This document shows, piece by piece, positions 1 to 64,000 of a DNA stretch of 64,000 nucleotides. Location of the stretch: assembly GCA_902580225.1 (NCBI GenBank), contig CACHJU010000001.1:62001-126000 (forward strand), in the 5' to 3' direction. The DNA comes from an uncultured Verrucomicrobiota bacterium. GTDB taxonomy: Bacteria; Verrucomicrobiota; Verrucomicrobiia; Opitutales; Seribacteraceae. Under the pieces are notes generated by a model. It searched no databases and had not been told where the DNA came from. It saw only the letters and a list, made by a program, of their open reading frames with translations. A program made the translations under genes and the position numbers. Positions within the stretch are counted from its first letter, which is position 1; each line of letters starts with the position of its first letter.

Positions 1-607
1 GGGCTTTAGAATGATTCTTGTCCAGTTTTAATACGCTATTAAAATGAAATTTAGCTTCTGGAAGATTTGTTCTATCAATAAGTGAACCTTCTTTATTTGT
101 AGCCACTCCACCGGAGAGGAGTTTTCCCATGGAATAGTGTGCATCAATATAGTTTTCATCGATATCTATTGCAGTTTCGTAGTTTTTTCGAGCCTCTTCA
201 TAATCGTCTGCATTAGTCAGCAACGTTGCTTTGTAAAAGTATGCTGGAGCATAATTTTGATTAATTTCTGTGACTTTATCAAAATTATTTTTCGCCTCCT
301 CAAAGTCATTGATTTTAATTAATAAAAGAGCGTAATGAAAATATGCATGTGCATAATTTGGGTTTATTTCTAAAGAATTGAGAAAGTGATTTCTAGCATT
401 TTCATAATCTTCGTCCAAACTTAATGCAATTGCTAACTCACATTGAGCTTCAGCATATTCATTATTTATACCAACAGCTTTTTGAAAGCTCATAATAGAT
501 TTTTTAATAGCACCTTCACTTTTTAAAAGCATACCAAGTTCAAAGTAAGCCTCAGCGTATTCAGGGTTTAAAGCTATAGCTTTTTCTAAATGGGCTTTTG
601 CGTTCAT
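1..607 (-). CDS. TPR-repeat protein (3' end outside window)
   Basis: The minus-strand frame is open from an ATG at 607 to the window edge, giving about 202 codons with the C-terminus missing. The translation is a run of tetratricopeptide repeats of about 34 residues. The recurring features are the phrase A-x-A-Y-F near the start of helix A and the phrase I-x-x-N-x-x-Y-A at the repeat junction, for example LNPEYAEAYFELG and INPNYAHAYFHYA. There are at least five units before the edge. TPRs are protein-interaction scaffolds, so no enzymatic role can be inferred. The start lies 7 bases after the stop of the cyclase gene, so it is very likely the third gene of a leftward operon of coiled-coil protein, cyclase and TPR protein. 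The cyclase itself ends in a short TPR-like stretch. Partner proteins are unknown. Confidence 0.8.
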   Translation of the reverse strand, partial: MNAKAHLEKAIALNPEYAEAYFELGMLLKSEGAIKKSIMSFQKAVGINNEYAEAQCELAIALSLDEDYENARNHFLNSLEINPNYAHAYFHYALLLIKINDFEEAKNNFDKVTEINQNYAPAYFYKATLLTNADDYEEARKNYETAIDIDENYIDAHYSMGKLLSGGVATNKEGSLIDRTNLPEAKFHFNSVLKLDKNHSKA

Positions 608-614
608 ATGGTCG

Positions 615-2900
615 TTATTTGCTAGTCATTACCCATACTCCATCCCATTCGCCTTTAGGAGGATTTTTTTTCATATGGTCACATCGCTCGAGATAGAGTT
701 GTGCTGCTTTATCTTCCGGATTTATTTTCTGAACATTCTTAAATAATTTAATAGCCTGATCCCATTTACCTTCATTCCAAGATCTGTAACCATCGTTGAA
801 AAGACCAAGTGCATCGACAAGATTAGGATATGAATCCTCATCATGAAAATCTAAAACCTCAAGTACTCCCACGGGTTCAGTTTTTCCTTTAACAATCACA
901 TAATCAACCTGTCTGGTCCTGTAAGTTGCTTTAACAGCTTTGTGTGTATACTCACTTATTAAAATGTGAGCTCCATACTGTTTGCACGCACTCTCAATAC
1001 GTGCAGCTAGATTAACGCCGTCACCAATTACAGTATAATCCATTCTTTTGGGAGAACCTATATTGCCAGAAACAATGGCGTCGGTATTAATTCCCATTCC
1101 ATGGTCTATTGGCATTTTCCCTTCAGAGGAGCGTTTGTCATTAAAGATTTTTAAATCTGTCATCATGCGAATTGCTGCCCGGACAGCACGGTCAGGATCA
1201 TCTTCATGTGGAACAGGAGTACCAAAAATACACATCATTGCGTCACCGATAAATTTATCCAGCATACCACCTTCATCTGTTATGCAGTCTACCATTATGG
1301 TGAAATATTCGTTTAATAGCTTAACAGTACCTTGTGCCCCAAGCTCCTCCGTTATTGTAGTAAAGCTCCTGACATCAGAAAATAATACTGTGCCGACACT
1401 TTGTTTCCCCCCCATAATATCATCGCTGTCACCTGCAGTCATAAGTTGATCTGCTAATTCTGGATCCATGTAACGGGACATTGTAGACTTCATTCTTTTT
1501 TCAGAACTTATATCTTCAATCATTATCATAGTTCCAAGATTTTCACTTTTTTGACCTAAAAGTGGCATTAATGAAATATTTACAGATAGTTTTTCGCCTT
1601 CTACAATTAATTCTGCATCAAGAAAGTCTTCCTGCTCTTCAACAATTTCTAGCTTTTGTAACAACCATGCATTTGGTCCATCAAAAAACTCTTTTACAGG
1701 TTGTTCTAATATTTCAGATAAAATAGGTGTCTTGAAAATTCTCAATCCAGCGGTGTTACATGTTTTAATTGTACCATGCTCATCCAGGGTTAAAACCGCA
1801 TCATGCATACTGGAAAGAATACTTTCAGAATAATTTTTCTGATTTTGTACATCGTCAAATAGCTTAGCGTTCTCAATACCCATGGAGATTTGGGAAGTGA
1901 AAGCGGCTAATCTTTTTTCGTCTTCAGAGTTAAAAGAACCTCCTCTTTTGTTTAGAACTTGGCTTACTCCGATGGTTTTTCCTTCTTTGTTCAAAACAGG
2001 CATACAGAGAATCGACCTAGTAAAGAAACCAGTTTGTTTATCGAAACTGGGATTGAATCTTAAATCGGCGTACGCATGCGGTATGTTAACTGGTTTTGCG
2101 GAAGTAAAGACAGTACCAGCGATTCCTAAGTGATTTGGAAATTTGATAACAGATTTTTCGTCTAAGCCCTCTCCCACTTCAGTATAAAGTTCATTTGTTT
2201 TTTCGTCATTAATAAATAATGTCGCTCTTTCACAATCAAGCATTGTAGAAATCGTCGTGATTATTTTTTGAAGAAGGGGAGTGAGTTCCAATTCAGATGA
2301 AACTTGAGAAACAACATCAAGAAATTCTAACTCTTGTTTTCTGGCAGCTTCAATTTGCTCAACGATAATATTTCCTTGAATTGCAATCGCTGCCTGTTCG
2401 GTCATTGCCTCAAGAAGATCGAGGTCGTCTTGTTCAAATTCACCGTCTATTTTATTTAGAATTTGGGATACACCTATTTCTTCTCCTGAAACTGTTCTTA
2501 AAGGAGCACACAATATGCTTTTGGTTCTAAAACCTGTTCGTACATCAACTGCTTTATTAAATCTGTCATCCTTGTAGGCATCATGAATGATAGCACCTTT
2601 ATTTTGAGTAAAAACCCATCCAGCAACACCTTTTGTATTTAAGATTCTAATTTCCCTCCTAAAACTCCCTTGAGCTATTCTAGAATACAATTCACCTGTA
2701 GCTGCGTCATTGAGAAAGATGGTACCTCTTTCAGCACCGATTGTTGTTGTTGTAATTTTAACTAGAGTCTCGAGGGCTTCATCCAAACTTTTAGTTTTTG
2801 CAAGATCTGTAGTAACCTGCAGTAGCATGTCCGAAAACCTTGCAGTCCTTTTAGATTTTGGGTGTGAAGGATTCTCTTTTTTTTGTTCTTTATCTTGCAT
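615..2900 (-). CDS. GAF-GAF-PAS class III adenylate/guanylate cyclase
   Basis: This 761-residue signalling enzyme has no signal peptide or membrane segment and is probably cytoplasmic. The order is GAF 1 (about 25-180), GAF 2 (about 200-345), PAS (about 355-465), class III cyclase domain (about 500-680) and a C-terminal TPR-like stretch (about 695-745). The cyclase domain keeps the two metal aspartates D509 (FSDVRSFT) and D553 (DKFIGDAMM), the purine-binding K549, and N630/R634 in GDGVNLAARIE. T623 in YTVIGDG replaces the usual Asp, which is typical of class IIIb enzymes; some of these respond to bicarbonate. It should therefore be active, making cAMP more likely than cGMP. The GAF ligands cannot be predicted. 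Its ATG overlaps the end of the coiled-coil gene by 11 bases, so translation of the two is probably coupled. Confidence 0.9.
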   Translation of the reverse strand: MQDKEQKKENPSHPKSKRTARFSDMLLQVTTDLAKTKSLDEALETLVKITTTTIGAERGTIFLNDAATGELYSRIAQGSFRREIRILNTKGVAGWVFTQNKGAIIHDAYKDDRFNKAVDVRTGFRTKSILCAPLRTVSGEEIGVSQILNKIDGEFEQDDLDLLEAMTEQAAIAIQGNIIVEQIEAARKQELEFLDVVSQVSSELELTPLLQKIITTISTMLDCERATLFINDEKTNELYTEVGEGLDEKSVIKFPNHLGIAGTVFTSAKPVNIPHAYADLRFNPSFDKQTGFFTRSILCMPVLNKEGKTIGVSQVLNKRGGSFNSEDEKRLAAFTSQISMGIENAKLFDDVQNQKNYSESILSSMHDAVLTLDEHGTIKTCNTAGLRIFKTPILSEILEQPVKEFFDGPNAWLLQKLEIVEEQEDFLDAELIVEGEKLSVNISLMPLLGQKSENLGTMIMIEDISSEKRMKSTMSRYMDPELADQLMTAGDSDDIMGGKQSVGTVLFSDVRSFTTITEELGAQGTVKLLNEYFTIMVDCITDEGGMLDKFIGDAMMCIFGTPVPHEDDPDRAVRAAIRMMTDLKIFNDKRSSEGKMPIDHGMGINTDAIVSGNIGSPKRMDYTVIGDGVNLAARIESACKQYGAHILISEYTHKAVKATYRTRQVDYVIVKGKTEPVGVLEVLDFHDEDSYPNLVDALGLFNDGYRSWNEGKWDQAIKLFKNVQKINPEDKAAQLYLERCDHMKKNPPKGEWDGVWVMTSK

Positions 2901-5268
2901 GGGTATCTTCTAATTCGGCTCTTAGTTCAATAATGGTTTCTTGAAGTTCTTTAAACTCCATAGTTTTTATTTGGTTTTCTTTTTGCAAACTTTCTTCATG
3001 TAAATGATTTTTTGATTCTATCTCATCTCTTAGAGCATTTACGATACTTTTAAAATGGTTAATTTCTCTTTGCTGTGTTGCTATGGCTTTTTGTATTGCT
3101 TCTTCTTTATTTATTTCAAGTTTTTCAAGCTGATTTCTCAGGGACGAAACATTTTCTCTAAGGTTTTTAATTTCATTTGATGCCAAGGCAATATTTCTCT
3201 GCGTAGTATCTTCTTTATGGGCTCTCAATTCATCATTTCGAAGTCTGAGTGCAAGAATCGAGTCTTTTAGATTTTCATTTTCTTTAGTTGTGGCAAAAAC
3301 TTTACTTTGAATGGCTTCTTCCTTTTCAATATTTTTTTGATCTAACTCTTCCCTCAGTTGAGATATATTTTTTTTCAAAATTATAATCTCATTTTCTTTA
3401 GTAGAAATTGCATTTTGAATTGCATCCTCTTTTTCAAAGGTAATTCGATCTATCTTTTCTCTCGCTAAAGTTATATTTTCTCTCAATGTTTTTAGTTCAT
3501 TTGAGAAAGTTGCTTCAACTTTCTGGGCAACCTCTTGTTCCCTTTGAAATGATTTTTCAAGTTCTTCTCTTAATCCCCTTGCAGTTTCTTTTAGAAGATT
3601 GATTTCAGATTCGGATTTAGCGAGAGTTCTTTGGATCTTATCTTCTTGGCGGGATTTATTTAATTCAAGTTGCTCTCGAAGACTTTGTGAGGAAAGTTTT
3701 AATTGATTGATTTCATTAAGCGAACTTGAGTATGCAAGTTGAACATTTTCCTCTTCTTTAATTTGAGCTTTATCTAATTCGTTTCGCAAATCTGAACTTA
3801 ATTCCTTTAGGGATCTAATTTCATTTTCTTTTTCCGCAATTGCTTTTTGAACTGCGGTAGCTGCATCTAGCTTACCAGTTTCGAGTTTGTCTCTAATGGT
3901 AACGAGGGAGCTTTTTAACTGGTTAATCTCTTTATTTGAAAGTGAAATTGCTTGTTGAACCGCTTGATCTTTATCAAGTAAGCTTTTCTCTAGTTCTTCT
4001 CTTAATTCGGAAACTGTACTTTGCAATGATCTTATAAGGGTGTTAGCAGTTGCAGTGGCTTTCTGAACTCTATCTTCTTCCCTTGCTTTGGCATTCTCTA
4101 AATTATTTCTAACCATGCCCAATGATTTTTTAAGCTGTTGAATTTCACTTTGAGCAGTTGATTTTGCATTTTGTTCGGCTTCTTCCTTATCGATTAAAAC
4201 TCTTTCTAATTCTTCTCGGATATCAAAAATCGTAGATTTTAAAGATCTAATTTCCGCAAATGCAGTTGCTTTTGCTTTTTGTATTCGGTCATCCTCTCTT
4301 GCCTTTGCAATGTCAAGGTTGTCCCTAGCAAGTGCTAATGATGTTCTTAATTGATTAATTTCATCTTGTGACCGGGAAATTGCATTTTGTACATTAGTAG
4401 CTTCTTTGTTACTGGCTGTTTCAAGTTCTTCACGAAGGGACTGAATGGTACTTTTTAAAGACTGAATTTCTTTGGTTTTGGTGGCATTAATTTTCTGAAT
4501 TTTATCCTCTTGCTCATTTTGGTGTCTCTCAAGTCTTTCTCTCGCTAACAATAATGTGGCCTTAAGTGCAGATACTTCAGTAATATTCGATGAATTAATT
4601 TTTTGAATTGCATCGATTTTGTTGTTTTCAGCTTTTTCTATTTCGATTCTAAGTGAAGAGATAGTCTTTTTCAGATCATCACTTTCTTTAAAAGAAGCAG
4701 CTATTATTTTCTGAGTTTTTTGATCATGTTCAATTTGAATTCTATCAATTTTTTCTCTTAGTTGAAGCGAAGATTGACGAAGTTGATCAATTTCTTGTTG
4801 AGAGCTACGTTTGACATCCTGTTCAATATCCTTTTTTTCAGCTTCAGACTTATCAAGGGCGATTCTTATTTCGAGCAAGCTTTTCTTAAGTTGTTGATTG
4901 ATTTGGTTTTCTTGACCAATTGCTTTTTGGATGGTTTCTTGAGATTTACTCTTGGTAAATTCAAGTTCTAATCTCAGATTTTGAATGGTTTCCTTAAGTT
5001 GAGCAACAACTTGTTGACTTGCTGACTGTAGATGTTGTTTCTCTTCTTCAAAGTGAGCTAAACTTTTTTCCTCCTGTTCTCTTTGATTTTTTATTGTTTC
5101 TTTGAGAAACTTTTGCTCCCTACTAAATTCAAGAGTTTTATTTTGCAGGGAAGAAAGTTGATCGTTTAAGGACTTTTCCAATTCACTTCTTAAATTAAAA
5201 ATCGTCTGCTTAAGAAAACGATTTTCCTGTGAAAGTAATTCAGCCTCTTCTAGGGTTAACTGAGACAT
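2890..5268 (-). CDS. Giant regular coiled-coil protein with 36-residue repeats
   Basis: This 792-residue protein is almost entirely charged alpha-helical coiled coil rich in E, K, Q, L and I. I chose the ATG at 5268 over a TTG at 5307 because the longer form only adds a short odd extension. No signal peptide or membrane segment is seen. From residue 114 to 761 it consists of 18 consecutive repeats of exactly 36 residues, then a 31-residue partial copy at the C-terminus. The repeat begins with Gln, carries Glu-Ile at positions 10-11 and Leu at 14, and has Leu-Arg-x-x-Leu around positions 21-25. I recognise no named family; SMC- or filament-like similarity would be compositional. It is the first gene of the operon with the cyclase and TPR protein, which suggests a structural or scaffold role. 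That role is an inference. Confidence 0.8.
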   Translation of the reverse strand: MSQLTLEEAELLSQENRFLKQTIFNLRSELEKSLNDQLSSLQNKTLEFSREQKFLKETIKNQREQEEKSLAHFEEEKQHLQSASQQVVAQLKETIQNLRLELEFTKSKSQETIQKAIGQENQINQQLKKSLLEIRIALDKSEAEKKDIEQDVKRSSQQEIDQLRQSSLQLREKIDRIQIEHDQKTQKIIAASFKESDDLKKTISSLRIEIEKAENNKIDAIQKINSSNITEVSALKATLLLARERLERHQNEQEDKIQKINATKTKEIQSLKSTIQSLREELETASNKEATNVQNAISRSQDEINQLRTSLALARDNLDIAKAREDDRIQKAKATAFAEIRSLKSTIFDIREELERVLIDKEEAEQNAKSTAQSEIQQLKKSLGMVRNNLENAKAREEDRVQKATATANTLIRSLQSTVSELREELEKSLLDKDQAVQQAISLSNKEINQLKSSLVTIRDKLETGKLDAATAVQKAIAEKENEIRSLKELSSDLRNELDKAQIKEEENVQLAYSSSLNEINQLKLSSQSLREQLELNKSRQEDKIQRTLAKSESEINLLKETARGLREELEKSFQREQEVAQKVEATFSNELKTLRENITLAREKIDRITFEKEDAIQNAISTKENEIIILKKNISQLREELDQKNIEKEEAIQSKVFATTKENENLKDSILALRLRNDELRAHKEDTTQRNIALASNEIKNLRENVSSLRNQLEKLEINKEEAIQKAIATQQREINHFKSIVNALRDEIESKNHLHEESLQKENQIKTMEFKELQETIIELRAELEDTHAR
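2986..4929 (-). repeat. 18 in-frame 108-bp (36-residue) coding repeats
   Basis: Reading the coiled-coil gene, a Gln codon opens each unit and the next unit begins exactly 36 codons later, 18 times without insertion or deletion. Examples of unit starts are QNAKSTAQSEIQQLKKSLG, QKATATANTLIRSLQSTVS and QQAISLSNKEINQLKSSLV. The units are diverged at DNA level, so this is an old, length-constrained array and not a recent satellite. The length 36 equals two heptads plus two hendecads, which is compatible with a continuous coiled coil. The partial 19th copy ends at the stop codon. Confidence 0.9.
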
Positions 5269-5400
5269 AAGTGAGTTTATAAGAACGATTAGATATAATT
5301 TTTGCAATCAATAAGATTTTTTTAAATTAATTTTGCTTGCAAAGATGGGGTCTGAGATTTTCTCTCGATGTGTTTAAAGTCTCATTTATATTTTAAATTA

Positions 5401-6591
5401 ATGAAAACATTTTATTCGGTATCAATTTTATATTTTCTATTTTGTTGTGTTTCTTGTTCCCAAAACTCACATGAAGATAAACAACCCAGCGACCAAAAAA
5501 TTGAGGATGTTTCAAAGATAAGCCCAGATTTGGATAAAATTTTACAAATTGGAAAAACCCAAAATTCTAAACTAGATTTTGAAAAGCTTTTAAATGATGG
5601 AGTTGAGCTTAAGACATTAGATGTAAGGGGAGTTTTAGATTCTGGCGAAAATATTGTGGCTTTAGCAACAAATTCAAATATACCGATAAATAAGATTCCT
5701 ACTAAAGACTTGGAAGCTGAGACTGCATTCAAAAACTTAGAGGTGAATTCTTTGGAGCATCAAAGGTCTATTGAGGATTTGAGGCTTATTAATCATAAAA
5801 AAGACCAAACCATCGCATCTCTTTCTTTGTTGAATGACGAACTAATTTCCGAAATTAAAAGAATAAAGGGTAAAACTTTTACCACGGAATTTCGAAATGT
5901 AAATGAGGACAGTTCCAATACTGCAAATCTAGGTTCCTTAAAATCTGAAATAAAGAAACTTAAAAATAATTTGGCTTTAAAATCCGAAGAACTAAAAAGT
6001 CTGAGGTATAGAAATGATTCTTTGGAAGGAAGGATTAGCCAGCTCGAGTCCGGGCCAAAGGTTTCAAATAGTGATCTTCTCCCCAAAGTTTCAAAAATTC
6101 GGCCAACCGGACAATCGTTATTTATTACAACTCCGCAAAAATTTACTGGTAATTGCAACCTTCAATTTGAAGCTGTCGTAACTTCGTTAAACGGAAAAAG
6201 TAAAGAAGCATTTTACACCGAATTCTTTGTTCTTCCCTATGACTTGGAGTACATTATAAGAAAAGGCGGTATTGAATTAAATGATTATCCCGGAATAGAT
6301 ACATATGCAGAACTTTGGGCAAGGTCTCGAAAAAACTCTTTTTTATTTCCAGACATACATAAAAACATACGTGCATTACTCTTGGACTTCGAAGATAATG
6401 GAGAGGGCAAGAGAATTAGAACTGATGTAGATGGTTCAGCTTCTATTTCTGGTTTAAAAAGTGGAAAGTATTATGTTATCGGAACCGCGTCTTTAGGAAA
6501 AATAGGAGTTACCTGGAGCGTGCCTGTTTCATTAAAATCCGGAAATAACAAAATTTCATTAACATTAGCTAATTGTTCTTGGAGTCTGTAA
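5401..6591 (+). CDS. Putative coiled-coil lipoprotein with C-terminal beta domain
   Basis: This is a 396-residue protein from the ATG at 5401. An upstream in-frame ATG at 5368 would add 11 residues in front of the signal peptide. The first 19 residues look like a type II signal (MKTFYSVSILYFLFCCVSC), with Cys19 followed by Ser and polar residues as the probable lipidation site. The lipobox is imperfect because Cys sits at -3. Residues about 115-215 form a charged coiled coil. The last 60 or so residues (GKRIRTDVDGSASISGL and onward) resemble a carboxypeptidase-regulatory-like beta-sandwich. I know no specific function. It is divergent from the coiled-coil operon across about 130 bases, so the two may share a control region. 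Confidence 0.7.
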   Translation: MKTFYSVSILYFLFCCVSCSQNSHEDKQPSDQKIEDVSKISPDLDKILQIGKTQNSKLDFEKLLNDGVELKTLDVRGVLDSGENIVALATNSNIPINKIPTKDLEAETAFKNLEVNSLEHQRSIEDLRLINHKKDQTIASLSLLNDELISEIKRIKGKTFTTEFRNVNEDSSNTANLGSLKSEIKKLKNNLALKSEELKSLRYRNDSLEGRISQLESGPKVSNSDLLPKVSKIRPTGQSLFITTPQKFTGNCNLQFEAVVTSLNGKSKEAFYTEFFVLPYDLEYIIRKGGIELNDYPGIDTYAELWARSRKNSFLFPDIHKNIRALLLDFEDNGEGKRIRTDVDGSASISGLKSGKYYVIGTASLGKIGVTWSVPVSLKSGNNKISLTLANCSWSL

Positions 6592-6682
6592 ATTAGGTTT
6601 ATTTTTAAGTTTGCCTTAAATTTAATTCCCCTATCTTTTAAGGTTAATTAAAATTAGTTATTATCTATACCCCTAAGTTATT

Positions 6683-8851
6683 ATGGCACCAGAACAATCA
6701 TCTGACCAAAGTAAACTGCAGTTAAGCTTGCAACAAAAAGTTAGTATTCTTTTATCTTTTGCCAAAGATAAAGTAATAGAGCAAATCCAGTGTGTTTGGT
6801 TTATCATAATGTATCTCATTGTTTTCCAAATCTTGGTTTTGGGTCTTCCAATCGTTTATTCTTTAATGATTGCCGTTGGAATCCTCATTGTGATTGTAGG
6901 CTTAGCCTTTTTCATGGAAGGATTAAGATTAGGTTTGATGCCGCTTGGGGAAACCCTTGGGTCCACTTTACCAAGAAAAAAGATAGCTGGTATTCCGTGT
7001 TTGCCAGCAAGTTTGGCTTTCGGATTTGTTCTGGGTGCTTTCGCCACTTTTGCTGAGCCCGCTATAGGCGTTTTACGTGCTGCTGGATCAGGTGTAGATC
7101 CAACAGCAGCACCTCTGTTATGGACAATTCTGAATACTGGAGCAGGTATGCTTGTGAATTGTGTCGGTGTTGGTGTTGGTGTTGCTGTTTTACTTGGTGT
7201 TCTTCGGTTTTATAAAGGTTGGTCTCTTAAGCCTTTCATTTATGTAGGTGTAGTTGTGCTGTCTTGCCTTACACTTTACATGCAGTTCTCGGATGACAGA
7301 TTGAGACATGTCTTGGGTCTTGCTTGGGATTGCGGTGCTGTAACAACCGGTCCGGTAACAGTGCCTCTTGTCCTCGCATTAGGCATTGGAGTTTGTCGAA
7401 TCGTGTCCACTGGAGGATCAAGTAATACCGGTTTCGGGGTGGTTACGCTTGCTTCACTGTTCCCCATACTTGCAGTTATTCTTTACGCACTTTTTCTTTT
7501 CAATGGAGATAACTATTACTATGCTAAATTTTCAGATAAAGATTGGCATAAAAATGCAGGAGAGTATGGAACTAATTATCCTAAAGATTTTCAAACCTAC
7601 GGAAATCTAGTGGCAGAGGAGCGCGAAAAAGCATCTGCAGGTGTGAATGAAGATGTCCTCTTTTGGTCGATGAGTTCAGAGGAAAGAAAAACAGTTGAAG
7701 AGTCTTTAAAAAAAGGAAAGTTACCTGAAGGTTACACTCTTAAAACGAAAATTTCGGAAGGCGAGATTGTCGCTAATTTAATTGAAGGTGATCCGGAGAT
7801 TTCCCGCGAAGAGGTTGAGGTACAGGGGGCAAAAACTTATGTCGTAAGAGAAGGCTTTAAAGCACCGGATGGTGTGTGGAATGAGGATGCAGATATTGCT
7901 ACCGCATTTACAAATAAATTTGATTTTTTCCCTAATACATTCAAACCACAAGAAGATAAGAATGGAAATGGCATCTTAGATGATGGGGAAGATTTTTACA
8001 GCCTGAAAGCTGACGGGTCTATTGACTACAGCAAGGGCAATAATGAGTTGGATGGTCCAGATCAAGATAGGGGAGCTCTTGAGGGTGCGATTTGGGCAAT
8101 TGTACCTTTATGTTCTATATTACTGCTTGTTTTGATGGGAGGTCTGAGACAAAAACCCAAATACCTTGACGAACTTTTTATCGGTATTTCATGTGCTGTA
8201 ATCGGTATGTGCTTATTTAATTTAGGAATTGCTCTGGGATTAACTCCTCTAGGTGAGCAACTCGGTGGAAATGTTGTCTCGAGTTTCACCTCAATCCAAC
8301 CTTGGGAAAGTGAGGGATTCGTTGAACCTCTTTTCAAATCTTCAACGGCAGGTAAGTGTCTTGCTATCCTTTTTGGTTTTATCTTAGGCTACGGTGCTAC
8401 TCTCGCAGAACCAGCACTAAATGCACTTGGATCTACAGTTGAAAAAATAACCGTAGGAGCATTTAAGAAAAATCTTCTCATGCAAGCTGTCGCGACTGGA
8501 GTTGCACTTGGAATTGCGACCGGAGTTGCAAAGATTGCATTTAATTTGGAGCTATGGTACTTGCTCATTCCTCCTTATGCTTTCCTACTAATTTTGACAT
8601 TTTTCTCTAGTGAAGATTTTGTTAATTTTGGTTGGGATAGTGCAGGAGTCACAACCGGACCTATTACAGTGCCACTTGTCTTAGCAATGGGATTGGGTAT
8701 TGGTGCAAAGACTGGAGCAATTGATGGTTTCGGAGTACTTTCTTTGGCATCTGTTGGACCAATCATTACGGTATTGACTGTAGGACTGCTGGTTAAAAAG
8801 AAAAAACCGAGTCCTGCCGATAATTTAGACAACACAATGGAGGCAGCATAA
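6683..8851 (+). CDS. Double DUF1538 integral membrane protein
   Basis: This 722-residue membrane protein carries two DUF1538 modules, about 45-270 and 465-705. The internal duplication is plain: GLRLGLMPLGETLG at 80-93 pairs with GIALGLTPLGEQLG at 515-528, AEPAIGVL at 124 with AEPALNAL at 575, and TTGPVTVPLVLALG at 221 with TTGPITVPLVLAMG at 657. The family is annotated only as a probable permease, and its substrate is unknown. Between the modules lies a hydrophilic loop of roughly 190 residues (about 275-462). It contains DKNGNGILDDGE (425-436), shaped like an EF-hand or dockerin calcium loop. The stop is one base before the ATG of the PII-like gene, so the two should be co-translated. This arrangement suggests a channel or transporter controlled by a PII-type regulator. 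Confidence 0.85.
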   Translation: MAPEQSSDQSKLQLSLQQKVSILLSFAKDKVIEQIQCVWFIIMYLIVFQILVLGLPIVYSLMIAVGILIVIVGLAFFMEGLRLGLMPLGETLGSTLPRKKIAGIPCLPASLAFGFVLGAFATFAEPAIGVLRAAGSGVDPTAAPLLWTILNTGAGMLVNCVGVGVGVAVLLGVLRFYKGWSLKPFIYVGVVVLSCLTLYMQFSDDRLRHVLGLAWDCGAVTTGPVTVPLVLALGIGVCRIVSTGGSSNTGFGVVTLASLFPILAVILYALFLFNGDNYYYAKFSDKDWHKNAGEYGTNYPKDFQTYGNLVAEEREKASAGVNEDVLFWSMSSEERKTVEESLKKGKLPEGYTLKTKISEGEIVANLIEGDPEISREEVEVQGAKTYVVREGFKAPDGVWNEDADIATAFTNKFDFFPNTFKPQEDKNGNGILDDGEDFYSLKADGSIDYSKGNNELDGPDQDRGALEGAIWAIVPLCSILLLVLMGGLRQKPKYLDELFIGISCAVIGMCLFNLGIALGLTPLGEQLGGNVVSSFTSIQPWESEGFVEPLFKSSTAGKCLAILFGFILGYGATLAEPALNALGSTVEKITVGAFKKNLLMQAVATGVALGIATGVAKIAFNLELWYLLIPPYAFLLILTFFSSEDFVNFGWDSAGVTTGPITVPLVLAMGLGIGAKTGAIDGFGVLSLASVGPIITVLTVGLLVKKKKPSPADNLDNTMEAA

Positions 8852-8852
8852 A

Positions 8853-9962
8853 ATGAGCGATCTAACAATTAGTAATAGTGTTTCCTTATTGACTTTAATT
8901 TTGCCAAAAGAAACAGTAGGACAGGTATCTAAAGCTATTTCGGAACAGGGTGCTAAAGGCATTATGCAAATCAGTGCTAGAGGATCTGTATTAAACGAAG
9001 GAGGCTTTCTTCAAAAGATGTTTCCTCCACCTGCACCTGAACAGCAGCTTTTACAAGCTTTAGTACCAAATTCCAAAATCGAAGAAATTACAGACAAGGC
9101 GATCGATGTAGGTAGTCTTGACAAAGTTGGAAGTGGTGCAGTTTTCACTATTACCTGCAACGACGCACATTTTTCCGAAAAATTTCCTTCAAATATTATC
9201 ACTTCGGAAAGTGAGAGTGAAAGCAGTTCGACTGATAATTTAGAAGCAATATGTTGCATTTGTGAAATTGGAGTAGCAGATGATATTGCTAAGGCAGCTC
9301 TTCAGAATGGTGCTCCCGGGCCAACCGTTACTTTTGGAGAGGGTGGGGGAGTAAGGGATAAAATTCCTCTACTGAGGATCACTAAAGGTCCGGAAAAAGA
9401 ATTCGTATGGTGTGTCGTAGACAAATCTGACTCAGATGCTATTTTTGCTGATATGGCCCGAGCTGGAAGGATTACTGAACCAGGAAGAGGTTTTATGTAT
9501 TCTATCCCAGTGAATTCCGGATTAATTAATATTTCAAGCACCGTTTCTTCGTCCGCTCATGGTGCCAATATGGAACAAGTTATTGCAGCTCTAGATGATT
9601 TGAAGGGAGATAAGGAATGGAGGCAGTCAATAGATTCCTCTAAATCTAAATCACTCAAAACTACCTACTTAAAAGACTTGGTTGGAATATACTGTATTGT
9701 TCCTCGAGATAATTATTCTGAAGTTTACGACGCCGTACTTGATTCAGGTGCTCCTGGAGTAAGTACAAATTTTGGTGTCATGGTTGATGCAGGAAGTGAT
9801 GATCAACAAAATGAAGAATGGGCTTTGGTTTATACTTCAGTAGGGCCAAATAATGTTGATGAATTAAGAAGTAAAGTTGCTGAAAAGATTTCTTCAAAAG
9901 TAGATAGGTTCGCTTTTTATACATTACCTATACCTCGAGCATTAACCTACCTTGGCGGTTAA
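8853..9962 (+). CDS. PII-like regulatory protein, multi-domain
   Basis: This 369-residue soluble protein is more than three times the length of a classical PII protein (about 112). It reads as several related alpha-beta units. The unit around 15-105 contains GAKGIMQISARGS and KVGSGAVFTI, matching PII strands and the C-terminal G-x-G-x-V-F strand. The unit around 130-220 contains GAPGPTVTFGEGGG. The unit around 270-360 contains GAPGVSTNFG. The uridylylated T-loop Tyr context of GlnB/GlnK is not evident. A GGAGG motif about 9 bases before the ATG, inside the end of the DUF1538 gene, supports this start. The probable role is to sense a metabolite and gate the neighbouring membrane protein. Which ligand it binds cannot be read from the sequence. 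Confidence 0.75.
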   Translation: MSDLTISNSVSLLTLILPKETVGQVSKAISEQGAKGIMQISARGSVLNEGGFLQKMFPPPAPEQQLLQALVPNSKIEEITDKAIDVGSLDKVGSGAVFTITCNDAHFSEKFPSNIITSESESESSSTDNLEAICCICEIGVADDIAKAALQNGAPGPTVTFGEGGGVRDKIPLLRITKGPEKEFVWCVVDKSDSDAIFADMARAGRITEPGRGFMYSIPVNSGLINISSTVSSSAHGANMEQVIAALDDLKGDKEWRQSIDSSKSKSLKTTYLKDLVGIYCIVPRDNYSEVYDAVLDSGAPGVSTNFGVMVDAGSDDQQNEEWALVYTSVGPNNVDELRSKVAEKISSKVDRFAFYTLPIPRALTYLGG

Positions 9963-10000
9963 TTTTGGATTTAACTAACTTGTCTTTTCGACCTAGTTTT

Positions 10001-10882
10001 TCAATCGCGTATTATAAACTGAATTAAACACCAATCATTCTCATATTTAATTTCAGACTGTACACTGTAGCCTTGCTCCTGAAATAAGAATTCGTAAAAT
10101 TCAGTAACCTCGCGACTTTCTTTTTTTAATATTCCTGATAACAAAAGATAACTTTCTGGTGTTGTTTTCTGAATTATTCTAGCAGCATTTTCCTTCAATA
10201 TATCTGCTTGGATATTAGCAATGATAAAGTATTTCTTAGATACTAGCACAAAATTTTCTATGCCAGATTTAATGTATTTAATATCATAAATTTTATTTAA
10301 GGCGGAATTTTCCTTAGAAACTCGAATCGCATCTTGGTCACTATCGATGGCACATATTTGATTAAAGCCAAGTACGCTTGCTGTTATCGAAAGTATGCCA
10401 GACCCACAACCAATATCTAAAAAGCCGAGCTTTTGCATTTTTGTAAGTTTCGGTTCGATTTCAACCATCGCTTCTAAGCATAATTTTGTAGTTTCGTGCG
10501 TACCTGTTCCAAAAGCCATACCAGGATCTAAGTAGACTTTCTTATGATTTTTGGGAATAATATATGAATCTTTAAACCAAATTGGAATCCAGTGAAAATT
10601 AAGAAAGTTCCACGGGTGGAAATGTTTTTTATATGAATTTTTCCAATCTTCTTGTTTAATCTTTTCAAACTCCAAAGAGATTATATTTTTATTCTCAATT
10701 GCTAAAAATAAATCCTCTAAAGATTTATTTGCGTCGGCTTTGCTTTTATAATAACCGATTAAAGTAGTTTGTTTGGTTAAAAGGTTGAAATCTATAGACC
10801 AATTATGAGGATAAATTTCATATAAACCTAATTCAATTTCTTCGGATAGCTCATTTGGGATAGTACAGAGTGCTTTTATCAT
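10001..10882 (-). CDS. prmA: Ribosomal protein L11 methyltransferase
   Basis: This 293-residue cytoplasmic SAM-dependent methyltransferase is predicted to trimethylate ribosomal protein L11. The N-terminal recognition domain (about 1-100) precedes the conserved linker FGTGTHET at 124-131. The Rossmann SAM motif LDIGCGSGIL is at 155-164 and the acidic ribose-binding residue is in AIDSDQDA near 180. These are diagnostic for PrmA, and the length matches the family. The ATG overlaps the purN stop in an ATGA arrangement. It is the last gene of the leftward grpE-to-prmA cluster, and it converges on the PII-like gene with only 38 bases between. Confidence 0.95.
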   Translation of the reverse strand: MIKALCTIPNELSEEIELGLYEIYPHNWSIDFNLLTKQTTLIGYYKSKADANKSLEDLFLAIENKNIISLEFEKIKQEDWKNSYKKHFHPWNFLNFHWIPIWFKDSYIIPKNHKKVYLDPGMAFGTGTHETTKLCLEAMVEIEPKLTKMQKLGFLDIGCGSGILSITASVLGFNQICAIDSDQDAIRVSKENSALNKIYDIKYIKSGIENFVLVSKKYFIIANIQADILKENAARIIQKTTPESYLLLSGILKKESREVTEFYEFLFQEQGYSVQSEIKYENDWCLIQFIIRD

Positions 10883-11469
10883 TCAGGAAATGAAATAGTA
10901 CCATTAGCTAAATCCCTTATAACCCATGGTAAAAGCATATGTTCAGCCGCTTGTACTTTTTGTTTTACAAGTTCCAAAACATCATCTGTCATTATTCTTA
11001 CAGGAGCTTGTGCAATAATTTCCCCATCATCAATATCAACATTCACCCAATGAACCGTACAACCGGTAATCTTAACCTTTTTATTAAAAGCTTGTTCAAT
11101 CGAATTTAAACCTGGAAAACTTGGAAGTAAACTGGGGTGAAGGTTGATTACTCTATAATTAAATGCTTCTAAAAATTTTTTAGATAGAATTCGCATAAAT
11201 CCTGCCAATACAATTAAATCAGGCTTGAGTACTTTTAGTTCATTAATCCAATAATTTTCTTCTTCTTGCATAATTATTGAATTTTTTCCACCTGGGAACA
11301 AAAATCTAGCTGGCACATTATATTTTTTGGAGTGAATTAAAATTTTTGATTCTTCCACATCAGAAAATACCCCTACTATACTTGTATTATCAAGTTGACC
11401 CTCTGCGGCTGATCTTAATATTGCTTCGGCATTTGAGCCATTTCCTGATCCTAAGATTACAATTTTCAT
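10879..11469 (-). CDS. purN: Phosphoribosylglycinamide formyltransferase
   Basis: This 196-residue enzyme transfers the formyl group of 10-formyl-THF to GAR in the third step of purine synthesis. The substrate loop GSGNGSNAEAI is at 8-17. The formyltransferase signature NLHPSLLPSFPG starts at N109. The catalytic set is N109, H111 (HPS) and H140 with D147 in the segment HWVNVDIDDGE. Length matches E. coli PurN (212) with a slightly shorter C-terminus. It lies 7 bases after the nucleotidyltransferase gene and overlaps prmA by 4 bases, so it is mid-operon. Linking purine synthesis to chaperone genes in one operon is uncommon. Confidence 0.95.
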   Translation of the reverse strand: MKIVILGSGNGSNAEAILRSAAEGQLDNTSIVGVFSDVEESKILIHSKKYNVPARFLFPGGKNSIIMQEEENYWINELKVLKPDLIVLAGFMRILSKKFLEAFNYRVINLHPSLLPSFPGLNSIEQAFNKKVKITGCTVHWVNVDIDDGEIIAQAPVRIMTDDVLELVKQKVQAAEHMLLPWVIRDLANGTISFPE

Positions 11470-11476
11470 AAAATTA

Positions 11477-11980
11477 CTACGAATGTTTAAAAATTATATT
11501 GTCTATTAGAGATGAAGTATTTCTATCAGGCAAGAAAGATACAAATTTGATTTTAGATTTTACCTTAAGAAGTGCTTTATATTCAATTTGATCAATTGAA
11601 TCATGATTGTAGTCACCGGCTTTAGCATAAATATCAGGTTGTAAAGCGAGGATTTCATTATCTAACCTTTTGGAATTAAATAATGTTACACCTGATACAA
11701 AAGATAAATTGCTTAATATATATGCTCTATCCATTTCGGGTATAATCGGTCTTTTGTCACCTTTAAGCATTTTTACACTTGAATCAGAATTTAATAAAAC
11801 CCAAAGATAACAACCTAGAGAGCTTGCTTGCATTAATGAATAAACATGACCGCTGTGCAATAAATCGAAACAACCGTTCGTAATTACAAAGGTTTTGTTG
11901 TCTAAGCGGGCTTTCTCTCTAAACCTTATCGCAGTTTCTATCGAAGAAGCACAATCTGAAATTTCTTTTATTTTTTCCAA
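11477..11980 (-). CDS. HldE/RfaE2-like nucleotidyltransferase
   Basis: This 167-residue cytidylyltransferase-family enzyme carries NGCFDLLHSGH at 35-45, giving the nucleotide-binding HxGH pattern. NSDSSVKMLKGDKRPI follows at about 64 with the DRA motif, both typical of the C-terminal domain of HldE. The likely reaction is adenylyl transfer to heptose-1-phosphate in LPS core synthesis. A glycerol-3-phosphate cytidylyltransferase-type activity cannot be excluded. No kinase domain is fused. The start is a TTG at 11980, 8 bases after the dnaJ stop. No ATG occurs until residue 50, which lies after the catalytic motif, so the TTG is well supported. Confidence 0.8.
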   Translation of the reverse strand: MEKIKEISDCASSIETAIRFREKARLDNKTFVITNGCFDLLHSGHVYSLMQASSLGCYLWVLLNSDSSVKMLKGDKRPIIPEMDRAYILSNLSFVSGVTLFNSKRLDNEILALQPDIYAKAGDYNHDSIDQIEYKALLKVKSKIKFVSFLPDRNTSSLIDNIIFKHS

Positions 11981-11988
11981 TATAGTTT

Positions 11989-13128
11989 TTAATCAAATAT
12001 TCTTTTCGCTTTATCCAAAAATCCTTCATCCGCTTGCAAGTCTTCTTCGCCAGATGCCTTTGCGAACTCTATTAGTTTTTCTTTTTGAAGTTTAGTAAGT
12101 TTTTGGGGAATATGAATTATGACTCTAGCATAAAGATCACCTTTCTTGGATGGTGACCGTAGATTGGGCATACCTTTATCCTTAATCCGAAAAGTTTTAT
12201 TGGCATGGGTACCACTCGGAATTTTTAATGAAACTTTTCCATCGAGAGTTGGCACCTGGACTACACCTCCAAGCGTTGAAAGAGTAAAAGGAATTAAAAT
12301 ATCATGAAAAAGATCATCTTCATCTCTATCAAATTTTTCATGTTCTTTTATTCTTACATCAACATAAAGGTCTCCAGAAGAACCTCCCATTGATCCGGCA
12401 TCTCCTCGACCCCTTGAGCATAAGCGATTTCCATCTCTAACTCCGGGAGGAATGCTGACTTTGACATTCGCAGGTGATTTTAACCTGCCTTCTCCTCTAC
12501 ACTGCTGGCAAGGATTTTCAATTATTACGCCACTTCCATTACAAGTCGGACATGTCCTTCGTATGCTAATAAAACCTTGGTTTGATGCTACTTGACCGAT
12601 ACCGCCGCAAGTTGAACACATGGACTTACCTGAACCCGCTTTGGCTCCGGTTCCAGAACATATTTTACAACTTGCATGATGTTGATATTTAATTTCTTTC
12701 TCTACGCCACTAGAAGCTTGCTCGAGAGAAATCTCAACACTTACTCTTAAGTCAGATCCTCTTGAACCTTCACTAGAAGTTTGTGAAGAACCGCCTCCAA
12801 AAAAATCTTCAAAAATACTTCCAAATCCACCACTATTTCCTCCTCCAAATGCATCCCTAAAAAGGTCAAAAGGGTCTACACCATGATTTCCAGTTGGTCC
12901 ACCACGAAATGCATCATGTCCGTATTGGTCGTATTTTTTTCTTTTATTAGGGTCTTTTAAAACCTCAAATGCAGAGGAAATTTCCTTGAATTTTTCTTCA
13001 GAGGATTTGTCGTTGGGGTTTTTATCTGGGTGATATTTTACTGCGAGCTTTCGATATGCTTTTTTAATTTCAGGGTCACTGGCATTTCTTTCTACTCCTA
13101 GTATTTCGTAATAATCTTTATCATCCAT
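11989..13128 (-). CDS. dnaJ: Chaperone DnaJ (Hsp40)
   Basis: This 379-residue type I Hsp40 stimulates DnaK ATPase and binds unfolded proteins. The J domain has HPD at 33-35. A Gly/Phe-rich linker (about 72-125) follows. Four zinc-finger modules are [24 protein letters not shown] and CQQCRGEG. The C-terminal substrate-binding domains end in a typical [13 protein letters not shown] region. I placed the start at the ATG at 13128, 4 bases after the grpE stop, because the longer frame back to 13170 would overlap grpE and add only a Lys-rich tail. dnaK is not next to it in the window. Confidence 0.96.
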
Positions 13129-13132
13129 AGTT

Positions 13133-13726
13133 TTATTCTTCTTCTTTTTTACCTTTGGATAAAATAACACTTGCAGGACGCAATAATTTTTCTCCTAACT
13201 TGTATCCTTCACGAATCGTGGTTATGACGACGCCTTCATCTATAGTGTCACTAATTTCATAACTTATTGCATCATGGACCTTAGGATCAAAAACTTGGTT
13301 GGTAGAATCAACAATATGGAGACCATATTCATTTAGAGTGGTTTCCATCAAATTTACAGCCATTGCGAAACCTTCAACAAATGTTTTTGCATCTTCGTGT
13401 TTGGACGCTTCTGCTAATCCCATTTTAAAAGAATCAATTATTGGTAATAAATCGCTTATTATCTGAGATTTGGTTCTTTGAACTGCATCTTCCCTTTCTT
13501 TGATTGTTCTTTTTTTAATGTTTTCCAAATCTGCATGCACTCTTAAATATTTATTCTGAAGATCATCTTGCTTGCCATAAGCTTCTGCTAATTTTGATTC
13601 TAATCTGTTTTTTACCTGTTCATCATCTAAATTATCATTCGAGTTTTCCTCAGATATTTCTTGTGGATTTCCTTGATTAATTTCTTGATTTCCCTCTTTT
13701 TCTTCTTTTGCAGTATTGTCATCCAT
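13133..13726 (-). CDS. grpE: Nucleotide exchange factor GrpE
   Basis: This 197-residue co-chaperone promotes ADP release from DnaK. The N-terminal 45 residues are acidic and disordered. A long coiled-coil helix follows (about 45-110, [15 protein letters not shown]). The conserved beta domain contains [19 protein letters not shown] and ends with [19 protein letters not shown], the classical GrpE signature. The length is typical. It lies 53 bases after manA on the same strand and 4 bases before dnaJ. No HrcA/CIRCE-like inverted repeat was recognised upstream. Confidence 0.95.
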
Positions 13727-13779
13727 ATTTCAATTATATTTAGAATAGTTGATCAAAATTTTTTTGTTATTTATTTAGG

Positions 13780-14766
13780 TTAATTGGAAAGAGAACTGTC
13801 TAGGTTTTGTTGATTAACAAAATGATCAGTGACAAGAAATGTTGAATCTTTTAGTATTGTTAATTTACATTCGGAAAAATAAGGTGACAACACCTGTTCT
13901 CCATCTTTGATTATTGTATTATCAATTTTTATGCTTCCCTCAATTAAATGCAAAAGTATACATTCTGTTTTTGCATGTTTAATTATGAATTTAGAATCCG
14001 CTTTTAAATTGAATTTTGTAATTCTGAAATTATCGCAATCGGCTATAACCCTTTTTTTATTTGTTCGATTAGTTCTAATTATTTCAGGTTTCACATCATT
14101 AAAATTTATGCATTGAAGTGACTCTTTAATATGTAGTTTTCTTGGTTTTTTATTTTCGTCAACCCTATCCCAATCATAAACTCTGTAGGTAGTATCTGAG
14201 TTTTGTTGAATTTCTAATATCAGATTTCCTTTATCAATTGCATGTATTCTTCCACTTTCGACTAAAATAGAATCCCCTATGCATGATTTAGTTCTGTGGC
14301 AAAGAGACTCTACAATACCATCTTTAAGTGCTTTTTCGAATTGTTTTTGCTCGGTATTTTTTTTAAATCCAAGGAATAATCCTGCATTGGGATTGGAGTT
14401 CGCAACATACCAATTTTCAGTTTTTGGTTGTCCACCAAGTTGCACAGCAATTTCTTTTGGAGGATGAACCTGTAAGCTTAATCTCTCTTTACAATCTAAC
14501 CATTTCACAAGAATTGGAAATCTGGCATTTTTATTCCAATTTGGTCCCATGATATCATTGGAATTATTTTGAATAATTTGTCTTAGAGATTGCCCTTTCA
14601 TCGGACCATCATTTACCACAGATTGAGCTTCTGCACGATCAACAACTTCCCACGATTCGCCTATATTGTTAGATTTAGGATTAATTTTGCGACAGAATTG
14701 TTTTTTAATAATAGTGCCTCCCCAAGGTCTTACTTTGTAGAGAGGTTCAAACTTGAAAATAACCAT
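13780..14766 (-). CDS. manA: Mannose-6-phosphate isomerase, class I
   Basis: This 328-residue zinc-dependent cupin interconverts fructose-6-P and mannose-6-P. The N-terminal motif KVRPWGG, the zinc-ligand segment LSLQVHPP, SGRIHAI and the EIQQNSDTTYRVYDWDR block are diagnostic for type I enzymes of the short, B. subtilis-like form (about 315 residues). It supplies or consumes mannose-6-P for capsule or LPS sugars. It could also feed mannose released by the polysaccharide genes further right. It is divergent from ftsK across 72 bases and is probably the first gene of the leftward cluster. Confidence 0.92.
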   Translation of the reverse strand: MVIFKFEPLYKVRPWGGTIIKKQFCRKINPKSNNIGESWEVVDRAEAQSVVNDGPMKGQSLRQIIQNNSNDIMGPNWNKNARFPILVKWLDCKERLSLQVHPPKEIAVQLGGQPKTENWYVANSNPNAGLFLGFKKNTEQKQFEKALKDGIVESLCHRTKSCIGDSILVESGRIHAIDKGNLILEIQQNSDTTYRVYDWDRVDENKKPRKLHIKESLQCINFNDVKPEIIRTNRTNKKRVIADCDNFRITKFNLKADSKFIIKHAKTECILLHLIEGSIKIDNTIIKDGEQVLSPYFSECKLTILKDSTFLVTDHFVNQQNLDSSLSN

Positions 14767-14838
14767 AAAGTTCTATTTTATAATTTTTATGTGGTGTGAA
14801 ATGAAAATAATACAAGAAATTGTATCATAGGGAATTGA

Positions 14839-17430
14839 ATGAGTAAGGCAATTACCGAAAAAAAGTTGGCCATCCAGAAAGCTTCTCCTGAAAAAAAAGT
14901 TTTGCTTAGTTTTGTATTTGGTATTTTAGCGATACTTATATTTGTATCGTTGTGTGATTATGACCCTGATAGCTTTCATTCATCTCCTCGAGGTGAAATT
15001 ACCCCATTACTAGGTTATTTTGGTGTTTATGTTGCAAGATATATCCTTAGTGTTTTTGGAATTTCAGCTTGGTTGTTGCCATGGATTTTAGGAACATTGA
15101 GTTATTTGTCCTATATTAAGACTCATAGTAAAGAAAAACTCATAAAATTATCCACTTTGGGGATTTGCATGCTGTGTATTTGTATTTTGGCAAATATCCG
15201 TGATATACAACTTTTAGAAAGCGGAGAGAATACTCTATTAGACGAAACTGAGTACGAACATGGAGCAGGTGGTTCTCTTGGAGCAATTGTTTATTCTGGA
15301 TTGCCGATTCACGAAACAAATGAAACTCAAACTGGTGGTTTTTTAAGGATATGGTTAGGAAGTTTAGGATCGATAGTGTTTTCTTCCATTTTGCTTCTAT
15401 TTTGTATGACCTTTCATTTCTCTTTTCTTCCATTTCAAAAAATCCTTATTAGTTTATCAAGTATTTTGCCTCGAAATTCAATTTCATTGGTGTCTAAAGA
15501 AAAAAAAGAAGAAGATGAATCAGTTGAAGATAAAATCACTCCTGAACCGCTTTCTGATCAACCAATAAAAAAGAAATGGGTTTTTTCATGGCAAGCAAAG
15601 GAAGCCGATACAGATCTGTTATTTGGTGATGTTTCTAAGAATGTTTCTGAAGATAAAATCACAGTAAATCAAAATAAGCCCTCTTCAACTGATGATGAAC
15701 CAACCATTTATGTATCAGATGATAATAAATTAGATGATAACGATAAGAAAAGGGTAAGTGATGAACCTAATGTGAATGCGGAAACAGAAAAAGACATTGA
15801 GGACCCTATGATTGAAGAAGTTGAGACAGAAACTTCAGGTGGTATGGAAGGATTTAAAGTAGTTCGCGCAGCAAAGACTGAAAAAGCAGCCGATTTATTT
15901 CCAGAAAGAAAAGGTGATTATCATTTTCCTCCCATGGAACTTTTAATGGAACCTCCAGAAGAAGAATCCATTGGAGATGAAGACCATATTTTAAAAGCAA
16001 AAAGACTTCAAGATACTTTAAGAGAATTTAAAATCGAAGTGGAAATGGGTGAAGTTCATACAGGTCCCGTTATTACAAGATATGATTTGCATCCTGCCGC
16101 TGGAGTGAGGGTAGAAAAAATTGCTAACTTAGACAAGAATTTAGCAATGGCTCTTAAGGCAGATAGCGTTCGGATTCTAGCACCGGTTCCCGGTAAAGGT
16201 TGTGTTGGTATTGAAGTACCCAATGCGACTCCCTTGCCGGTATGTATGAAAGAAATCCTTCAATCTAAAGCATGGCATGAAGCGGGTGCTGAAATTCCGA
16301 TTGTTTTGGGAAAAGAGGCTAGTGGTAAACCTTTGGTAGCGGATTTAACAAAAATGCCTCACCTATTGGTTGCTGGTTCAACGGGTTCAGGTAAAACAGT
16401 TTGCATTAACGCCATCATTGCTTCGCTTTGCTATCATTCTAGCCCTGAAGATGTTAGATTTATAATGGTTGATCCTAAAATTGTTGAAATGAAAGTCTAC
16501 AACGATCTACCGCATATGTTGATTCCAGTAGTTACAGATCCGAAAAAAGTACCAGGAGCTTTAAAGTGGCTATTGATCGAAATGGAGAGGCGTTATCAGA
16601 TATTCTCAAAAATAGGTGTCCGAAATATTGCTGGATTCAACGCCAAAGTTCTCAAAGATAAAGTGGAAAAAGAAAAAGCACAATTATTGGATGCAGAAAT
16701 GACACCTGAAGAAAGAGCAGCTTTGAATACTGTAGAGGTGCCTAGAGACGATGATGCGTTAGAAATCCCTGAAAATAAATTACCTTACATTGTTTGCATA
16801 ATTGATGAGCTAGCAGATTTAATGATGGTCGCACAAGCTGATGTTGAAACTGGAATAGCAAGGTTAGCACAACTTGCCCGTGCAGCAGGAATTCATCTTA
16901 TCATCGCAACGCAAAGACCGTCTGTTAATGTTATAACTGGTGTCATCAAGGCAAACTTACCTAGTCGGATTTCATTTAGGGTAGCTTCTTACAGGGATAG
17001 CCAAACTATATTAGATGGCAAAGGTGCAGAAGCTTTAATTGGCAAGGGTGATATGCTATTTATTCCTCCTGGTAGCTCCACATTTGCAAGAGCCCAAGGT
17101 GCTTTTGTCAGTGACGACGAAATTAATGGAATAGTAGATTATTTAAAGATTAATGGGCCTCCTCAGATAATAGAAGAAGTTCGCGAGCAAATTGAATCGG
17201 CTGGCGAAGAGGATATTCTTGGAGCTAATGAAGATTCTGATGAAGACCCAATGACCCGAAAGGCTATTGAGATTATACGCTCTACGAAACGGGCATCCAC
17301 TTCTAACTTACAAAGGAAATTAAGTATAGGATATAATCGTGCCGCACGAATAATGGATGACCTTGAGGATCGGGGATTTGTTGGACCTGATGTCGCCGGA
17401 CAAGGCCGGGAAATTTTAATGGATTTATGA
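14839..17430 (+). CDS. ftsK: DNA translocase FtsK/SpoIIIE
   Basis: This 863-residue septal DNA pump clears chromosome ends at division. The N-terminal membrane domain (about 20-200) has four predicted helices. An acidic linker (about 215-340) is followed by the alpha/beta motor with Walker A GSTGSGKT at 513-520 and Walker B IIDELADLMM from 654. LARAAGIHLIIATQRPSV follows near 680. The C-terminal gamma winged helix starts at DPMTRKAIEII (803) and ends RAARIMDDLEDRGFVGP, which implies recognition of KOPS-like polar sequences. Length and order match FtsK with a short linker. Confidence 0.96.
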   Translation: MSKAITEKKLAIQKASPEKKVLLSFVFGILAILIFVSLCDYDPDSFHSSPRGEITPLLGYFGVYVARYILSVFGISAWLLPWILGTLSYLSYIKTHSKEKLIKLSTLGICMLCICILANIRDIQLLESGENTLLDETEYEHGAGGSLGAIVYSGLPIHETNETQTGGFLRIWLGSLGSIVFSSILLLFCMTFHFSFLPFQKILISLSSILPRNSISLVSKEKKEEDESVEDKITPEPLSDQPIKKKWVFSWQAKEADTDLLFGDVSKNVSEDKITVNQNKPSSTDDEPTIYVSDDNKLDDNDKKRVSDEPNVNAETEKDIEDPMIEEVETETSGGMEGFKVVRAAKTEKAADLFPERKGDYHFPPMELLMEPPEEESIGDEDHILKAKRLQDTLREFKIEVEMGEVHTGPVITRYDLHPAAGVRVEKIANLDKNLAMALKADSVRILAPVPGKGCVGIEVPNATPLPVCMKEILQSKAWHEAGAEIPIVLGKEASGKPLVADLTKMPHLLVAGSTGSGKTVCINAIIASLCYHSSPEDVRFIMVDPKIVEMKVYNDLPHMLIPVVTDPKKVPGALKWLLIEMERRYQIFSKIGVRNIAGFNAKVLKDKVEKEKAQLLDAEMTPEERAALNTVEVPRDDDALEIPENKLPYIVCIIDELADLMMVAQADVETGIARLAQLARAAGIHLIIATQRPSVNVITGVIKANLPSRISFRVASYRDSQTILDGKGAEALIGKGDMLFIPPGSSTFARAQGAFVSDDEINGIVDYLKINGPPQIIEEVREQIESAGEEDILGANEDSDEDPMTRKAIEIIRSTKRASTSNLQRKLSIGYNRAARIMDDLEDRGFVGPDVAGQGREILMDL

Positions 17431-17478
17431 AATCTCAGCTTGCTAATTTCATAGAAGAGATAAAAACTTAAAACTTAT

Positions 17479-18267
17479 ATGGCAATAGGGCAAAAATTAG
17501 AAGAAGCACGAAATCGAAAAGGTATATCTTTACGAGAGGCATCTGAAAGCACTAAGATTCGAGGCGACTATCTAAGTGCTTTTGAATCGAGTAGTTTTGA
17601 TATAAACTTGCCTGAAGTTTATTTAAGGGGATTTGTTAGGCTTTATGCACGATTTTTAGACCTAGATCAAGAAGCGGTTCTCGCCGATCTTGATTTAGAA
17701 CTGGGTAATATAAGTGCTAAATCCTCAAAGAAATCTTTGGGATCAATTTCTAATAATGAAAAAGATGGTTCTGACTTTTCTAATTCAGGATCTTCAACAA
17801 AAGCAATTAGTAACAATCGAGCTTACTCAATTAGAAAGCCAATAATTTACACATTCGCTTCTATATTATCGATAACTATTTTAATAAGCATCTTAATCTA
17901 CGCCTTTACTGGTGATTCGAGTAAAGAGACGCCTCCATTGACACCATTAAATGGTAATGGGATAAAGGAAACTCAAGCTAATACATTACTGAACTCACCA
18001 AGTGACAAAAATGTTGATCCATCTGATAGTTTTATCCTTAGAGTTGCTGCAATCGGTCCAATATCATTGTTAATCATAGACGATCAGGGCGATGGAATAC
18101 CAAAGGATTTCAAGGATCTTGATGTGGGTTGGGAAACTGAAATACCAATTATAAAATCATTCCGTTGTCATTGCTCAGACTTAGAAAATCTTCGCTTTGC
18201 AATTGATGATGGAAAAGAAAAGAAAGTTGACGGTAAAGGTGCGGGAAATTTTAGTTGGAGCCCATAG
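17479..18267 (+). CDS. RodZ-like helix-turn-helix membrane protein
   Basis: This 262-residue bitopic protein has an N-terminal HTH_25-type domain at about 4-75 ([19 protein letters not shown], then [13 protein letters not shown]). A Ser/Asn-rich linker leads to one membrane helix at about 121-143 and an outside beta-rich domain of about 110 residues. This is the RodZ layout, a cell-shape factor that links MreB to the elongasome. The outside domain is shorter than in E. coli RodZ (337 residues in all). It lies 48 bases after ftsK on the same strand and is probably co-transcribed, a division and shape pairing. Confidence 0.8.
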
Positions 18268-18295
18268 TTATATAAAAGATACTATTCTTTTCAAA

Positions 18296-19450
18296 CTAGT
18301 CGTCTACAAAAACTTTTTTTGCAAACCAATACCATGTATTTCCTTTCGTTATTGCGGAAAATTCAATTTTGGCAAGGGATTCATCTTTCTTAATTAATCG
18401 AACAGTAACATCCTTAATGTTTTGATTGTCGATGATATTGCTTACTGCTTCCCTTGCAATGTCAAGGTCTTGTGGACAAATGAAATTAAGAAATGGTTTA
18501 CCTTTGAGAACATCGGATTGATATCCAAGAAATTCTGCCCATTCAAAATTGTTTCCATGAAGAACAATTTCACCATTAACAATTTCCATGGTACCAGAAA
18601 AGTCTGAATCAAGAGATAAACCGTCTAAAGTAAAAGATTTTTCTTCTGAAGGAACAGAACCTTTCATTGAAAGTTTGAAATTTTGATAATGTTTTGGAGT
18701 AATATCAATTCTCTTTTTGAATGCTCTGTGAAAATAGTGAACACTTTCAAAACCACATGCAACAGATACTTGCTTTACGCTTACTTTAGTAGCTGATAGC
18801 ATTTTCTTGGCCTGTACGATCCTCGTTTTAATAAGATCTTCTGTTGGGCTAGTTCTAAATTCTTGTTTGTACAAAGAAGCAAATCGGCTACAACTAAGAT
18901 TCAATTTATCTGCCATTTTCTTTATAGTCCAAGGTAAGTGGAAATTCTCATGAATTTCAGATCTCAAATCTCGAAGTTTCTGTGAGTGATCAGGCATTGA
19001 TAAAACAAAATCCTGCTTTGAAAACCTTATTATTTTAGTTAACAGTTCGTCAAGTGTTGAAGCTACAACTCGATCCCAGAGCATATCTAAAGCCCTGCAT
19101 TCTTTTGATATTTTTTCAAGAAGAGCATCAATAAAATAAGATTGTAGCGGAGAGTGGATTTCATTGGTTTCCAAGCCAATCTGGTTTACGAGCCTTGAAG
19201 CATCAGAACCCTTGAAAGAAAGTGAATCATAAGTCCATTTATCACCTTTATTTTTAATATAATGTGGGTAACCTGGTGCAATCAGAATACAATCACCAGC
19301 GGTAACATCGTGAAGTCCAATTTTAGTTTTAACTAACACTGGACTTTTAAAAAAATATAAAGTGTAGTCTCTTTTACCTTTAACTAGATCTATTACATCG
19401 GAGTTTTTCTGTTTAACCGCGATGTCACATGCTGTAATTCGGATTTTCAT
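18296..19450 (-). CDS. AraC-family regulator with C-terminal PAS domain
   Basis: This 384-residue transcription factor has an N-terminal cupin-like sensor (about 10-85, with the GD-x-I-L-I-APGYPHYI strand typical of AraC sensors). A helical linker and two AraC HTH motifs follow (about 160-258, including the stretch ACGFESVHYFHRAFKKR). After the DNA-binding domain come about 125 more residues whose WAEFLGYQSDVLKGKPFLNF segment is PAS-like. A PAS after the HTH is an unusual order. The family typically controls sugar catabolism, and the likely targets are the glycan genes, but no site links them. It converges on the RodZ-like gene with 28 bases between. A small inverted repeat (ATTGT-TG-ACAAT, 19469-19480) lies just upstream of its ATG. 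Confidence 0.85.
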   Translation of the reverse strand: MKIRITACDIAVKQKNSDVIDLVKGKRDYTLYFFKSPVLVKTKIGLHDVTAGDCILIAPGYPHYIKNKGDKWTYDSLSFKGSDASRLVNQIGLETNEIHSPLQSYFIDALLEKISKECRALDMLWDRVVASTLDELLTKIIRFSKQDFVLSMPDHSQKLRDLRSEIHENFHLPWTIKKMADKLNLSCSRFASLYKQEFRTSPTEDLIKTRIVQAKKMLSATKVSVKQVSVACGFESVHYFHRAFKKRIDITPKHYQNFKLSMKGSVPSEEKSFTLDGLSLDSDFSGTMEIVNGEIVLHGNNFEWAEFLGYQSDVLKGKPFLNFICPQDLDIAREAVSNIIDNQNIKDVTVRLIKKDESLAKIEFSAITKGNTWYWFAKKVFVDD

Positions 19451-19695
19451 AAGCTTGATTTTTGGGCAATTGTTGACAATGTTATATTGGCTTTGAATAA
19501 TAAGTCAACTTTTTATAAAAACAGATAAGATTAATGTTATATTTATTATTATAAAGCTCTGTAGTTTTGCTTTATCATACAAATATAAGGATTGATTATA
19601 AAAGTGGTCATAAAATTCATACAGGTGTAATAAAATCTTGTGACAAAGGAAGTATTCCTATACCAATACCACCTAAAGACTGTTTATGCTCAAAA

Positions 19696-19998
19696 TTATT
19701 GATCAGCGGAAGGATCAATGCATTTTGGTCCTTTAAGGGCATCAATTTGTCCAACTAATTGAGGATAGTCTTCAGCTTCTTCATTTAGGGAAATCCATTC
19801 CTGTAATTCGTCTGGTACATCCATATCTGGGTAAATGGCTTCCACTGGGCATTCATCCATACAAGCATTGCAGTCGATACAAGTTTCAGGATTGATATAA
19901 AGTCTGTCAGGGAGTTCGTGAAAAGAATCGACCGGGCATACCGAAACACAACTAGTAAATTTGCAATCAACACATTTTTCTGTAACAACATAAGTCAT
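19696..19998 (-). CDS. Ferredoxin, 7Fe/8Fe FdxA type
   Basis: This 100-residue small electron carrier has Cys at 9, 12, 17 and 21 (the last followed by Pro) and a second regular set CIDCNACMDECP with Cys at 40, 43, 46 and 50. Spacing and sequence (VDSFHELPDRLYINPETC) match the FdxA group, in which a 3Fe-4S or 4Fe-4S cluster sits beside a classical 4Fe-4S cluster. The C-terminal 40 residues are the usual acidic tail with DYPQLVGQIDALKGP. It lies 26 bases after the glutaredoxin gene, so the two are probably one transcript. Confidence 0.92.
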   Translation of the reverse strand: MTYVVTEKCVDCKFTSCVSVCPVDSFHELPDRLYINPETCIDCNACMDECPVEAIYPDMDVPDELQEWISLNEEAEDYPQLVGQIDALKGPKCIDPSADQ

Positions 19999-20024
19999 TA
20001 TGTTATAATTTAAGTATTATATTA

Positions 20025-20375
20025 TTAGAAAAATCTTACTGGAGAACTCTCTTGATTTTCTTTCGCCTGTCTTTCGTGTTCTTCGTCTGAACAAGCAGAA
20101 TTAGTAGGAGCACTAGGATCAATAGAATTTTCTTTGACTAAATTATTTGATAATAAATAATTTTCAACTTCTTCTCCACTGACATCAGCTAGCATAATTC
20201 CATCAACTTCAACGCAAGGTGATAGGGATTGTGATGATTTCTCAACCATTTCGGCGTACAAATTCTGATTGTTTATGATATCAAGGTCTTCATAAACAAG
20301 AGAATACTTCTCCATGATCGCACGAACTCCCATACTCCATCCGCAATGTGGTTTTAAATATGCTTTGATTTTCAT
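20025..20375 (-). CDS. Glutaredoxin-like protein with CGWS active site
   Basis: This 116-residue thioredoxin-fold protein has active site C11-G-W-S14. The second cysteine is replaced by serine, as in monothiol glutaredoxins, but the usual CGFS is CGWS. The cis-proline loop is SLSPCVEVDGIML (P53), followed by ADVSGEEVE, a typical glutathione-binding helix start. A 35-residue polar tail with one Cys (near 94) follows the fold. Monothiol forms act in Fe-S cluster handling or deglutathionylation. Its pairing with a ferredoxin favours an Fe-S or redox role. It is head-to-head with the UbiA-like gene. Confidence 0.8.
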   Translation of the reverse strand: MKIKAYLKPHCGWSMGVRAIMEKYSLVYEDLDIINNQNLYAEMVEKSSQSLSPCVEVDGIMLADVSGEEVENYLLSNNLVKENSIDPSAPTNSACSDEEHERQAKENQESSPVRFF

Positions 20376-20417
20376 TTGTACTTAATAACTAAAAAATATT
20401 AAAATAGCAAATACAAG

Positions 20418-21257
20418 GTGCTTTTTCTTAAATTAAAATATTCAATAACGAAAACTTTTGCATTTATAAACATACTTAGTTTAGATGCACCTTTAGTTGT
20501 TTTATCTTGGATGCATCTAGTTTGTTTGGAATTTGGTTATACATTAAACATTTTTCAAAAAGTGGTTTTTTTTCTTTCAGTCTGGTTAGCTTACAGTTCA
20601 GACAGATACTTTGAAAATTATGTCAAAAATCCGGATTCTAAAATCTCCACCAGACACTTATATTTATATGAAAATCAAGTCTATTATCTTTCAGCATGGT
20701 CATTGATATTAATTATTTCTGTTTACCTGACTTTAAATTACTTTTTACCACTTCAAATTTTAATATGCACAGGGCTTTTGTCTTTAGTTTTATTAAATCA
20801 ACTACAAAGTTTTTACCAATTTAAGAAAGTTGAATTAATATTCCCGAAAAATATCAGAACTTCTTTTATTTTGTCACTATCCTGCTTTTGTTTCTGTTTC
20901 CTACTTATAAGCGAGTTCTCCTTAGAACTAATAATTTCATTCATAATATTGACTTTATTCTTTTGGTTAAACTGTTTTCAAATTAAATTTTGGGAAGTAA
21001 AACATAATAATCTCAACGGGGGTAGCCGCTTTCTATGCCAAAGATTTATTAACTTCTTGTACCTTGTTGAGTTAGCATTTATCTTATATTTGATAATAAA
21101 TTTTGATAATAAATTTATATTTTTTAATCTTAGCATTACTTTAACAATCTGTATGTCATACTTTCTTAACAAATTTAAAATTTGTTTTGATAGTAAAAGA
21201 ATTTTCTTAGATCAAATTTATTGGGTTTGTCCTTTAATTATCCTGACAGGGGCATGA
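20418..21257 (+). CDS. Polytopic membrane protein, UbiA-like (weak)
   Basis: This 279-residue, very hydrophobic protein has about eight predicted membrane helices. It starts at a GTG at 20418, preceded by AAGG; the first ATG is 31 codons further on. LSLDAPLVVLSW near residue 20 and WLAYSSDRYFEN near 55 resemble the first Asp-rich helix and loop of UbiA-superfamily relatives in this phylum. A clear second Asp motif of prenyltransferases is not seen, so enzyme activity is doubtful. Its stop overlaps the start of a methyltransferase (ATGA), so the two probably act together, perhaps on a lipid or quinone-like substrate. Base composition is very A+T-rich: 13 of 60 bases are G or C at 20941-21000. 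Confidence 0.6.
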   Translation: MLFLKLKYSITKTFAFINILSLDAPLVVLSWMHLVCLEFGYTLNIFQKVVFFLSVWLAYSSDRYFENYVKNPDSKISTRHLYLYENQVYYLSAWSLILIISVYLTLNYFLPLQILICTGLLSLVLLNQLQSFYQFKKVELIFPKNIRTSFILSLSCFCFCFLLISEFSLELIISFIILTLFFWLNCFQIKFWEVKHNNLNGGSRFLCQRFINFLYLVELAFILYLIINFDNKFIFFNLSITLTICMSYFLNKFKICFDSKRIFLDQIYWVCPLIILTGA

Positions 21258-21883
21258 ATGTAAATTTTAATAAAGTTGCAGATTGTTATGATTTTGGCGA
21301 AAAGTTTTTTTTTGGAAATCTTCTGCAATTTTCTAGAATTCATTTTATTGAATATTATAACAATGCAAAGTCAGTACTGCTCTTGGGTGAAGGTTGTGGT
21401 CAATTTTTAAATCAACTCCTTAAAGTTAATAAACTTTGCGAAACTACGGTATTAGATTCGTCATCCAAAATGGTTGAGAAGCAAATGAAAAATATTCGAT
21501 CGAAAGATTTAGATCGTGTAACATTCAAATGTTTGCCAATAGAAGCTTTCACTTCTAATCAATCATTTGATTTAATTTGTTCACATTTCTTTTGGGATTG
21601 TTTTTCCCATCAAGAACTCTTGGATATTCTACCTATGTATACAAAAATATTATGTAAAGATGGATTCTGGATAAATTCAGATTTTATTGATGATAAGAGT
21701 GATTTTAATTTAAATTTTTTAAAAATTCGAACAATGTACTGGTTCTTCAGATTAACTACAGGAATTAATTCAAGGTGTATTGAATCTTTTTATAAACAAG
21801 CAGTTAAAAACTCTTTAAAATTGGTAGATTACTATGAAATTGAGCAGAAATTTTTAAAATCTGAAGTTTTTATCAAATTCTAA
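21254..21883 (+). CDS. Class I SAM-dependent methyltransferase
   Basis: This 209-residue protein begins at the ATG at 21254, which overlaps the stop of the membrane gene in an ATGA; a TTG further upstream is less likely. The SAM-binding glycine motif is LLLGEGCGQFL at about 41-51. The acidic ribose-binding residue is D in TVLDSSSKM near 69. The motif IV region is FDLICSHFFWDCF near 107. The substrate is unknown. The UbiE-like size and coupling to a UbiA-like membrane protein suggest a hydrophobic small molecule. Confidence 0.75.
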   Translation: MNVNFNKVADCYDFGEKFFFGNLLQFSRIHFIEYYNNAKSVLLLGEGCGQFLNQLLKVNKLCETTVLDSSSKMVEKQMKNIRSKDLDRVTFKCLPIEAFTSNQSFDLICSHFFWDCFSHQELLDILPMYTKILCKDGFWINSDFIDDKSDFNLNFLKIRTMYWFFRLTTGINSRCIESFYKQAVKNSLKLVDYYEIEQKFLKSEVFIKF

Positions 21884-21922
21884 AATGATCGAAAATTTTG
21901 GTTAATTGCCTTGACCGAAAAA

Positions 21923-21946
21923 AACCTTCTATCAAAATAGATGGTT
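21923..21946 (+). terminator. Hairpin after the methyltransferase gene
   Basis: The arms AACCTTCTAT and ATAGATGGTT pair over 10 bases with one mismatch around a CAAA loop. It lies 39 bases after the methyltransferase stop and about 60 before gltB. Only a weak pyrimidine run follows on the plus strand, so it may be a poor terminator or a 5' leader structure of gltB. Confidence 0.35.
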
Positions 21947-22005
21947 CCTTTGCTTGAAGAGCAAAGTTTAGGTGATATACTTTAATTTCACTTAAATACT
22001 ATTAT

Positions 22006-25000
22006 ATGAAACTACCTCACAAACAAGGCCTTTATGATCCTGCTAATGAGCATGAAAATTGCGGAATCGGCTTAATAGTCGATATGAAAGGGAGGCGATC
22101 TCACGATATTGTTCAAGGTGCACTCGAAATTTGTGTCAATCTCGACCACCGCGGAGGCTGTGGATGTGATCCTATCACTGGTGACGGTGCAGGTATTTTC
22201 ATTCAATTGCCTCACAAGTTTCTTTCGCAAGCTTGTTCGAATGATTTATCCCTCCATCTTCCAGATGAAGGTGATTACGGAGCCGCCTTTATTTATCTAT
22301 CGAAAAACACTCAATTATATACCCACGAAAAAAATATTATTGCCGAAGTTTTATCTGAGGAAGGACTTGAGTTATTAGGTTGGCGTAAAGTACCCGTTAA
22401 AAGCGAAATACTCGGAAAAGCTTCTTTTGAGTGTGAACCAACTATGGAACAACTTTTTGTTAAAAGACCTAACAGTATTGATAGGGGACTCCCTTTCGAG
22501 AGAAAACTTTATCTTGTTCGAAGAATAATCAGTCATCGTTTAAGATTTAGTTCGGATGACCCTGATGTAAGTTTTCATGTAAGTTCGTTTTCATCAAAAA
22601 CAATGACTTACAAAGGAATGCTTACAACGGAGCAACTCACAGATTATTTCCCCGACCTTAGTAATCCATTAATGGAATCTGCACTTGCCCTTACTCATTC
22701 AAGATTTTCTACTAATACTTTTCCAAGCTGGCACAGGGCGCAACCCTTTAGATATTTATGTCATAATGGTGAAATTAATACTGTTAGAGGAAATGAAAAT
22801 TGGTTGTACGCCCGTCAAATGCAACTTGCCAGTGATGTATTTGGCGATGATGTAAAAAAATTATTACCCATCATTCGTGAGGACGGATCGGATTCACAAA
22901 AATTCGATAATTGTTTAGAATTCTTAATTCTTTCCGGTCGCAGTTTATCCCATGCCATGATGATGATGATTCCAGAACCATGGGAAAAACATCAGGACAT
23001 GCCTCAATTTAAAAGAGACTTTTATGAATTTCATGCCTGCGTGATGGAACCTTGGGATGGTCCTGCATCAATCGCCTTTTCAGACGGAACTCAAATTGGA
23101 GCTGTTTTAGATCGAAACGGACTCAGACCATCCCGCTATTATGTTACAAGCGATGACAAAGTAATATTAGCTTCAGAAGTAGGAGTTTTATCTTCAGTAA
23201 ATCCGAAGAAAGTCATTAAAAAAGGAAGACTTGAGCCTGGAAGAATGTTTTTGATTGATATGGATCAGGGAAGAATCATTGATGATACAGAACTCAAAAA
23301 ATCTGTTGCTCAAGAAGAGCCTTATGGAGAGTGGTTGAAAGAATCGATGGTTAACTCCAACTCTCTACCCTTACCTCCAGCAAAAAGTGTGGATAATTTT
23401 TCAGATATTATAGAAAAACAAAAAGCATTTGGTTACACTTTTGAAGATTTACGTTTTTTGATCGGACCTAGTGCTCAATCTGGTAAGCAACCACTCGGAT
23501 CAATGGGCAATGATTCTCCACTTGCTGTCCTTTCTGACAAATCACAATCCCTTTATAATTATTTTAAGCAATTATTTGCTCAAGTAACCAACCCTCCCAT
23601 TGACCCAATAAGGGAGGAATTAGTTACTGCATCGATCAGCTTTGTTGGCTCAGAGGGTAATTTGACAAATCCAGGACCTAAGAGTTGCCGGTTGATTAAA
23701 TATGACTCACCTTTGATTGACGACATGCAGACAACCCAACTTAAGGGGAAGTTGCCTTCTGGCTTTATGTCTTCAACCCTCCCAATGCTTTTTAAGCCCA
23801 ATAACAAAAGGCTTCATGGTGAAGATCTTGAAATCGCACTAGAAGAATTATTTAGAAAAGCGGATGAAGCTATTATTGAAGGAGTTAACATTTTAATTCT
23901 TTCAGACCGTGATCTATCACCCGACCTTGCAGCTATCCCCGCTCTATTGGCATGTTCTGGCCTTCACCACCACCTTACCCGAAATGGAACAAGAACAAAG
24001 GTTTCTCTTGTTGTCGAGTCAGGTGAACCACGCGAAGTGCAACATTTTGCTCTTCTAATCGGCTACGGTGCCGACCTTATCAATCCATATTTAGCTCTTC
24101 AAACAGTTCGCCACATGATTGCTACAGGTGATATTCAAGGAGATCCTGAGATTTCATGTAAGCATTTCTTGAAAGCAAATTTAAATGGTGTGATTAAGAC
24201 CATGTCTAAAATGGGAATTTCCACTGTGGCATCTTATCGAGGAGCTCAAATCTTCGAATCCATTGGATTAAATCAATTATTCATCGACAAGTATTTTACC
24301 AAAACTGCTACTAGAGTAGAAGGAATTGGCATTGATGCTATTGCTGCAGAAGCCCGTCATCGGCACAATTTTGCATTTGCACCAAGACCAGATGAACGCT
24401 CTCTGCCTTTGGACCCTGGGGGAGTCTATCAATGGAGGGCAACGGGTGAAAAACATTTATTCAATCCGACCACTATCCATAAGTTACAAAAGGCCACAAG
24501 ACTTGGAGACTATGAAGTTTTTAGTGAATATTCGACTGCTGTGAATGATCAATCCAGAGACTTATTTACTTTGAGGGGATTGATGGATTTCCAATTTGAA
24601 GATCAAAATGAAATTCCATTGGAAGAAGTTGAGCCTGCCTCTGAAATCGTTAAAAGATTCAAAACAGGTGCGATGTCCTATGGTTCTATCTCCAAAGAAG
24701 CTCATGAAAGCTTAGCGATTGCGATGAACCGACTTGGTGGAAAATCGAACACCGGAGAGGGTGGTGAAGATCTTGATCGTTTTACACCGGATGCAGATGG
24801 AGATTCGCGCAGATCAGCTATTAAGCAGGTCGCAAGCGGAAGATTTGGTGTTACAAGTTACTACCTTGTCAACTCCGATGAAATACAAATTAAAATTGTT
24901 CAGGGTGCAAAACCTGGGGAGGGTGGAGAATTACCCGGACATAAGGTTCTTCCACCCATTGCAAAAACTCGGGGAACGACTCCGGGTGTTGGATTGATTT

Positions 25001-26607
25001 CTCCTCCTCCTCATCATGACATTTATTCGATCGAAGATCTTGCTGAGTTGATTCATGACCTTAAGAATTCGAACATTCATGCTCGGGTAAATGTTAAGCT
25101 TGTCTCTGAAGTTGGAGTAGGAACAGTGGCAGCTGGTGTTGCCAAGGCTAAGGCTGATGTGATTTTAATTTCAGGTTATGATGGTGGAACTGGTGCCTCA
25201 CCTCGATCTTCCATCCAACACGCAGGAGCCCCATGGGAATTAGGTGTAGCAGAGACAAATCAAACCCTTTTGTTGAATGATTTACGCAGCCGCGTGGTCT
25301 TGGAAACCGATGGACAATTAAAAACCGGACGTGATGTTGCAATTGCTTGTTTACTTGGAGCAGAAGAATTTGGTTTTGCAACTGCACCTTTAGTCACCCT
25401 TGGGTGTCTGATGATGAGAGTCTGTCATAAAAATACCTGTCCAGTCGGAATTGCTACCCAAGATCCACGTCTTCGGGAAAAGTTTGCCGGTGGTGCTGAT
25501 GCAGTAGTTAACTTTATGAATTTTATTGCTGAAGAAGTCCGTGAAACTATGGCGAAGCTTGGATTTCGCACCATTAATGAAATGGTGGGTCGCGTTGATA
25601 AATTAGAACTACGTAATGCAGTAGATCATTGGAAAGCAAAAGGTCTAGATTATTCCAAAATTCTATATCGTCCAGATGTCGGTCCAGAAGTGGGAACATA
25701 TTGTCAAATGAAGCAGGATCACCTACTTGAACGATCACTCGATATGAGAGAGATTCTTAAGTCTGCTCAACCAGCTATTGAAAACGGGACTCCAGTTTCA
25801 ATCAATCTGCCTATCGTCAATACTGACCGAGTTGTTGGTACAATTACCGGTGCCGAACTTTCAAGAAAGTATGGCCCCGAAGGTTTGCCCGAAGATTCTA
25901 TTGAAGTAAATCTTGTTGGTTCAGCCGGGCAAAGTTTGGGAGCATTTTGTCCCAAAGGTATGACATTTAAAGTTGAAGGTGATACCAACGATTACTGTGG
26001 TAAGGGATTGTCAGGAGCGAAAATTGTGGTTCGTCCACCTAGGGATGCTGCTTTTACTGCCCATGAGAATATCATCACAGGAAATGTATGTTTTTATGGT
26101 GCGACTGGGGGCGAAGCATATATAGCAGGTGTTGCGGGCGAAAGATTCTGCGTTCGAAATTCAGGCGCTTCCGCGGTTGTAGAGGGAGTTGGTGATCATG
26201 GTTGTGAATATATGACAGGCGGACGCGTACTTTGTCTTGGAAATACAGGTAGAAATTTTGGTGCCGGTATGTCGGGTGGAGTTGCTTATATTTTAGATGA
26301 AGATGGAGATTTTGTTAGTAAGCGTTTAAATCGCGAAATGGTAAAAATTTATCCCCTTGTCGAATGCGATGATGAAGAAATTCTTGAAGTCAAAGAATTA
26401 ATCTCAAAACATGTTGCTTACACCGAATCTAAGAGAGGAAAGAAAATACTTGAAGACTGGGAAAACTTCTCCAGTAAATTTTTAAAAATTCTGCCCGAAG
26501 ACTACGAGAGAGTTTTGCACGCTTTAAAGAAGGCCGAAGAACGGGGATTACTAGGAGATGAAGCTGCTCAGGCTGCGTTTGAAGAAAATGTTGCGGCAGG
26601 GCATTAA
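22006..26607 (+). CDS. gltB: Glutamate synthase (NADPH) large subunit
   Basis: This 1533-residue enzyme converts 2-oxoglutarate and glutamine to two glutamates, the GS-GOGAT route of ammonium assimilation. The N-terminal glutaminase domain is class II; C19 in HENCGIG would be the catalytic nucleophile after loss of a propeptide. The central domain and FMN-binding synthase domain follow ([18 protein letters not shown]). The 3Fe-4S cluster Cys are C1134, C1140 and C1145, in [18 protein letters not shown] and the Cys before it. The C-terminal beta-helix GXGXG domain covers the last 250 residues. Length matches bacterial GltB. gltD follows 33 bases later. Confidence 0.97.
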
Positions 26608-26640
26608 ACATTAATACAAATAATATTATAAATTTTTATC

Positions 26641-28122
26641 ATGGGTAAACCTACCGGATTTTTAGAGCATACCAGATCCCCAATTCCAGATCGAGCACCC
26701 CTCGATCGTGTAAAAGATTGGGAGGAGATTCACGAAGACTTTCAAGAAGAAAACCTGAAAGAGCAGGGCTCACGCTGTATGGATTGTGGCACGCCATATT
26801 GCCACACGGGGATGACTATCAGTAACATGGCAAGTGGTTGCCCGGTTAATAATCTTATTCCAGAATGGAATGATTTGGTCTACCAAAATAAATGGCAAGA
26901 TGCTTTAGATCGATTACATAAGACTAATAATTTTCCAGAATTTACAGGGCGGGTTTGTCCTGCACCTTGTGAAGGATCCTGTGTTCTCGGTGTGATTGAA
27001 CCCCCTGTGACTATTAAAAGTATTGAATGTGCAATTATTGATAAGGGGTTCAAGGAAGGATGGGTGCAACCAAATCCTCCAAAGTCGAGATCCGGTAAAA
27101 AAGTTGCTGTTGTTGGTTCGGGGCCAGCGGGTTTAGCGGCCGCTGATCAGCTCAATAAAGCAGGTCATTTAGTTACAGTGTATGAAAGAGCAGATCGTAT
27201 TGGAGGCTTACTAGTTTACGGCATCCCCAATATGAAATTAGATAAAAAATATGTCCAAAGAAGAGTGGATTTACTTGCTGAAGAGGGTATTGAATTTGTT
27301 GTTTCCACGGAGATAGGTAAGGACTTGCCAGCAAGACAACTTATTGAAGAATTTGACTCGGTTATCTTGTGTTGTGGTGCAACCAAGCCACGCGACCTTC
27401 CAATCGAAGGCAGGAATCTTGAAGGTGTCTATTTTGCAATGGATTTCTTGACCAAGAACACTCAGGGTCTATTAGAATTAAAGGATATCACTGCTTTTGA
27501 AACTGCAGCCAAGGGTAAGCATGCAGTTGTGATTGGGGGAGGGGATACAGGAACTGATTGCGTGGGAACTTCTCTTAGGCATGGTTGCAAGAGCATAACT
27601 CAACTTGAAATTATGCCGAGGCCACCAGATGAAAGAGCAGATGATAATCCATGGCCGGAATGGCCAAAAGTATACAAGATGGATTATGGCCAAGAGGAAG
27701 CGAAAGAAATATTTGGGGCTGATCCGAGAAATTATCTTACTGCTACCAAAAAGTTTATTGGGGATGAAAATGGAAAATTAACAGGTCTTCTTATTCATGA
27801 AATAGAATGGAAACTGGAGAATGGCCGGTTCTCTCCGGTTGAAGTGCCTGGTTCTGAAAGGGAAATCCCTGCCCAAGTTGCTTTTTTAGCAATGGGTTTT
27901 CTTGGACCTGAAGATAAAATTGCTGAAGAACTTGGTTTAGAACGTGATTCGCGTTCGAATATTCAGGCTGAATATGGAAAGTTTTCAACCAATATGAACG
28001 GAGTTTTTACCGCTGGAGATATGAGGCGTGGACAGTCACTTGTGGTTTGGGCCATAAACGAAGGTCGTGCAGTTGCCCGAGAGTGTGACCGTCATTTAAT
28101 GGGCGAGACTTCTCTTCCATAA
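26641..28122 (+). CDS. gltD: Glutamate synthase small subunit
   Basis: This 493-residue FAD protein passes electrons from NADPH to GltB. N-terminal cysteines for two low-potential 4Fe-4S clusters are C46, C49, C54 and C67 with C106, C110 and C114 ([13 protein letters not shown]). The FAD dinucleotide fold [17 protein letters not shown] starts at 155. The NADPH fold [14 protein letters not shown] is near 295. The C-terminal [19 protein letters not shown] is the family signature. It is co-directional with gltB and 9 bases before thrH. Confidence 0.97.
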
Positions 28123-28131
28123 GCATTTACT

Positions 28132-28731
28132 ATGCGTGTAGTTTGTTTGGATCTCGAAGGAGTTCTCGTTCCCGAGATTTGGATAGCCTTTGCAGAAAAA
28201 ACTGGAGTAGATGAACTAATTCGTACAACTCGTGATGAACCGGATTACGAGGTTCTCATGCGTTACAGGATAGAGATTTTAAATAAGCATGGCTTTTCCC
28301 TTTCTCAAATAAAAGATGTGATTGAGACACTCGATCCATTGCCGGGTGCACTTGATTTCCTCGATGAATTACGTTCAAAATATGAACTGATCATACTTTC
28401 GGATACTTTTCTTGAGTTTGCCGGACCGCTTATGAGGAAGTTAAATTTCCCCACTTTATTTTGTCATGAACTAATGGTTAACAATGATCTTATTGAGGAC
28501 ATAAAATTGAGAATTCCTGATCATAAAAGAAAAAGCGTACAATACCTTCAGAAACTAAATTTCGAAGTCGTAGCAGCAGGAGACAGTTATAATGACTTAG
28601 GAATGCTCAAAACAGCAGACTACTGCATGTTCTTTAGTCCACCTGAACAACTAGTTCAGGAATACCCCGACATAAAAGTGAGTAGGGATTATTCCAGTCT
28701 TTTGTCCTTTATTAAAAGTCCAAACTCATGA
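28132..28731 (+). CDS. thrH: ThrH-type phosphoserine phosphatase / homoserine phosphotransferase
   Basis: This 199-residue HAD-fold enzyme begins CLDLEGVLVPEIWIAFAEKTG, the exact ThrH opening in which the nucleophile D7 is followed by E9 (DLEG) in place of DxD. Motif II is ILSDTF, and motif IV is AAGDSYNDLGML. ThrH of Pseudomonas dephosphorylates phosphoserine and can transfer the phosphate to homoserine, so it links serine and threonine synthesis. It lies 9 bases after gltD, and its stop overlaps the next ATG. The operon is thus amino-acid themed. Confidence 0.92.
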   Translation: MRVVCLDLEGVLVPEIWIAFAEKTGVDELIRTTRDEPDYEVLMRYRIEILNKHGFSLSQIKDVIETLDPLPGALDFLDELRSKYELIILSDTFLEFAGPLMRKLNFPTLFCHELMVNNDLIEDIKLRIPDHKRKSVQYLQKLNFEVVAAGDSYNDLGMLKTADYCMFFSPPEQLVQEYPDIKVSRDYSSLLSFIKSPNS

Positions 28732-29273
28732 TTGTTATTATTTCAGGTACAAATCGGGAAGGAAGTTTATCATCTGTATTTTCTAACGTATTAAATGAAA
28801 TTTATCAGGAAAAAGGAATGGACAGTAAGGTTCTCGAGCTTTCTGAATTACCTCCAGAAACATTTTCTCCTAGTGCATATACTGAAAAGCCTAGAAAAGT
28901 TTTAGATTTCACCAATGACATACTAAACGCCTCTGGTTTAGTCATTGTTGTCCCCGAGTACAATGGAAGCATGCCAGGGGCATTGAAGCTGTTTATCGAC
29001 TTACTTCCATACCCAGACAGCTTCGAAGGTCGTCCAATTTGCTATATCGGCATTGCTTCTGGACAATTTGGGGCATTACGCCCAGTGGAGCACTTGCAGC
29101 AGGTATTCGGATATCGTAACGCGTACAATTTTCCCAAACGAGTATTTGTTCCCGCAGTTCATAATGTTGCAACCCATGAAAATGGAATGTGTGACGCAGA
29201 GTTAGAGTCTAGGCTTTCAAAGCAAGCCGATGATTTTATTCAGTTTTGCCGTTCGTTAGGCAAAGACATCTGA
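28728..29273 (+). CDS. NADPH-dependent FMN reductase family flavoprotein
   Basis: This 181-residue flavodoxin-fold protein has the phosphate-binding loop SGTNREGSLSS at 6-16 and VVPEYNGSMPGALKLFIDLL at about 83-102, the signature of the NADPH-dependent FMN reductase family (SsuE/ArsH/ChrR relatives). It is predicted to reduce FMN or quinones. It overlaps thrH by four bases (ATGA) and is the last gene of the gltBD operon. It converges on the DUF1501 gene with 3 bases between stops. The physiological substrate is unknown. Confidence 0.88.
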   Translation: MIVIISGTNREGSLSSVFSNVLNEIYQEKGMDSKVLELSELPPETFSPSAYTEKPRKVLDFTNDILNASGLVIVVPEYNGSMPGALKLFIDLLPYPDSFEGRPICYIGIASGQFGALRPVEHLQQVFGYRNAYNFPKRVFVPAVHNVATHENGMCDAELESRLSKQADDFIQFCRSLGKDI

Positions 29274-29276
29274 GTT

Positions 29277-30677
29277 TTAAGACAAAATTGGATTCAGTAT
29301 CCTTCCATGTACATCTGTGAGTCGTAAATCTCGACCACCATGCCGATAAGTCAGATTTTCATGGTCTAAACCTAAAAGGTGTAGCACGGTTGCCCAAAGA
29401 TCATAAAAATCACAGTTGTTTTCGGTGACATGATATCCAAATTCATCCGTTGATCCATAAACAGTACCTCCTTTAACACCTCCACCAGCCATCCATATGG
29501 TGAATCCATAAGGGTTATGATCTCTTCCATCAGATCCTTGAGAGAACGGAGTGCGACCGAACTCACCTGCCCAAATAACTAAGGTCTCGTCCAGTAAGCC
29601 GCGGACTTTTAAATCCTGAAGCAAACCAGCTATCGGTTGATCCACTTGGTGGGCCATGGCTGAATGTCCTTTTTCTAAAACACCATGCTGGTCCCATGGG
29701 TTAGCTGCTCCTCCGGCTCCAAGTTTTTCTGTTAAACAGCTTAATTCAACAAATCGAACACCTCTTTCCACTAACCTACGGGCCAGAAGGCACTGTTTTG
29801 CATAGCTTGCTTTTTGGACATCTGAAGAATCTAAGCCATAAAGTTTTTTTGTGGCATCGGTTTCTCCTTCGATCTCACACAATTCAGGAACAGCGGCTTG
29901 CATTTTGTATGCAACTTCATGATTTTGAATAGCAGCCTCAACTTGTTGATTATTTCCTACCTGTCGAAGAAATTCTTGATCGAAGGATTTATGATAATCC
30001 AATCTTTTTCGTTGCGAAAAGATTGATTCTCTTGGCGTAATATTTGTGATAGGTTCATTTTTATCGACTTGAAGGATAGAGCCTTGGTTATTTGCGGGTA
30101 GGTATCCACTTCCATATAATCCAACTCCGCCGTGGGGTGGAACTGACCCACCACTATGCAGTACAACAAAGCCAGGCAAGTTCTGGTTTAGATTACCAAG
30201 GCCATAATTTACCCAAGCCCCAGCTGTGGGATGTCCCATAAAAGGAAAACCAGTATGGATAGCATAGTTTCCCTGTGCATGTTCGCTTACTTTGCTGGTC
30301 ATCGAACGAATCACGGCAATTTCATCAATCATCTTAGCAGTTCGAGGAAATATTGAGCTAACCGGAATTCCACTTTGCCCATGTTTTTTAAATTTAAAGG
30401 GAGAAGGGAAAACATTTCCATTATTATTAAATTGGGTACGCTCGACCTTGACCGGCATGGGTTGCCCCGCAAATTTTTTGAGGGCTGGTTTCGGATCAAA
30501 TGTATCGATGTGCGAAACTCCACCTGACATGTAGCAGAAGATTACGCTTTTAGCCTTGGGCGTGAAGTGCGGTTTTGCAGAAAGTTGGTTTTCCCCGAGC
30601 AGTCCTTGGAGAGCAAGCATACCGAAGCCACTTGAGCAAGTGGTGAGCATTTTACGACGACTAAGTAGGCTGTTCAT
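29277..30677 (-). CDS. DUF1501 protein, Tat-exported
   Basis: This 466-residue protein opens with a twin-arginine signal (SRRKM at 6-10, then [12 protein letters not shown]). The rest is the DUF1501 domain, a sulfatase/alkaline-phosphatase-fold relative. Typical blocks are [49 protein letters not shown] and the ending [15 protein letters not shown]. Function is undefined in the literature I know; the family is almost always paired with a PSCyt1/DUF1549/DUF1553 protein. Here that partner is transcribed first and ends 4 bases before this ATG. It probably acts outside the cytoplasmic membrane. Confidence 0.9.
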
Positions 30678-30681
30678 AGGA

Positions 30682-33600
30682 TTATTTTAAATAAATGAAT
30701 TCTTTCATATTAAAAAGAGCGAGTGCTAAATCTTGAAGATTTGTTTTATCTACATCTACGTTAGTTTTAAACCCTCGGAGTTTTTTTTCTAAAGAATTTC
30801 GTTGAGCAGTAAGTTTTGTGTATTGGTTCATTTGTTCCGAAGAAAGAGATTTCTTAACTTCTTTTAAACTTACATACGAATCAGGATCAAAGATTGCATT
30901 AATTTCTCTTTGAGTAAGAGTTCGGTCATAAACAGAAGCCTGGCTGATACTACCGTGTAACATACGTTGCGGCCTAGCCGGGAGATGCCTAACACCAAAA
31001 GTAAGCACAGATTGATTTTTCTTATACTTATAAAGATTGGTGAAGTATGGCTTCCCGTATATTTTCCCATTGCGATATCCAGTTATTTTCCCATCTGGGG
31101 AATAAGTGATGGCAATATGAACTAATTGGTTATGTGCAAGATTTTCAGAGGGTGCGGAAGGAAAAGTCTTTGTTCTGGAAAAACCATTACTACCTGAAAT
31201 CCATCTTCTAGGCTCCTTTTCAGCAAAGACAATTGAATCAAAAACACCACCATTCAAATTTTGGATGGTGATAACACCTCCAGCTCGTTGATTGAGATTA
31301 TCAAGTTGTACCCAAGAAGAAAGTGTTTTTTCGGTAATCTCTATTGGCAGGTTATCGGTTACTGCATATCCTCCATCTCTAAGAATTAATCTTCCCTTTT
31401 CCACCTCAGCACCATTTTTGAGGTTGGCTTTCAGCCCTAGTATTTGATCTTTTAGTCCGCTTTCAAAGTTCCATTTAAGAACTGGATCAAGAGAATACTT
31501 TTTTATTGAACCTTTAGAAGATTTTTTGTCTCCGATTAATCTCTCCCGAACAGGGTCAACAACTTCAGAAATTTTTTGGCTTAGTTTTAATTTCTTCTCC
31601 TGTAATCCCAGTAATGTATTTTTTTCTTTCTCACTTTCCTGATCCGAAACAGCCAAATAATCCACTGATTTTTTGATCTCATTTTGAGTTGGATTCCTTC
31701 CGAGGGAGGTTCGAAACATATCATTTATTCTGTCTTTTAAATCACCATTTCTGTGTAGGTTTGCAAATTCTCTTGAGGCCCTGATCACAAAGGGGTCATT
31801 CATAAGCGTAAGTGACTGAGCAGGTACATTTGTAACATCACGTCTACCCTTGGTTGAGGAGGGAACGGGGGCATCAAAAACAGATAAGAAGGGGTCTAAA
31901 GAATTCCGCTTCATTTGTCTGTAAACCGATCTTCTTAGACTGTTCGAGGGTTCGGAATTTCCTTCAGCAACTCTGTCTAACTTGATTCTACCCGAAACCA
32001 AAAGCATAGAATCATAAATTGCTTCGGCTTCTAGCCTACGAAGATTGGCATGAGAAAGTAATAAATTTTTTGGATCGTTCTGTTGAGCTTTAGTTGAAGG
32101 TTTTGAAGATGCCCGAAAAGCTTTGGTAGTAACAAGAAACTTGATCATGCTTTTAATAGACCATCCGTCTTCTCTAAATTTGGTAGCAAGGAAATCTAGA
32201 AGTTTCGGATGAGATGGTTTTTGTCCCAATCTTCCAAAGTTGTCTGGAGTTCTGACAATTCCGTGACCAAATAAATGGTGCCAAATCCGATTTACAATAA
32301 CCCGGGATGTAAAAGGGTTATCTTTCCGCAACAAATCTTTTGCAAATTCTAATCTACCAATAGAATTGTCAGGATAGGGGGTAGGATCAATCGCCTCCAA
32401 AAATCTTCTAGGTACTTTATGTGTCGGTTTCTTATGGTTCCCTCTTTCAAATAATGCTTGTTCAAAAGGTTCTCCGTCCAGTAATCCAGGAGCTAGTCTT
32501 GGTGCTTTGACTAGAGATTCAATTTTACGATATTCTAAAACGGAATTTTTACTAGTTGGCACTTGATCTATGGAATTGGGAAGTATGCCGTGTTTGATCA
32601 ATGAATTAAGAATTCTGGCTTGAGCATCTGTTATGGAATTATTTTTCCAAGCCTTGATTGCATCCTTAATTACCCGAACATAAAGAATTACTAAGTCTTG
32701 TGTATTTGTTACATGCAGAGAAGAGGTAAATATAGGAGTGAGAAATTCAGATACTTCATTTCTTGGTGCAGATTCATCATGAGGGGCATAAAACGCCTCT
32801 GTTACGCCAAACCAAGAGCGTTCAGAATTCCCTGCTTCTACTGGATGGTCACGATTGGTGGTTACTTCGAGGTATCCAGTTTCTCCTGCCCAGTAGTCTG
32901 TATTAAAACGGATCCACTTCTCGACCGTTGATTCGGGGGAGGACTTTTGGTATACAGTTCCTCTTCTCGGATAATTCCACACTGAGTATCGAACGGTGGT
33001 ACCCTTGTCTCCGATAACTCGAATCCAAAGGTTACCTTTTTCAAATTTAAACCGAGGAGAAGAAAGCGTTCCATTTTGTTTGGTGCTTAATAGATGAGTG
33101 TAAACACCGGCAGGCATGATATTATATATTATTTCTTCGCCCTTAAAGTTTAGGGAGAATTGTCCCGCTTTTGATGAATGTTCGTTCAATCCTGTTCCAC
33201 TCTTTTTCCATTTTGCGTAAGTCTCCTGTATGCCAAGGTTCCAATAATTTCTATTCAAATTCTGGCGACGCGAAAAAAGCCGGCTTTTGCTTTCTTCAAA
33301 CTGATGCTTTAATCGTTCCCATTCCTTTAAGAAGTCTTGATCTTTAGAAGAATTAAGTTTTTTCCATGGCATTAGAAAATCGGGAGTGTCATCGGACGGC
33401 GATATTTTCTTAGTACTATTTTTTAACTCGTTTTCGATATCGATTTTCATCCACGATCTTACGAGTTCATTCTTAATCTTATGTTTTAGATTGGTAAGTT
33501 GATTGTTATATTCGTTAATGATCGAAGGATCATCAATAACTCTCTGGGCAGGGCGACCGTTGGAAAGAATACCGAATAAAGCATAATAATCGTCCTGACT

Positions 33601-34734
33601 AATTGCATCGAACTTATGATGGTGGCAACGAGCACAAGATACGGTTAGCCCGAGAAATGTTTTAGTTACCGCATCGATCTGATCGTCAGTAAAGCGTACG
33701 TGTTCATCCAATGCATCCGTGGGAGCAAAACCATGGAGGACAAAGCGAAGTTGAGCTGTTCCGATAGCAGATTCATTAATCCCAAGTACATTATTAATTC
33801 TTGGCTTTTCGATTAGATCGCCGGCTATGTGCTCAAGAACAAGTTGATCAAAACTGACATCTTCATTAAGTGCCCGAATCAGGTAATTACGGTAGCGAAA
33901 TGCATTTGGAATCTTAGGGTCTCCCTCACTGCCGTGAGAGTCGGCATATCGAACCCAATCCATCCAATGTCTAGCCCATCTTTCTCCAAATTGAGGACTA
34001 TTAAGCATTTTATCACTGAATTCATGAACAGCCTTGTCTATACTTACCTTCGATAATTCTGTGAAACAATTTTGTTCTTCAATGGATGGGGGCAACCCCG
34101 TCAATGCATAGGATAATCTTCTCAAAATCGATAAAGGCTCTTCGTCCTTGTTTTGTTCTAGCCCAGCATCCTTCATCTTATTATTAAGAAATTGATCCAC
34201 AGGGTGCTCCTTCTCAGTTGAGGAAGTTTTAAAATTTCGGATGGGTTGAAAACTCCACCAAGATTTTCTTTTTTCGCGAATCTTTTCCCAGGAGGTTTCT
34301 TTTGCAAATTCCTCTGCCGTCGGCGGTTTTTCCCTCGGATCGTAAGCACCATTTGAGATCCATTCTTCAAAATCAATGATTACAGAATCTAAAAGCTTAG
34401 GTCCTCCTTTAGGCATTTTAAGGTTTTTAATTTCATGCCTCATTACACGAAGTAATAAACTTTCTTTGGGGTTGTCTAAAGATATTACTGATCCTCGATC
34501 GCCACCCTTGATAATTCCTTTTTTATAATCTAAAACTAGTCCTGATTCTGATTTATTTATACTGTTGTGACAATCGTAGCAATTTTCAGCAAGTATAGGT
34601 CGGATTCTTGATTCAAAAAACTCTGCATCACTTACAGCTTTTAAGTGAGTAAAAAATAGAAAAAAAATTAATAATAATTTGAGATATTTTATAACCACAA
34701 GCTTTAAGGATTCCACAATTGAATTTATTGTCAA
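30682..34734 (-). CDS. PSCyt1-DUF1549-DUF1553 protein with LamG module
   Basis: This 1350-residue exported protein has a secretion signal, a c-type heme motif CYDCH at 52-56 in the planctomycete cytochrome domain, and DUF1549 (about 175-380) with a second SCARCHHH at 366-373. A variable middle follows, then DUF1553 (about 800-1060, [16 protein letters not shown]). A LamG/concanavalin-like fold (about 1130-1282) near the C-terminus may bind glycan. Residues are numbered from a TTG at 34734. A GTG at 34698 would give a cleaner signal peptide, so the true start is uncertain. The family is predicted to be a surface cytochrome acting with DUF1501 partners; its chemistry is unproven. The start faces the BNR gene across 93 bases. 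Confidence 0.88.
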
Positions 34735-34827
34735 ATGTGGAAATGTAGATTGTCTAAAATTTTTATAAAGAACTTAATCAATAAAAAATTGACCATAATA
34801 GTCACTTGGTAAAGTTTACTAATTTTT

Positions 34828-35847
34828 ATGAATCAACTTACTGTAATTGCAACAAGTGCTTGTGGTTGGCCAAACCTTACAAAGTTAAGCAATGGGCAAG
34901 TGCTTTGTACTTATTTTAATGCACCTAGTCATGGACTTATGGAAGGTGACTTGGTATGCTCTATTAGTGATCGTAAGAAAGAAAAATGGAATAAATTATC
35001 TACAGTTGCGAAAAGACCGAAAGGGGGAAATCGGATGCATTTGGCAGTTGGTCAAGCACACAATGGAGATTTACTCTGCTTCAATAGTGGTTTTTTTGTT
35101 AAAAATAAAAAAATTGTCGGATTCTCAGGGCATTGGTTATCTAGATCAAAGGACCGAGGGAAGTCATGGAAAATTCAAAGTAATCCTGTTGTTCCAAAAC
35201 GAATTGATTCTACCATACCCTTTGGGCGTGTAATAAAATTAGATAAAAAGAAATTAGCATATGCATCTTATCGATCACAAGGACAAGGAAATCCGAGTGA
35301 AACATGGATGGTTGTTTCCGAAGATGACGGTGAAACATGGACAAGGGCTTTTAAATTTGGATCGAATGATTCTAATGAAGCTACACTATGTAAAATGGAG
35401 GATGGGAGAGTACTCGCCGCAACTAGGACTCATATTGATCACCATGTAAAACTTTGTGAACTTTCAAGGCTGGGGAGAAGGTGGAAAGATAAAGGTCCTC
35501 TTACATTACCAATGCAGCATCCAGCCGACTTAACGATCCTTTCCGAGCGATGTATTTTGATTACATATGGGATTCGTAATCGAGGGTTGATGGGAATTGG
35601 TGCGAGGATTAGCATTGATGGTGGTACGACTTGGAGACCGCCTTGGGTTATTCATCAGTTTGGGTCTGAGGCCAAGGATATAGGTTATCCGTCGACAGTT
35701 CTGCTCGATAAAAAAGGAAATTTGCTTACTGGATTTTACACAGATTTTGAGCCTACTCTAAAAGTTAAACCCAATAGATACCGGGTAATATCGATGAAGT
35801 GGTCCCTTAAAGATTGGCTTCACCCCAGTATTCTTAAGTCAATTTAA
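34828..35847 (+). CDS. BNR/sialidase-fold protein
   Basis: This 339-residue six-bladed propeller of the sialidase superfamily has three clear Asp boxes: SKDRGKSW at 107-114, SEDDGETW at 164-171 and SIDGGTTW at 262-269. A possible N-terminal Arg and the EATLCKMEDGRVLAATR segment fit exo-sialidase-like glycoside hydrolases, but the full Arg triad cannot be assigned by eye. There is no signal peptide, so it would act in the cytoplasm on imported oligosaccharides. It is flanked by leftward genes on both sides, so it has its own promoter. An alternative is a non-sialidase family with the same fold. Confidence 0.75.
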   Translation: MNQLTVIATSACGWPNLTKLSNGQVLCTYFNAPSHGLMEGDLVCSISDRKKEKWNKLSTVAKRPKGGNRMHLAVGQAHNGDLLCFNSGFFVKNKKIVGFSGHWLSRSKDRGKSWKIQSNPVVPKRIDSTIPFGRVIKLDKKKLAYASYRSQGQGNPSETWMVVSEDDGETWTRAFKFGSNDSNEATLCKMEDGRVLAATRTHIDHHVKLCELSRLGRRWKDKGPLTLPMQHPADLTILSERCILITYGIRNRGLMGIGARISIDGGTTWRPPWVIHQFGSEAKDIGYPSTVLLDKKGNLLTGFYTDFEPTLKVKPNRYRVISMKWSLKDWLHPSILKSI

Positions 35848-35872
35848 GATAGCAAACGATTAAGACTGTAAT

Positions 35873-37471
35873 TTAAGATTTCTTTCTAAATTTTTCGATG
35901 TAATCGGGACGTATGGTTACATCGCTATCATCCTCGTAGAAATTTCGTAAATAGGTCAGCCTTTTTTTCAATTTTTTCTGCAATAGAAGAGATTTTTTTT
36001 GCCCGTAGATATTAGAAAGTTCGTCTGGGTCAGTTTTAAGGTCGTACATTTCCCATTCTTTATCAAATTGATAAAAATGCATTAATTTGTGACGCTTAGT
36101 CCGAATGCCATAGTGGCACGGTATCATGTGCACACTGGGATATTCGTAATAGTGATAGTAAATTTCTTTTCTCCAGTTTTTTGGAGTTTCTCCTTTTAAG
36201 AGTGGAACCAATGATCGCCCTTGCATGTCCTTAGGTTGGGATGCACCTGCGATCTCTAAAAAGGTTTGAGCGTAATCTAAATTTTGAACCAACTCCATTT
36301 GCCTACTTTGAGGTTTTGTAACACCCGGCCATTTTACAATTAGAGGCATTTTAAGAGATTCTTCATACATCCATCTTTTATCATACCATCCATGGTCGCC
36401 GATATAGAAACCTTGGTCAGAGGAGTAAATTACAATAGTATTCTTATCAAGACCAAGGTTTATAAGTTCTTTCTGCAAGCGTTCGAGACTTTCATCAACT
36501 CCTTTTACGCATCTTAAATAATTCTTAGCATACCTTTGAAACTTCCATCGAACAAGCTCTTTGCCACTTAATTTTGCCTCATTAAATTCTTTATCTCTGG
36601 GGCTGTAATGATCTCTCCAAACCTTTAATTGTTCTTGAGTCATTCTTTTCATGTTGTGCCATGCGGAACGATCTTGGCTTTTTTGAGAAGGAGGCTGGTT
36701 GTAGTCTGGCGTTAAATTTAGGAATAAATCATAGTTTATGTCCATATGGCGGTCGATTTCCAGTTCTTGTACTCGTGCTCCGGGTGCATTGTCCTGCCAA
36801 TCGTCAAAAAGGGTGGCAGGTTCAGGTATGCTAATGTCCGCATATAGATCCAAGTGTCGTAGTGCAGGCATCCAGTTTCTATGGGGTGCTTTGTGTTGCA
36901 CCATCAGCATAAAAGGTTTTTCGTCGCTTCTCTTATTATTAAGCCAGTTTACCGCTAGATCAGTCACCAAATCTGTACAATAACCTTCTAATCGCCTTTT
37001 TCCTTCTGGGAAAATCATATCCGGATTATAGTACAAACCTTGTCCCGGAAGTACTGCCCAATCATCATATCCTTGGGGTTTTCCCTTAAGATGGCTTTTA
37101 CCATAAATAGCAGTTTGGTATCCTGCTTTTTGTAAAAGTTTCGGGAAAGTTTGTTGGTTCCAATCAAAGGTATTTCCGTTGTTCATGAAACCGTTTTTGT
37201 GGCTATGCTTTCCAGTTTGAATAACAGCTCTGCTCGGTCCACATATGGAATTAGAACAAAAACTGTTAACAAAAAGCATACCTTCAGATGCCAATTTATC
37301 GATTACTGGAGTCGGATTGACTGACTTGAGCCAACCATTATAAGCACCGATAGCATGCGGAGCATGATCATCGGTAAAAACAAAAAGAATATTTGGTCTT
37401 TTATCTGCTAATAATGAAATTATCCCGATGAAAAAACTGGAAAAAAACAAATTTTTAAAAAAAGAATTCAT
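35873..37471 (-). CDS. Sulfatase, type I (active-site complete)
   Basis: This 532-residue exported sulfatase has a signal peptide (about 1-22), metal-binding D34-D35 in FTDDH, and the formylglycine motif CGPSR at 77-81 with the following GKHSH. Further catalytic positions are present in YGKSHLKG, VQHKAPHRNW and SSDQGFYIGDHGWYDKRWM. It would cleave sulfate esters from polysaccharide or arylsulfate in the periplasm, after Cys77 is converted to formylglycine. Closest paralogues in the window are the genes at 37689 and 59910, which share domain order and the C-terminal YYHYYEYPS-type block. The specific glycan is unknown. Confidence 0.93.
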   Translation of the reverse strand: MNSFFKNLFFSSFFIGIISLLADKRPNILFVFTDDHAPHAIGAYNGWLKSVNPTPVIDKLASEGMLFVNSFCSNSICGPSRAVIQTGKHSHKNGFMNNGNTFDWNQQTFPKLLQKAGYQTAIYGKSHLKGKPQGYDDWAVLPGQGLYYNPDMIFPEGKRRLEGYCTDLVTDLAVNWLNNKRSDEKPFMLMVQHKAPHRNWMPALRHLDLYADISIPEPATLFDDWQDNAPGARVQELEIDRHMDINYDLFLNLTPDYNQPPSQKSQDRSAWHNMKRMTQEQLKVWRDHYSPRDKEFNEAKLSGKELVRWKFQRYAKNYLRCVKGVDESLERLQKELINLGLDKNTIVIYSSDQGFYIGDHGWYDKRWMYEESLKMPLIVKWPGVTKPQSRQMELVQNLDYAQTFLEIAGASQPKDMQGRSLVPLLKGETPKNWRKEIYYHYYEYPSVHMIPCHYGIRTKRHKLMHFYQFDKEWEMYDLKTDPDELSNIYGQKKSLLLQKKLKKRLTYLRNFYEDDSDVTIRPDYIEKFRKKS

Positions 37472-37537
37472 GGTATCATTAATTAAATTTTATGATTAAA
37501 AATACAGACTATAAAAAAAGGGCAGTCTGTAAAAGAC

Positions 37538-37569
37538 GAAAGGTGCCGTCCTCCCAAACGACACCTTTC
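37538..37569 (-). terminator. Strong hairpin between two sulfatase genes
   Basis: GAAAGGTG and CACCTTTC form a perfect 8-base stem, extended after one mismatch by CGT/ACG around an 8-base loop. It lies 119 bases after the stop of the sulfatase-like gene and 66 bases before the next ATG, both on the minus strand. On that strand it is followed by GTCTTTT and, 20 bases later, a run of seven T. It could terminate the first gene or protect the message of the second. Confidence 0.5.
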
Positions 37570-37688
37570 AGGATATGCATTCCTTTAAACTAAATATTTA
37601 AAACATTTTAGATTTTGCACAAGACTTTTTTATATTTTTGTACAAAATTGTTTAATTTCACCAATATATGTTTTAAAAGTTCGTTCAT

Positions 37689-39350
37689 TTATTCCTTTCT
37701 TGCTTCAGGACCTCGATATATTTTTCTCCACTCTTCGGGCATAATTGAAATATCAGTTTGATCTAGGTAATTTTCACGATCTTTTTGAAGTAATTTTTTG
37801 AGGTTTTTAATTTGGACATCATAATTTTCATCATTAAATAAATTCTGCATTTCAAATGGATCATCCTTTAAATTGTAAAATTCCCACTCATCAAATTGAT
37901 AAAAATGGATTAATTTGTAATGGTTGGTTCTAATGCCGTAATGTTTCGCGGTCATTTGATCTCCAGGAAATTCATAATGGTGATAGTAAATTGAATTTCT
38001 CCAAGTAAGATTTGAATCAAAATTCTCCAATAATGGTCTTAAGGAATAACCTTGTATATTTTCTGATTCTATAGCTCCTGCATAATCCAAAATAGTTGGA
38101 GCAATATCAAGATTTTGTACGAGATCATCGACAATCTGCAAGTTGTTTTTTAATTGATTTTTATTTATGATTAAAGGTGTCTGTAAAGATTCTTCATACA
38201 TCCAACTTGAACCGAACCACCCATGCTCCCCAAGCATTCTTCCGTGGTTGGATGTGTATATTAAAAAAGAGTTGGTTGAATTTGTTTCAGTTAGAGAATT
38301 TTGGATTCTTTGTACGTTATCGTCTATGCCTCTTACACATCGAAGGAAATTTTTTACATATCTTTGGAACTTCCATTTTAGAATAATTTCGTCTGATTGA
38401 GTTTCCCGAAGGAAAGCTTCGTTCTTTGGTCTCCATGAAAGCGTCCAAGCTGATAATTGTTCTGCAGTCATTGATGCAAGATTCGCCTCCGATTTATTTT
38501 CGTCGAATTTTTCGGGCTGGAAAAAGAGATCTTCTGAAAAGTTTAAATCGTCTATGATAGCCATAGATTGATATCGGGCGGGACTGGCTTTGTTTAGATG
38601 TTTGTCATCTAAGTTAAAAGGTTCAGGAAGTAGTAGGTTGTCATATAGACTTAAGTGTCTTATGGCGGGCAACCATGGTTCACTTGTAGCATTAAACTGA
38701 ATAAATAGAAAAAAAGGTTTATCGTGATTTCTTTTTTTAATCCATTCGATAGCTAGGTCAGAAATGATGTCAGTAGAGTGCCCTTCAATTCTTTTTTTAT
38801 TGTTTAAACTAACAAATTCGGGATTATATTTTTCTGAAGGATCATTCAGAATATTCCAGTGGTCAAAGTTTTTTGGTTTTGATCCAAGATTCCATCTTCC
38901 GATAAGTATGGTTTCATACCCAATTTTTTGAAGTTTTCGGGGAAGAGAATCCTGAGAATTATTAAATTTATTTCCATTTTGAAAAAAACCATTAATATGA
39001 GAATGCTTTCCAGTTAAAAGAACCGCTCCGCTGGGTCCAGAAGTTGCATTTGTGCAAAAGGCTTTTGTGAAAAGAAAACTTTTAAGGGCAAGACGATCAA
39101 GGTTAGGAGTGGGATCCACTTCTGATAAATAACCTTTGTAAGCACCCAAAGCACTTACAGGGTGACTTTCTGATACAATCAGAATGAAATTAGGTTTCTC
39201 ATTTCCATGAGCGGAAATAAAAAAAATTAATATGGAAGAAAATCTTACAATTTGAAGAAACCAATAAATTTTCACTTCCCTGTATTGAAATTCTTTTGAC
39301 AAAGAAGCGAGAAAATTTCTCTCAATATTATTATTATTTGATTGAACCAA
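37689..39350 (-). CDS. Catalytically dead sulfatase paralogue
   Basis: This is a full-length (553 residues from TTG; a GTG at 39275 gives a better signal peptide) relative of the adjacent sulfatase, alignable end to end. Yet catalytic positions are replaced: the metal pair DD becomes E61-S62, formylglycine Cys becomes S104, the motif Arg becomes G108 (SGPSG instead of CGPSR), GKSHL becomes GRWNL, HKAPH becomes FNATS, DQG becomes NHG, and the late Lys becomes Ser. The fold-defining segments (WMYEESLQTPLI, YYHHYEFPG, HYGIRTNHYKLIHFYQF) are kept and there is no frame damage. So this looks like a maintained pseudoenzyme, perhaps glycan-binding or regulatory. A serine-type sulfatase is unlikely because the motif Arg and metal ligands are also lost. 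Confidence 0.85.
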   Translation of the reverse strand: MVQSNNNNIERNFLASLSKEFQYREVKIYWFLQIVRFSSILIFFISAHGNEKPNFILIVSESHPVSALGAYKGYLSEVDPTPNLDRLALKSFLFTKAFCTNATSGPSGAVLLTGKHSHINGFFQNGNKFNNSQDSLPRKLQKIGYETILIGRWNLGSKPKNFDHWNILNDPSEKYNPEFVSLNNKKRIEGHSTDIISDLAIEWIKKRNHDKPFFLFIQFNATSEPWLPAIRHLSLYDNLLLPEPFNLDDKHLNKASPARYQSMAIIDDLNFSEDLFFQPEKFDENKSEANLASMTAEQLSAWTLSWRPKNEAFLRETQSDEIILKWKFQRYVKNFLRCVRGIDDNVQRIQNSLTETNSTNSFLIYTSNHGRMLGEHGWFGSSWMYEESLQTPLIINKNQLKNNLQIVDDLVQNLDIAPTILDYAGAIESENIQGYSLRPLLENFDSNLTWRNSIYYHHYEFPGDQMTAKHYGIRTNHYKLIHFYQFDEWEFYNLKDDPFEMQNLFNDENYDVQIKNLKKLLQKDRENYLDQTDISIMPEEWRKIYRGPEARKE

Positions 39351-39438
39351 GAAAATAGATCTAGAGCAATTTTACTATAAAATCGGATAACCCTTAAAAA
39401 GAATTGAACAAATCTTTAAATTATCATATGTTAGTAGA

Positions 39439-41283
39439 ATGTGTGGAATTGTTGGCTATTTAGGTAAAGGATATGCACAAGCACCCCTCATCGATGGACT
39501 TCGTCGATTGGAGTATAGGGGTTATGACTCTGCAGGTGTTGCCTTTCATGAAGGAAATGAATTTTCATTGGCTCGTGAGACAGGGCGTGTGAAAAATTTA
39601 GCGGACTCGGTTCAAAAAAACAGTTCATCATCATCACTTGGGATAGCACATACTCGATGGGCAACACATGGAGCGGTTACGGTTTCGAATACTCACCCTC
39701 ACATGAGTCAGGATGGAAAGTTTGTGATGGTTCACAACGGAGTGATTGAAAATTATGGAATCCTTAAAAAGTTCTTAGTAAGCAAGGGCATTAAATTTTC
39801 TTCAGAGACTGATTCTGAGGTTTTGTGTAATCTAATTGCTTATCATTATTCAGAATTACCGACAGGAGAAGATCGTTTTATTGATGCAGTGCGTTTAGCC
39901 CTACCTCAGTCTAGAGGAGCCTATGGCATCGTAATTCTATGTGTAGATTATTCTGACACCATGATTGGGGCGAGACGAGGATCTCCGTTAGTTGTTGGCC
40001 TTGGTGAGGAAGCTAATTTTATTGCTAGTGATGCTTCAGCATTTGTTGGTAGGGCTAAAGAAGCAGTCTTTCTTAACGACGGTGAATTGTCGATTATAAG
40101 CGGGAAAAATTTCCGCATCACGACGATGGAAGGAGAGGAAGCTAAAGCAGTTGCTCATCCAGTTGAACAAATATCAGAAGAAGTCGAACTTGGGGATTTT
40201 GATTCCTATATGGAGAAAGAAATTTTTGAGCAGCCTACTGCTCTTGAAAATACTTTACGTGGGCGTTTTGGAGATGATGGTACAACTGCTAAATTGGGTG
40301 GATTGGAAGGGCACGAAGATGAACTTCGAAATTTGGATAGAATAATTTTTGTGGCTTGTGGCACTGCACGCCATGCATGCATGGTTGGAGAATATTTAAT
40401 CGAGCGTTTGGCTAGAGTTCCCGTAGAGGTTGAACATGCATCTGAATTTCGATATCGAAATTCTCCAAAAGCTGGAAAATCATTAGTTATTGCTGTAAGT
40501 CAATCCGGAGAAACTTTAGACACTTTGGAGGCTGTTCGTGAGGCAAAGACAAAAGGGCTATTAACTTTGGGTATTACCAATGTCGTAGGATCTTCTCTTG
40601 CCAGAGAGACGGATGGTGGAGTTTATCAAAGGGTTGGTCCTGAAATTGGTGTTGCGTCGACTAAAGCTTTTTCTTCTCAGGCTTGCCTGTGTGCAATGTT
40701 AGGACTAGCATTGGGAAGAATGCGAGATTTGTCGCCAACTGATGGTCAGGCTATCGTACAAGCATTGAATGACTTGCCTGACTTGGTTACCAAAGTATTA
40801 CAACAGGGTGAACAGATTAGAGAGTTAGCAATAAAGTATTCCAAGGCAGAGCATCTTTTATTTCTTGGACGACAAAGCCTTTATCCGGTTGCTTTGGAAG
40901 GGGCGTTGAAGCTGAAGGAAATTTCATACGCCCATGCTGAAGGATATCCAGCAGCTGAGCTAAAACATGGTCCTATCGCATTAATCAACCCAGATTGTCC
41001 ATCTGTTTTCATTGTTGAGGGTTCGAGTCTTTCATCTAAGACAATTGCAAATATGCAAGAGGTAAAAGCAAGAAAAGGTCCTGTTTTGGCTATTGCACCT
41101 GATAATGTTGAAATCCCTGAAGAGGCTGTAGATGATATTTTTAGGTTACCGGTTGTTCACGAAGTGATTCGCCCAATTTTGGCAAACTTGCCTCTTCAAT
41201 TATTCGCTTACCATTTTGCTAGACTTCGGGGACTTGATGTTGATAAACCTAGAAATTTAGCTAAGTCTGTAACTGTTGAGTAG
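39439..41283 (+). CDS. glmS: Glucosamine-6-phosphate synthase (isomerizing)
   Basis: This 614-residue enzyme makes GlcN-6-P from fructose-6-P and glutamine, the first step to UDP-GlcNAc. C2 in MCGIVGYLG is the glutaminase nucleophile after Met removal. LRRLEYRGYDSAGVA and THPHMSQDGKFVMVHNGVIEN complete the N-terminal domain. Two SIS domains follow (about 285-420 and 455-595), with the ACGTARHA and SQSGETLDT motifs. The C-terminal DKPRNLAKSVTVE carries the catalytic Lys. I saw nothing resembling the glmS ribozyme in the 88 bases upstream. Confidence 0.97.
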   Translation: MCGIVGYLGKGYAQAPLIDGLRRLEYRGYDSAGVAFHEGNEFSLARETGRVKNLADSVQKNSSSSSLGIAHTRWATHGAVTVSNTHPHMSQDGKFVMVHNGVIENYGILKKFLVSKGIKFSSETDSEVLCNLIAYHYSELPTGEDRFIDAVRLALPQSRGAYGIVILCVDYSDTMIGARRGSPLVVGLGEEANFIASDASAFVGRAKEAVFLNDGELSIISGKNFRITTMEGEEAKAVAHPVEQISEEVELGDFDSYMEKEIFEQPTALENTLRGRFGDDGTTAKLGGLEGHEDELRNLDRIIFVACGTARHACMVGEYLIERLARVPVEVEHASEFRYRNSPKAGKSLVIAVSQSGETLDTLEAVREAKTKGLLTLGITNVVGSSLARETDGGVYQRVGPEIGVASTKAFSSQACLCAMLGLALGRMRDLSPTDGQAIVQALNDLPDLVTKVLQQGEQIRELAIKYSKAEHLLFLGRQSLYPVALEGALKLKEISYAHAEGYPAAELKHGPIALINPDCPSVFIVEGSSLSSKTIANMQEVKARKGPVLAIAPDNVEIPEEAVDDIFRLPVVHEVIRPILANLPLQLFAYHFARLRGLDVDKPRNLAKSVTVE

Positions 41284-41290
41284 GGGAGTT

Positions 41291-42153
41291 TTAGGTCTTT
41301 GCCCTCCAACTGGCCGGGTCAATGCCGTAAAACTCCTTAAATCTATTGTAAATTTCTGGTGATTCACGCTTCAGTCTTGTTCCTCTTTCAAAAAATGCAG
41401 AGGTTCCACAGGAAAAAATTTCCGGCTTATCTCCCTTTATTGATTCATACCCGCCGTATGCTCGAATGGAGTAGTTTTTTCCTGATTCATAGGCACGTAT
41501 AAGTTTATTATGTTCGTGATCAACAATAATTTGCCATGGCTTAAAGTCTTTTGAGATTCGTGAAACGGGAATACTTTGAGCAATTCCATCATCCGCGAAA
41601 TCGATCAGGTGAGCGAATTCATGTAAGATTAGATTATGTCCGTCTCTCGCTTTTTTAATGGATTGTTTTAAGTAATTCCAACTAAGATTCACTTCAAATC
41701 GTGTGGCACTTCCTCGGGCGTTGGGATTTCCTTTTATTTCATCTTCCCATAAATGAACTGCTCTGAGGTGTCGATAATCTGATAGAGGGCGATTTACAAT
41801 GAGTAAGCGAGCTTCCGCTGCAACCAGAATCCTCATCTCTTCAGTGGGCATGTCTTTTTTCATGTAGGTGATAGGAAATTCCTCAAGGAAACAAAGAATC
41901 CTTTCTTCCTAGGTAGTAAACAAGTCTTTAGGCAACCAATGATATAAGCCTATATTGTTTGCAATGATAGACCTCTGATCGGGGGTCAGTTTTTGATCTT
42001 TATTTTGTTTTAAAAATTGTCCAATAAAACACCATTTGGATTGGTAAGTTTAACCGAAGATTCACCTAAGTTTTTCTTTTCCTTTTTTTTAAGGACAAAA
42101 AAAGCAACCAGTGCCGTAATTGCGATACGAATGATTAATTCAATTTCATTCAC
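41291..42153 (-). pseudogene. Broken MtfA-family zinc peptidase gene
   Basis: The C-terminal 190 codons (ATG at 41863) encode an MtfA-type peptidase with HEFAH, but homology clearly continues upstream. Read in frame past a TAG at 41909-41911, the sequence gives IIANNIGLYHWLPKDL and then ILCFLEEF, as in intact members. Further upstream, in a different frame starting at a GTG at 42153, lies an N-terminal membrane helix with a Lys-rich stop (IRIAITALVAFFVLKKK). That frame ends at a TAA at 42010-42012. So one nonsense codon and one frameshift split the gene. In addition the usual third zinc ligand Glu (A-x-x-E-x-FF) is Ser in FSCGTSAFFERG. MtfA activates ptsG expression in E. coli by binding Mlc; here the gene is probably decaying. 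Confidence 0.8.
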
Positions 42154-42207
42154 AAGTTGGTCGAGCAGGTATTTGAAACATTTATTAAGTTCGAGGTTTT
42201 CATCTGA

Positions 42208-43674
42208 TTAATCCTGCAAGTCATTTTTCCGGATAGCGATTAATTTGTCTTTTAGTTTTTTTCGAAAGGATTCGACTAGAGGTTGGTATTTTAAAGTATC
42301 GGCGAGATTATTGAATTGTTGGGGATCTTTCTCCATGTCGAAAAATTCGATTCCATTCCTACCATGTTCGAAGCCCCCATTTAATTGTTGCGGTAGTTTT
42401 TCACCATATTGAATAAAAGCCCATTTTTTATTTCTAAGTAAAAAACCCGTTCTCATTGGGGCAACTGAGAATGCCTCTTTTCTTACCTCATAAATAGGGT
42501 CATCTAACATTTTTGAAATATCTTTACCTTGTAAACGGTTTTGCTCAGGCAATCCACATAAACTAGACAGGGTGGGGTACAGGTCAAGGAGCTCCACGAA
42601 TGAATCACAGACTGCTGACTTTTTACCGGGCATGGAAATAATCAGAGGCACTTTGGCTGATTCATCCCGCAAGCTGACTTTTGCCCAGAAATCATGCTCT
42701 CCGAGGTGAAATCCATGATCGCTGGTGAAAATGACAATCGTTTCGTCCCGCTTACCGGATTTTTCCAGTGCGTCCATAACTTTGCCCACTTGAGCATCGA
42801 GATAAGCGACCGAAGCATAGTATCCACCAACCGCCTTTTTTTGTTTCCGTATATCCATCTGCATATTTTCACTGGTACAATAATTGATTCCAGCTTGGGG
42901 TATGTCATCCCAGTTACCCGGAAACTTTTCCGGAAGCACCATCTTGGAGTATGGCTTAAATGGATTATAATATTTTCTTGGGGCTACGAAGGGAACATGG
43001 GGTCGCACAAAACCTACACCGAGCCAAAAAGGTTTTTCCATAGACTTGAATTTCTCAAGTAACTCGACGGCCTTTTTTGCGGTCTTCCCGTCCGCGTGCA
43101 CAAGATCGTCTCCATCCGCTTCCACGACGACAAAGGTGTTACCACCCACAACTGTTCTTTGGCCGTTTGGGTTTTTTTGCAAGGTCTCTCCATCACCGGG
43201 TGCCCGCCACTCCGGACCCTTACTGTTGTATTTCTCGTCCCAAGAAAGTGAATCATCCGCTCCGTCACCTCCACTTTCAATTCCTCCGGGTACTCCCATA
43301 TGAAATATTTTACTTACACGGGCTGCATGGTAACCATGATTTCGAAAGTGCTGGGACCATGTGCTCCGATCACCAATTTGAGGGCGAGGGTTCCTGTATC
43401 CTAAAACACCGGTGGCGTGTGGATAATATCCAGACATAAAAGATGCCCGGGAAGGTCCGCAATAAGTACCCTGGCAATAGGCTTGGGTAAAGCGAACACC
43501 TTCTTTCGCTAACCTGTCAATGTTGGGAGTTTTGCAAACTTCATTTCCATAACAGGACAGGGCAGTGTAAGTGAGATCGTCTGAGATAATGAAAAGGATA
43601 TTGTAATTTTCTTTGGCTTTAAGGATGACTGATACAAGTAAAGCAAATAGGGAGGTAAAAATCATTGTTTTCAT
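42208..43674 (-). CDS. Sulfatase, iduronate-2-sulfatase-like
   Basis: This 488-residue exported sulfatase has a signal peptide (about 1-20), metal-binding D32-D33, formylglycine motif CGPSR at 72-76 preceded by AYCQGTY, then FTSDHGFHLGEH near 315. The pattern NIDRLAKEGVRFTQAYCQ and the SCYGNEVCKTPN start are those of the iduronate-2-sulfatase-like subgroup, distinct from the other four sulfatases here. All catalytic positions appear kept. It is predicted to act on sulfated uronic-acid or fucose-containing polymer in the periplasm. It is upstream of, and reads toward, the broken mtfA gene. It is divergent from fbp. Confidence 0.92.
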   Translation of the reverse strand: MKTMIFTSLFALLVSVILKAKENYNILFIISDDLTYTALSCYGNEVCKTPNIDRLAKEGVRFTQAYCQGTYCGPSRASFMSGYYPHATGVLGYRNPRPQIGDRSTWSQHFRNHGYHAARVSKIFHMGVPGGIESGGDGADDSLSWDEKYNSKGPEWRAPGDGETLQKNPNGQRTVVGGNTFVVVEADGDDLVHADGKTAKKAVELLEKFKSMEKPFWLGVGFVRPHVPFVAPRKYYNPFKPYSKMVLPEKFPGNWDDIPQAGINYCTSENMQMDIRKQKKAVGGYYASVAYLDAQVGKVMDALEKSGKRDETIVIFTSDHGFHLGEHDFWAKVSLRDESAKVPLIISMPGKKSAVCDSFVELLDLYPTLSSLCGLPEQNRLQGKDISKMLDDPIYEVRKEAFSVAPMRTGFLLRNKKWAFIQYGEKLPQQLNGGFEHGRNGIEFFDMEKDPQQFNNLADTLKYQPLVESFRKKLKDKLIAIRKNDLQD

Positions 43675-43782
43675 TATTTCAATTCATTGAAATTCAATTT
43701 GAAAGACAATCCGTATTTTCCTTTTCTTTCGGGGATTCATTCTTGGAGTTCCCCCTTTTTTTTGTTACTAATAAATTCCTAT

Positions 43783-44793
43783 ATGACTAATTCATCTTCT
43801 TCCATCATAACAGTTCAGCAGCACATCATGCGTGAACAAAAACGTTTTCCTGGGGCATCCGGTGAGTTTTCTTTTTTGTTATCGGGTATAACACTCGCCA
43901 CAAAAATGATTCAGGCACAGGTTCGTCGGGCTGGATTGACTAATGTTCTTGGAGCACATGGAGATATTAATGTGCAAGGCGAGATTCAACAAAAACTTGA
44001 TGTTATTTCCAATGAAGCTTTAGTTCACTGTTTAAGTGCAAGAGAAAGCATAGGCGTCTTAGCATCTGAAGAAAACGAGAATCCGATGCTGGTTGATCAG
44101 GGTTCGAAAGAAGCCAAGTATGCAGTCGTTTTTGACCCGCTGGACGGATCATCCAATATTGATGTAAATGTGAGTGTAGGTACCACTTTTTCAATTCTAA
44201 GAAAGCCAGATGATGTATCTGGTGATAATCCAGAGGCTTGGGTTTTACAACCTGGCAGTAAACAGATTGCCGCTGGATATGTAGTGTATGGATCTTCTAC
44301 CATTCTCGTTTACAGTGCGGGGCACGGTGTGCATGGCTTTACTCTAGATCCAGAAATTGGTGCATATGTATTAAGTCACGAGAATATGACCATGCCGGAG
44401 CAGGGGAAATATTACTCGGTGAACGAAGCGTATCGAGATGGCTTTCCCTCCCGATACGGCGAGTATATTGATCGTCTTCGCTCGGGGGTGCTGGGGGTTA
44501 ATTATTCGTCCCGTTATATTGGTTCAATGGTTGCTGACTTTCATCGTACTTTATTAAAAGGTGGGGTATTTCTTTACCCACCTACTCAAGACAATGCGGA
44601 AGGTAAACTTCGTCTCCTTTACGAAGCCAACCCAGTTGCTTTACTTGCTGAACAGGCTGGTGGTATTGCTTTGAATGGTGAAAAAAGAATCATGGACATC
44701 GAGCCAACCAGTATTCACCAACGAACTCCGCTCGTTGTGGGCAGCCGCTTCGAGATGTCCGATTTCGAGAGATTTATACAAAAAAAATCTTAG
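43783..44793 (+). CDS. fbp: Fructose-1,6-bisphosphatase, class I
   Basis: This 336-residue gluconeogenic enzyme hydrolyses fructose-1,6-P2. I chose the ATG at 43783, which matches the usual length (E. coli 332); the frame extends upstream to 43687 without family similarity. The metal-binding signature DPLDGSSNIDVN starts at 118, with the acidic EEN upstream near 96-98 and the substrate region YIGSMVADFHRTLLKGG. The C-terminal ANPVALLAEQAGGIALNG is conserved. The stop overlaps the end of the convergent TAXI pseudogene by four bases. Confidence 0.95.
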   Translation: MTNSSSSIITVQQHIMREQKRFPGASGEFSFLLSGITLATKMIQAQVRRAGLTNVLGAHGDINVQGEIQQKLDVISNEALVHCLSARESIGVLASEENENPMLVDQGSKEAKYAVVFDPLDGSSNIDVNVSVGTTFSILRKPDDVSGDNPEAWVLQPGSKQIAAGYVVYGSSTILVYSAGHGVHGFTLDPEIGAYVLSHENMTMPEQGKYYSVNEAYRDGFPSRYGEYIDRLRSGVLGVNYSSRYIGSMVADFHRTLLKGGVFLYPPTQDNAEGKLRLLYEANPVALLAEQAGGIALNGEKRIMDIEPTSIHQRTPLVVGSRFEMSDFERFIQKKS

Positions 44794-46061
44794 TTATTGG
44801 ATTTTCGTAAAGTTTCGTTTACCATTTGCAGTGCAGTGTGGAGTTGTCGTTGAAAAATAACGAAAGAATCATCAGCGGCCAGTTCTTCAGCGATAAGTTT
44901 TTGGGTGGTTTCCCGGCGGATCCCATGAAGTTCCTTGGCAATTTCTTTGGCCCGTGTGGCATCAACGCCTTCGATCAATTTACCCGTGATCTGATCGACT
45001 TTTGCAAAAAACTTATCCAGACTGTCCTTTAATCTTTGGAGGTAAATTTTACCAATTGCCTTGGCTGCTCCCCATGCCACTGCAATCAAAGAAAGAACTA
45101 AGGCAATTGATTCCGCCCATTCCTTGATGAAACTTGGCTTTTCCCGTTCATGGTGAAGCTTTGCTCCCGCATGAATCGGATGATGTAACAGAGACGAGTC
45201 CGGGGTTGAAAATTGAACAAATAGTGGGTGAGCCTTGGTGAGTTACGCCACGCGGGTATGAATTAAACGCGTAATTTCGAAGATGTCATTTACCGCAAGA
45301 TCAGGATTACATGCGAGAACAACCTTGGTTCCGATTGTGCGAATTCTTTTCACGGGTAATCCTTCCTCTGGTCCTGTGGTGTATGCTCCGGCGGGGATGG
45401 TAGCAGACTGAATGAAGGGATAGGAAAGCCTCAAAGTTTCAAAGGGATTCGGTCCCATTGGCAGTAGCGTAAGGTTTCCATCCGCTAGAAACTTTGAGAT
45501 TGTGGAATTCCCCACTCCGGAAACCACGCAAACGCAGTCGACTTTTCCGTTTTGAAGAGATAATAAACTTGATTCAAGTTCATCACGGTTCCATTGCACA
45601 TGGCTTTCATTCAGTCCCATTTGCTTAAGCATAGCCACCGCAATTCCCTCGCTTCCTCCTTCCTTGTTTCCAATCGAGATAACCGCTCCTTCCAGTTGCT
45701 TAATAGAATTAATATTTTTCCTGACAATCACATTCAATGCTTCCTCGTAAAGAATCGTCACTGAGTTTACTACTTCTTGACTCGAAATATCGTTTTGTAA
45801 GAGAGCCAGATCTGCTCTTCCATGAGCGAGAGCCTTTAAATTCTCCCGACTTCCCGAACTGGTTTTAACATCAATTTTGTGACCATCAATCCTAGACAGG
45901 GAAATGCCCAAGGCACTGGCAACTTCATCGTATTTTCATCCCTCATTCCCTCCCAGTAAAATCCAGTTTCGTTTGCCCTTATTGGTTATAAATGTGGTAA
46001 CGATACCGACCACGCCGAGCGAGAAAATGATAGAAATCGTTAGGATTTTAAAACTCTTCAT
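44790..46061 (-). pseudogene. TAXI-type solute-binding protein with two in-frame stops
   Basis: A single minus-strand frame from an ATG at 46061 to 44790 (about 424 codons) encodes a complete TAXI-family protein: an N-terminal membrane anchor (MKSFKILTISIIFSLGVVG), then TSSGSRENLKALAHGRADLA and the ligand-binding fold. The C-terminal part has HAGAKLHHEREKPSFIKEW, a second membrane helix and a coiled coil. It is interrupted by a TGA at 45936-45938 (after LLGGNEG) and a TAA at 45243-45245 (after IHTRVA). Sequence on both sides of each stop fits the family with no frame change. TAXI proteins bind substrates for TRAP transporters, but no TRAP permease is nearby. Recent loss of function is most likely. 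Confidence 0.85.
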
Positions 46062-46235
46062 TGAGAAGGTTGGTTGTGATCGGGTTGTGTCTGGCTTTAT
46101 GGGTTCGAATACCAAAGTAAAGTAAACTACTGTGGTTTCTGCGAACTAAAATTTACCTTGTAATGCGATAATAATTTATTTGATTGTGACAGTTATAGGT
46201 TGATTTAACACCTTCAGCTTATAATTATTCTAAAA

Positions 46236-49088
46236 ATGCATAATGTATATGGTCTAGTTCTCCCTCTAGTCGTTTTTGTGGGATTTTTTGTCTCCTTTCT
46301 CGATGCAAATCCAGTTGACTTTAATACCCAAATTAAATCACTCCTTTCTAATCGTTGCATTGTCTGTCATGGACCTGATGAGGAGCATCGCGAAGCAGGT
46401 TTACGCTTAGATACTTTTGAAGGTGCAACTCGTGATATTGATGGTTATTCCGCAATTGTGCCAGGCAATCCAGAAAACAGTGAGATTTTGTTTCGTGTAA
46501 CTTTGGAAGATGGAGATCAGGAATTGATGCCTCCAAAGGGGAGGGGAGAAAGATTGAGTGAAGAAGAAGTTGCTGTACTCACAAAGTGGATCAAAGAGGG
46601 AGCCAAATATGATAAGCATTGGTCTTATAAACCACTTGTGCGAGCTGAAGTCGCTGAAAAAGGTCATCCGGTCGATTTCTTCGTTGATCAACGATTGAAA
46701 AAGGAAGGGTTATGCAGAAGTGAACCTGCTGATAAGCGTACATTGGCGAGAAGGGTCTCACTCGACTTAATTGGATTACCACCGACCTTGGTTGAGTTGA
46801 ATGAGTTTCTCACTGACAAAAACCGAGATGCGTACAGTAAATATGTTGATCGATTGCTTGCTCGTTCTGAATTTGGAGAACACTGGGCTAGAATGTGGCT
46901 AGATTTGGCCCGATATGCAGACTCTGCCGGGTATGCGGATGATCGTCCTCGTACGATTTGGGCTTATCGTGACTATGTGATTCGGGCGTTCAACAGCAAC
47001 CTTCCCTTTGATCAGTTTACAATCGAGCAACTAGCGGGTGATTTGTTACCTGAACCAACGGAGAGCCAATTGGTTGCCACTGCTTTCCATCGAAATACGC
47101 AGACCAACAACGAGGGTGGAACCAATGATGAGGAATTTAGAAATGTTGCTGTGGTTGACCGTGTAAATACAACATTCGCCACCTGGATGGGTACGACCAT
47201 GGCATGTGCACAGTGTCATACCCACAAATACGATCCGATTACTCATCATGAATATTTTCAGGTATTTGATGTTTTCAATCAGACTGAAGATTCGGATAAG
47301 CGGGACGAAAGACCAGTCTTGGAACTGAAAGACAAATCGGTGGAGATGCTGCGGGGGTCAGTCCGCAAGCAGATTGAAGATCAAAAGAAGCTGATCTCTG
47401 GTATTCAGAAAAAACAAAAAAATAAAGTGGTTGAAATGCCCAAGCGTTCTGGTCCTGTAATGACCCGATTCGTAAGGGTGACCAATTTGGTGAAGCAGGG
47501 CTTCCTTCACTTAGCAGAGGTCGAGATTTACGAAGACAGTGAAAATGTGGCACGATCAGGAAAAGTGTCCCAAAGCAGTACCGGATTTAATGGTCCTGCC
47601 AAATTAGCGATCGATGGAAATACGGACGGTGATTATGCCAAGATGTCGGTCACCCACACTAATAAGGAAGATAATCCATGGTTGGAGATCGACCTTGGCT
47701 CCCCCCGCAAAGTTGATCAAATTAAAATTTTCAATCGCACCGATGGTGGAACTGCCGGACGAATCAAGGAGTTTCAAATTGTCGCTTTAAACGAAAAGAG
47801 GGACCCAAACTGGGTGCAACGGGTAAAGAAAACCCCGAGCCCAGATCACGCTGCATCTTTACCTGCTTCCTTTGAATCATTTAGCAAGGAACATATAAGA
47901 ATAGTTGCTCAATATAAATCGGATGTTGCCCCTACTGAACTCAGGGTAGCCCAGAAAAAACTGAAAGAACTCCAAAATCGTTTGAACGGAATCAAAGGCC
48001 CAACCGTTCCAATTTTCCGTGAACTTCCAAAGGAGAAGAAAAGGAATACTTTTGTTCAACTTAGGGGTTCTTATCTTAGTCGCGGCGATCAAGTGCATGC
48101 CGGTTTTCCGATTGCCTTATTTGACGCACCCAACGGAATTTCCGCTCCTAACCGCTTGGACCTTGCCAAGTGGATTATGGATCCTAAAAACCCTTTAACA
48201 CCCCGCGTCACCGCAAACCGATTTTGGGAAAAGCTCTTTGGGATCGGACTTGTTGCCACAAGCGAAGAATTTGGATCACAGGGAGAACTGCCTTCTCATC
48301 CAAAACTCCTCGATTGGTTGGCAACGGAAATGATTCGCTTGAAATGGGATGTTAAAGCCTTCATCAAATTACTCGTGACATCTGAAACTTATAGGCAAAA
48401 CTCCCATGTTACCGAAGAGATGGCTGCGAATGACCCGCTTAATCGTATGCTTGGGCGTGGACCTCGTGTGCGCTTGTCCGCGGAGATGGTGCGGGACCAG
48501 GCCCTTGCAGTTTCGGCCTTATTGAGCCCGAAATTATACGGGAGGCCGGTAAACCCGCCACAGCCCGAAATGGGGTTGAAAGCCGCCTTTGGGGGCGGTA
48601 TCGATTGGAAGACGAGCACTGGTGAAGATCGCTATCGCAGGGGAATCTATACCACTTGGAGAAGATCCAATCCCTATCCTTCGATGGTTGCCTTTGATGC
48701 ACCGAATCGTGAGGTTTGCACGGTTCGTCGTGGCTCAACTAACACTCCTCTGCAAGCCTTGGTGACCATGAACGACCCTGTCTACATCGAGGCGGCTCAG
48801 GCACTTGCCCGTAAAATGGTATCTTCAGGCAAATCAATCTCTGATCAAATTTCTAAAGGCTTTGAAATATGTTTATCACGGAAACCGGATACTGATGAAT
48901 TGGATCGACTGGTTTCACTTTTTGAGCAGGTCAAAGAAAAGTACTCGCAGGATGAAAATCTCGCAACGCAAATGGCCACCGATCCAATCGGTCCAGTGCC
49001 CAATGACATGAATACTGCCGAATTGGCTGCCATGACTATAACGAGCAATGTTCTTCTTAACTTGGACGAAGTTTTGATGAAAAGGTGA
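46236..49088 (+). CDS. PSCyt1-DUF1549-DUF1553 protein with F5/8C-like insert
   Basis: This 950-residue exported protein has a signal peptide (about 1-24), a cytochrome-like heme motif CIVCH at 41-45, DUF1549 (about 145-350) with a second CAQCH at 324-328, and DUF1553 (about 640-930, TPRVTANRFWEKLFGIGLVAT). Between them (about 410-540) lies a discoidin-like carbohydrate-binding module: FVRVTNLVKQGFLHLAEVEI and the paired DLGSPRKVDQIKIFNRTD. It is the counterpart of the 1350-residue protein at 30682 but with a different added module. The DUF1501 gene begins 19 bases later, giving the usual pair. The biochemical reaction is unknown. Confidence 0.92.
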   Translation: MHNVYGLVLPLVVFVGFFVSFLDANPVDFNTQIKSLLSNRCIVCHGPDEEHREAGLRLDTFEGATRDIDGYSAIVPGNPENSEILFRVTLEDGDQELMPPKGRGERLSEEEVAVLTKWIKEGAKYDKHWSYKPLVRAEVAEKGHPVDFFVDQRLKKEGLCRSEPADKRTLARRVSLDLIGLPPTLVELNEFLTDKNRDAYSKYVDRLLARSEFGEHWARMWLDLARYADSAGYADDRPRTIWAYRDYVIRAFNSNLPFDQFTIEQLAGDLLPEPTESQLVATAFHRNTQTNNEGGTNDEEFRNVAVVDRVNTTFATWMGTTMACAQCHTHKYDPITHHEYFQVFDVFNQTEDSDKRDERPVLELKDKSVEMLRGSVRKQIEDQKKLISGIQKKQKNKVVEMPKRSGPVMTRFVRVTNLVKQGFLHLAEVEIYEDSENVARSGKVSQSSTGFNGPAKLAIDGNTDGDYAKMSVTHTNKEDNPWLEIDLGSPRKVDQIKIFNRTDGGTAGRIKEFQIVALNEKRDPNWVQRVKKTPSPDHAASLPASFESFSKEHIRIVAQYKSDVAPTELRVAQKKLKELQNRLNGIKGPTVPIFRELPKEKKRNTFVQLRGSYLSRGDQVHAGFPIALFDAPNGISAPNRLDLAKWIMDPKNPLTPRVTANRFWEKLFGIGLVATSEEFGSQGELPSHPKLLDWLATEMIRLKWDVKAFIKLLVTSETYRQNSHVTEEMAANDPLNRMLGRGPRVRLSAEMVRDQALAVSALLSPKLYGRPVNPPQPEMGLKAAFGGGIDWKTSTGEDRYRRGIYTTWRRSNPYPSMVAFDAPNREVCTVRRGSTNTPLQALVTMNDPVYIEAAQALARKMVSSGKSISDQISKGFEICLSRKPDTDELDRLVSLFEQVKEKYSQDENLATQMATDPIGPVPNDMNTAELAAMTITSNVLLNLDEVLMKR

Positions 49089-49107
49089 ATCTGTGAAGAT
49101 TTAAACC

Positions 49108-50556
49108 ATGAATCCACTGACCGAAAAAATACAAATTGATACAAGGAGGCACTTTCTTCGAAATTGTGGAATGGGACTTGGGGCGGGTGCGTTGGCCCAT
49201 CTTCTTTCTCCTAAAGCTTTTGCACTACAAGCTCCACAGAACCCATTACTCCCTAGAAAGCCTCATTTCTCAGAAAAAGCCAAGCGGGTCATTTATATCC
49301 ATTTGACTGGTTCACCTCCACATTTTGATATGTGGGACTACAAGCCTGAATTAGTCAAAAGGACGGATCAGGATTGCCCTGATGAATTTGTGAAGGGCAA
49401 GATGTTCGCGTTCACTTCCGGTACCCCAAAACTTATGGGTACACCGCGTACTTTTAAGCAGTACGGCAAATCGGGCATGTGGATGTCCGATGCGATTCCC
49501 AATTTTCATGAACATGCGGATGATTTCTGTGTGATTAAATCGATGCATACGGATCAATTTAACCACGCACCGGCCGAACTATTTGTACATACCGGCTTTC
49601 CACAGCCCGGGCGCCCTTCCTTTGGTGCGTGGACAACCTACGGACTTGGATCCGAAAATCAGGATTTGCCAGGTTATGTTGTTTTAATTTCGAGTGGTAC
49701 CCAGCCTAACGGCGGAAAGAATTCATACAGTGCCGGTTTTATTCCATCTGTCTATCAGGGAGTGCAGTGTCGTTCCAAGGGCGATCCCGTTCTTTATGTT
49801 TCCGACCCTCCGGGTATGAATCGTAGATTGCGTCGTGCCAGTCTGGATGCTCTTAAAGATTTGAACCAAAAAGCATCCGAAAAATTTGCCCATCCGGAGA
49901 CTCTCACAAGAATTGCCCAGTATGAGCTGGCTTATCGTATGCAGACTTCCGTGCCTGATGTGATGGATATTTCTAAGGAATCACAGAAAACATTGCATGC
50001 ATATGGGGCAGAGGTTGGAGGAGCAAGTTTGGGCAATAATTGTTTGTTGGCCCGCCGTCTCGCCGAAAAAGGCGTTAGATTTGTTCAATTGTTCGATTGG
50101 GGTTGGGACTACCATGGGACCAACCCAAAGGAGGATATCCGGGACGGTTTGACGAGAAAGTGTGCAACTATGGACAAGCCAATTTCCGCACTAATTAAAG
50201 ACTTAAAAGAACGTGGACTGTTTGACGAGACATTGATCATCATAGGTGGTGAGTTTGGTCGCACTCCATTTCGTGAAGGCCGTACTTCAAGAGGTAAAGT
50301 ATTGGGGCGCGATCACTTTCCGGATTGTTACACCATGATTATGGCCGGAGGAGGAGTAAAAGGTGGTTATGTTCATGGCGAATCGGACGAACTTGGATTC
50401 AGTATCACAAAAGATCCGGTTCATGTTCACGACCTGCAGGCTACCTGGATGCATCTTCTTGGTTTTGATCATGAGCAACTTACTTACCGCTTTCAAGGGC
50501 GAGATTATCGTCTGACCGATGTTCATGGTCATGTGGTGAAGGATTTGATTGCCTAA
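49108..50556 (+). CDS. DUF1501 protein, Tat-exported (second copy)
   Basis: This 482-residue protein has a twin-arginine signal (TRRHFLRN at 12-19, GMGLGAGALAHLL). The DUF1501 blocks are [49 protein letters not shown] and the ending YRFQGRDYRLTDVHGHV. It is the direct counterpart of the gene at 29277 and follows its own PSCyt1 partner. Divergence between the two copies argues against recent duplication. The next 400 or so bases are empty, so this is probably the end of a two-gene operon. Confidence 0.92.
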   Translation: MNPLTEKIQIDTRRHFLRNCGMGLGAGALAHLLSPKAFALQAPQNPLLPRKPHFSEKAKRVIYIHLTGSPPHFDMWDYKPELVKRTDQDCPDEFVKGKMFAFTSGTPKLMGTPRTFKQYGKSGMWMSDAIPNFHEHADDFCVIKSMHTDQFNHAPAELFVHTGFPQPGRPSFGAWTTYGLGSENQDLPGYVVLISSGTQPNGGKNSYSAGFIPSVYQGVQCRSKGDPVLYVSDPPGMNRRLRRASLDALKDLNQKASEKFAHPETLTRIAQYELAYRMQTSVPDVMDISKESQKTLHAYGAEVGGASLGNNCLLARRLAEKGVRFVQLFDWGWDYHGTNPKEDIRDGLTRKCATMDKPISALIKDLKERGLFDETLIIIGGEFGRTPFREGRTSRGKVLGRDHFPDCYTMIMAGGGVKGGYVHGESDELGFSITKDPVHVHDLQATWMHLLGFDHEQLTYRFQGRDYRLTDVHGHVVKDLIA

Positions 50557-50982
50557 TGGTTTTTGTTCTTGTTTTTCCATTCGTAAAAAGATTTGTTGAC
50601 GCGTTCTTTCACTCTTTCGAGTATAAACTTTATTGTAACCTTACAATATGTTCTAGGCATTAAATATTTAATATTGTGAGCATTTTATTTAGCCTTTGGA
50701 GGAGTTTCATATCGTCTGTATTCGTTACTTGGACTCTACTCTTTATGCCAAATTTTATTTAGTCGTTCAAACTCTATGAACAATGGAGTTAATCCTAACA
50801 AGCAAATCTCAAATGATATATAAATTATTTTTTTTGGTAACTTAAAAGCTCTGATTCTTTCCTTAGTCACCTCCGATGCGTTTCTTTTTCGAATCCTTCC
50901 TGGCACGCATTAAAAAATTGTACTAATATAAAGAATACATTCTATTCACTCTTGTTCTCTAATCCAGTTGATCAATTATTTC
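50557..50982. other. Intergenic stretch without a recognisable gene
   Basis: No protein-like frame was found on either strand. It is A+T-rich and contains a perfect 7+2+7 inverted repeat at 50632-50647, preceded by TTGACG (50596) and TATAAA (50622) with a 20-base spacing that is longer than ideal. It is likely the control region for the DUF1592-type operon that starts at 50983. Confidence 0.5.
50632..50647. promoter_or_regulatory. Candidate operator palindrome
   Basis: ATTGTAA, CC, TTACAAT is a perfect 7-base inverted repeat with a 2-base centre. It lies just after a TATAAA element and about 335 bases before the next gene. Its size suits a dimeric repressor site. No regulator is identified. 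Confidence 0.3.
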
Positions 50983-53900
50983 ATGAAGTATTTATGGATA
51001 AAATGCATCCTATTTTTATTTTGCTTTCTGAGAATGCCTGGACTATCTGCAGGTGAATTCAGGGTAGAGGTCGATCAACACTTAAAAACATCGATTTCCA
51101 ATGATGATCTTCTTAGCGGCTATCCATTTCTTTCCAATTTAAAGTTGCAGGCTGGAGGCTTTTTAAAATTAACCGATGGCAAAGGAAGCAAGACGGACGG
51201 ATCTCTTAGAACTTTTGCCCGTGATGACATCAAAGATTGGGTGGTCACTTTCTCAAGACTCAAAATCATCAGGCTAGAAGAGGTTCGAGTATTTTCCTGG
51301 AACGGAGATCAGCGGGCGCAGCAGGATTATGATCTAGCCTACAGCACGGATGCCGGAAAGACATTTCTTCCATTGGCCAAAGAGGTTCGTGCTTCACAAA
51401 ATGGAGCCTGTAACCTGACTCGAGTCTCCTGCCAGGTGGATGGTGTGACAGATCTCCGGTTTACCTTTCGTAACCCAGGAGAAAATAACAACTCCAAGAA
51501 TTCCTTACACTCCTCCATTCTTGAGATTGATGCAATTGGGATTCCTTTGAAACCCCTTACATTTGCAGAGGCTCGAAAAGCAGGTCGGGAGAATTCCGTG
51601 CTGCTGGAAAAGTCGGAAAGCATTAAGAATCAAGAGAGCCTTTCCAATAGCATTTCTCCGAAACCGAAACTCACTGAATTTGCTACCGAGATTGAACCCG
51701 CCCTTCGGGAAACTTGCCTGCAATGCCATGGTCCGGAAAAGCAGAAAGGGAAATTTCGCATTGATACGCTCGATCCTGATCTTTTGCATGGAGAAGATGT
51801 CGCATGGTGGCTCGAAGTTCAGGATGTCATAAGCAATGGCGAAATGCCCCCCGATGATGCGGATCAAGAGCTCGGTGATGAGGACCGCACCAGAATTGTG
51901 GACTGGTTGGCTTCGGAAATACTAACAGCCTCACAGGTAAAGCGGAGTGAGAGCGGGCATTCTTCCTTCCGTAGGATGACCCGTTACGAATATAACTATG
52001 CTCTGCAGGATCTCCTTGCTCTTCCAAACGATTTTGCAGCAGATTTACCCCCGGAAACCACTTCTGAGGATGGATTTAAAAACAGTTCAGAAATGCTCCA
52101 GATGACAGCTATGCAATTTGAACAGTACCGGGAGATAGCCCACAATGCACTTAGTCTGGCAACGGTTAAAAAAGGTGACCAGAAATCAATTTATTTTGGA
52201 GTGTCCATGAAAGAGCTATCTCAGCCAAATTGGTATAATCATGAACAAAAAATAGAAAAAATCAGGAAAGAAAATAAGGACAATCCCGCCGAATTAAAAA
52301 AACAGTTGGATCGCTTCTCGCTTCAGCCCAGCCCAGCCCATGCCCACTTTTTGAACATTCAAGATGGTTTGCGTATTCGTTCGCAGTGGCAAAGAGGTTC
52401 ATGGAGATCCAAGTATTCAATCGCACCGACAGAGGTCATGGCGGTTATACCCCAAGATTTTCCTATTGTTGCGATTCTTCCTTTTAAAAAGTCGCTCACT
52501 GTTGATGTTTGGGATGTACTTCCGGATACTGGAATTATGAAAGTGCGGGCAATGGCTGCCCGTTCATCGACTGAGAATAAAAGTCCTCCCACTTTGAGTC
52601 TGCTTTTCGGTCACCAAGTTAGTAATAATTCGTTTGCATCTGAAACCATCGGTTCGGATCAGGAAATTCTGTCCGTTCCGGGTAACCCGCAATTCTATGA
52701 ATGGAATTTCCCGCTGAGTGAGGTGATTCGGAATCCTTTTCGAAATGTGGAAGATTTGAAAGGCCCAAACCCCGCCGAATATATAAGATTTCAAAATACT
52801 TCTTCTTCCAAAGAGGATATAACCCTATTATATGTTGAAGTAGTCGCTCCATTTTACGAGCAGTGGCCACCGGATTCTCATCGAAAAGTTTTTCCCACGG
52901 ATACGGAGAATTCCGAAACCGTGACCGATGCACGGAAAATCATTTTAAAATTCATGGAAAAGGCGTGGCGCCGACCGGTGACCACCCAGGAAATGGATAG
53001 GAAGGTGGCTTTGTTTTCGAAGTTTCGAAAAGCTGGAATTGGATACCAGGAATCGATCATCGAAACCCTTTCCACGGTATTATCCTCACCCCATTTTCTT
53101 TACTTCGTACGGAGCGGAAAGTCCAAGGAAGATAAATCAAATGACATACAAAACGATTTTCAAATTGCCAGCCGTTTGTCTGCCTTCTTATGGACAAGTT
53201 TGCCTGATCAAGAATTATTTGACTTAGCCGCCCGGGGAAAGCTTACCAATTCCAAAACCTTGGTTGCTCAGGCAAAGCGTATGCTTGCTGATCCAAAAGC
53301 TGAACGGTTTATCGAGCATTTTGTGCGTCAATGGTTGGGAATGGATTTATTGGAGTACTTGGAGGTGGATAAAAAAGCCTATCCGCAATTCGATTCCGCG
53401 TTAAAAGAAGCCATGAGCAAAGAACCGGTTGCTTTTTTTCGCGAAGTGTTGAGCACAAATGGAAGCGTGCTGGATTTTCTGCATTCAGATTACGCGATGA
53501 TCAATGAGCGCCTTGCCAAACACTATGGAATTTCCGGAGTTTACGGAACAAAGTTACGAAAAGTATCCCTTGAACCTAGCGATAAACGGGGTGGTGTACT
53601 TTCTCAGGCCGGTCTTCTTGCGATGAACTCGGACGGAAAAGATTCTCATCCCCTGAAGAGGGGAATCTGGTTGCTCGAGCATCTGCTTAATGATCCTCCA
53701 CCTCCACCTCCTCCCGCCGTGCCTGAGATCGATCTGGCCGATCCTGAGATTCTGAAATTATCCTTAAAGGAACGAATGGAAGAACATCGTAATGATCCAG
53801 CCTGCAGATCCTGTCATGCCAAGATTGATCCATGGGGTATTGCCTTTGAAAATTTTGATGCCACCGGTGCCTGGCGTTCACAGGTTGGGAAAGCACCGGT

Positions 53901-54159
53901 TGATGCATCCAGCCTTTTATACAACAAACAGGAGTTGAATGGTATGGATGGATTAAAAAGATTCCTGTTAGAAAACCGCCAGGATCAATTTGCCCGCAGT
54001 CTGAGCCATAAGATGACTTCGTACGCACTTGGCCGGCCATTAACTTTTGGAGACCGTGCTCAAATCAACCAGATTGCCAGTGAATTGAGAAGAACTGGGG
54101 ATGGTCTTGCTGATCTTGTCTTTCTGATTGTAAAAAGTAACCTTTTTCGACAAATTTAA
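50983..54159 (+). CDS. PSCyt-DUF1587-DUF1595-DUF1592-DUF1588-DUF1585 protein
   Basis: This is a 1058-residue exported protein from the ATG at 50983; a TTG at 50968 would only lengthen the signal peptide. Order: signal (1-24), discoidin-like N-terminal domain (about 40-190), planctomycete cytochrome domain with CLQCH at 245-249, DUF1587 (about 325-395, FRRMTRYEYNYALQDLL), and DUF1595 (about 649-710). Then DUF1592 (about 725-850), DUF1588 (about 867-965) with CRSCH at 941-945 after a polyproline run, and DUF1585 (about 985-1055) follow. The family is a probable multi-heme surface protein, reaction unknown, nearly always next to a DUF1552 gene, as here (20 bases later). Confidence 0.93.
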   Translation: MKYLWIKCILFLFCFLRMPGLSAGEFRVEVDQHLKTSISNDDLLSGYPFLSNLKLQAGGFLKLTDGKGSKTDGSLRTFARDDIKDWVVTFSRLKIIRLEEVRVFSWNGDQRAQQDYDLAYSTDAGKTFLPLAKEVRASQNGACNLTRVSCQVDGVTDLRFTFRNPGENNNSKNSLHSSILEIDAIGIPLKPLTFAEARKAGRENSVLLEKSESIKNQESLSNSISPKPKLTEFATEIEPALRETCLQCHGPEKQKGKFRIDTLDPDLLHGEDVAWWLEVQDVISNGEMPPDDADQELGDEDRTRIVDWLASEILTASQVKRSESGHSSFRRMTRYEYNYALQDLLALPNDFAADLPPETTSEDGFKNSSEMLQMTAMQFEQYREIAHNALSLATVKKGDQKSIYFGVSMKELSQPNWYNHEQKIEKIRKENKDNPAELKKQLDRFSLQPSPAHAHFLNIQDGLRIRSQWQRGSWRSKYSIAPTEVMAVIPQDFPIVAILPFKKSLTVDVWDVLPDTGIMKVRAMAARSSTENKSPPTLSLLFGHQVSNNSFASETIGSDQEILSVPGNPQFYEWNFPLSEVIRNPFRNVEDLKGPNPAEYIRFQNTSSSKEDITLLYVEVVAPFYEQWPPDSHRKVFPTDTENSETVTDARKIILKFMEKAWRRPVTTQEMDRKVALFSKFRKAGIGYQESIIETLSTVLSSPHFLYFVRSGKSKEDKSNDIQNDFQIASRLSAFLWTSLPDQELFDLAARGKLTNSKTLVAQAKRMLADPKAERFIEHFVRQWLGMDLLEYLEVDKKAYPQFDSALKEAMSKEPVAFFREVLSTNGSVLDFLHSDYAMINERLAKHYGISGVYGTKLRKVSLEPSDKRGGVLSQAGLLAMNSDGKDSHPLKRGIWLLEHLLNDPPPPPPPAVPEIDLADPEILKLSLKERMEEHRNDPACRSCHAKIDPWGIAFENFDATGAWRSQVGKAPVDASSLLYNKQELNGMDGLKRFLLENRQDQFARSLSHKMTSYALGRPLTFGDRAQINQIASELRRTGDGLADLVFLIVKSNLFRQI

Positions 54160-54179
54160 TCATAAATAATAAATGGGTA

Positions 54180-55586
54180 ATGAATCGTAAAATTTCATCA
54201 CTGGATCGAAGAAAATTTCTCAGAGGATCGGGAGTGGCCTTGGCCTTACCTTGGTTTGAATCCTTTTCCAATTCCCTTGGTGCCGCCACACCCCCTCAAT
54301 CTTCAATCAGGCGACTTGCCTGCTTTTATATGCCTGATGGTGTGCCTATGCCCCGAGTGGATGATCCCGCTTACACGGACTGGAGCTGGTTTCCGCATGG
54401 CAGGGGAAAAGATTTCACCCTGACGAAGTGCCTCGACCCGCTCAACCCGCTCAAGGATAACCTGACCGTTTTCTCCGGTTTGTCTCACCCGGCTGTCCGG
54501 AATGTACACGGACATTCCAATGCTGATCAATTCTTGACTGGTGCGGATACCGGTAATCGGGGTGGTTATCAAAACAGCATCTCTCTCGATCAGGTATTTG
54601 CCGCCGAGGTGGGAGAGTACACCCGGCATTCCTCTTTGGTTATGTCCACGGATGGAGGAACCGGTTCTCCGAGAGGTGCCCAGACGATGTCCTTTAATCG
54701 AAAGGGTCGTCATATGCCAGCCGAGCACAAGCCTAAGCGTATTTTTGACATGCTTTTTGTGAAAAGCGGAAAGGACGCTGTCCGTCGTTTAGCGACAACA
54801 CAAAGCGCATTGGATGATCTTTTGGAGGATACCCATTCTCTGAGTAAAAGTCTTTCCCACCATGACCAAAACCGTTTGGAAGAATATCTGCAATCCGTTC
54901 GGGATACCGAGCGAAATGTGGAGAAGGCAAAAAGATGGCTCGATATTCCTCTTCCTCAGGTGGAGGTGGATCATCTTAATCTGGATATTACCCCCGAAGA
55001 GCCGAGAACTTATCTTCAAACTATGTATGAACTGATTTACTTGGCTTTCAAAACCGATTCCACCCGGGTGGCCACTTATCAGATTGGTCGGGAGAACGGA
55101 GTCGGGGCCAGTGATTACATGGCAAGAGCGGTAGGTTTTAACCTTACCCACCAACTTTCTCATGAAACCAAAAAACCGGGAGGATGGGAAAACTTTGGAA
55201 CTTATTGTAATTTTCTGAGTGCTGAGTTGGCCCGGTTTGCAAATAAGTTAAAAAATACGGAGGAAATTGGCGGGTCGGGCAATATGCTTGATAACACGGT
55301 TTTATTGTTTGGATCGGCTTCCAGTGCTTTCCACCTTTCTCGAAACTATCCTTTGCTTCTTTTGGGTGGTCGGGGAATGGGTTTTAACCATGGACAGTTT
55401 ATTAAGTATGGAGAAGGAAATGAAAAGAACCAGTCGACCGCGGGAATATCTTCGGATGCAGGATGGAAAGGATCGATGGATTACACGGAACTTCCACTGT
55501 CCAACCTTTACTTAACCATGCTGCAAAAATTGGGAGTGGAAACTGATTCCTTCGGTGGAAGCACCGGAACATTTTCGGAAGTATAA
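54180..55586 (+). CDS. DUF1552 protein, Tat-exported
   Basis: This 468-residue protein has a twin-arginine signal (DRRKFLRGSGVALALPWFES). The domain body has FYMPDGVPMPRV, GLSHPAVRNVHGHSNADQFLTG, SLDQVFA and the C-terminal LLLGGRGMGFNHGQFIKY, all characteristic of DUF1552. It is the standard partner of DUF1592-type proteins. Like DUF1501 it may be a non-canonical phosphatase/sulfatase-fold protein, but its activity is not established. The stop is 3 bases before the SGNH-like gene, so all three genes from 50983 are one operon. Confidence 0.92.
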   Translation: MNRKISSLDRRKFLRGSGVALALPWFESFSNSLGAATPPQSSIRRLACFYMPDGVPMPRVDDPAYTDWSWFPHGRGKDFTLTKCLDPLNPLKDNLTVFSGLSHPAVRNVHGHSNADQFLTGADTGNRGGYQNSISLDQVFAAEVGEYTRHSSLVMSTDGGTGSPRGAQTMSFNRKGRHMPAEHKPKRIFDMLFVKSGKDAVRRLATTQSALDDLLEDTHSLSKSLSHHDQNRLEEYLQSVRDTERNVEKAKRWLDIPLPQVEVDHLNLDITPEEPRTYLQTMYELIYLAFKTDSTRVATYQIGRENGVGASDYMARAVGFNLTHQLSHETKKPGGWENFGTYCNFLSAELARFANKLKNTEEIGGSGNMLDNTVLLFGSASSAFHLSRNYPLLLLGGRGMGFNHGQFIKYGEGNEKNQSTAGISSDAGWKGSMDYTELPLSNLYLTMLQKLGVETDSFGGSTGTFSEV

Positions 55587-55589
55587 GAA

Positions 55590-57056
55590 ATGACTCGAAC
55601 TTTGGGCTTTGGGCTCTTTGTCATTTTGGCTTTTTGTCTGGTTGGAGAAGAGAAATATCAGACAATTAAAGAGGAAAAATCTTATGCTGATCCACCAACC
55701 GGAAATTGGGTGACCAATGGAGTGATTACCCCTTTGGATCAGGAGATGCAAAATTTTTACATCCGTAATGCGGATGGTGCAATCGAGGTTCTGCTCCAAG
55801 ATAATGCCCCAATCGGTTTGCAATCCCGTGTGCAAAGAGGTGGATTAGAAGTACGAAGGGTTGAGTTTAACATGGGAGATAAACAATTTTCCTATGACTT
55901 GCCTCAGAATTTATATGTTAAAAGAACTTTTAAGGATGTGGAAGCGATCAGAAAATGGGAAGAGCGGGGTAGGCGCCCAATCATGGACGGAAAACTTTAT
56001 ATAGCTCCAATCCCCGACCAATTACCAACGCTTGAAAAACCTTGGATGTCAGGCAAATTTATTCGTGAAAATGGTCGTTTTATGGATGTGCTGATTGGTG
56101 ATGCAATCTACCAAATCGGCACCCAGGGTCATGATGGCCAGCACCGAATCATGGGACTTCTGAGTCAGAAAGATATCAAACCCTTCGTTCAGCAGGCTTT
56201 CGTTCATGGAAAGATGGAAGGAGATGTTTTTCATGCCAGCGAAGTCTGCCTTCGAATGCTTGAAGATTCCAAGGCTCAAGACGATCCGAACCTTGACCGG
56301 TACCTTTTCATTGGCGATTCGATTTCCGGAAATTATGACAAAGCTCTTCGGACTGCATTGATGGGAAAACTGAATATTTATCATCCTCCCACTAATTGCG
56401 GGCCGGTTCGCAAGGGCGTGGAAAATATTGTCCAGTGGCTCGGTGCTTATGACCAACCCGGACTGGGCTGGGATGTGATCAGTTTTAATTTTGGTCAGTG
56501 GGATTCAGCCAATACTAAGGCTCGTTATCAGGGTGATTTGGAGAAAGTGATTGCAGAATTGAAGAAAACCAAGGCAAAAATGATTTTTGTAACCACGACT
56601 CCGATTCCCGGTGGATATCCTCCTCCCGGTGAACTGGGACCCGATAATAAGGCAACCGGGCGAGTGCAGAAAACCATGGAGCGTTTTATAAACCCATGGG
56701 CACTGGAAGTGATGAGTAGGCATCCGGAGATCGAGATTTGTGATCAACATGCCCTCATTTCCAACGAAAAGTTTTATGCCACCTGGTTGAAAAAAGCCGG
56801 GTTTCATAAAAAAGGGGAAAACAATCCCTACGGAGATCTGCATATTGGGGGCTTACTGGGGGAACCTGTTGGCAGGCAATTGGCCCGTAAGGTGTTGGAT
56901 GTTTTGGGAAGGGAGGATGAACCTCTCAGTCCTCATGGACTGGTGGCCAATGATTTGGATCCGAAAAGACAGCGTTCCGCGACAAAGGATATCGATCTTG
57001 AAGATTTTTCTGACCTATTGGAAAGCAATCAGAGATTACGCAAATATCGGCGTTGA
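55590..57056 (+). CDS. SGNH/GDSL-like hydrolase, exported
   Basis: This 488-residue protein has a signal peptide (about 1-20). The N-terminal 230 residues form an unrecognised beta-rich region (NMGDKQFSYDLPQNLYVKR). The C-terminal half reads as an SGNH esterase: GDSISG at 242-247 (block I Ser), GPVRKG, SFNFGQWD near 298-305 (block III Asn), then DLH at 416-418 (block V Asp/His). This predicts removal of acyl, most likely acetyl, groups from carbohydrate. Location immediately after the DUF1552 gene (3 bases) suggests it works in the same process. The N-terminal region may be a binding domain. Confidence 0.75.
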   Translation: MTRTLGFGLFVILAFCLVGEEKYQTIKEEKSYADPPTGNWVTNGVITPLDQEMQNFYIRNADGAIEVLLQDNAPIGLQSRVQRGGLEVRRVEFNMGDKQFSYDLPQNLYVKRTFKDVEAIRKWEERGRRPIMDGKLYIAPIPDQLPTLEKPWMSGKFIRENGRFMDVLIGDAIYQIGTQGHDGQHRIMGLLSQKDIKPFVQQAFVHGKMEGDVFHASEVCLRMLEDSKAQDDPNLDRYLFIGDSISGNYDKALRTALMGKLNIYHPPTNCGPVRKGVENIVQWLGAYDQPGLGWDVISFNFGQWDSANTKARYQGDLEKVIAELKKTKAKMIFVTTTPIPGGYPPPGELGPDNKATGRVQKTMERFINPWALEVMSRHPEIEICDQHALISNEKFYATWLKKAGFHKKGENNPYGDLHIGGLLGEPVGRQLARKVLDVLGREDEPLSPHGLVANDLDPKRQRSATKDIDLEDFSDLLESNQRLRKYRR

Positions 57057-57161
57057 TTATTGCTTGGAATTGCACCCGAAGAGTTCAACTCTTTATAAAA
57101 TCACTTCAATATGAATCCTTTTTTCTAGGCTCAAAACATTTTAAAGAGTAGATATATTTAA

Positions 57162-57893
57162 ATGAAAACATACAAGTTCTTGATTATATTCTCATCTTCA
57201 CTTTTTACTTTTTCTGCATTAGCAGAAAATGCAAAAAAAGATTTATCCGTACCACCGGTTGTAACCCCCGGAGTTTACGGAAACCCTGACAAAGTGGGCA
57301 AGGCACCATCTGACGCCATGGTTCTTTTTGATGGGAAGAATTTTAATCAGTGGGAGAGTACCAAGGGCGGGGAAGTGGAATGGAAATTGATTGATGGGGC
57401 CATGGAAGTGATTCGTGGTACCGGCATGATTCAGACAAAAAAGAAGCTCGGATATGGCCAGTATCATGTGGAGTGGCGGACTCCAGACGAAGTAAAAGGT
57501 TCCGGGCAGGGCAGGGGAAATTCGGGTTTTTTCCCATTGGGAGGCCCCGAAGTTCAGGTTCTGGATTCGTACAAAAACTCTACTTATTCTCATGGTCAGG
57601 CTGGATCCATCTATAACCGTTACCCTCCCTTAGTTAATGCATGTCGGGCTCCCGGTGTGTGGCAGACCTATGATGTCATTGTACATGCCCCCATTCAGGA
57701 TAAGGAGGGGAAATACATTCGTAAAAGTGCTTGCACAGTTTTGCATAACGGCGTTCTGATCCAAGACAATATGGAAGTGGGAGGAAGCAAGGGAAAGACC
57801 GGTAACCTTAGGCTCCAGGATCATGGAAATCCGGTACGTTACCGAAATATCTGGCATCGTCCATACCGGGATCCTCTTCCCATGAAGAAATAG
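57162..57893 (+). CDS. DUF1080 family protein (3-keto-disaccharide hydrolase-like)
   Basis: This 243-residue exported protein has a signal peptide ending near ALAEN. The body is a concanavalin-like beta-sandwich with VLFDGKNFNQWES at about 54-66, GNSGFFPLGGPEVQVLDSY at about 124 and WQTYDVIVHAP. These are the hallmarks of DUF1080, a family now associated with 3-keto-glycoside/disaccharide cleavage. It would act with an oxidoreductase that makes the 3-keto sugar; the cytochrome-like neighbours are candidates, but no such dehydrogenase is visible in the window. It has its own 105-base upstream space. Confidence 0.88.
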   Translation: MKTYKFLIIFSSSLFTFSALAENAKKDLSVPPVVTPGVYGNPDKVGKAPSDAMVLFDGKNFNQWESTKGGEVEWKLIDGAMEVIRGTGMIQTKKKLGYGQYHVEWRTPDEVKGSGQGRGNSGFFPLGGPEVQVLDSYKNSTYSHGQAGSIYNRYPPLVNACRAPGVWQTYDVIVHAPIQDKEGKYIRKSACTVLHNGVLIQDNMEVGGSKGKTGNLRLQDHGNPVRYRNIWHRPYRDPLPMKK

Positions 57894-57919
57894 TATTACT
57901 TTTATATAGAATATAAAAA

Positions 57920-59797
57920 ATGATAACTTCCTTTAACCAACTTTCTATCTTATTGCTTGCCCTTGGAGGCTATTTATGTGGTTCGGATTCCCGTCCTAAT
58001 ATTGTCTGGATCTTTGCCGAAGATACTTCCCCATGGATGGGCACTTACGGCCACGAGGCTAACAAATTTGCTACCCCACATATTGACTCGATTGCTAAGG
58101 CGGGCGTGCGCTTCGATCGTGCTTATGTTCCAGCTCCCGTATGTTCAGCTTGCCGATCCTCGATGATGGTCGGGGCCAATCAAATCCGGTTTGGTTCCCA
58201 TGAGCACCGTTCGTCCCGAGCCAAGGATGCACAGCTTTATTTACCCGAGGGTATGAAGCTACTACCTCAAATTATGAAAGAAGCAGGTTACATGACCTTC
58301 AATCACGGGAAGACCGATTACAACTTCGTATGGGAAAACGATAAGGTCTACTCGAAGATCAAACTTAAAGGACAGACCGACAGTTGGGACATCCTCAAGC
58401 AAAACCAGCCTTTTTTCATCCAGTTCCAAACTAAGGGTGGGAAAATCAACACCAAGAAGTTGGCCGAAGAAAGACGAACCGACCCTGCCAAGGTTACTGT
58501 GCCAGCGGATTACCCTCAGAATGACCTGTACCGCAAAGTCGTTGCCCAGCATTGTGACGCAGTGCGCGTCGATGACGATCACATTGGCAAAATTTTGGCC
58601 GGCCTCAAGGGGTCCGGACTCGAGGAGAACACCATTGTGGTTTATTTATCCGACCATGGGGCCAATCATCTAGTTCGGCATAAACAGATGCCAACGGAAG
58701 GTGGCCTTCATGTCCCCTTCATGCTTAGGGGGCCAGAGAAATGGGTGCCCAATCAGGGTGCCCGTAAGGACTTGGTTAGTACTTTGGACCTGACTGCAAC
58801 CACATTGAGCTGGGCGGGTATTCAATTGCCCGACTGGTATGAAGGCCGAAATCTTTTTGCCAAGGACTTTAAACCACGCAAGTGGGTGGCTTCAGCCAAG
58901 GATCGTCTTGATCATACCATTGACCGGGTCCGAACGATCCGCACGGACAAATTCCGTTACACACGTAACTACAAGCTTGATCGCATTCTGCTTCAACCGC
59001 AGTACCGGGACGGTCAGGACTATTTGAAAAACTTGCAAGAACTCTATATTGCCGGCAAACTTTCGGATGACTTGAAAAGGATTTACTTTGGTGAACGCCC
59101 AAAGGAGGAGCTTTACGATGTATCAAAGGACCCTGCTCAGGTGAATAATTTGGTGGGTGATCCGAAGTTTGCCAGGGAACTAAACCGTCATCGCAAGTTA
59201 CTCGACACCTGGTTGGCTAAGGGCGATCGAGGAGAAGGCGAAGAATCCGCTAATGCACTACGTCATAATGGAGACAACTGGCAAGGTGGCCGAGGGGTAA
59301 ACCCGGAATACGAAATCAACCGCGAAGATAACGACGGCGACGGATTGTCCGACAAATGGGAGAAGCTCAATGGCCGAAATCCACAGGACGGACGAATCGC
59401 CTATGAATTTGATTGCGGTGGCTGGCAGACCGAAGGCTGGCAGGGAAGGGGAATACGCGATAATGTTGCCGGCTTTCAGGGTTTTCTTGAATTCAGTCTG
59501 TCGGGTAAACCAGGTTCTTTGGTCCGCAAGGGTCTTCAGCTCAAGCCTCACGGATCCGATCATGCTTTGCTGATCAAATTGCGAGTGGATGGGCCGGTCG
59601 TGATCGAAGCTCTCGCCAATGGTAAGAGCCTAGGCACTGGTGTAAAAGTACCTGCGAGAAAGCAATTCAAGGAAGTTCAGATTCCGTTAAGTGAAAAAAC
59701 CAATTGGAAAGGTGTGATTAAATCGCTTGAAATCAAGCTAAAGGGATCAGAGGGAACTGACATTGAAGTCGATGCGATTGAGGTCAAGCGTGCCTAA
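57920..59797 (+). CDS. Sulfatase with CSACR motif and Ca-binding tail
   Basis: This 625-residue exported sulfatase has metal-binding E34-D35 in place of the usual DD, formylglycine motif CSACR at 75-79 (Ala and Cys replace Pro and Ser), then HGKTDYNF, and LSDHGANHLVRHK near 240. The catalytic core spans about 25-430. The C-terminal 180 residues add a Ca-binding loop DNDGDGLSDKWE (near 470, thrombospondin type 3-like) and a beta-sandwich-like region that may anchor or bind glycan. The gene is noticeably G+C-rich: 33 of 60 bases at 58081-58140. It may have been acquired later than its neighbours. Maturation of a C-x-A-x-R motif may need a different maturase from C-x-P-S-R. Confidence 0.88.
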   Translation: MITSFNQLSILLLALGGYLCGSDSRPNIVWIFAEDTSPWMGTYGHEANKFATPHIDSIAKAGVRFDRAYVPAPVCSACRSSMMVGANQIRFGSHEHRSSRAKDAQLYLPEGMKLLPQIMKEAGYMTFNHGKTDYNFVWENDKVYSKIKLKGQTDSWDILKQNQPFFIQFQTKGGKINTKKLAEERRTDPAKVTVPADYPQNDLYRKVVAQHCDAVRVDDDHIGKILAGLKGSGLEENTIVVYLSDHGANHLVRHKQMPTEGGLHVPFMLRGPEKWVPNQGARKDLVSTLDLTATTLSWAGIQLPDWYEGRNLFAKDFKPRKWVASAKDRLDHTIDRVRTIRTDKFRYTRNYKLDRILLQPQYRDGQDYLKNLQELYIAGKLSDDLKRIYFGERPKEELYDVSKDPAQVNNLVGDPKFARELNRHRKLLDTWLAKGDRGEGEESANALRHNGDNWQGGRGVNPEYEINREDNDGDGLSDKWEKLNGRNPQDGRIAYEFDCGGWQTEGWQGRGIRDNVAGFQGFLEFSLSGKPGSLVRKGLQLKPHGSDHALLIKLRVDGPVVIEALANGKSLGTGVKVPARKQFKEVQIPLSEKTNWKGVIKSLEIKLKGSEGTDIEVDAIEVKRA

Positions 59798-59909
59798 GTA
59801 TGATGAGTGACTATTCAATTTCATGAACCGAAATTGGAGCACAGAATGATCAATAAAACCCATTCACCCTAAGTATTTTCAAGCTATTATTTACCGAAGG
59901 AAATTAATT

Positions 59910-61529
59910 ATGAAAAAGAACAAAAGTTATGCCTTACTCCTTTTCTTAATATTAATGCAAGTTATTGTGTCGCTTGCAAAGGTGCCATCGAATGGATCCA
60001 TTACCCCACCCAATATCCTTTTTGTTTTCAGCGATGATCATGCTTGGCAGTCAATTGGCGCTTACGGTGGAAGGCTTAAAGAAGTAGCCCATACTCCACA
60101 TATCGACAAGCTGGCGAGTGAAGGAATGCTATTCAGGAAATGTTTCGTAACCAATGCGCTCTGCGGTCCAAGCAGGGCGGCGGTTCTTACCGGCAAATAC
60201 GGGCATAGAAACGGGGTTACCTGGAATAGGAATACCAACTTCGACGGATCCCAACAGACCTTCCCCAAGATGATGCGCCAGAATGGATACCAAACGGCGA
60301 TCATTGGAAAGTGGCATTTGGCATCAGTACCGACGGGCTTTGATTACTTCGATGTCATGAAGGGGCAGGGCCGTTATTATAATCCTTTTCTTCAGAGGGG
60401 TAATGCGGAAGGATTACAGGATACCCGGACGGTGGTCGGTTATAATTCTGATATCGTGGGCGACCTGACGATTGAATGGCTGAAAAACGGTCGTGATAAA
60501 AGCAAACCTTTCATGTTGATGTCCCAGTTCAAGGCTACACATCATGGATTTTGTCCGGGCCCCGATGAATATAATTTATACGATGACATTCATATTCCCG
60601 AGCCTGATAATTTATTTGATGATTTTTCCTTTAGGGGAACGGCGATACGCGAGCAAACCTTAACCCTTTATAAAAATTTATCTTATTCGATTTTGGTCGG
60701 TGATCCTGGCGAGTTGGGTAAGCTGAATCCGGGTCAAAGAAAAGCCTGGGATGCTTATCGCTTAAAATTTTCCAGACCCTTTCAGGCAATGAATTTAAGC
60801 TGGAATGATCAAAATAGGGAGCTTTCCCGCTTCAAGTATCAATCTCTTCTCAAAAACTTTCTTGCTTCGGGAGCGGGAATTGATAAAAATGTAGGTCGTA
60901 TTCGTGCCTTTCTTCAGGAAAATAATTTGGCAGATAATACCGTTGTCATCTACATGGCGGATCATGGATTCTTTCTGGGAGAGCATGGATTTTTTGATAA
61001 ACGATTTATGTATGAGGAAGCACTGAGAACCGCATTTATCGTTCATTGGCCAGGTAAGGTTGAAGAGGGGGTTGTGAATGACCGAGATATTGTCTCAAAT
61101 ATTGATATAGCCAGTACTTTTCTGGAGATGGCAGGAATTGAAATCCCTCAGGAAATTCAAGGTCGAAGCATGGTTCCCGTCCTTAAGGGAAAAACCCCGG
61201 ATGATTGGAGAAAGTCTTTTCTTTACACTTATCACGAACTCGCAAACCATAATGTACAGCCTCATTTTGGAGTAACAGACGGACGAAACAAACTGATTTA
61301 TTACCCAAAGTACAACGAGTGGGAATTCTTTGATCTTAAAAAAGATCCCCAAGAAATGATCAGTCAATATTTTATACCTGAGAATAAGACGGTAATAACC
61401 AAGCTAAAAAAAGAGTTGGTCCGTTTAAGGAACCAATATCATTGTCCCCCTATCATTACACTTAGGAACATTAATAAAAAAGCAAATTGGGAATATGAAA
61501 AACGCATCATGCCACTCGGAGTCAAATAA
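59910..61529 (+). CDS. Sulfatase, type I (third of the subgroup)
   Basis: This 539-residue exported sulfatase has a signal peptide (about 1-23), D42-D43, CGPSR at 85-89, GKWHLAS and MADHGFFLGEHGFFDKRFM, so all catalytic positions are present. It shares the arrangement of the sulfatase at 35873 (including YKNLSYSILVGD and a long helical insert before DKNVGRIRAFLQ) and is its active paralogue. A GAAGGAA box about 8 bases before the ATG supports the start. The target is probably a sulfated exopolysaccharide. The next 500 or so bases hold only a gene remnant. Confidence 0.92.
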   Translation: MKKNKSYALLLFLILMQVIVSLAKVPSNGSITPPNILFVFSDDHAWQSIGAYGGRLKEVAHTPHIDKLASEGMLFRKCFVTNALCGPSRAAVLTGKYGHRNGVTWNRNTNFDGSQQTFPKMMRQNGYQTAIIGKWHLASVPTGFDYFDVMKGQGRYYNPFLQRGNAEGLQDTRTVVGYNSDIVGDLTIEWLKNGRDKSKPFMLMSQFKATHHGFCPGPDEYNLYDDIHIPEPDNLFDDFSFRGTAIREQTLTLYKNLSYSILVGDPGELGKLNPGQRKAWDAYRLKFSRPFQAMNLSWNDQNRELSRFKYQSLLKNFLASGAGIDKNVGRIRAFLQENNLADNTVVIYMADHGFFLGEHGFFDKRFMYEEALRTAFIVHWPGKVEEGVVNDRDIVSNIDIASTFLEMAGIEIPQEIQGRSMVPVLKGKTPDDWRKSFLYTYHELANHNVQPHFGVTDGRNKLIYYPKYNEWEFFDLKKDPQEMISQYFIPENKTVITKLKKELVRLRNQYHCPPIITLRNINKKANWEYEKRIMPLGVK

Positions 61530-61644
61530 CTAAATAAGTAAAGTTAGCCGATTTAATAAATATTTTTATTTTGGCAGTTCCGTAATTTTTGATCGCCTCC
61601 AAATTATCTGCAGACAAATTTGGGGAGTCCATAAAATTTGGCTT

Positions 61645-61869
61645 TTGTTTTTCATTCTAATCAGGGTCGTTAACGGCTTGCAAGCCAAGCTGAAAGTGGC
61701 CCCTGTATTCTCTGATAACATGGTCCTGCAAAGGGATGAAGCGATTCCGTTACGAGGAATGACAAAAAATTTAAAGGTAGTCACCGTAAATTTTGACGGC
61801 ATGGAATATAAGACTAGGGTAACTAATACATTTCGTACCGATCAGTTCGAACCAAATGCCGAACGCTAA
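61645..61869 (+). pseudogene. Remnant of a sialate O-acetylesterase gene
   Basis: After a TTG and a signal-like stretch (about 13 residues) comes LKVAPVFSDNMVLQRDEAI, the unmistakable N-terminal block of sialate O-acetylesterase proteins (FSD-x-MVLQRD). It continues as LRGMTKNLKVVTVNFDG. The similarity stops after YKTRV and the frame ends at 61869, where intact members continue for hundreds of residues with the SGNH-type catalytic domain. That domain is not found downstream. This is therefore a 5' fragment left by deletion. 61530-61644 and 61870-62043 hold nothing else I recognise. Confidence 0.7.
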
Positions 61870-62043
61870 GGTACTTGGACAGAGTTCAAAATTCTCTTTT
61901 CACTTGGTGCCTACATGGATTGCATTGTTGAAATAGTAAAGATTCCCAAGGTTCAAGTATAAATAGTAGAAATTTCTTTGTCTTAAAAAATTGATTGTTT
62001 GATATTTAATGTATAGTTGATTTTTAATAATTTGTTATTAATT

Positions 62044-64000
62044 GTGCCAACTTTTCTACACCACAACATTCGTTTTGCCTTAACCATATTGCTTTTTATC
62101 AAAGCTCTATCGGGCTTTTGTTTACAGGTGGGTGCTGAGGACCGCTCCGAAATTAACATAAATCCCGACCCTCCATCCTCTACTTTTTCGCCGGAGGAAT
62201 CTCTTTCTAAGATTTGGGTTCCCGATGGTTTTAAACTCGAACTCGTTGCGTCCGAACCCATGATCGAAGAACCAGTCTGCATGGCTTGGGGACCAAACGG
62301 AGAGCTGTATGTTGCCGAAATGCGGAGTTACATGCAGGATATTGATATGAGCGGTGAATTGGAACCGGTTAGTCGTGTGGTGAAATTGGTCGATTTAGAT
62401 GGAGACGGGCGTATGGATAAAGTGACCACCTATCTGGATAATCTGGTTTTGCCTCGGGCAATCCTCACGCTGGATAATAAAGTGTTGATCGGAGAACCCC
62501 CCCATCTTTGGTTGTGCGAAGACACCAATGGAGACGGAAAGGCCGATACCAAGGTCAGTATTTACGAGAATTTTAGTAAAAGAGAATCCGGGAATGTGGA
62601 GCATAAAATCAATGGTTTGCAGTGGACCATGGACAACTGGATTTACAACACAAAAAGTTCCTCTATTTTCCGATACAGGGATCAGACGATTGAAGAGAGA
62701 AAAGTAGTCTTTTCCGGACAGTGGGGCCAGACGGTAAATGATCGGGGTGAAAGCATTTCCACCAAAAACAGTGAACCAGGTTTGGCGACCATTTTCCCTG
62801 GAAAATACTTGGGTGATCTTTCTCTTTCGAACAAGTACAGACATTTATTCGAACGAGTTAAGCTGGGACAGGGTTATGGAACCACTTGGCCGATTCAGGG
62901 AACCTCCGATTTGCAGGGTGGGCGTGGATTAGGAAGATCAGACGACGGCTCTTTACAACGGTTCACTGGAGCTTGTGGGCAGACCGTTTTTCGGGGTGAC
63001 CGGCTTGGAGATAGCATGAAGGGAACCTACTGGGTTTGCGAACCTGTGGGACGGATGATCCGGTGCTCGGATGTGGACTATGACGAAGGCATGATCACCC
63101 TGCATAACCGGTTGGAGAAAGAGAGGCTCGAATTCATTGCCTCCACCGATCCTAATTTCCGACCTGTAAATGCCTACACCGGCCCGGACGGAACTTTATA
63201 TTTTATAGATATGTATCGTGGTATCATTCAGCATGGTAATTGGACAAGGAAAGGCAGCTATCTGCGTGAGGAAATCCTGCTTCGCGGTTTGGAGAAAAAT
63301 GTTGGTAAAGGACGTATTTATAGATTGGTATGCGAGGATATCAAACCCGGACCGTTGCCCCGCTTAGGAAAGTCTGATGCAAAGGAATTAGTCGAAGCAT
63401 TGGGCCACCCGAATGGATGGTGGCGGGACGAAGCCCAGAAACTTCTAGTTTTACGCAAGGAAACGAATGCAATTCCCCTTTTAAAGAATATGGTGAAACA
63501 GGCGGAGAACGGCTTGGCCCGGGCTCATGCCCTTTGGACCATGGATGGAATGGGCGTATGGGATGAGTCACTAGTGTTAAGTGCGATCAAGGATAAGGAT
63601 ATCGAGCTTCGTTTGGCCGCGTTGCGGATCGCCGGTGAAAGACTGCTTGATCATGAAGCTTCGGATGCCCTTCTAGATGCGGTGGGCCAATCTCTCCCTG
63701 ATGATGATCTCGATATCGCTGCCCAGCGTTTGATGTCACTGAGCTTTTACAAAAAACAAACCAAAGCACATGTAGTTCGTGCGGGACACATCGAACGCGT
63801 CCTCAATGCCGCGGGAAAGTTCATCGATAAGGAAATTATTGCCAAAGCATTCATGGTGGCCCTGAATTCGGCTGAGTACATTCCTGCATTGGGATTGTTC
63901 AGTAAAGAAGGGCGCTTTCAAAATCTGGATACGCATCCGCTTCCCCAGCACCTTGCTTTTGCTTGTTTTACCTTGGCTGATGATGAGGCTTCCTTCACGG
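62044..64000 (+). CDS. PVC-type heme-binding / membrane-bound dehydrogenase protein (partial)
   Basis: The frame is open from a GTG at 62044 to the window edge (about 652 codons, C-terminus missing). A signal peptide (about 1-32) is followed by a beta-propeller-like region with VPDGFKLELVASEP, WGPNGELYVAEM, DLDGDGRMDK, DTNGDGKADT and YTGPDGTLYFIDMYRG. These are the marks of the putative membrane-bound dehydrogenase N-terminal family (TIGR02604-like). HEAT-like helical repeats start near residue 455. Family members end in a cytochrome c domain, expected beyond the edge. It probably oxidises a sugar or alcohol at the cell surface. GTG is the only plausible start before the signal peptide. Confidence 0.85.
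   Translation, partial: MPTFLHHNIRFALTILLFIKALSGFCLQVGAEDRSEININPDPPSSTFSPEESLSKIWVPDGFKLELVASEPMIEEPVCMAWGPNGELYVAEMRSYMQDIDMSGELEPVSRVVKLVDLDGDGRMDKVTTYLDNLVLPRAILTLDNKVLIGEPPHLWLCEDTNGDGKADTKVSIYENFSKRESGNVEHKINGLQWTMDNWIYNTKSSSIFRYRDQTIEERKVVFSGQWGQTVNDRGESISTKNSEPGLATIFPGKYLGDLSLSNKYRHLFERVKLGQGYGTTWPIQGTSDLQGGRGLGRSDDGSLQRFTGACGQTVFRGDRLGDSMKGTYWVCEPVGRMIRCSDVDYDEGMITLHNRLEKERLEFIASTDPNFRPVNAYTGPDGTLYFIDMYRGIIQHGNWTRKGSYLREEILLRGLEKNVGKGRIYRLVCEDIKPGPLPRLGKSDAKELVEALGHPNGWWRDEAQKLLVLRKETNAIPLLKNMVKQAENGLARAHALWTMDGMGVWDESLVLSAIKDKDIELRLAALRIAGERLLDHEASDALLDAVGQSLPDDDLDIAAQRLMSLSFYKKQTKAHVVRAGHIERVLNAAGKFIDKEIIAKAFMVALNSAEYIPALGLFSKEGRFQNLDTHPLPQHLAFACFTLADDEASFT

Follow-up and report, generated by a model that had tools for sequence, protein, structure and literature searches.

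Sequence evidence for an old, maintained pseudo-sulfatase in two genera of marine Opitutales

What keeps a sulfatase-like reading frame intact once its catalytic residues are gone? The question is raised by a pseudo-sulfatase gene in the 64,000-nucleotide stretch of DNA analysed here (the window), where it lies beside a sulfatase that is predicted to be active and with which it shares 41% identity. The frame is open from end to end and the structural blocks are conserved, as the initial annotation of this locus had held, and the protein matches PF00884 and PF16347 (Sulfatase and SGSH_C) over its full length. Translation probably begins at the GTG at position 39275 rather than at the TTG at 39350, because the GTG is preceded by AGGGAA and followed by a signal-peptide-like segment, and because the alignment of orthologue N-termini supports it. 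A helix at residues 23–45 of the AlphaFold model overlaps this signal-like N-terminus, and sequence and model together suggest that the protein is exported. The coordinates of the gene, of its altered sites and of the surrounding features are collected in Table 1.

The nearest solved relatives of the pseudo-sulfatase are 9s03, BT4656 (5g2v) and BT3177 (7p24), of which BT4656 and BT3177 are S1_11 enzymes that take 6-O-sulfate off GlcNAc (PMC10154612). Sequence comparison places the pseudo-sulfatase in the S1-type fold, closest to these S1_11 GlcNAc-6-sulfatases. The AlphaFold model, made with 30 sequences (pLDDT 78, pTM 0.82), has BT4656 (5g2v) as its best PDB match, with a TM score of 0.82, and in the fold alignment the protein is 37% identical both to 5g2v and to 7p24. 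From the confidence of the model and this match we conclude that the sulfatase fold has been kept. The pocket loops have low confidence in the model, but we do not use this as proof that the pocket has collapsed, since the active neighbour is also weak there with the same alignment.

Table 1. Positions in the window of the pseudo-sulfatase gene, its former active-site segments and the features around it
Feature	Position	Strand	Remark or basis
Pseudo-sulfatase ORF	37689–39350	-	553 aa from TTG; uninterrupted
Likely pseudo-sulfatase CDS	37689–39275	-	from GTG, about 528 aa
Signal-peptide-like N-terminus, residues 26–48	39207–39275	-	hydrophobic segment
Former metal Asp pair, now Glu61-Ser62	39165–39170	-	alignment with active relatives
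Former formylglycine motif CxPSR, now S104-G-P-S-G108	39027–39041	-	alignment with active relatives
Former catalytic K-x-H, now R152-W-N154	38889–38897	-	alignment with active relatives
Former H-K-A-P-H, now F-N-A-T-S, residues 219–223	38682–38696	-	alignment
Former metal Asp-Gln, now N368-H369	38244–38249	-	alignment with active relatives
Former Asp-Lys-Arg, now G380-S-S382	38205–38213	-	O4-recognition Asp/Arg and catalytic Lys
Basic C-terminal tail MPEEWRKIYRGPEARKE	37692–37742	-	conservation compared with active relatives
-35-like TTGTGC	37617–37622	-	36 nt upstream of the RNA element
Conserved stem-loop RNA element, 56 nt	37531–37586	-	T-rich terminator-like tail at its end
Predicted active S1_11-type sulfatase (neighbour)	35873–37471	-	every catalytic residue present by alignment
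glmS (SIS and glutamine amidotransferase domains)	39439–41283	+	divergent to the pseudo-sulfatase
BNR/sialidase-like gene	34828–35847	+	syntenic border on the neighbour's side

Loss of the active site

In the window gene, S104 replaces the formylglycine Cys and G108 the Arg of its motif, F219, N220 and S223 replace a His, a Lys and a His, and S381 replaces the late Lys. In addition, G380 and S382 replace the Asp and Arg of the S1_11 substrate-recognition triad, in which a His recognises O3 and the Asp and Arg recognise O4 (PMC10154612). The triad residues were assigned in our own alignment, with the His probably corresponding to H448, and among the pseudo-sulfatases the Asp is retained in 0%, the Arg in 5% and this probable His in 9%. 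The formylglycine motif C/S-X-P/A-S/X-R is lacking throughout: its Arg is absent from 22/22 aligned orthologues and the Cys is never present, its site being occupied by A, T, P or V in the orthologues of the window gene. The calcium-binding set of acidic residues is not preserved either, with the equivalent of D352 missing from every aligned orthologue, and the equivalents of H127, H193, K194, H197 and K365 are retained in 0% of the aligned pseudo-sulfatases. The claim of the initial annotation that all catalytic positions are substituted stands for the window gene when it is set against the active neighbour and 79 active relatives, but it goes too far for the lineage, because half of the orthologues keep the second Asp of the metal pair and 16 of 22 carry K or R at position 152, the former Lys site.

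Serine is a known formylglycine precursor, so a change from Cys to Ser would not by itself prove loss, and it is the missing Arg and metal ligands that are decisive. Retention of a Ser-type formylglycine chemistry was ruled out on these grounds and because the Ser is not conserved. A new enzyme built on the old residues was likewise rejected, as the former catalytic positions have no shared constellation. Judging from these alignments, the active site has been lost, and we infer that the protein has no sulfatase activity.

To see how far the loss is concentrated there, 22 pseudo-sulfatases were aligned with 79 active relatives, and the 156 positions with at least 95% conservation in the active proteins were compared. 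Twelve of the 16 catalytic, motif or substrate-recognising positions are retained in at most 10% of the pseudo-sulfatases, compared with 22 of the 140 other invariant positions (Fisher p = 2e-6). Loss is thus strongly concentrated on the active site, yet the disappearance of those 22 further near-invariant, non-catalytic positions means that it is not confined there, and the proposal that only the active site had been lost has to be narrowed to this extent.

The initial annotation had also suggested glycan sensing or substrate presentation. In favour of a glycan-binding protein whose remodelled pocket would bind or detect a glycan carrying sulfate or amino sugars, one can cite the dozens of sulfatases encoded in the genome and the precedent of HPSE2, an inactive paralogue that binds substrate (PMC12406646). 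The pocket-facing pattern [FY]-N-[AG]-[TS], which recurs at the former H-K-A-P-H site in most orthologues, also speaks for such a protein. We nevertheless consider it unlikely, because neither the sulfate site nor the S1_11 triad is left and because the former catalytic positions vary freely, which hardly fits a single new ligand that all orthologues would bind in the old pocket (mean entropy in the pseudo-sulfatase clade 1.89 bits at these positions, 1.05 at the other active-invariant positions and 1.69 for the rest or overall). For the same reasons it is improbable that the old pocket still serves to sense or present the former substrate. Two sites are exceptions to this drift, position 219, which is always aromatic (F/Y), and position 380, which is nearly always Gly, and they may leave room for some pocket function.

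Age, distribution and selection

Orthologues were sought in related genomes and in GTDB species genomes, and the regions around the matches were inspected. The pseudo-sulfatase is present in 28 genomes, 20 of the window's genus and 8 of a sister genus, at identities from 74% down to about 33%, and the named contigs that carry it are marine Opitutia/Opitutales MAGs. All full-length orthologue frames are intact, a few others being cut by contig ends, and the active site is lost in each of the 28. In the tree, 24 pseudo-sulfatase rows form one clade with an SH-aLRT of 100, and its branch has a length of about 2 changes per site. By this phylogeny the loss is old and dates from before the divergence of the two host genera.

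Unsaturated pairs of pseudo-sulfatases give dN/dS values of 0.08–0.25, with bootstrap upper limits of at most 0.38. A young pseudogene, for which the initial annotation expected no orthologue and a dN/dS near 1, is ruled out by the 28 genomes and these ratios. That the gene is a slowly decaying pseudogene has an almost negligible probability in our judgement. Most comparisons do show it evolving faster than the neighbour, with a higher dN/dS in 3/5 comparable pairs (equal in 1/5, lower in 1/5), and this also fits a weakly constrained role, but intact frames throughout, newly fixed residues and ratios far below 1 would not be expected of a decaying gene. A pseudoenzyme is recognised in sequence by two marks, a loss of catalytic residues that extends across the orthologues and a fold and frame kept under purifying selection, and both are found here. 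Since selection has kept the gene with its active site gone, another job is most likely, which supports the original proposal that the pseudo-sulfatase is maintained because its role has changed.

Third codon positions are more AT-rich in the pseudo-sulfatase genes of the window's closest relatives than in their neighbours, and pS to loci L100 and L101 is 0.58–0.64 for the pseudo-sulfatase gene and 0.83–0.84 for the neighbour; the fewer synonymous differences may come from the AT-rich third positions or from local exchange. Plasmid records yielded no orthologues, the sulfatases among the matches listed being less than 40% identical. Seven members of the genus (G002, G005, G007, G010, G011, G020 and G025) are without glmS, pseudo-sulfatase and RNA element together, and because these genomes are 60–84% complete the absence probably reflects an unassembled region, although the region may truly have been deleted.

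Neighbouring genes and an adjoining RNA element

The usual gene order is glmS (divergent), pseudo-sulfatase, RNA element, active sulfatase and BNR/sialidase-like gene. The pseudo-sulfatase, the RNA element and the active sulfatase lie in tandem on one strand in 22 of the 28 pseudo-sulfatase-bearing genomes, an arrangement that could mean that the pseudo-sulfatase serves the adjoining active sulfatase alone, as its non-catalytic subunit, its chaperone or its regulator, all the more as two homologous folds could heterodimerise. In the remaining six (G016, G026, G033, G035, G057 and G059; 89–96% complete), an orthologue of the neighbour was found neither at the locus nor among the best matches elsewhere. 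There the pseudo-sulfatase sits between glmS and the BNR gene, and no other S1_11 relative among the best ones compared exceeds 54% identity to the neighbour. Because the pseudo-sulfatase persists in these genomes, regulation of the neighbour, as first suggested, cannot be its sole role. A terminator-like hairpin also separates the two genes, and orthologues of the neighbour occur in other genera of the family with no pseudo-sulfatase beside them. On this sequence evidence the pseudo-sulfatase is not tied to its neighbour, and a dedicated partnership between the two seems to us doubtful. The neighbour is probably not the parent or a recent duplicate either, as an AU test rejects the two as a single clade (p 0.0004), a result to be taken with caution since long branches share model bias.

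In the window's own genome (G000; 2.36 Mb, 67% complete) there are about 10 FGE-domain genes besides 82 sulfatase-like match segments, which means that the bacterium can probably carry out formylglycine maturation.

On its other side the pseudo-sulfatase is near or beside a divergent glmS in every assembled locus and directly adjoins it in most. In five genomes, however (G012, G015, G018, G023 and G024; loci L105, L107, L108, L110 and L111), one to three genes lie between the two; a shared divergent promoter region is therefore not required, and the adjacency may be mere synteny. glmS also occurs in two further genera of the family, with no pseudo-sulfatase adjoining it. The association with glmS, and the fact that the pseudo-sulfatase outlives its sulfatase neighbour, could be accounted for by an envelope regulator like PbgA/YejM that is tied to amino-sugar synthesis. 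For such a regulator there is the precedent of PbgA (also YejM or LapC), in which a sulfatase-like domain is without the residues typical of the superfamily (PMC7018646); one further article reports YejM as a metalloenzyme (PMC7576196). PbgA, however, has a five-helix membrane domain and belongs to a different sequence family, whereas the pseudo-sulfatase is an S1_11 relative with no transmembrane domain in its model beyond the signal-like helix and has no match to the YejM model NF038282. With the intervening genes also counting against it, we regard an envelope regulator of this kind as distinctly improbable.

Directly 3′ of the pseudo-sulfatase, wherever it is found and even where the active neighbour is lacking, lies the RNA element. 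Its 12-bp stem is paired in 23/23 sequences tested and includes three covarying pairs, its loop UUGGGAGG is invariant in 23/23, and a smaller hairpin precedes it. A TTG is found 33–38 nt upstream in 23/23 aligned loci, although a generic promoter scan did not flag the TTGTGC. The element is apparently transcribed independently, and we take it to be either a gene for a small RNA or a specialised terminator. A covariance model detects it in 26/42 genomes of the family, in a single copy each except in G006, and in 18/223 genomes of the order, all within the two genera; the model did not find it in the pseudo-sulfatase-bearing genomes G035 and G057. There is no Rfam match at the gathering threshold, and within the window the loop has no convincing complementary site in nearby mRNAs. 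A module of pseudo-sulfatase, 56-nt RNA element and divergent glmS, in which the exported pseudoenzyme would sense an amino-sugar glycan, either external or of the envelope, and glucosamine-6-phosphate synthesis would be coupled to this with the help of the RNA, is a highly speculative idea to which we give very little credence.

In G006 two copies of the locus are found (contigs C319 and C253; L109 and L116), each with the RNA element. One copy is 94–97% identical to the sister genus, which its contig resembles, and that contig is probably a contaminant.

Related pseudoenzymes and constraint away from the old pocket

The S1_11 sulfatases BT4656 (5g2v), BT3177 (7p24) and 9s03 share the whole fold and the domain order with the pseudo-sulfatase. 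Unlike them, it has no formylglycine motif, metal site, catalytic Lys and His residues or O3/O4 triad, and it has a conserved basic C-terminal tail. HPSE2 is comparable in being an inactive paralogue of a sulfated-glycan-degrading enzyme that selection has kept, but it is related to an animal glycosidase, and substrate binding and competition have been reported for it (PMC12406646). The resemblance of the pseudo-sulfatase to PbgA/YejM and to HPSE2 is one of principle only. The GH99-related marine protein of Robb et al. 2017 is said to be without catalytic machinery; it too would be a pseudoenzyme of marine glycan degraders, with a glycoside hydrolase fold instead. In the open-access literature, to which our search extended, we found no conserved clade of S1 pseudo-sulfatases described. 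Sulfatase catalogues count by fold, so that this lineage would be counted although its protein can hardly work as a sulfatase. With 28 natural variants, some with and some without the active neighbour, it also offers a test case for a glycan enzyme gaining a non-catalytic role, and the adjoining RNA element is a further unnamed object that is easily testable.

The explanation that we tentatively prefer, at somewhat less than an even chance, is an ancient, maintained and exported pseudo-sulfatase whose outer surface would bind a partner or serve as a scaffold, with no catalysis involved; to a secreted non-catalytic binding or scaffold role as such, also our favoured reading, we would attach slightly less confidence still. 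The S1_11-type fold no longer has its metal site, its means of forming formylglycine or its substrate recognition, yet it is still under purifying selection, and the protein, most likely exported, would bind its partner through this surface and not through the old pocket. Candidate surfaces would be the helical segment around residues 296–345 and the conserved basic C-terminal tail, and candidate partners a polyanion or a second protein from the machinery for sulfated glycans. Only residues 301–320 and the tail are at least as conserved as in the active relatives. Tail residues 541–553 have a conservation of 0.76 in the pseudo-sulfatase clade versus 0.28 in the active relatives, the pattern in the clade being EEWRRIYRGPxARK, and the newly fixed, pseudo-sulfatase-specific residues include P225, Y260, L269, R315, N345, E539 and P548.
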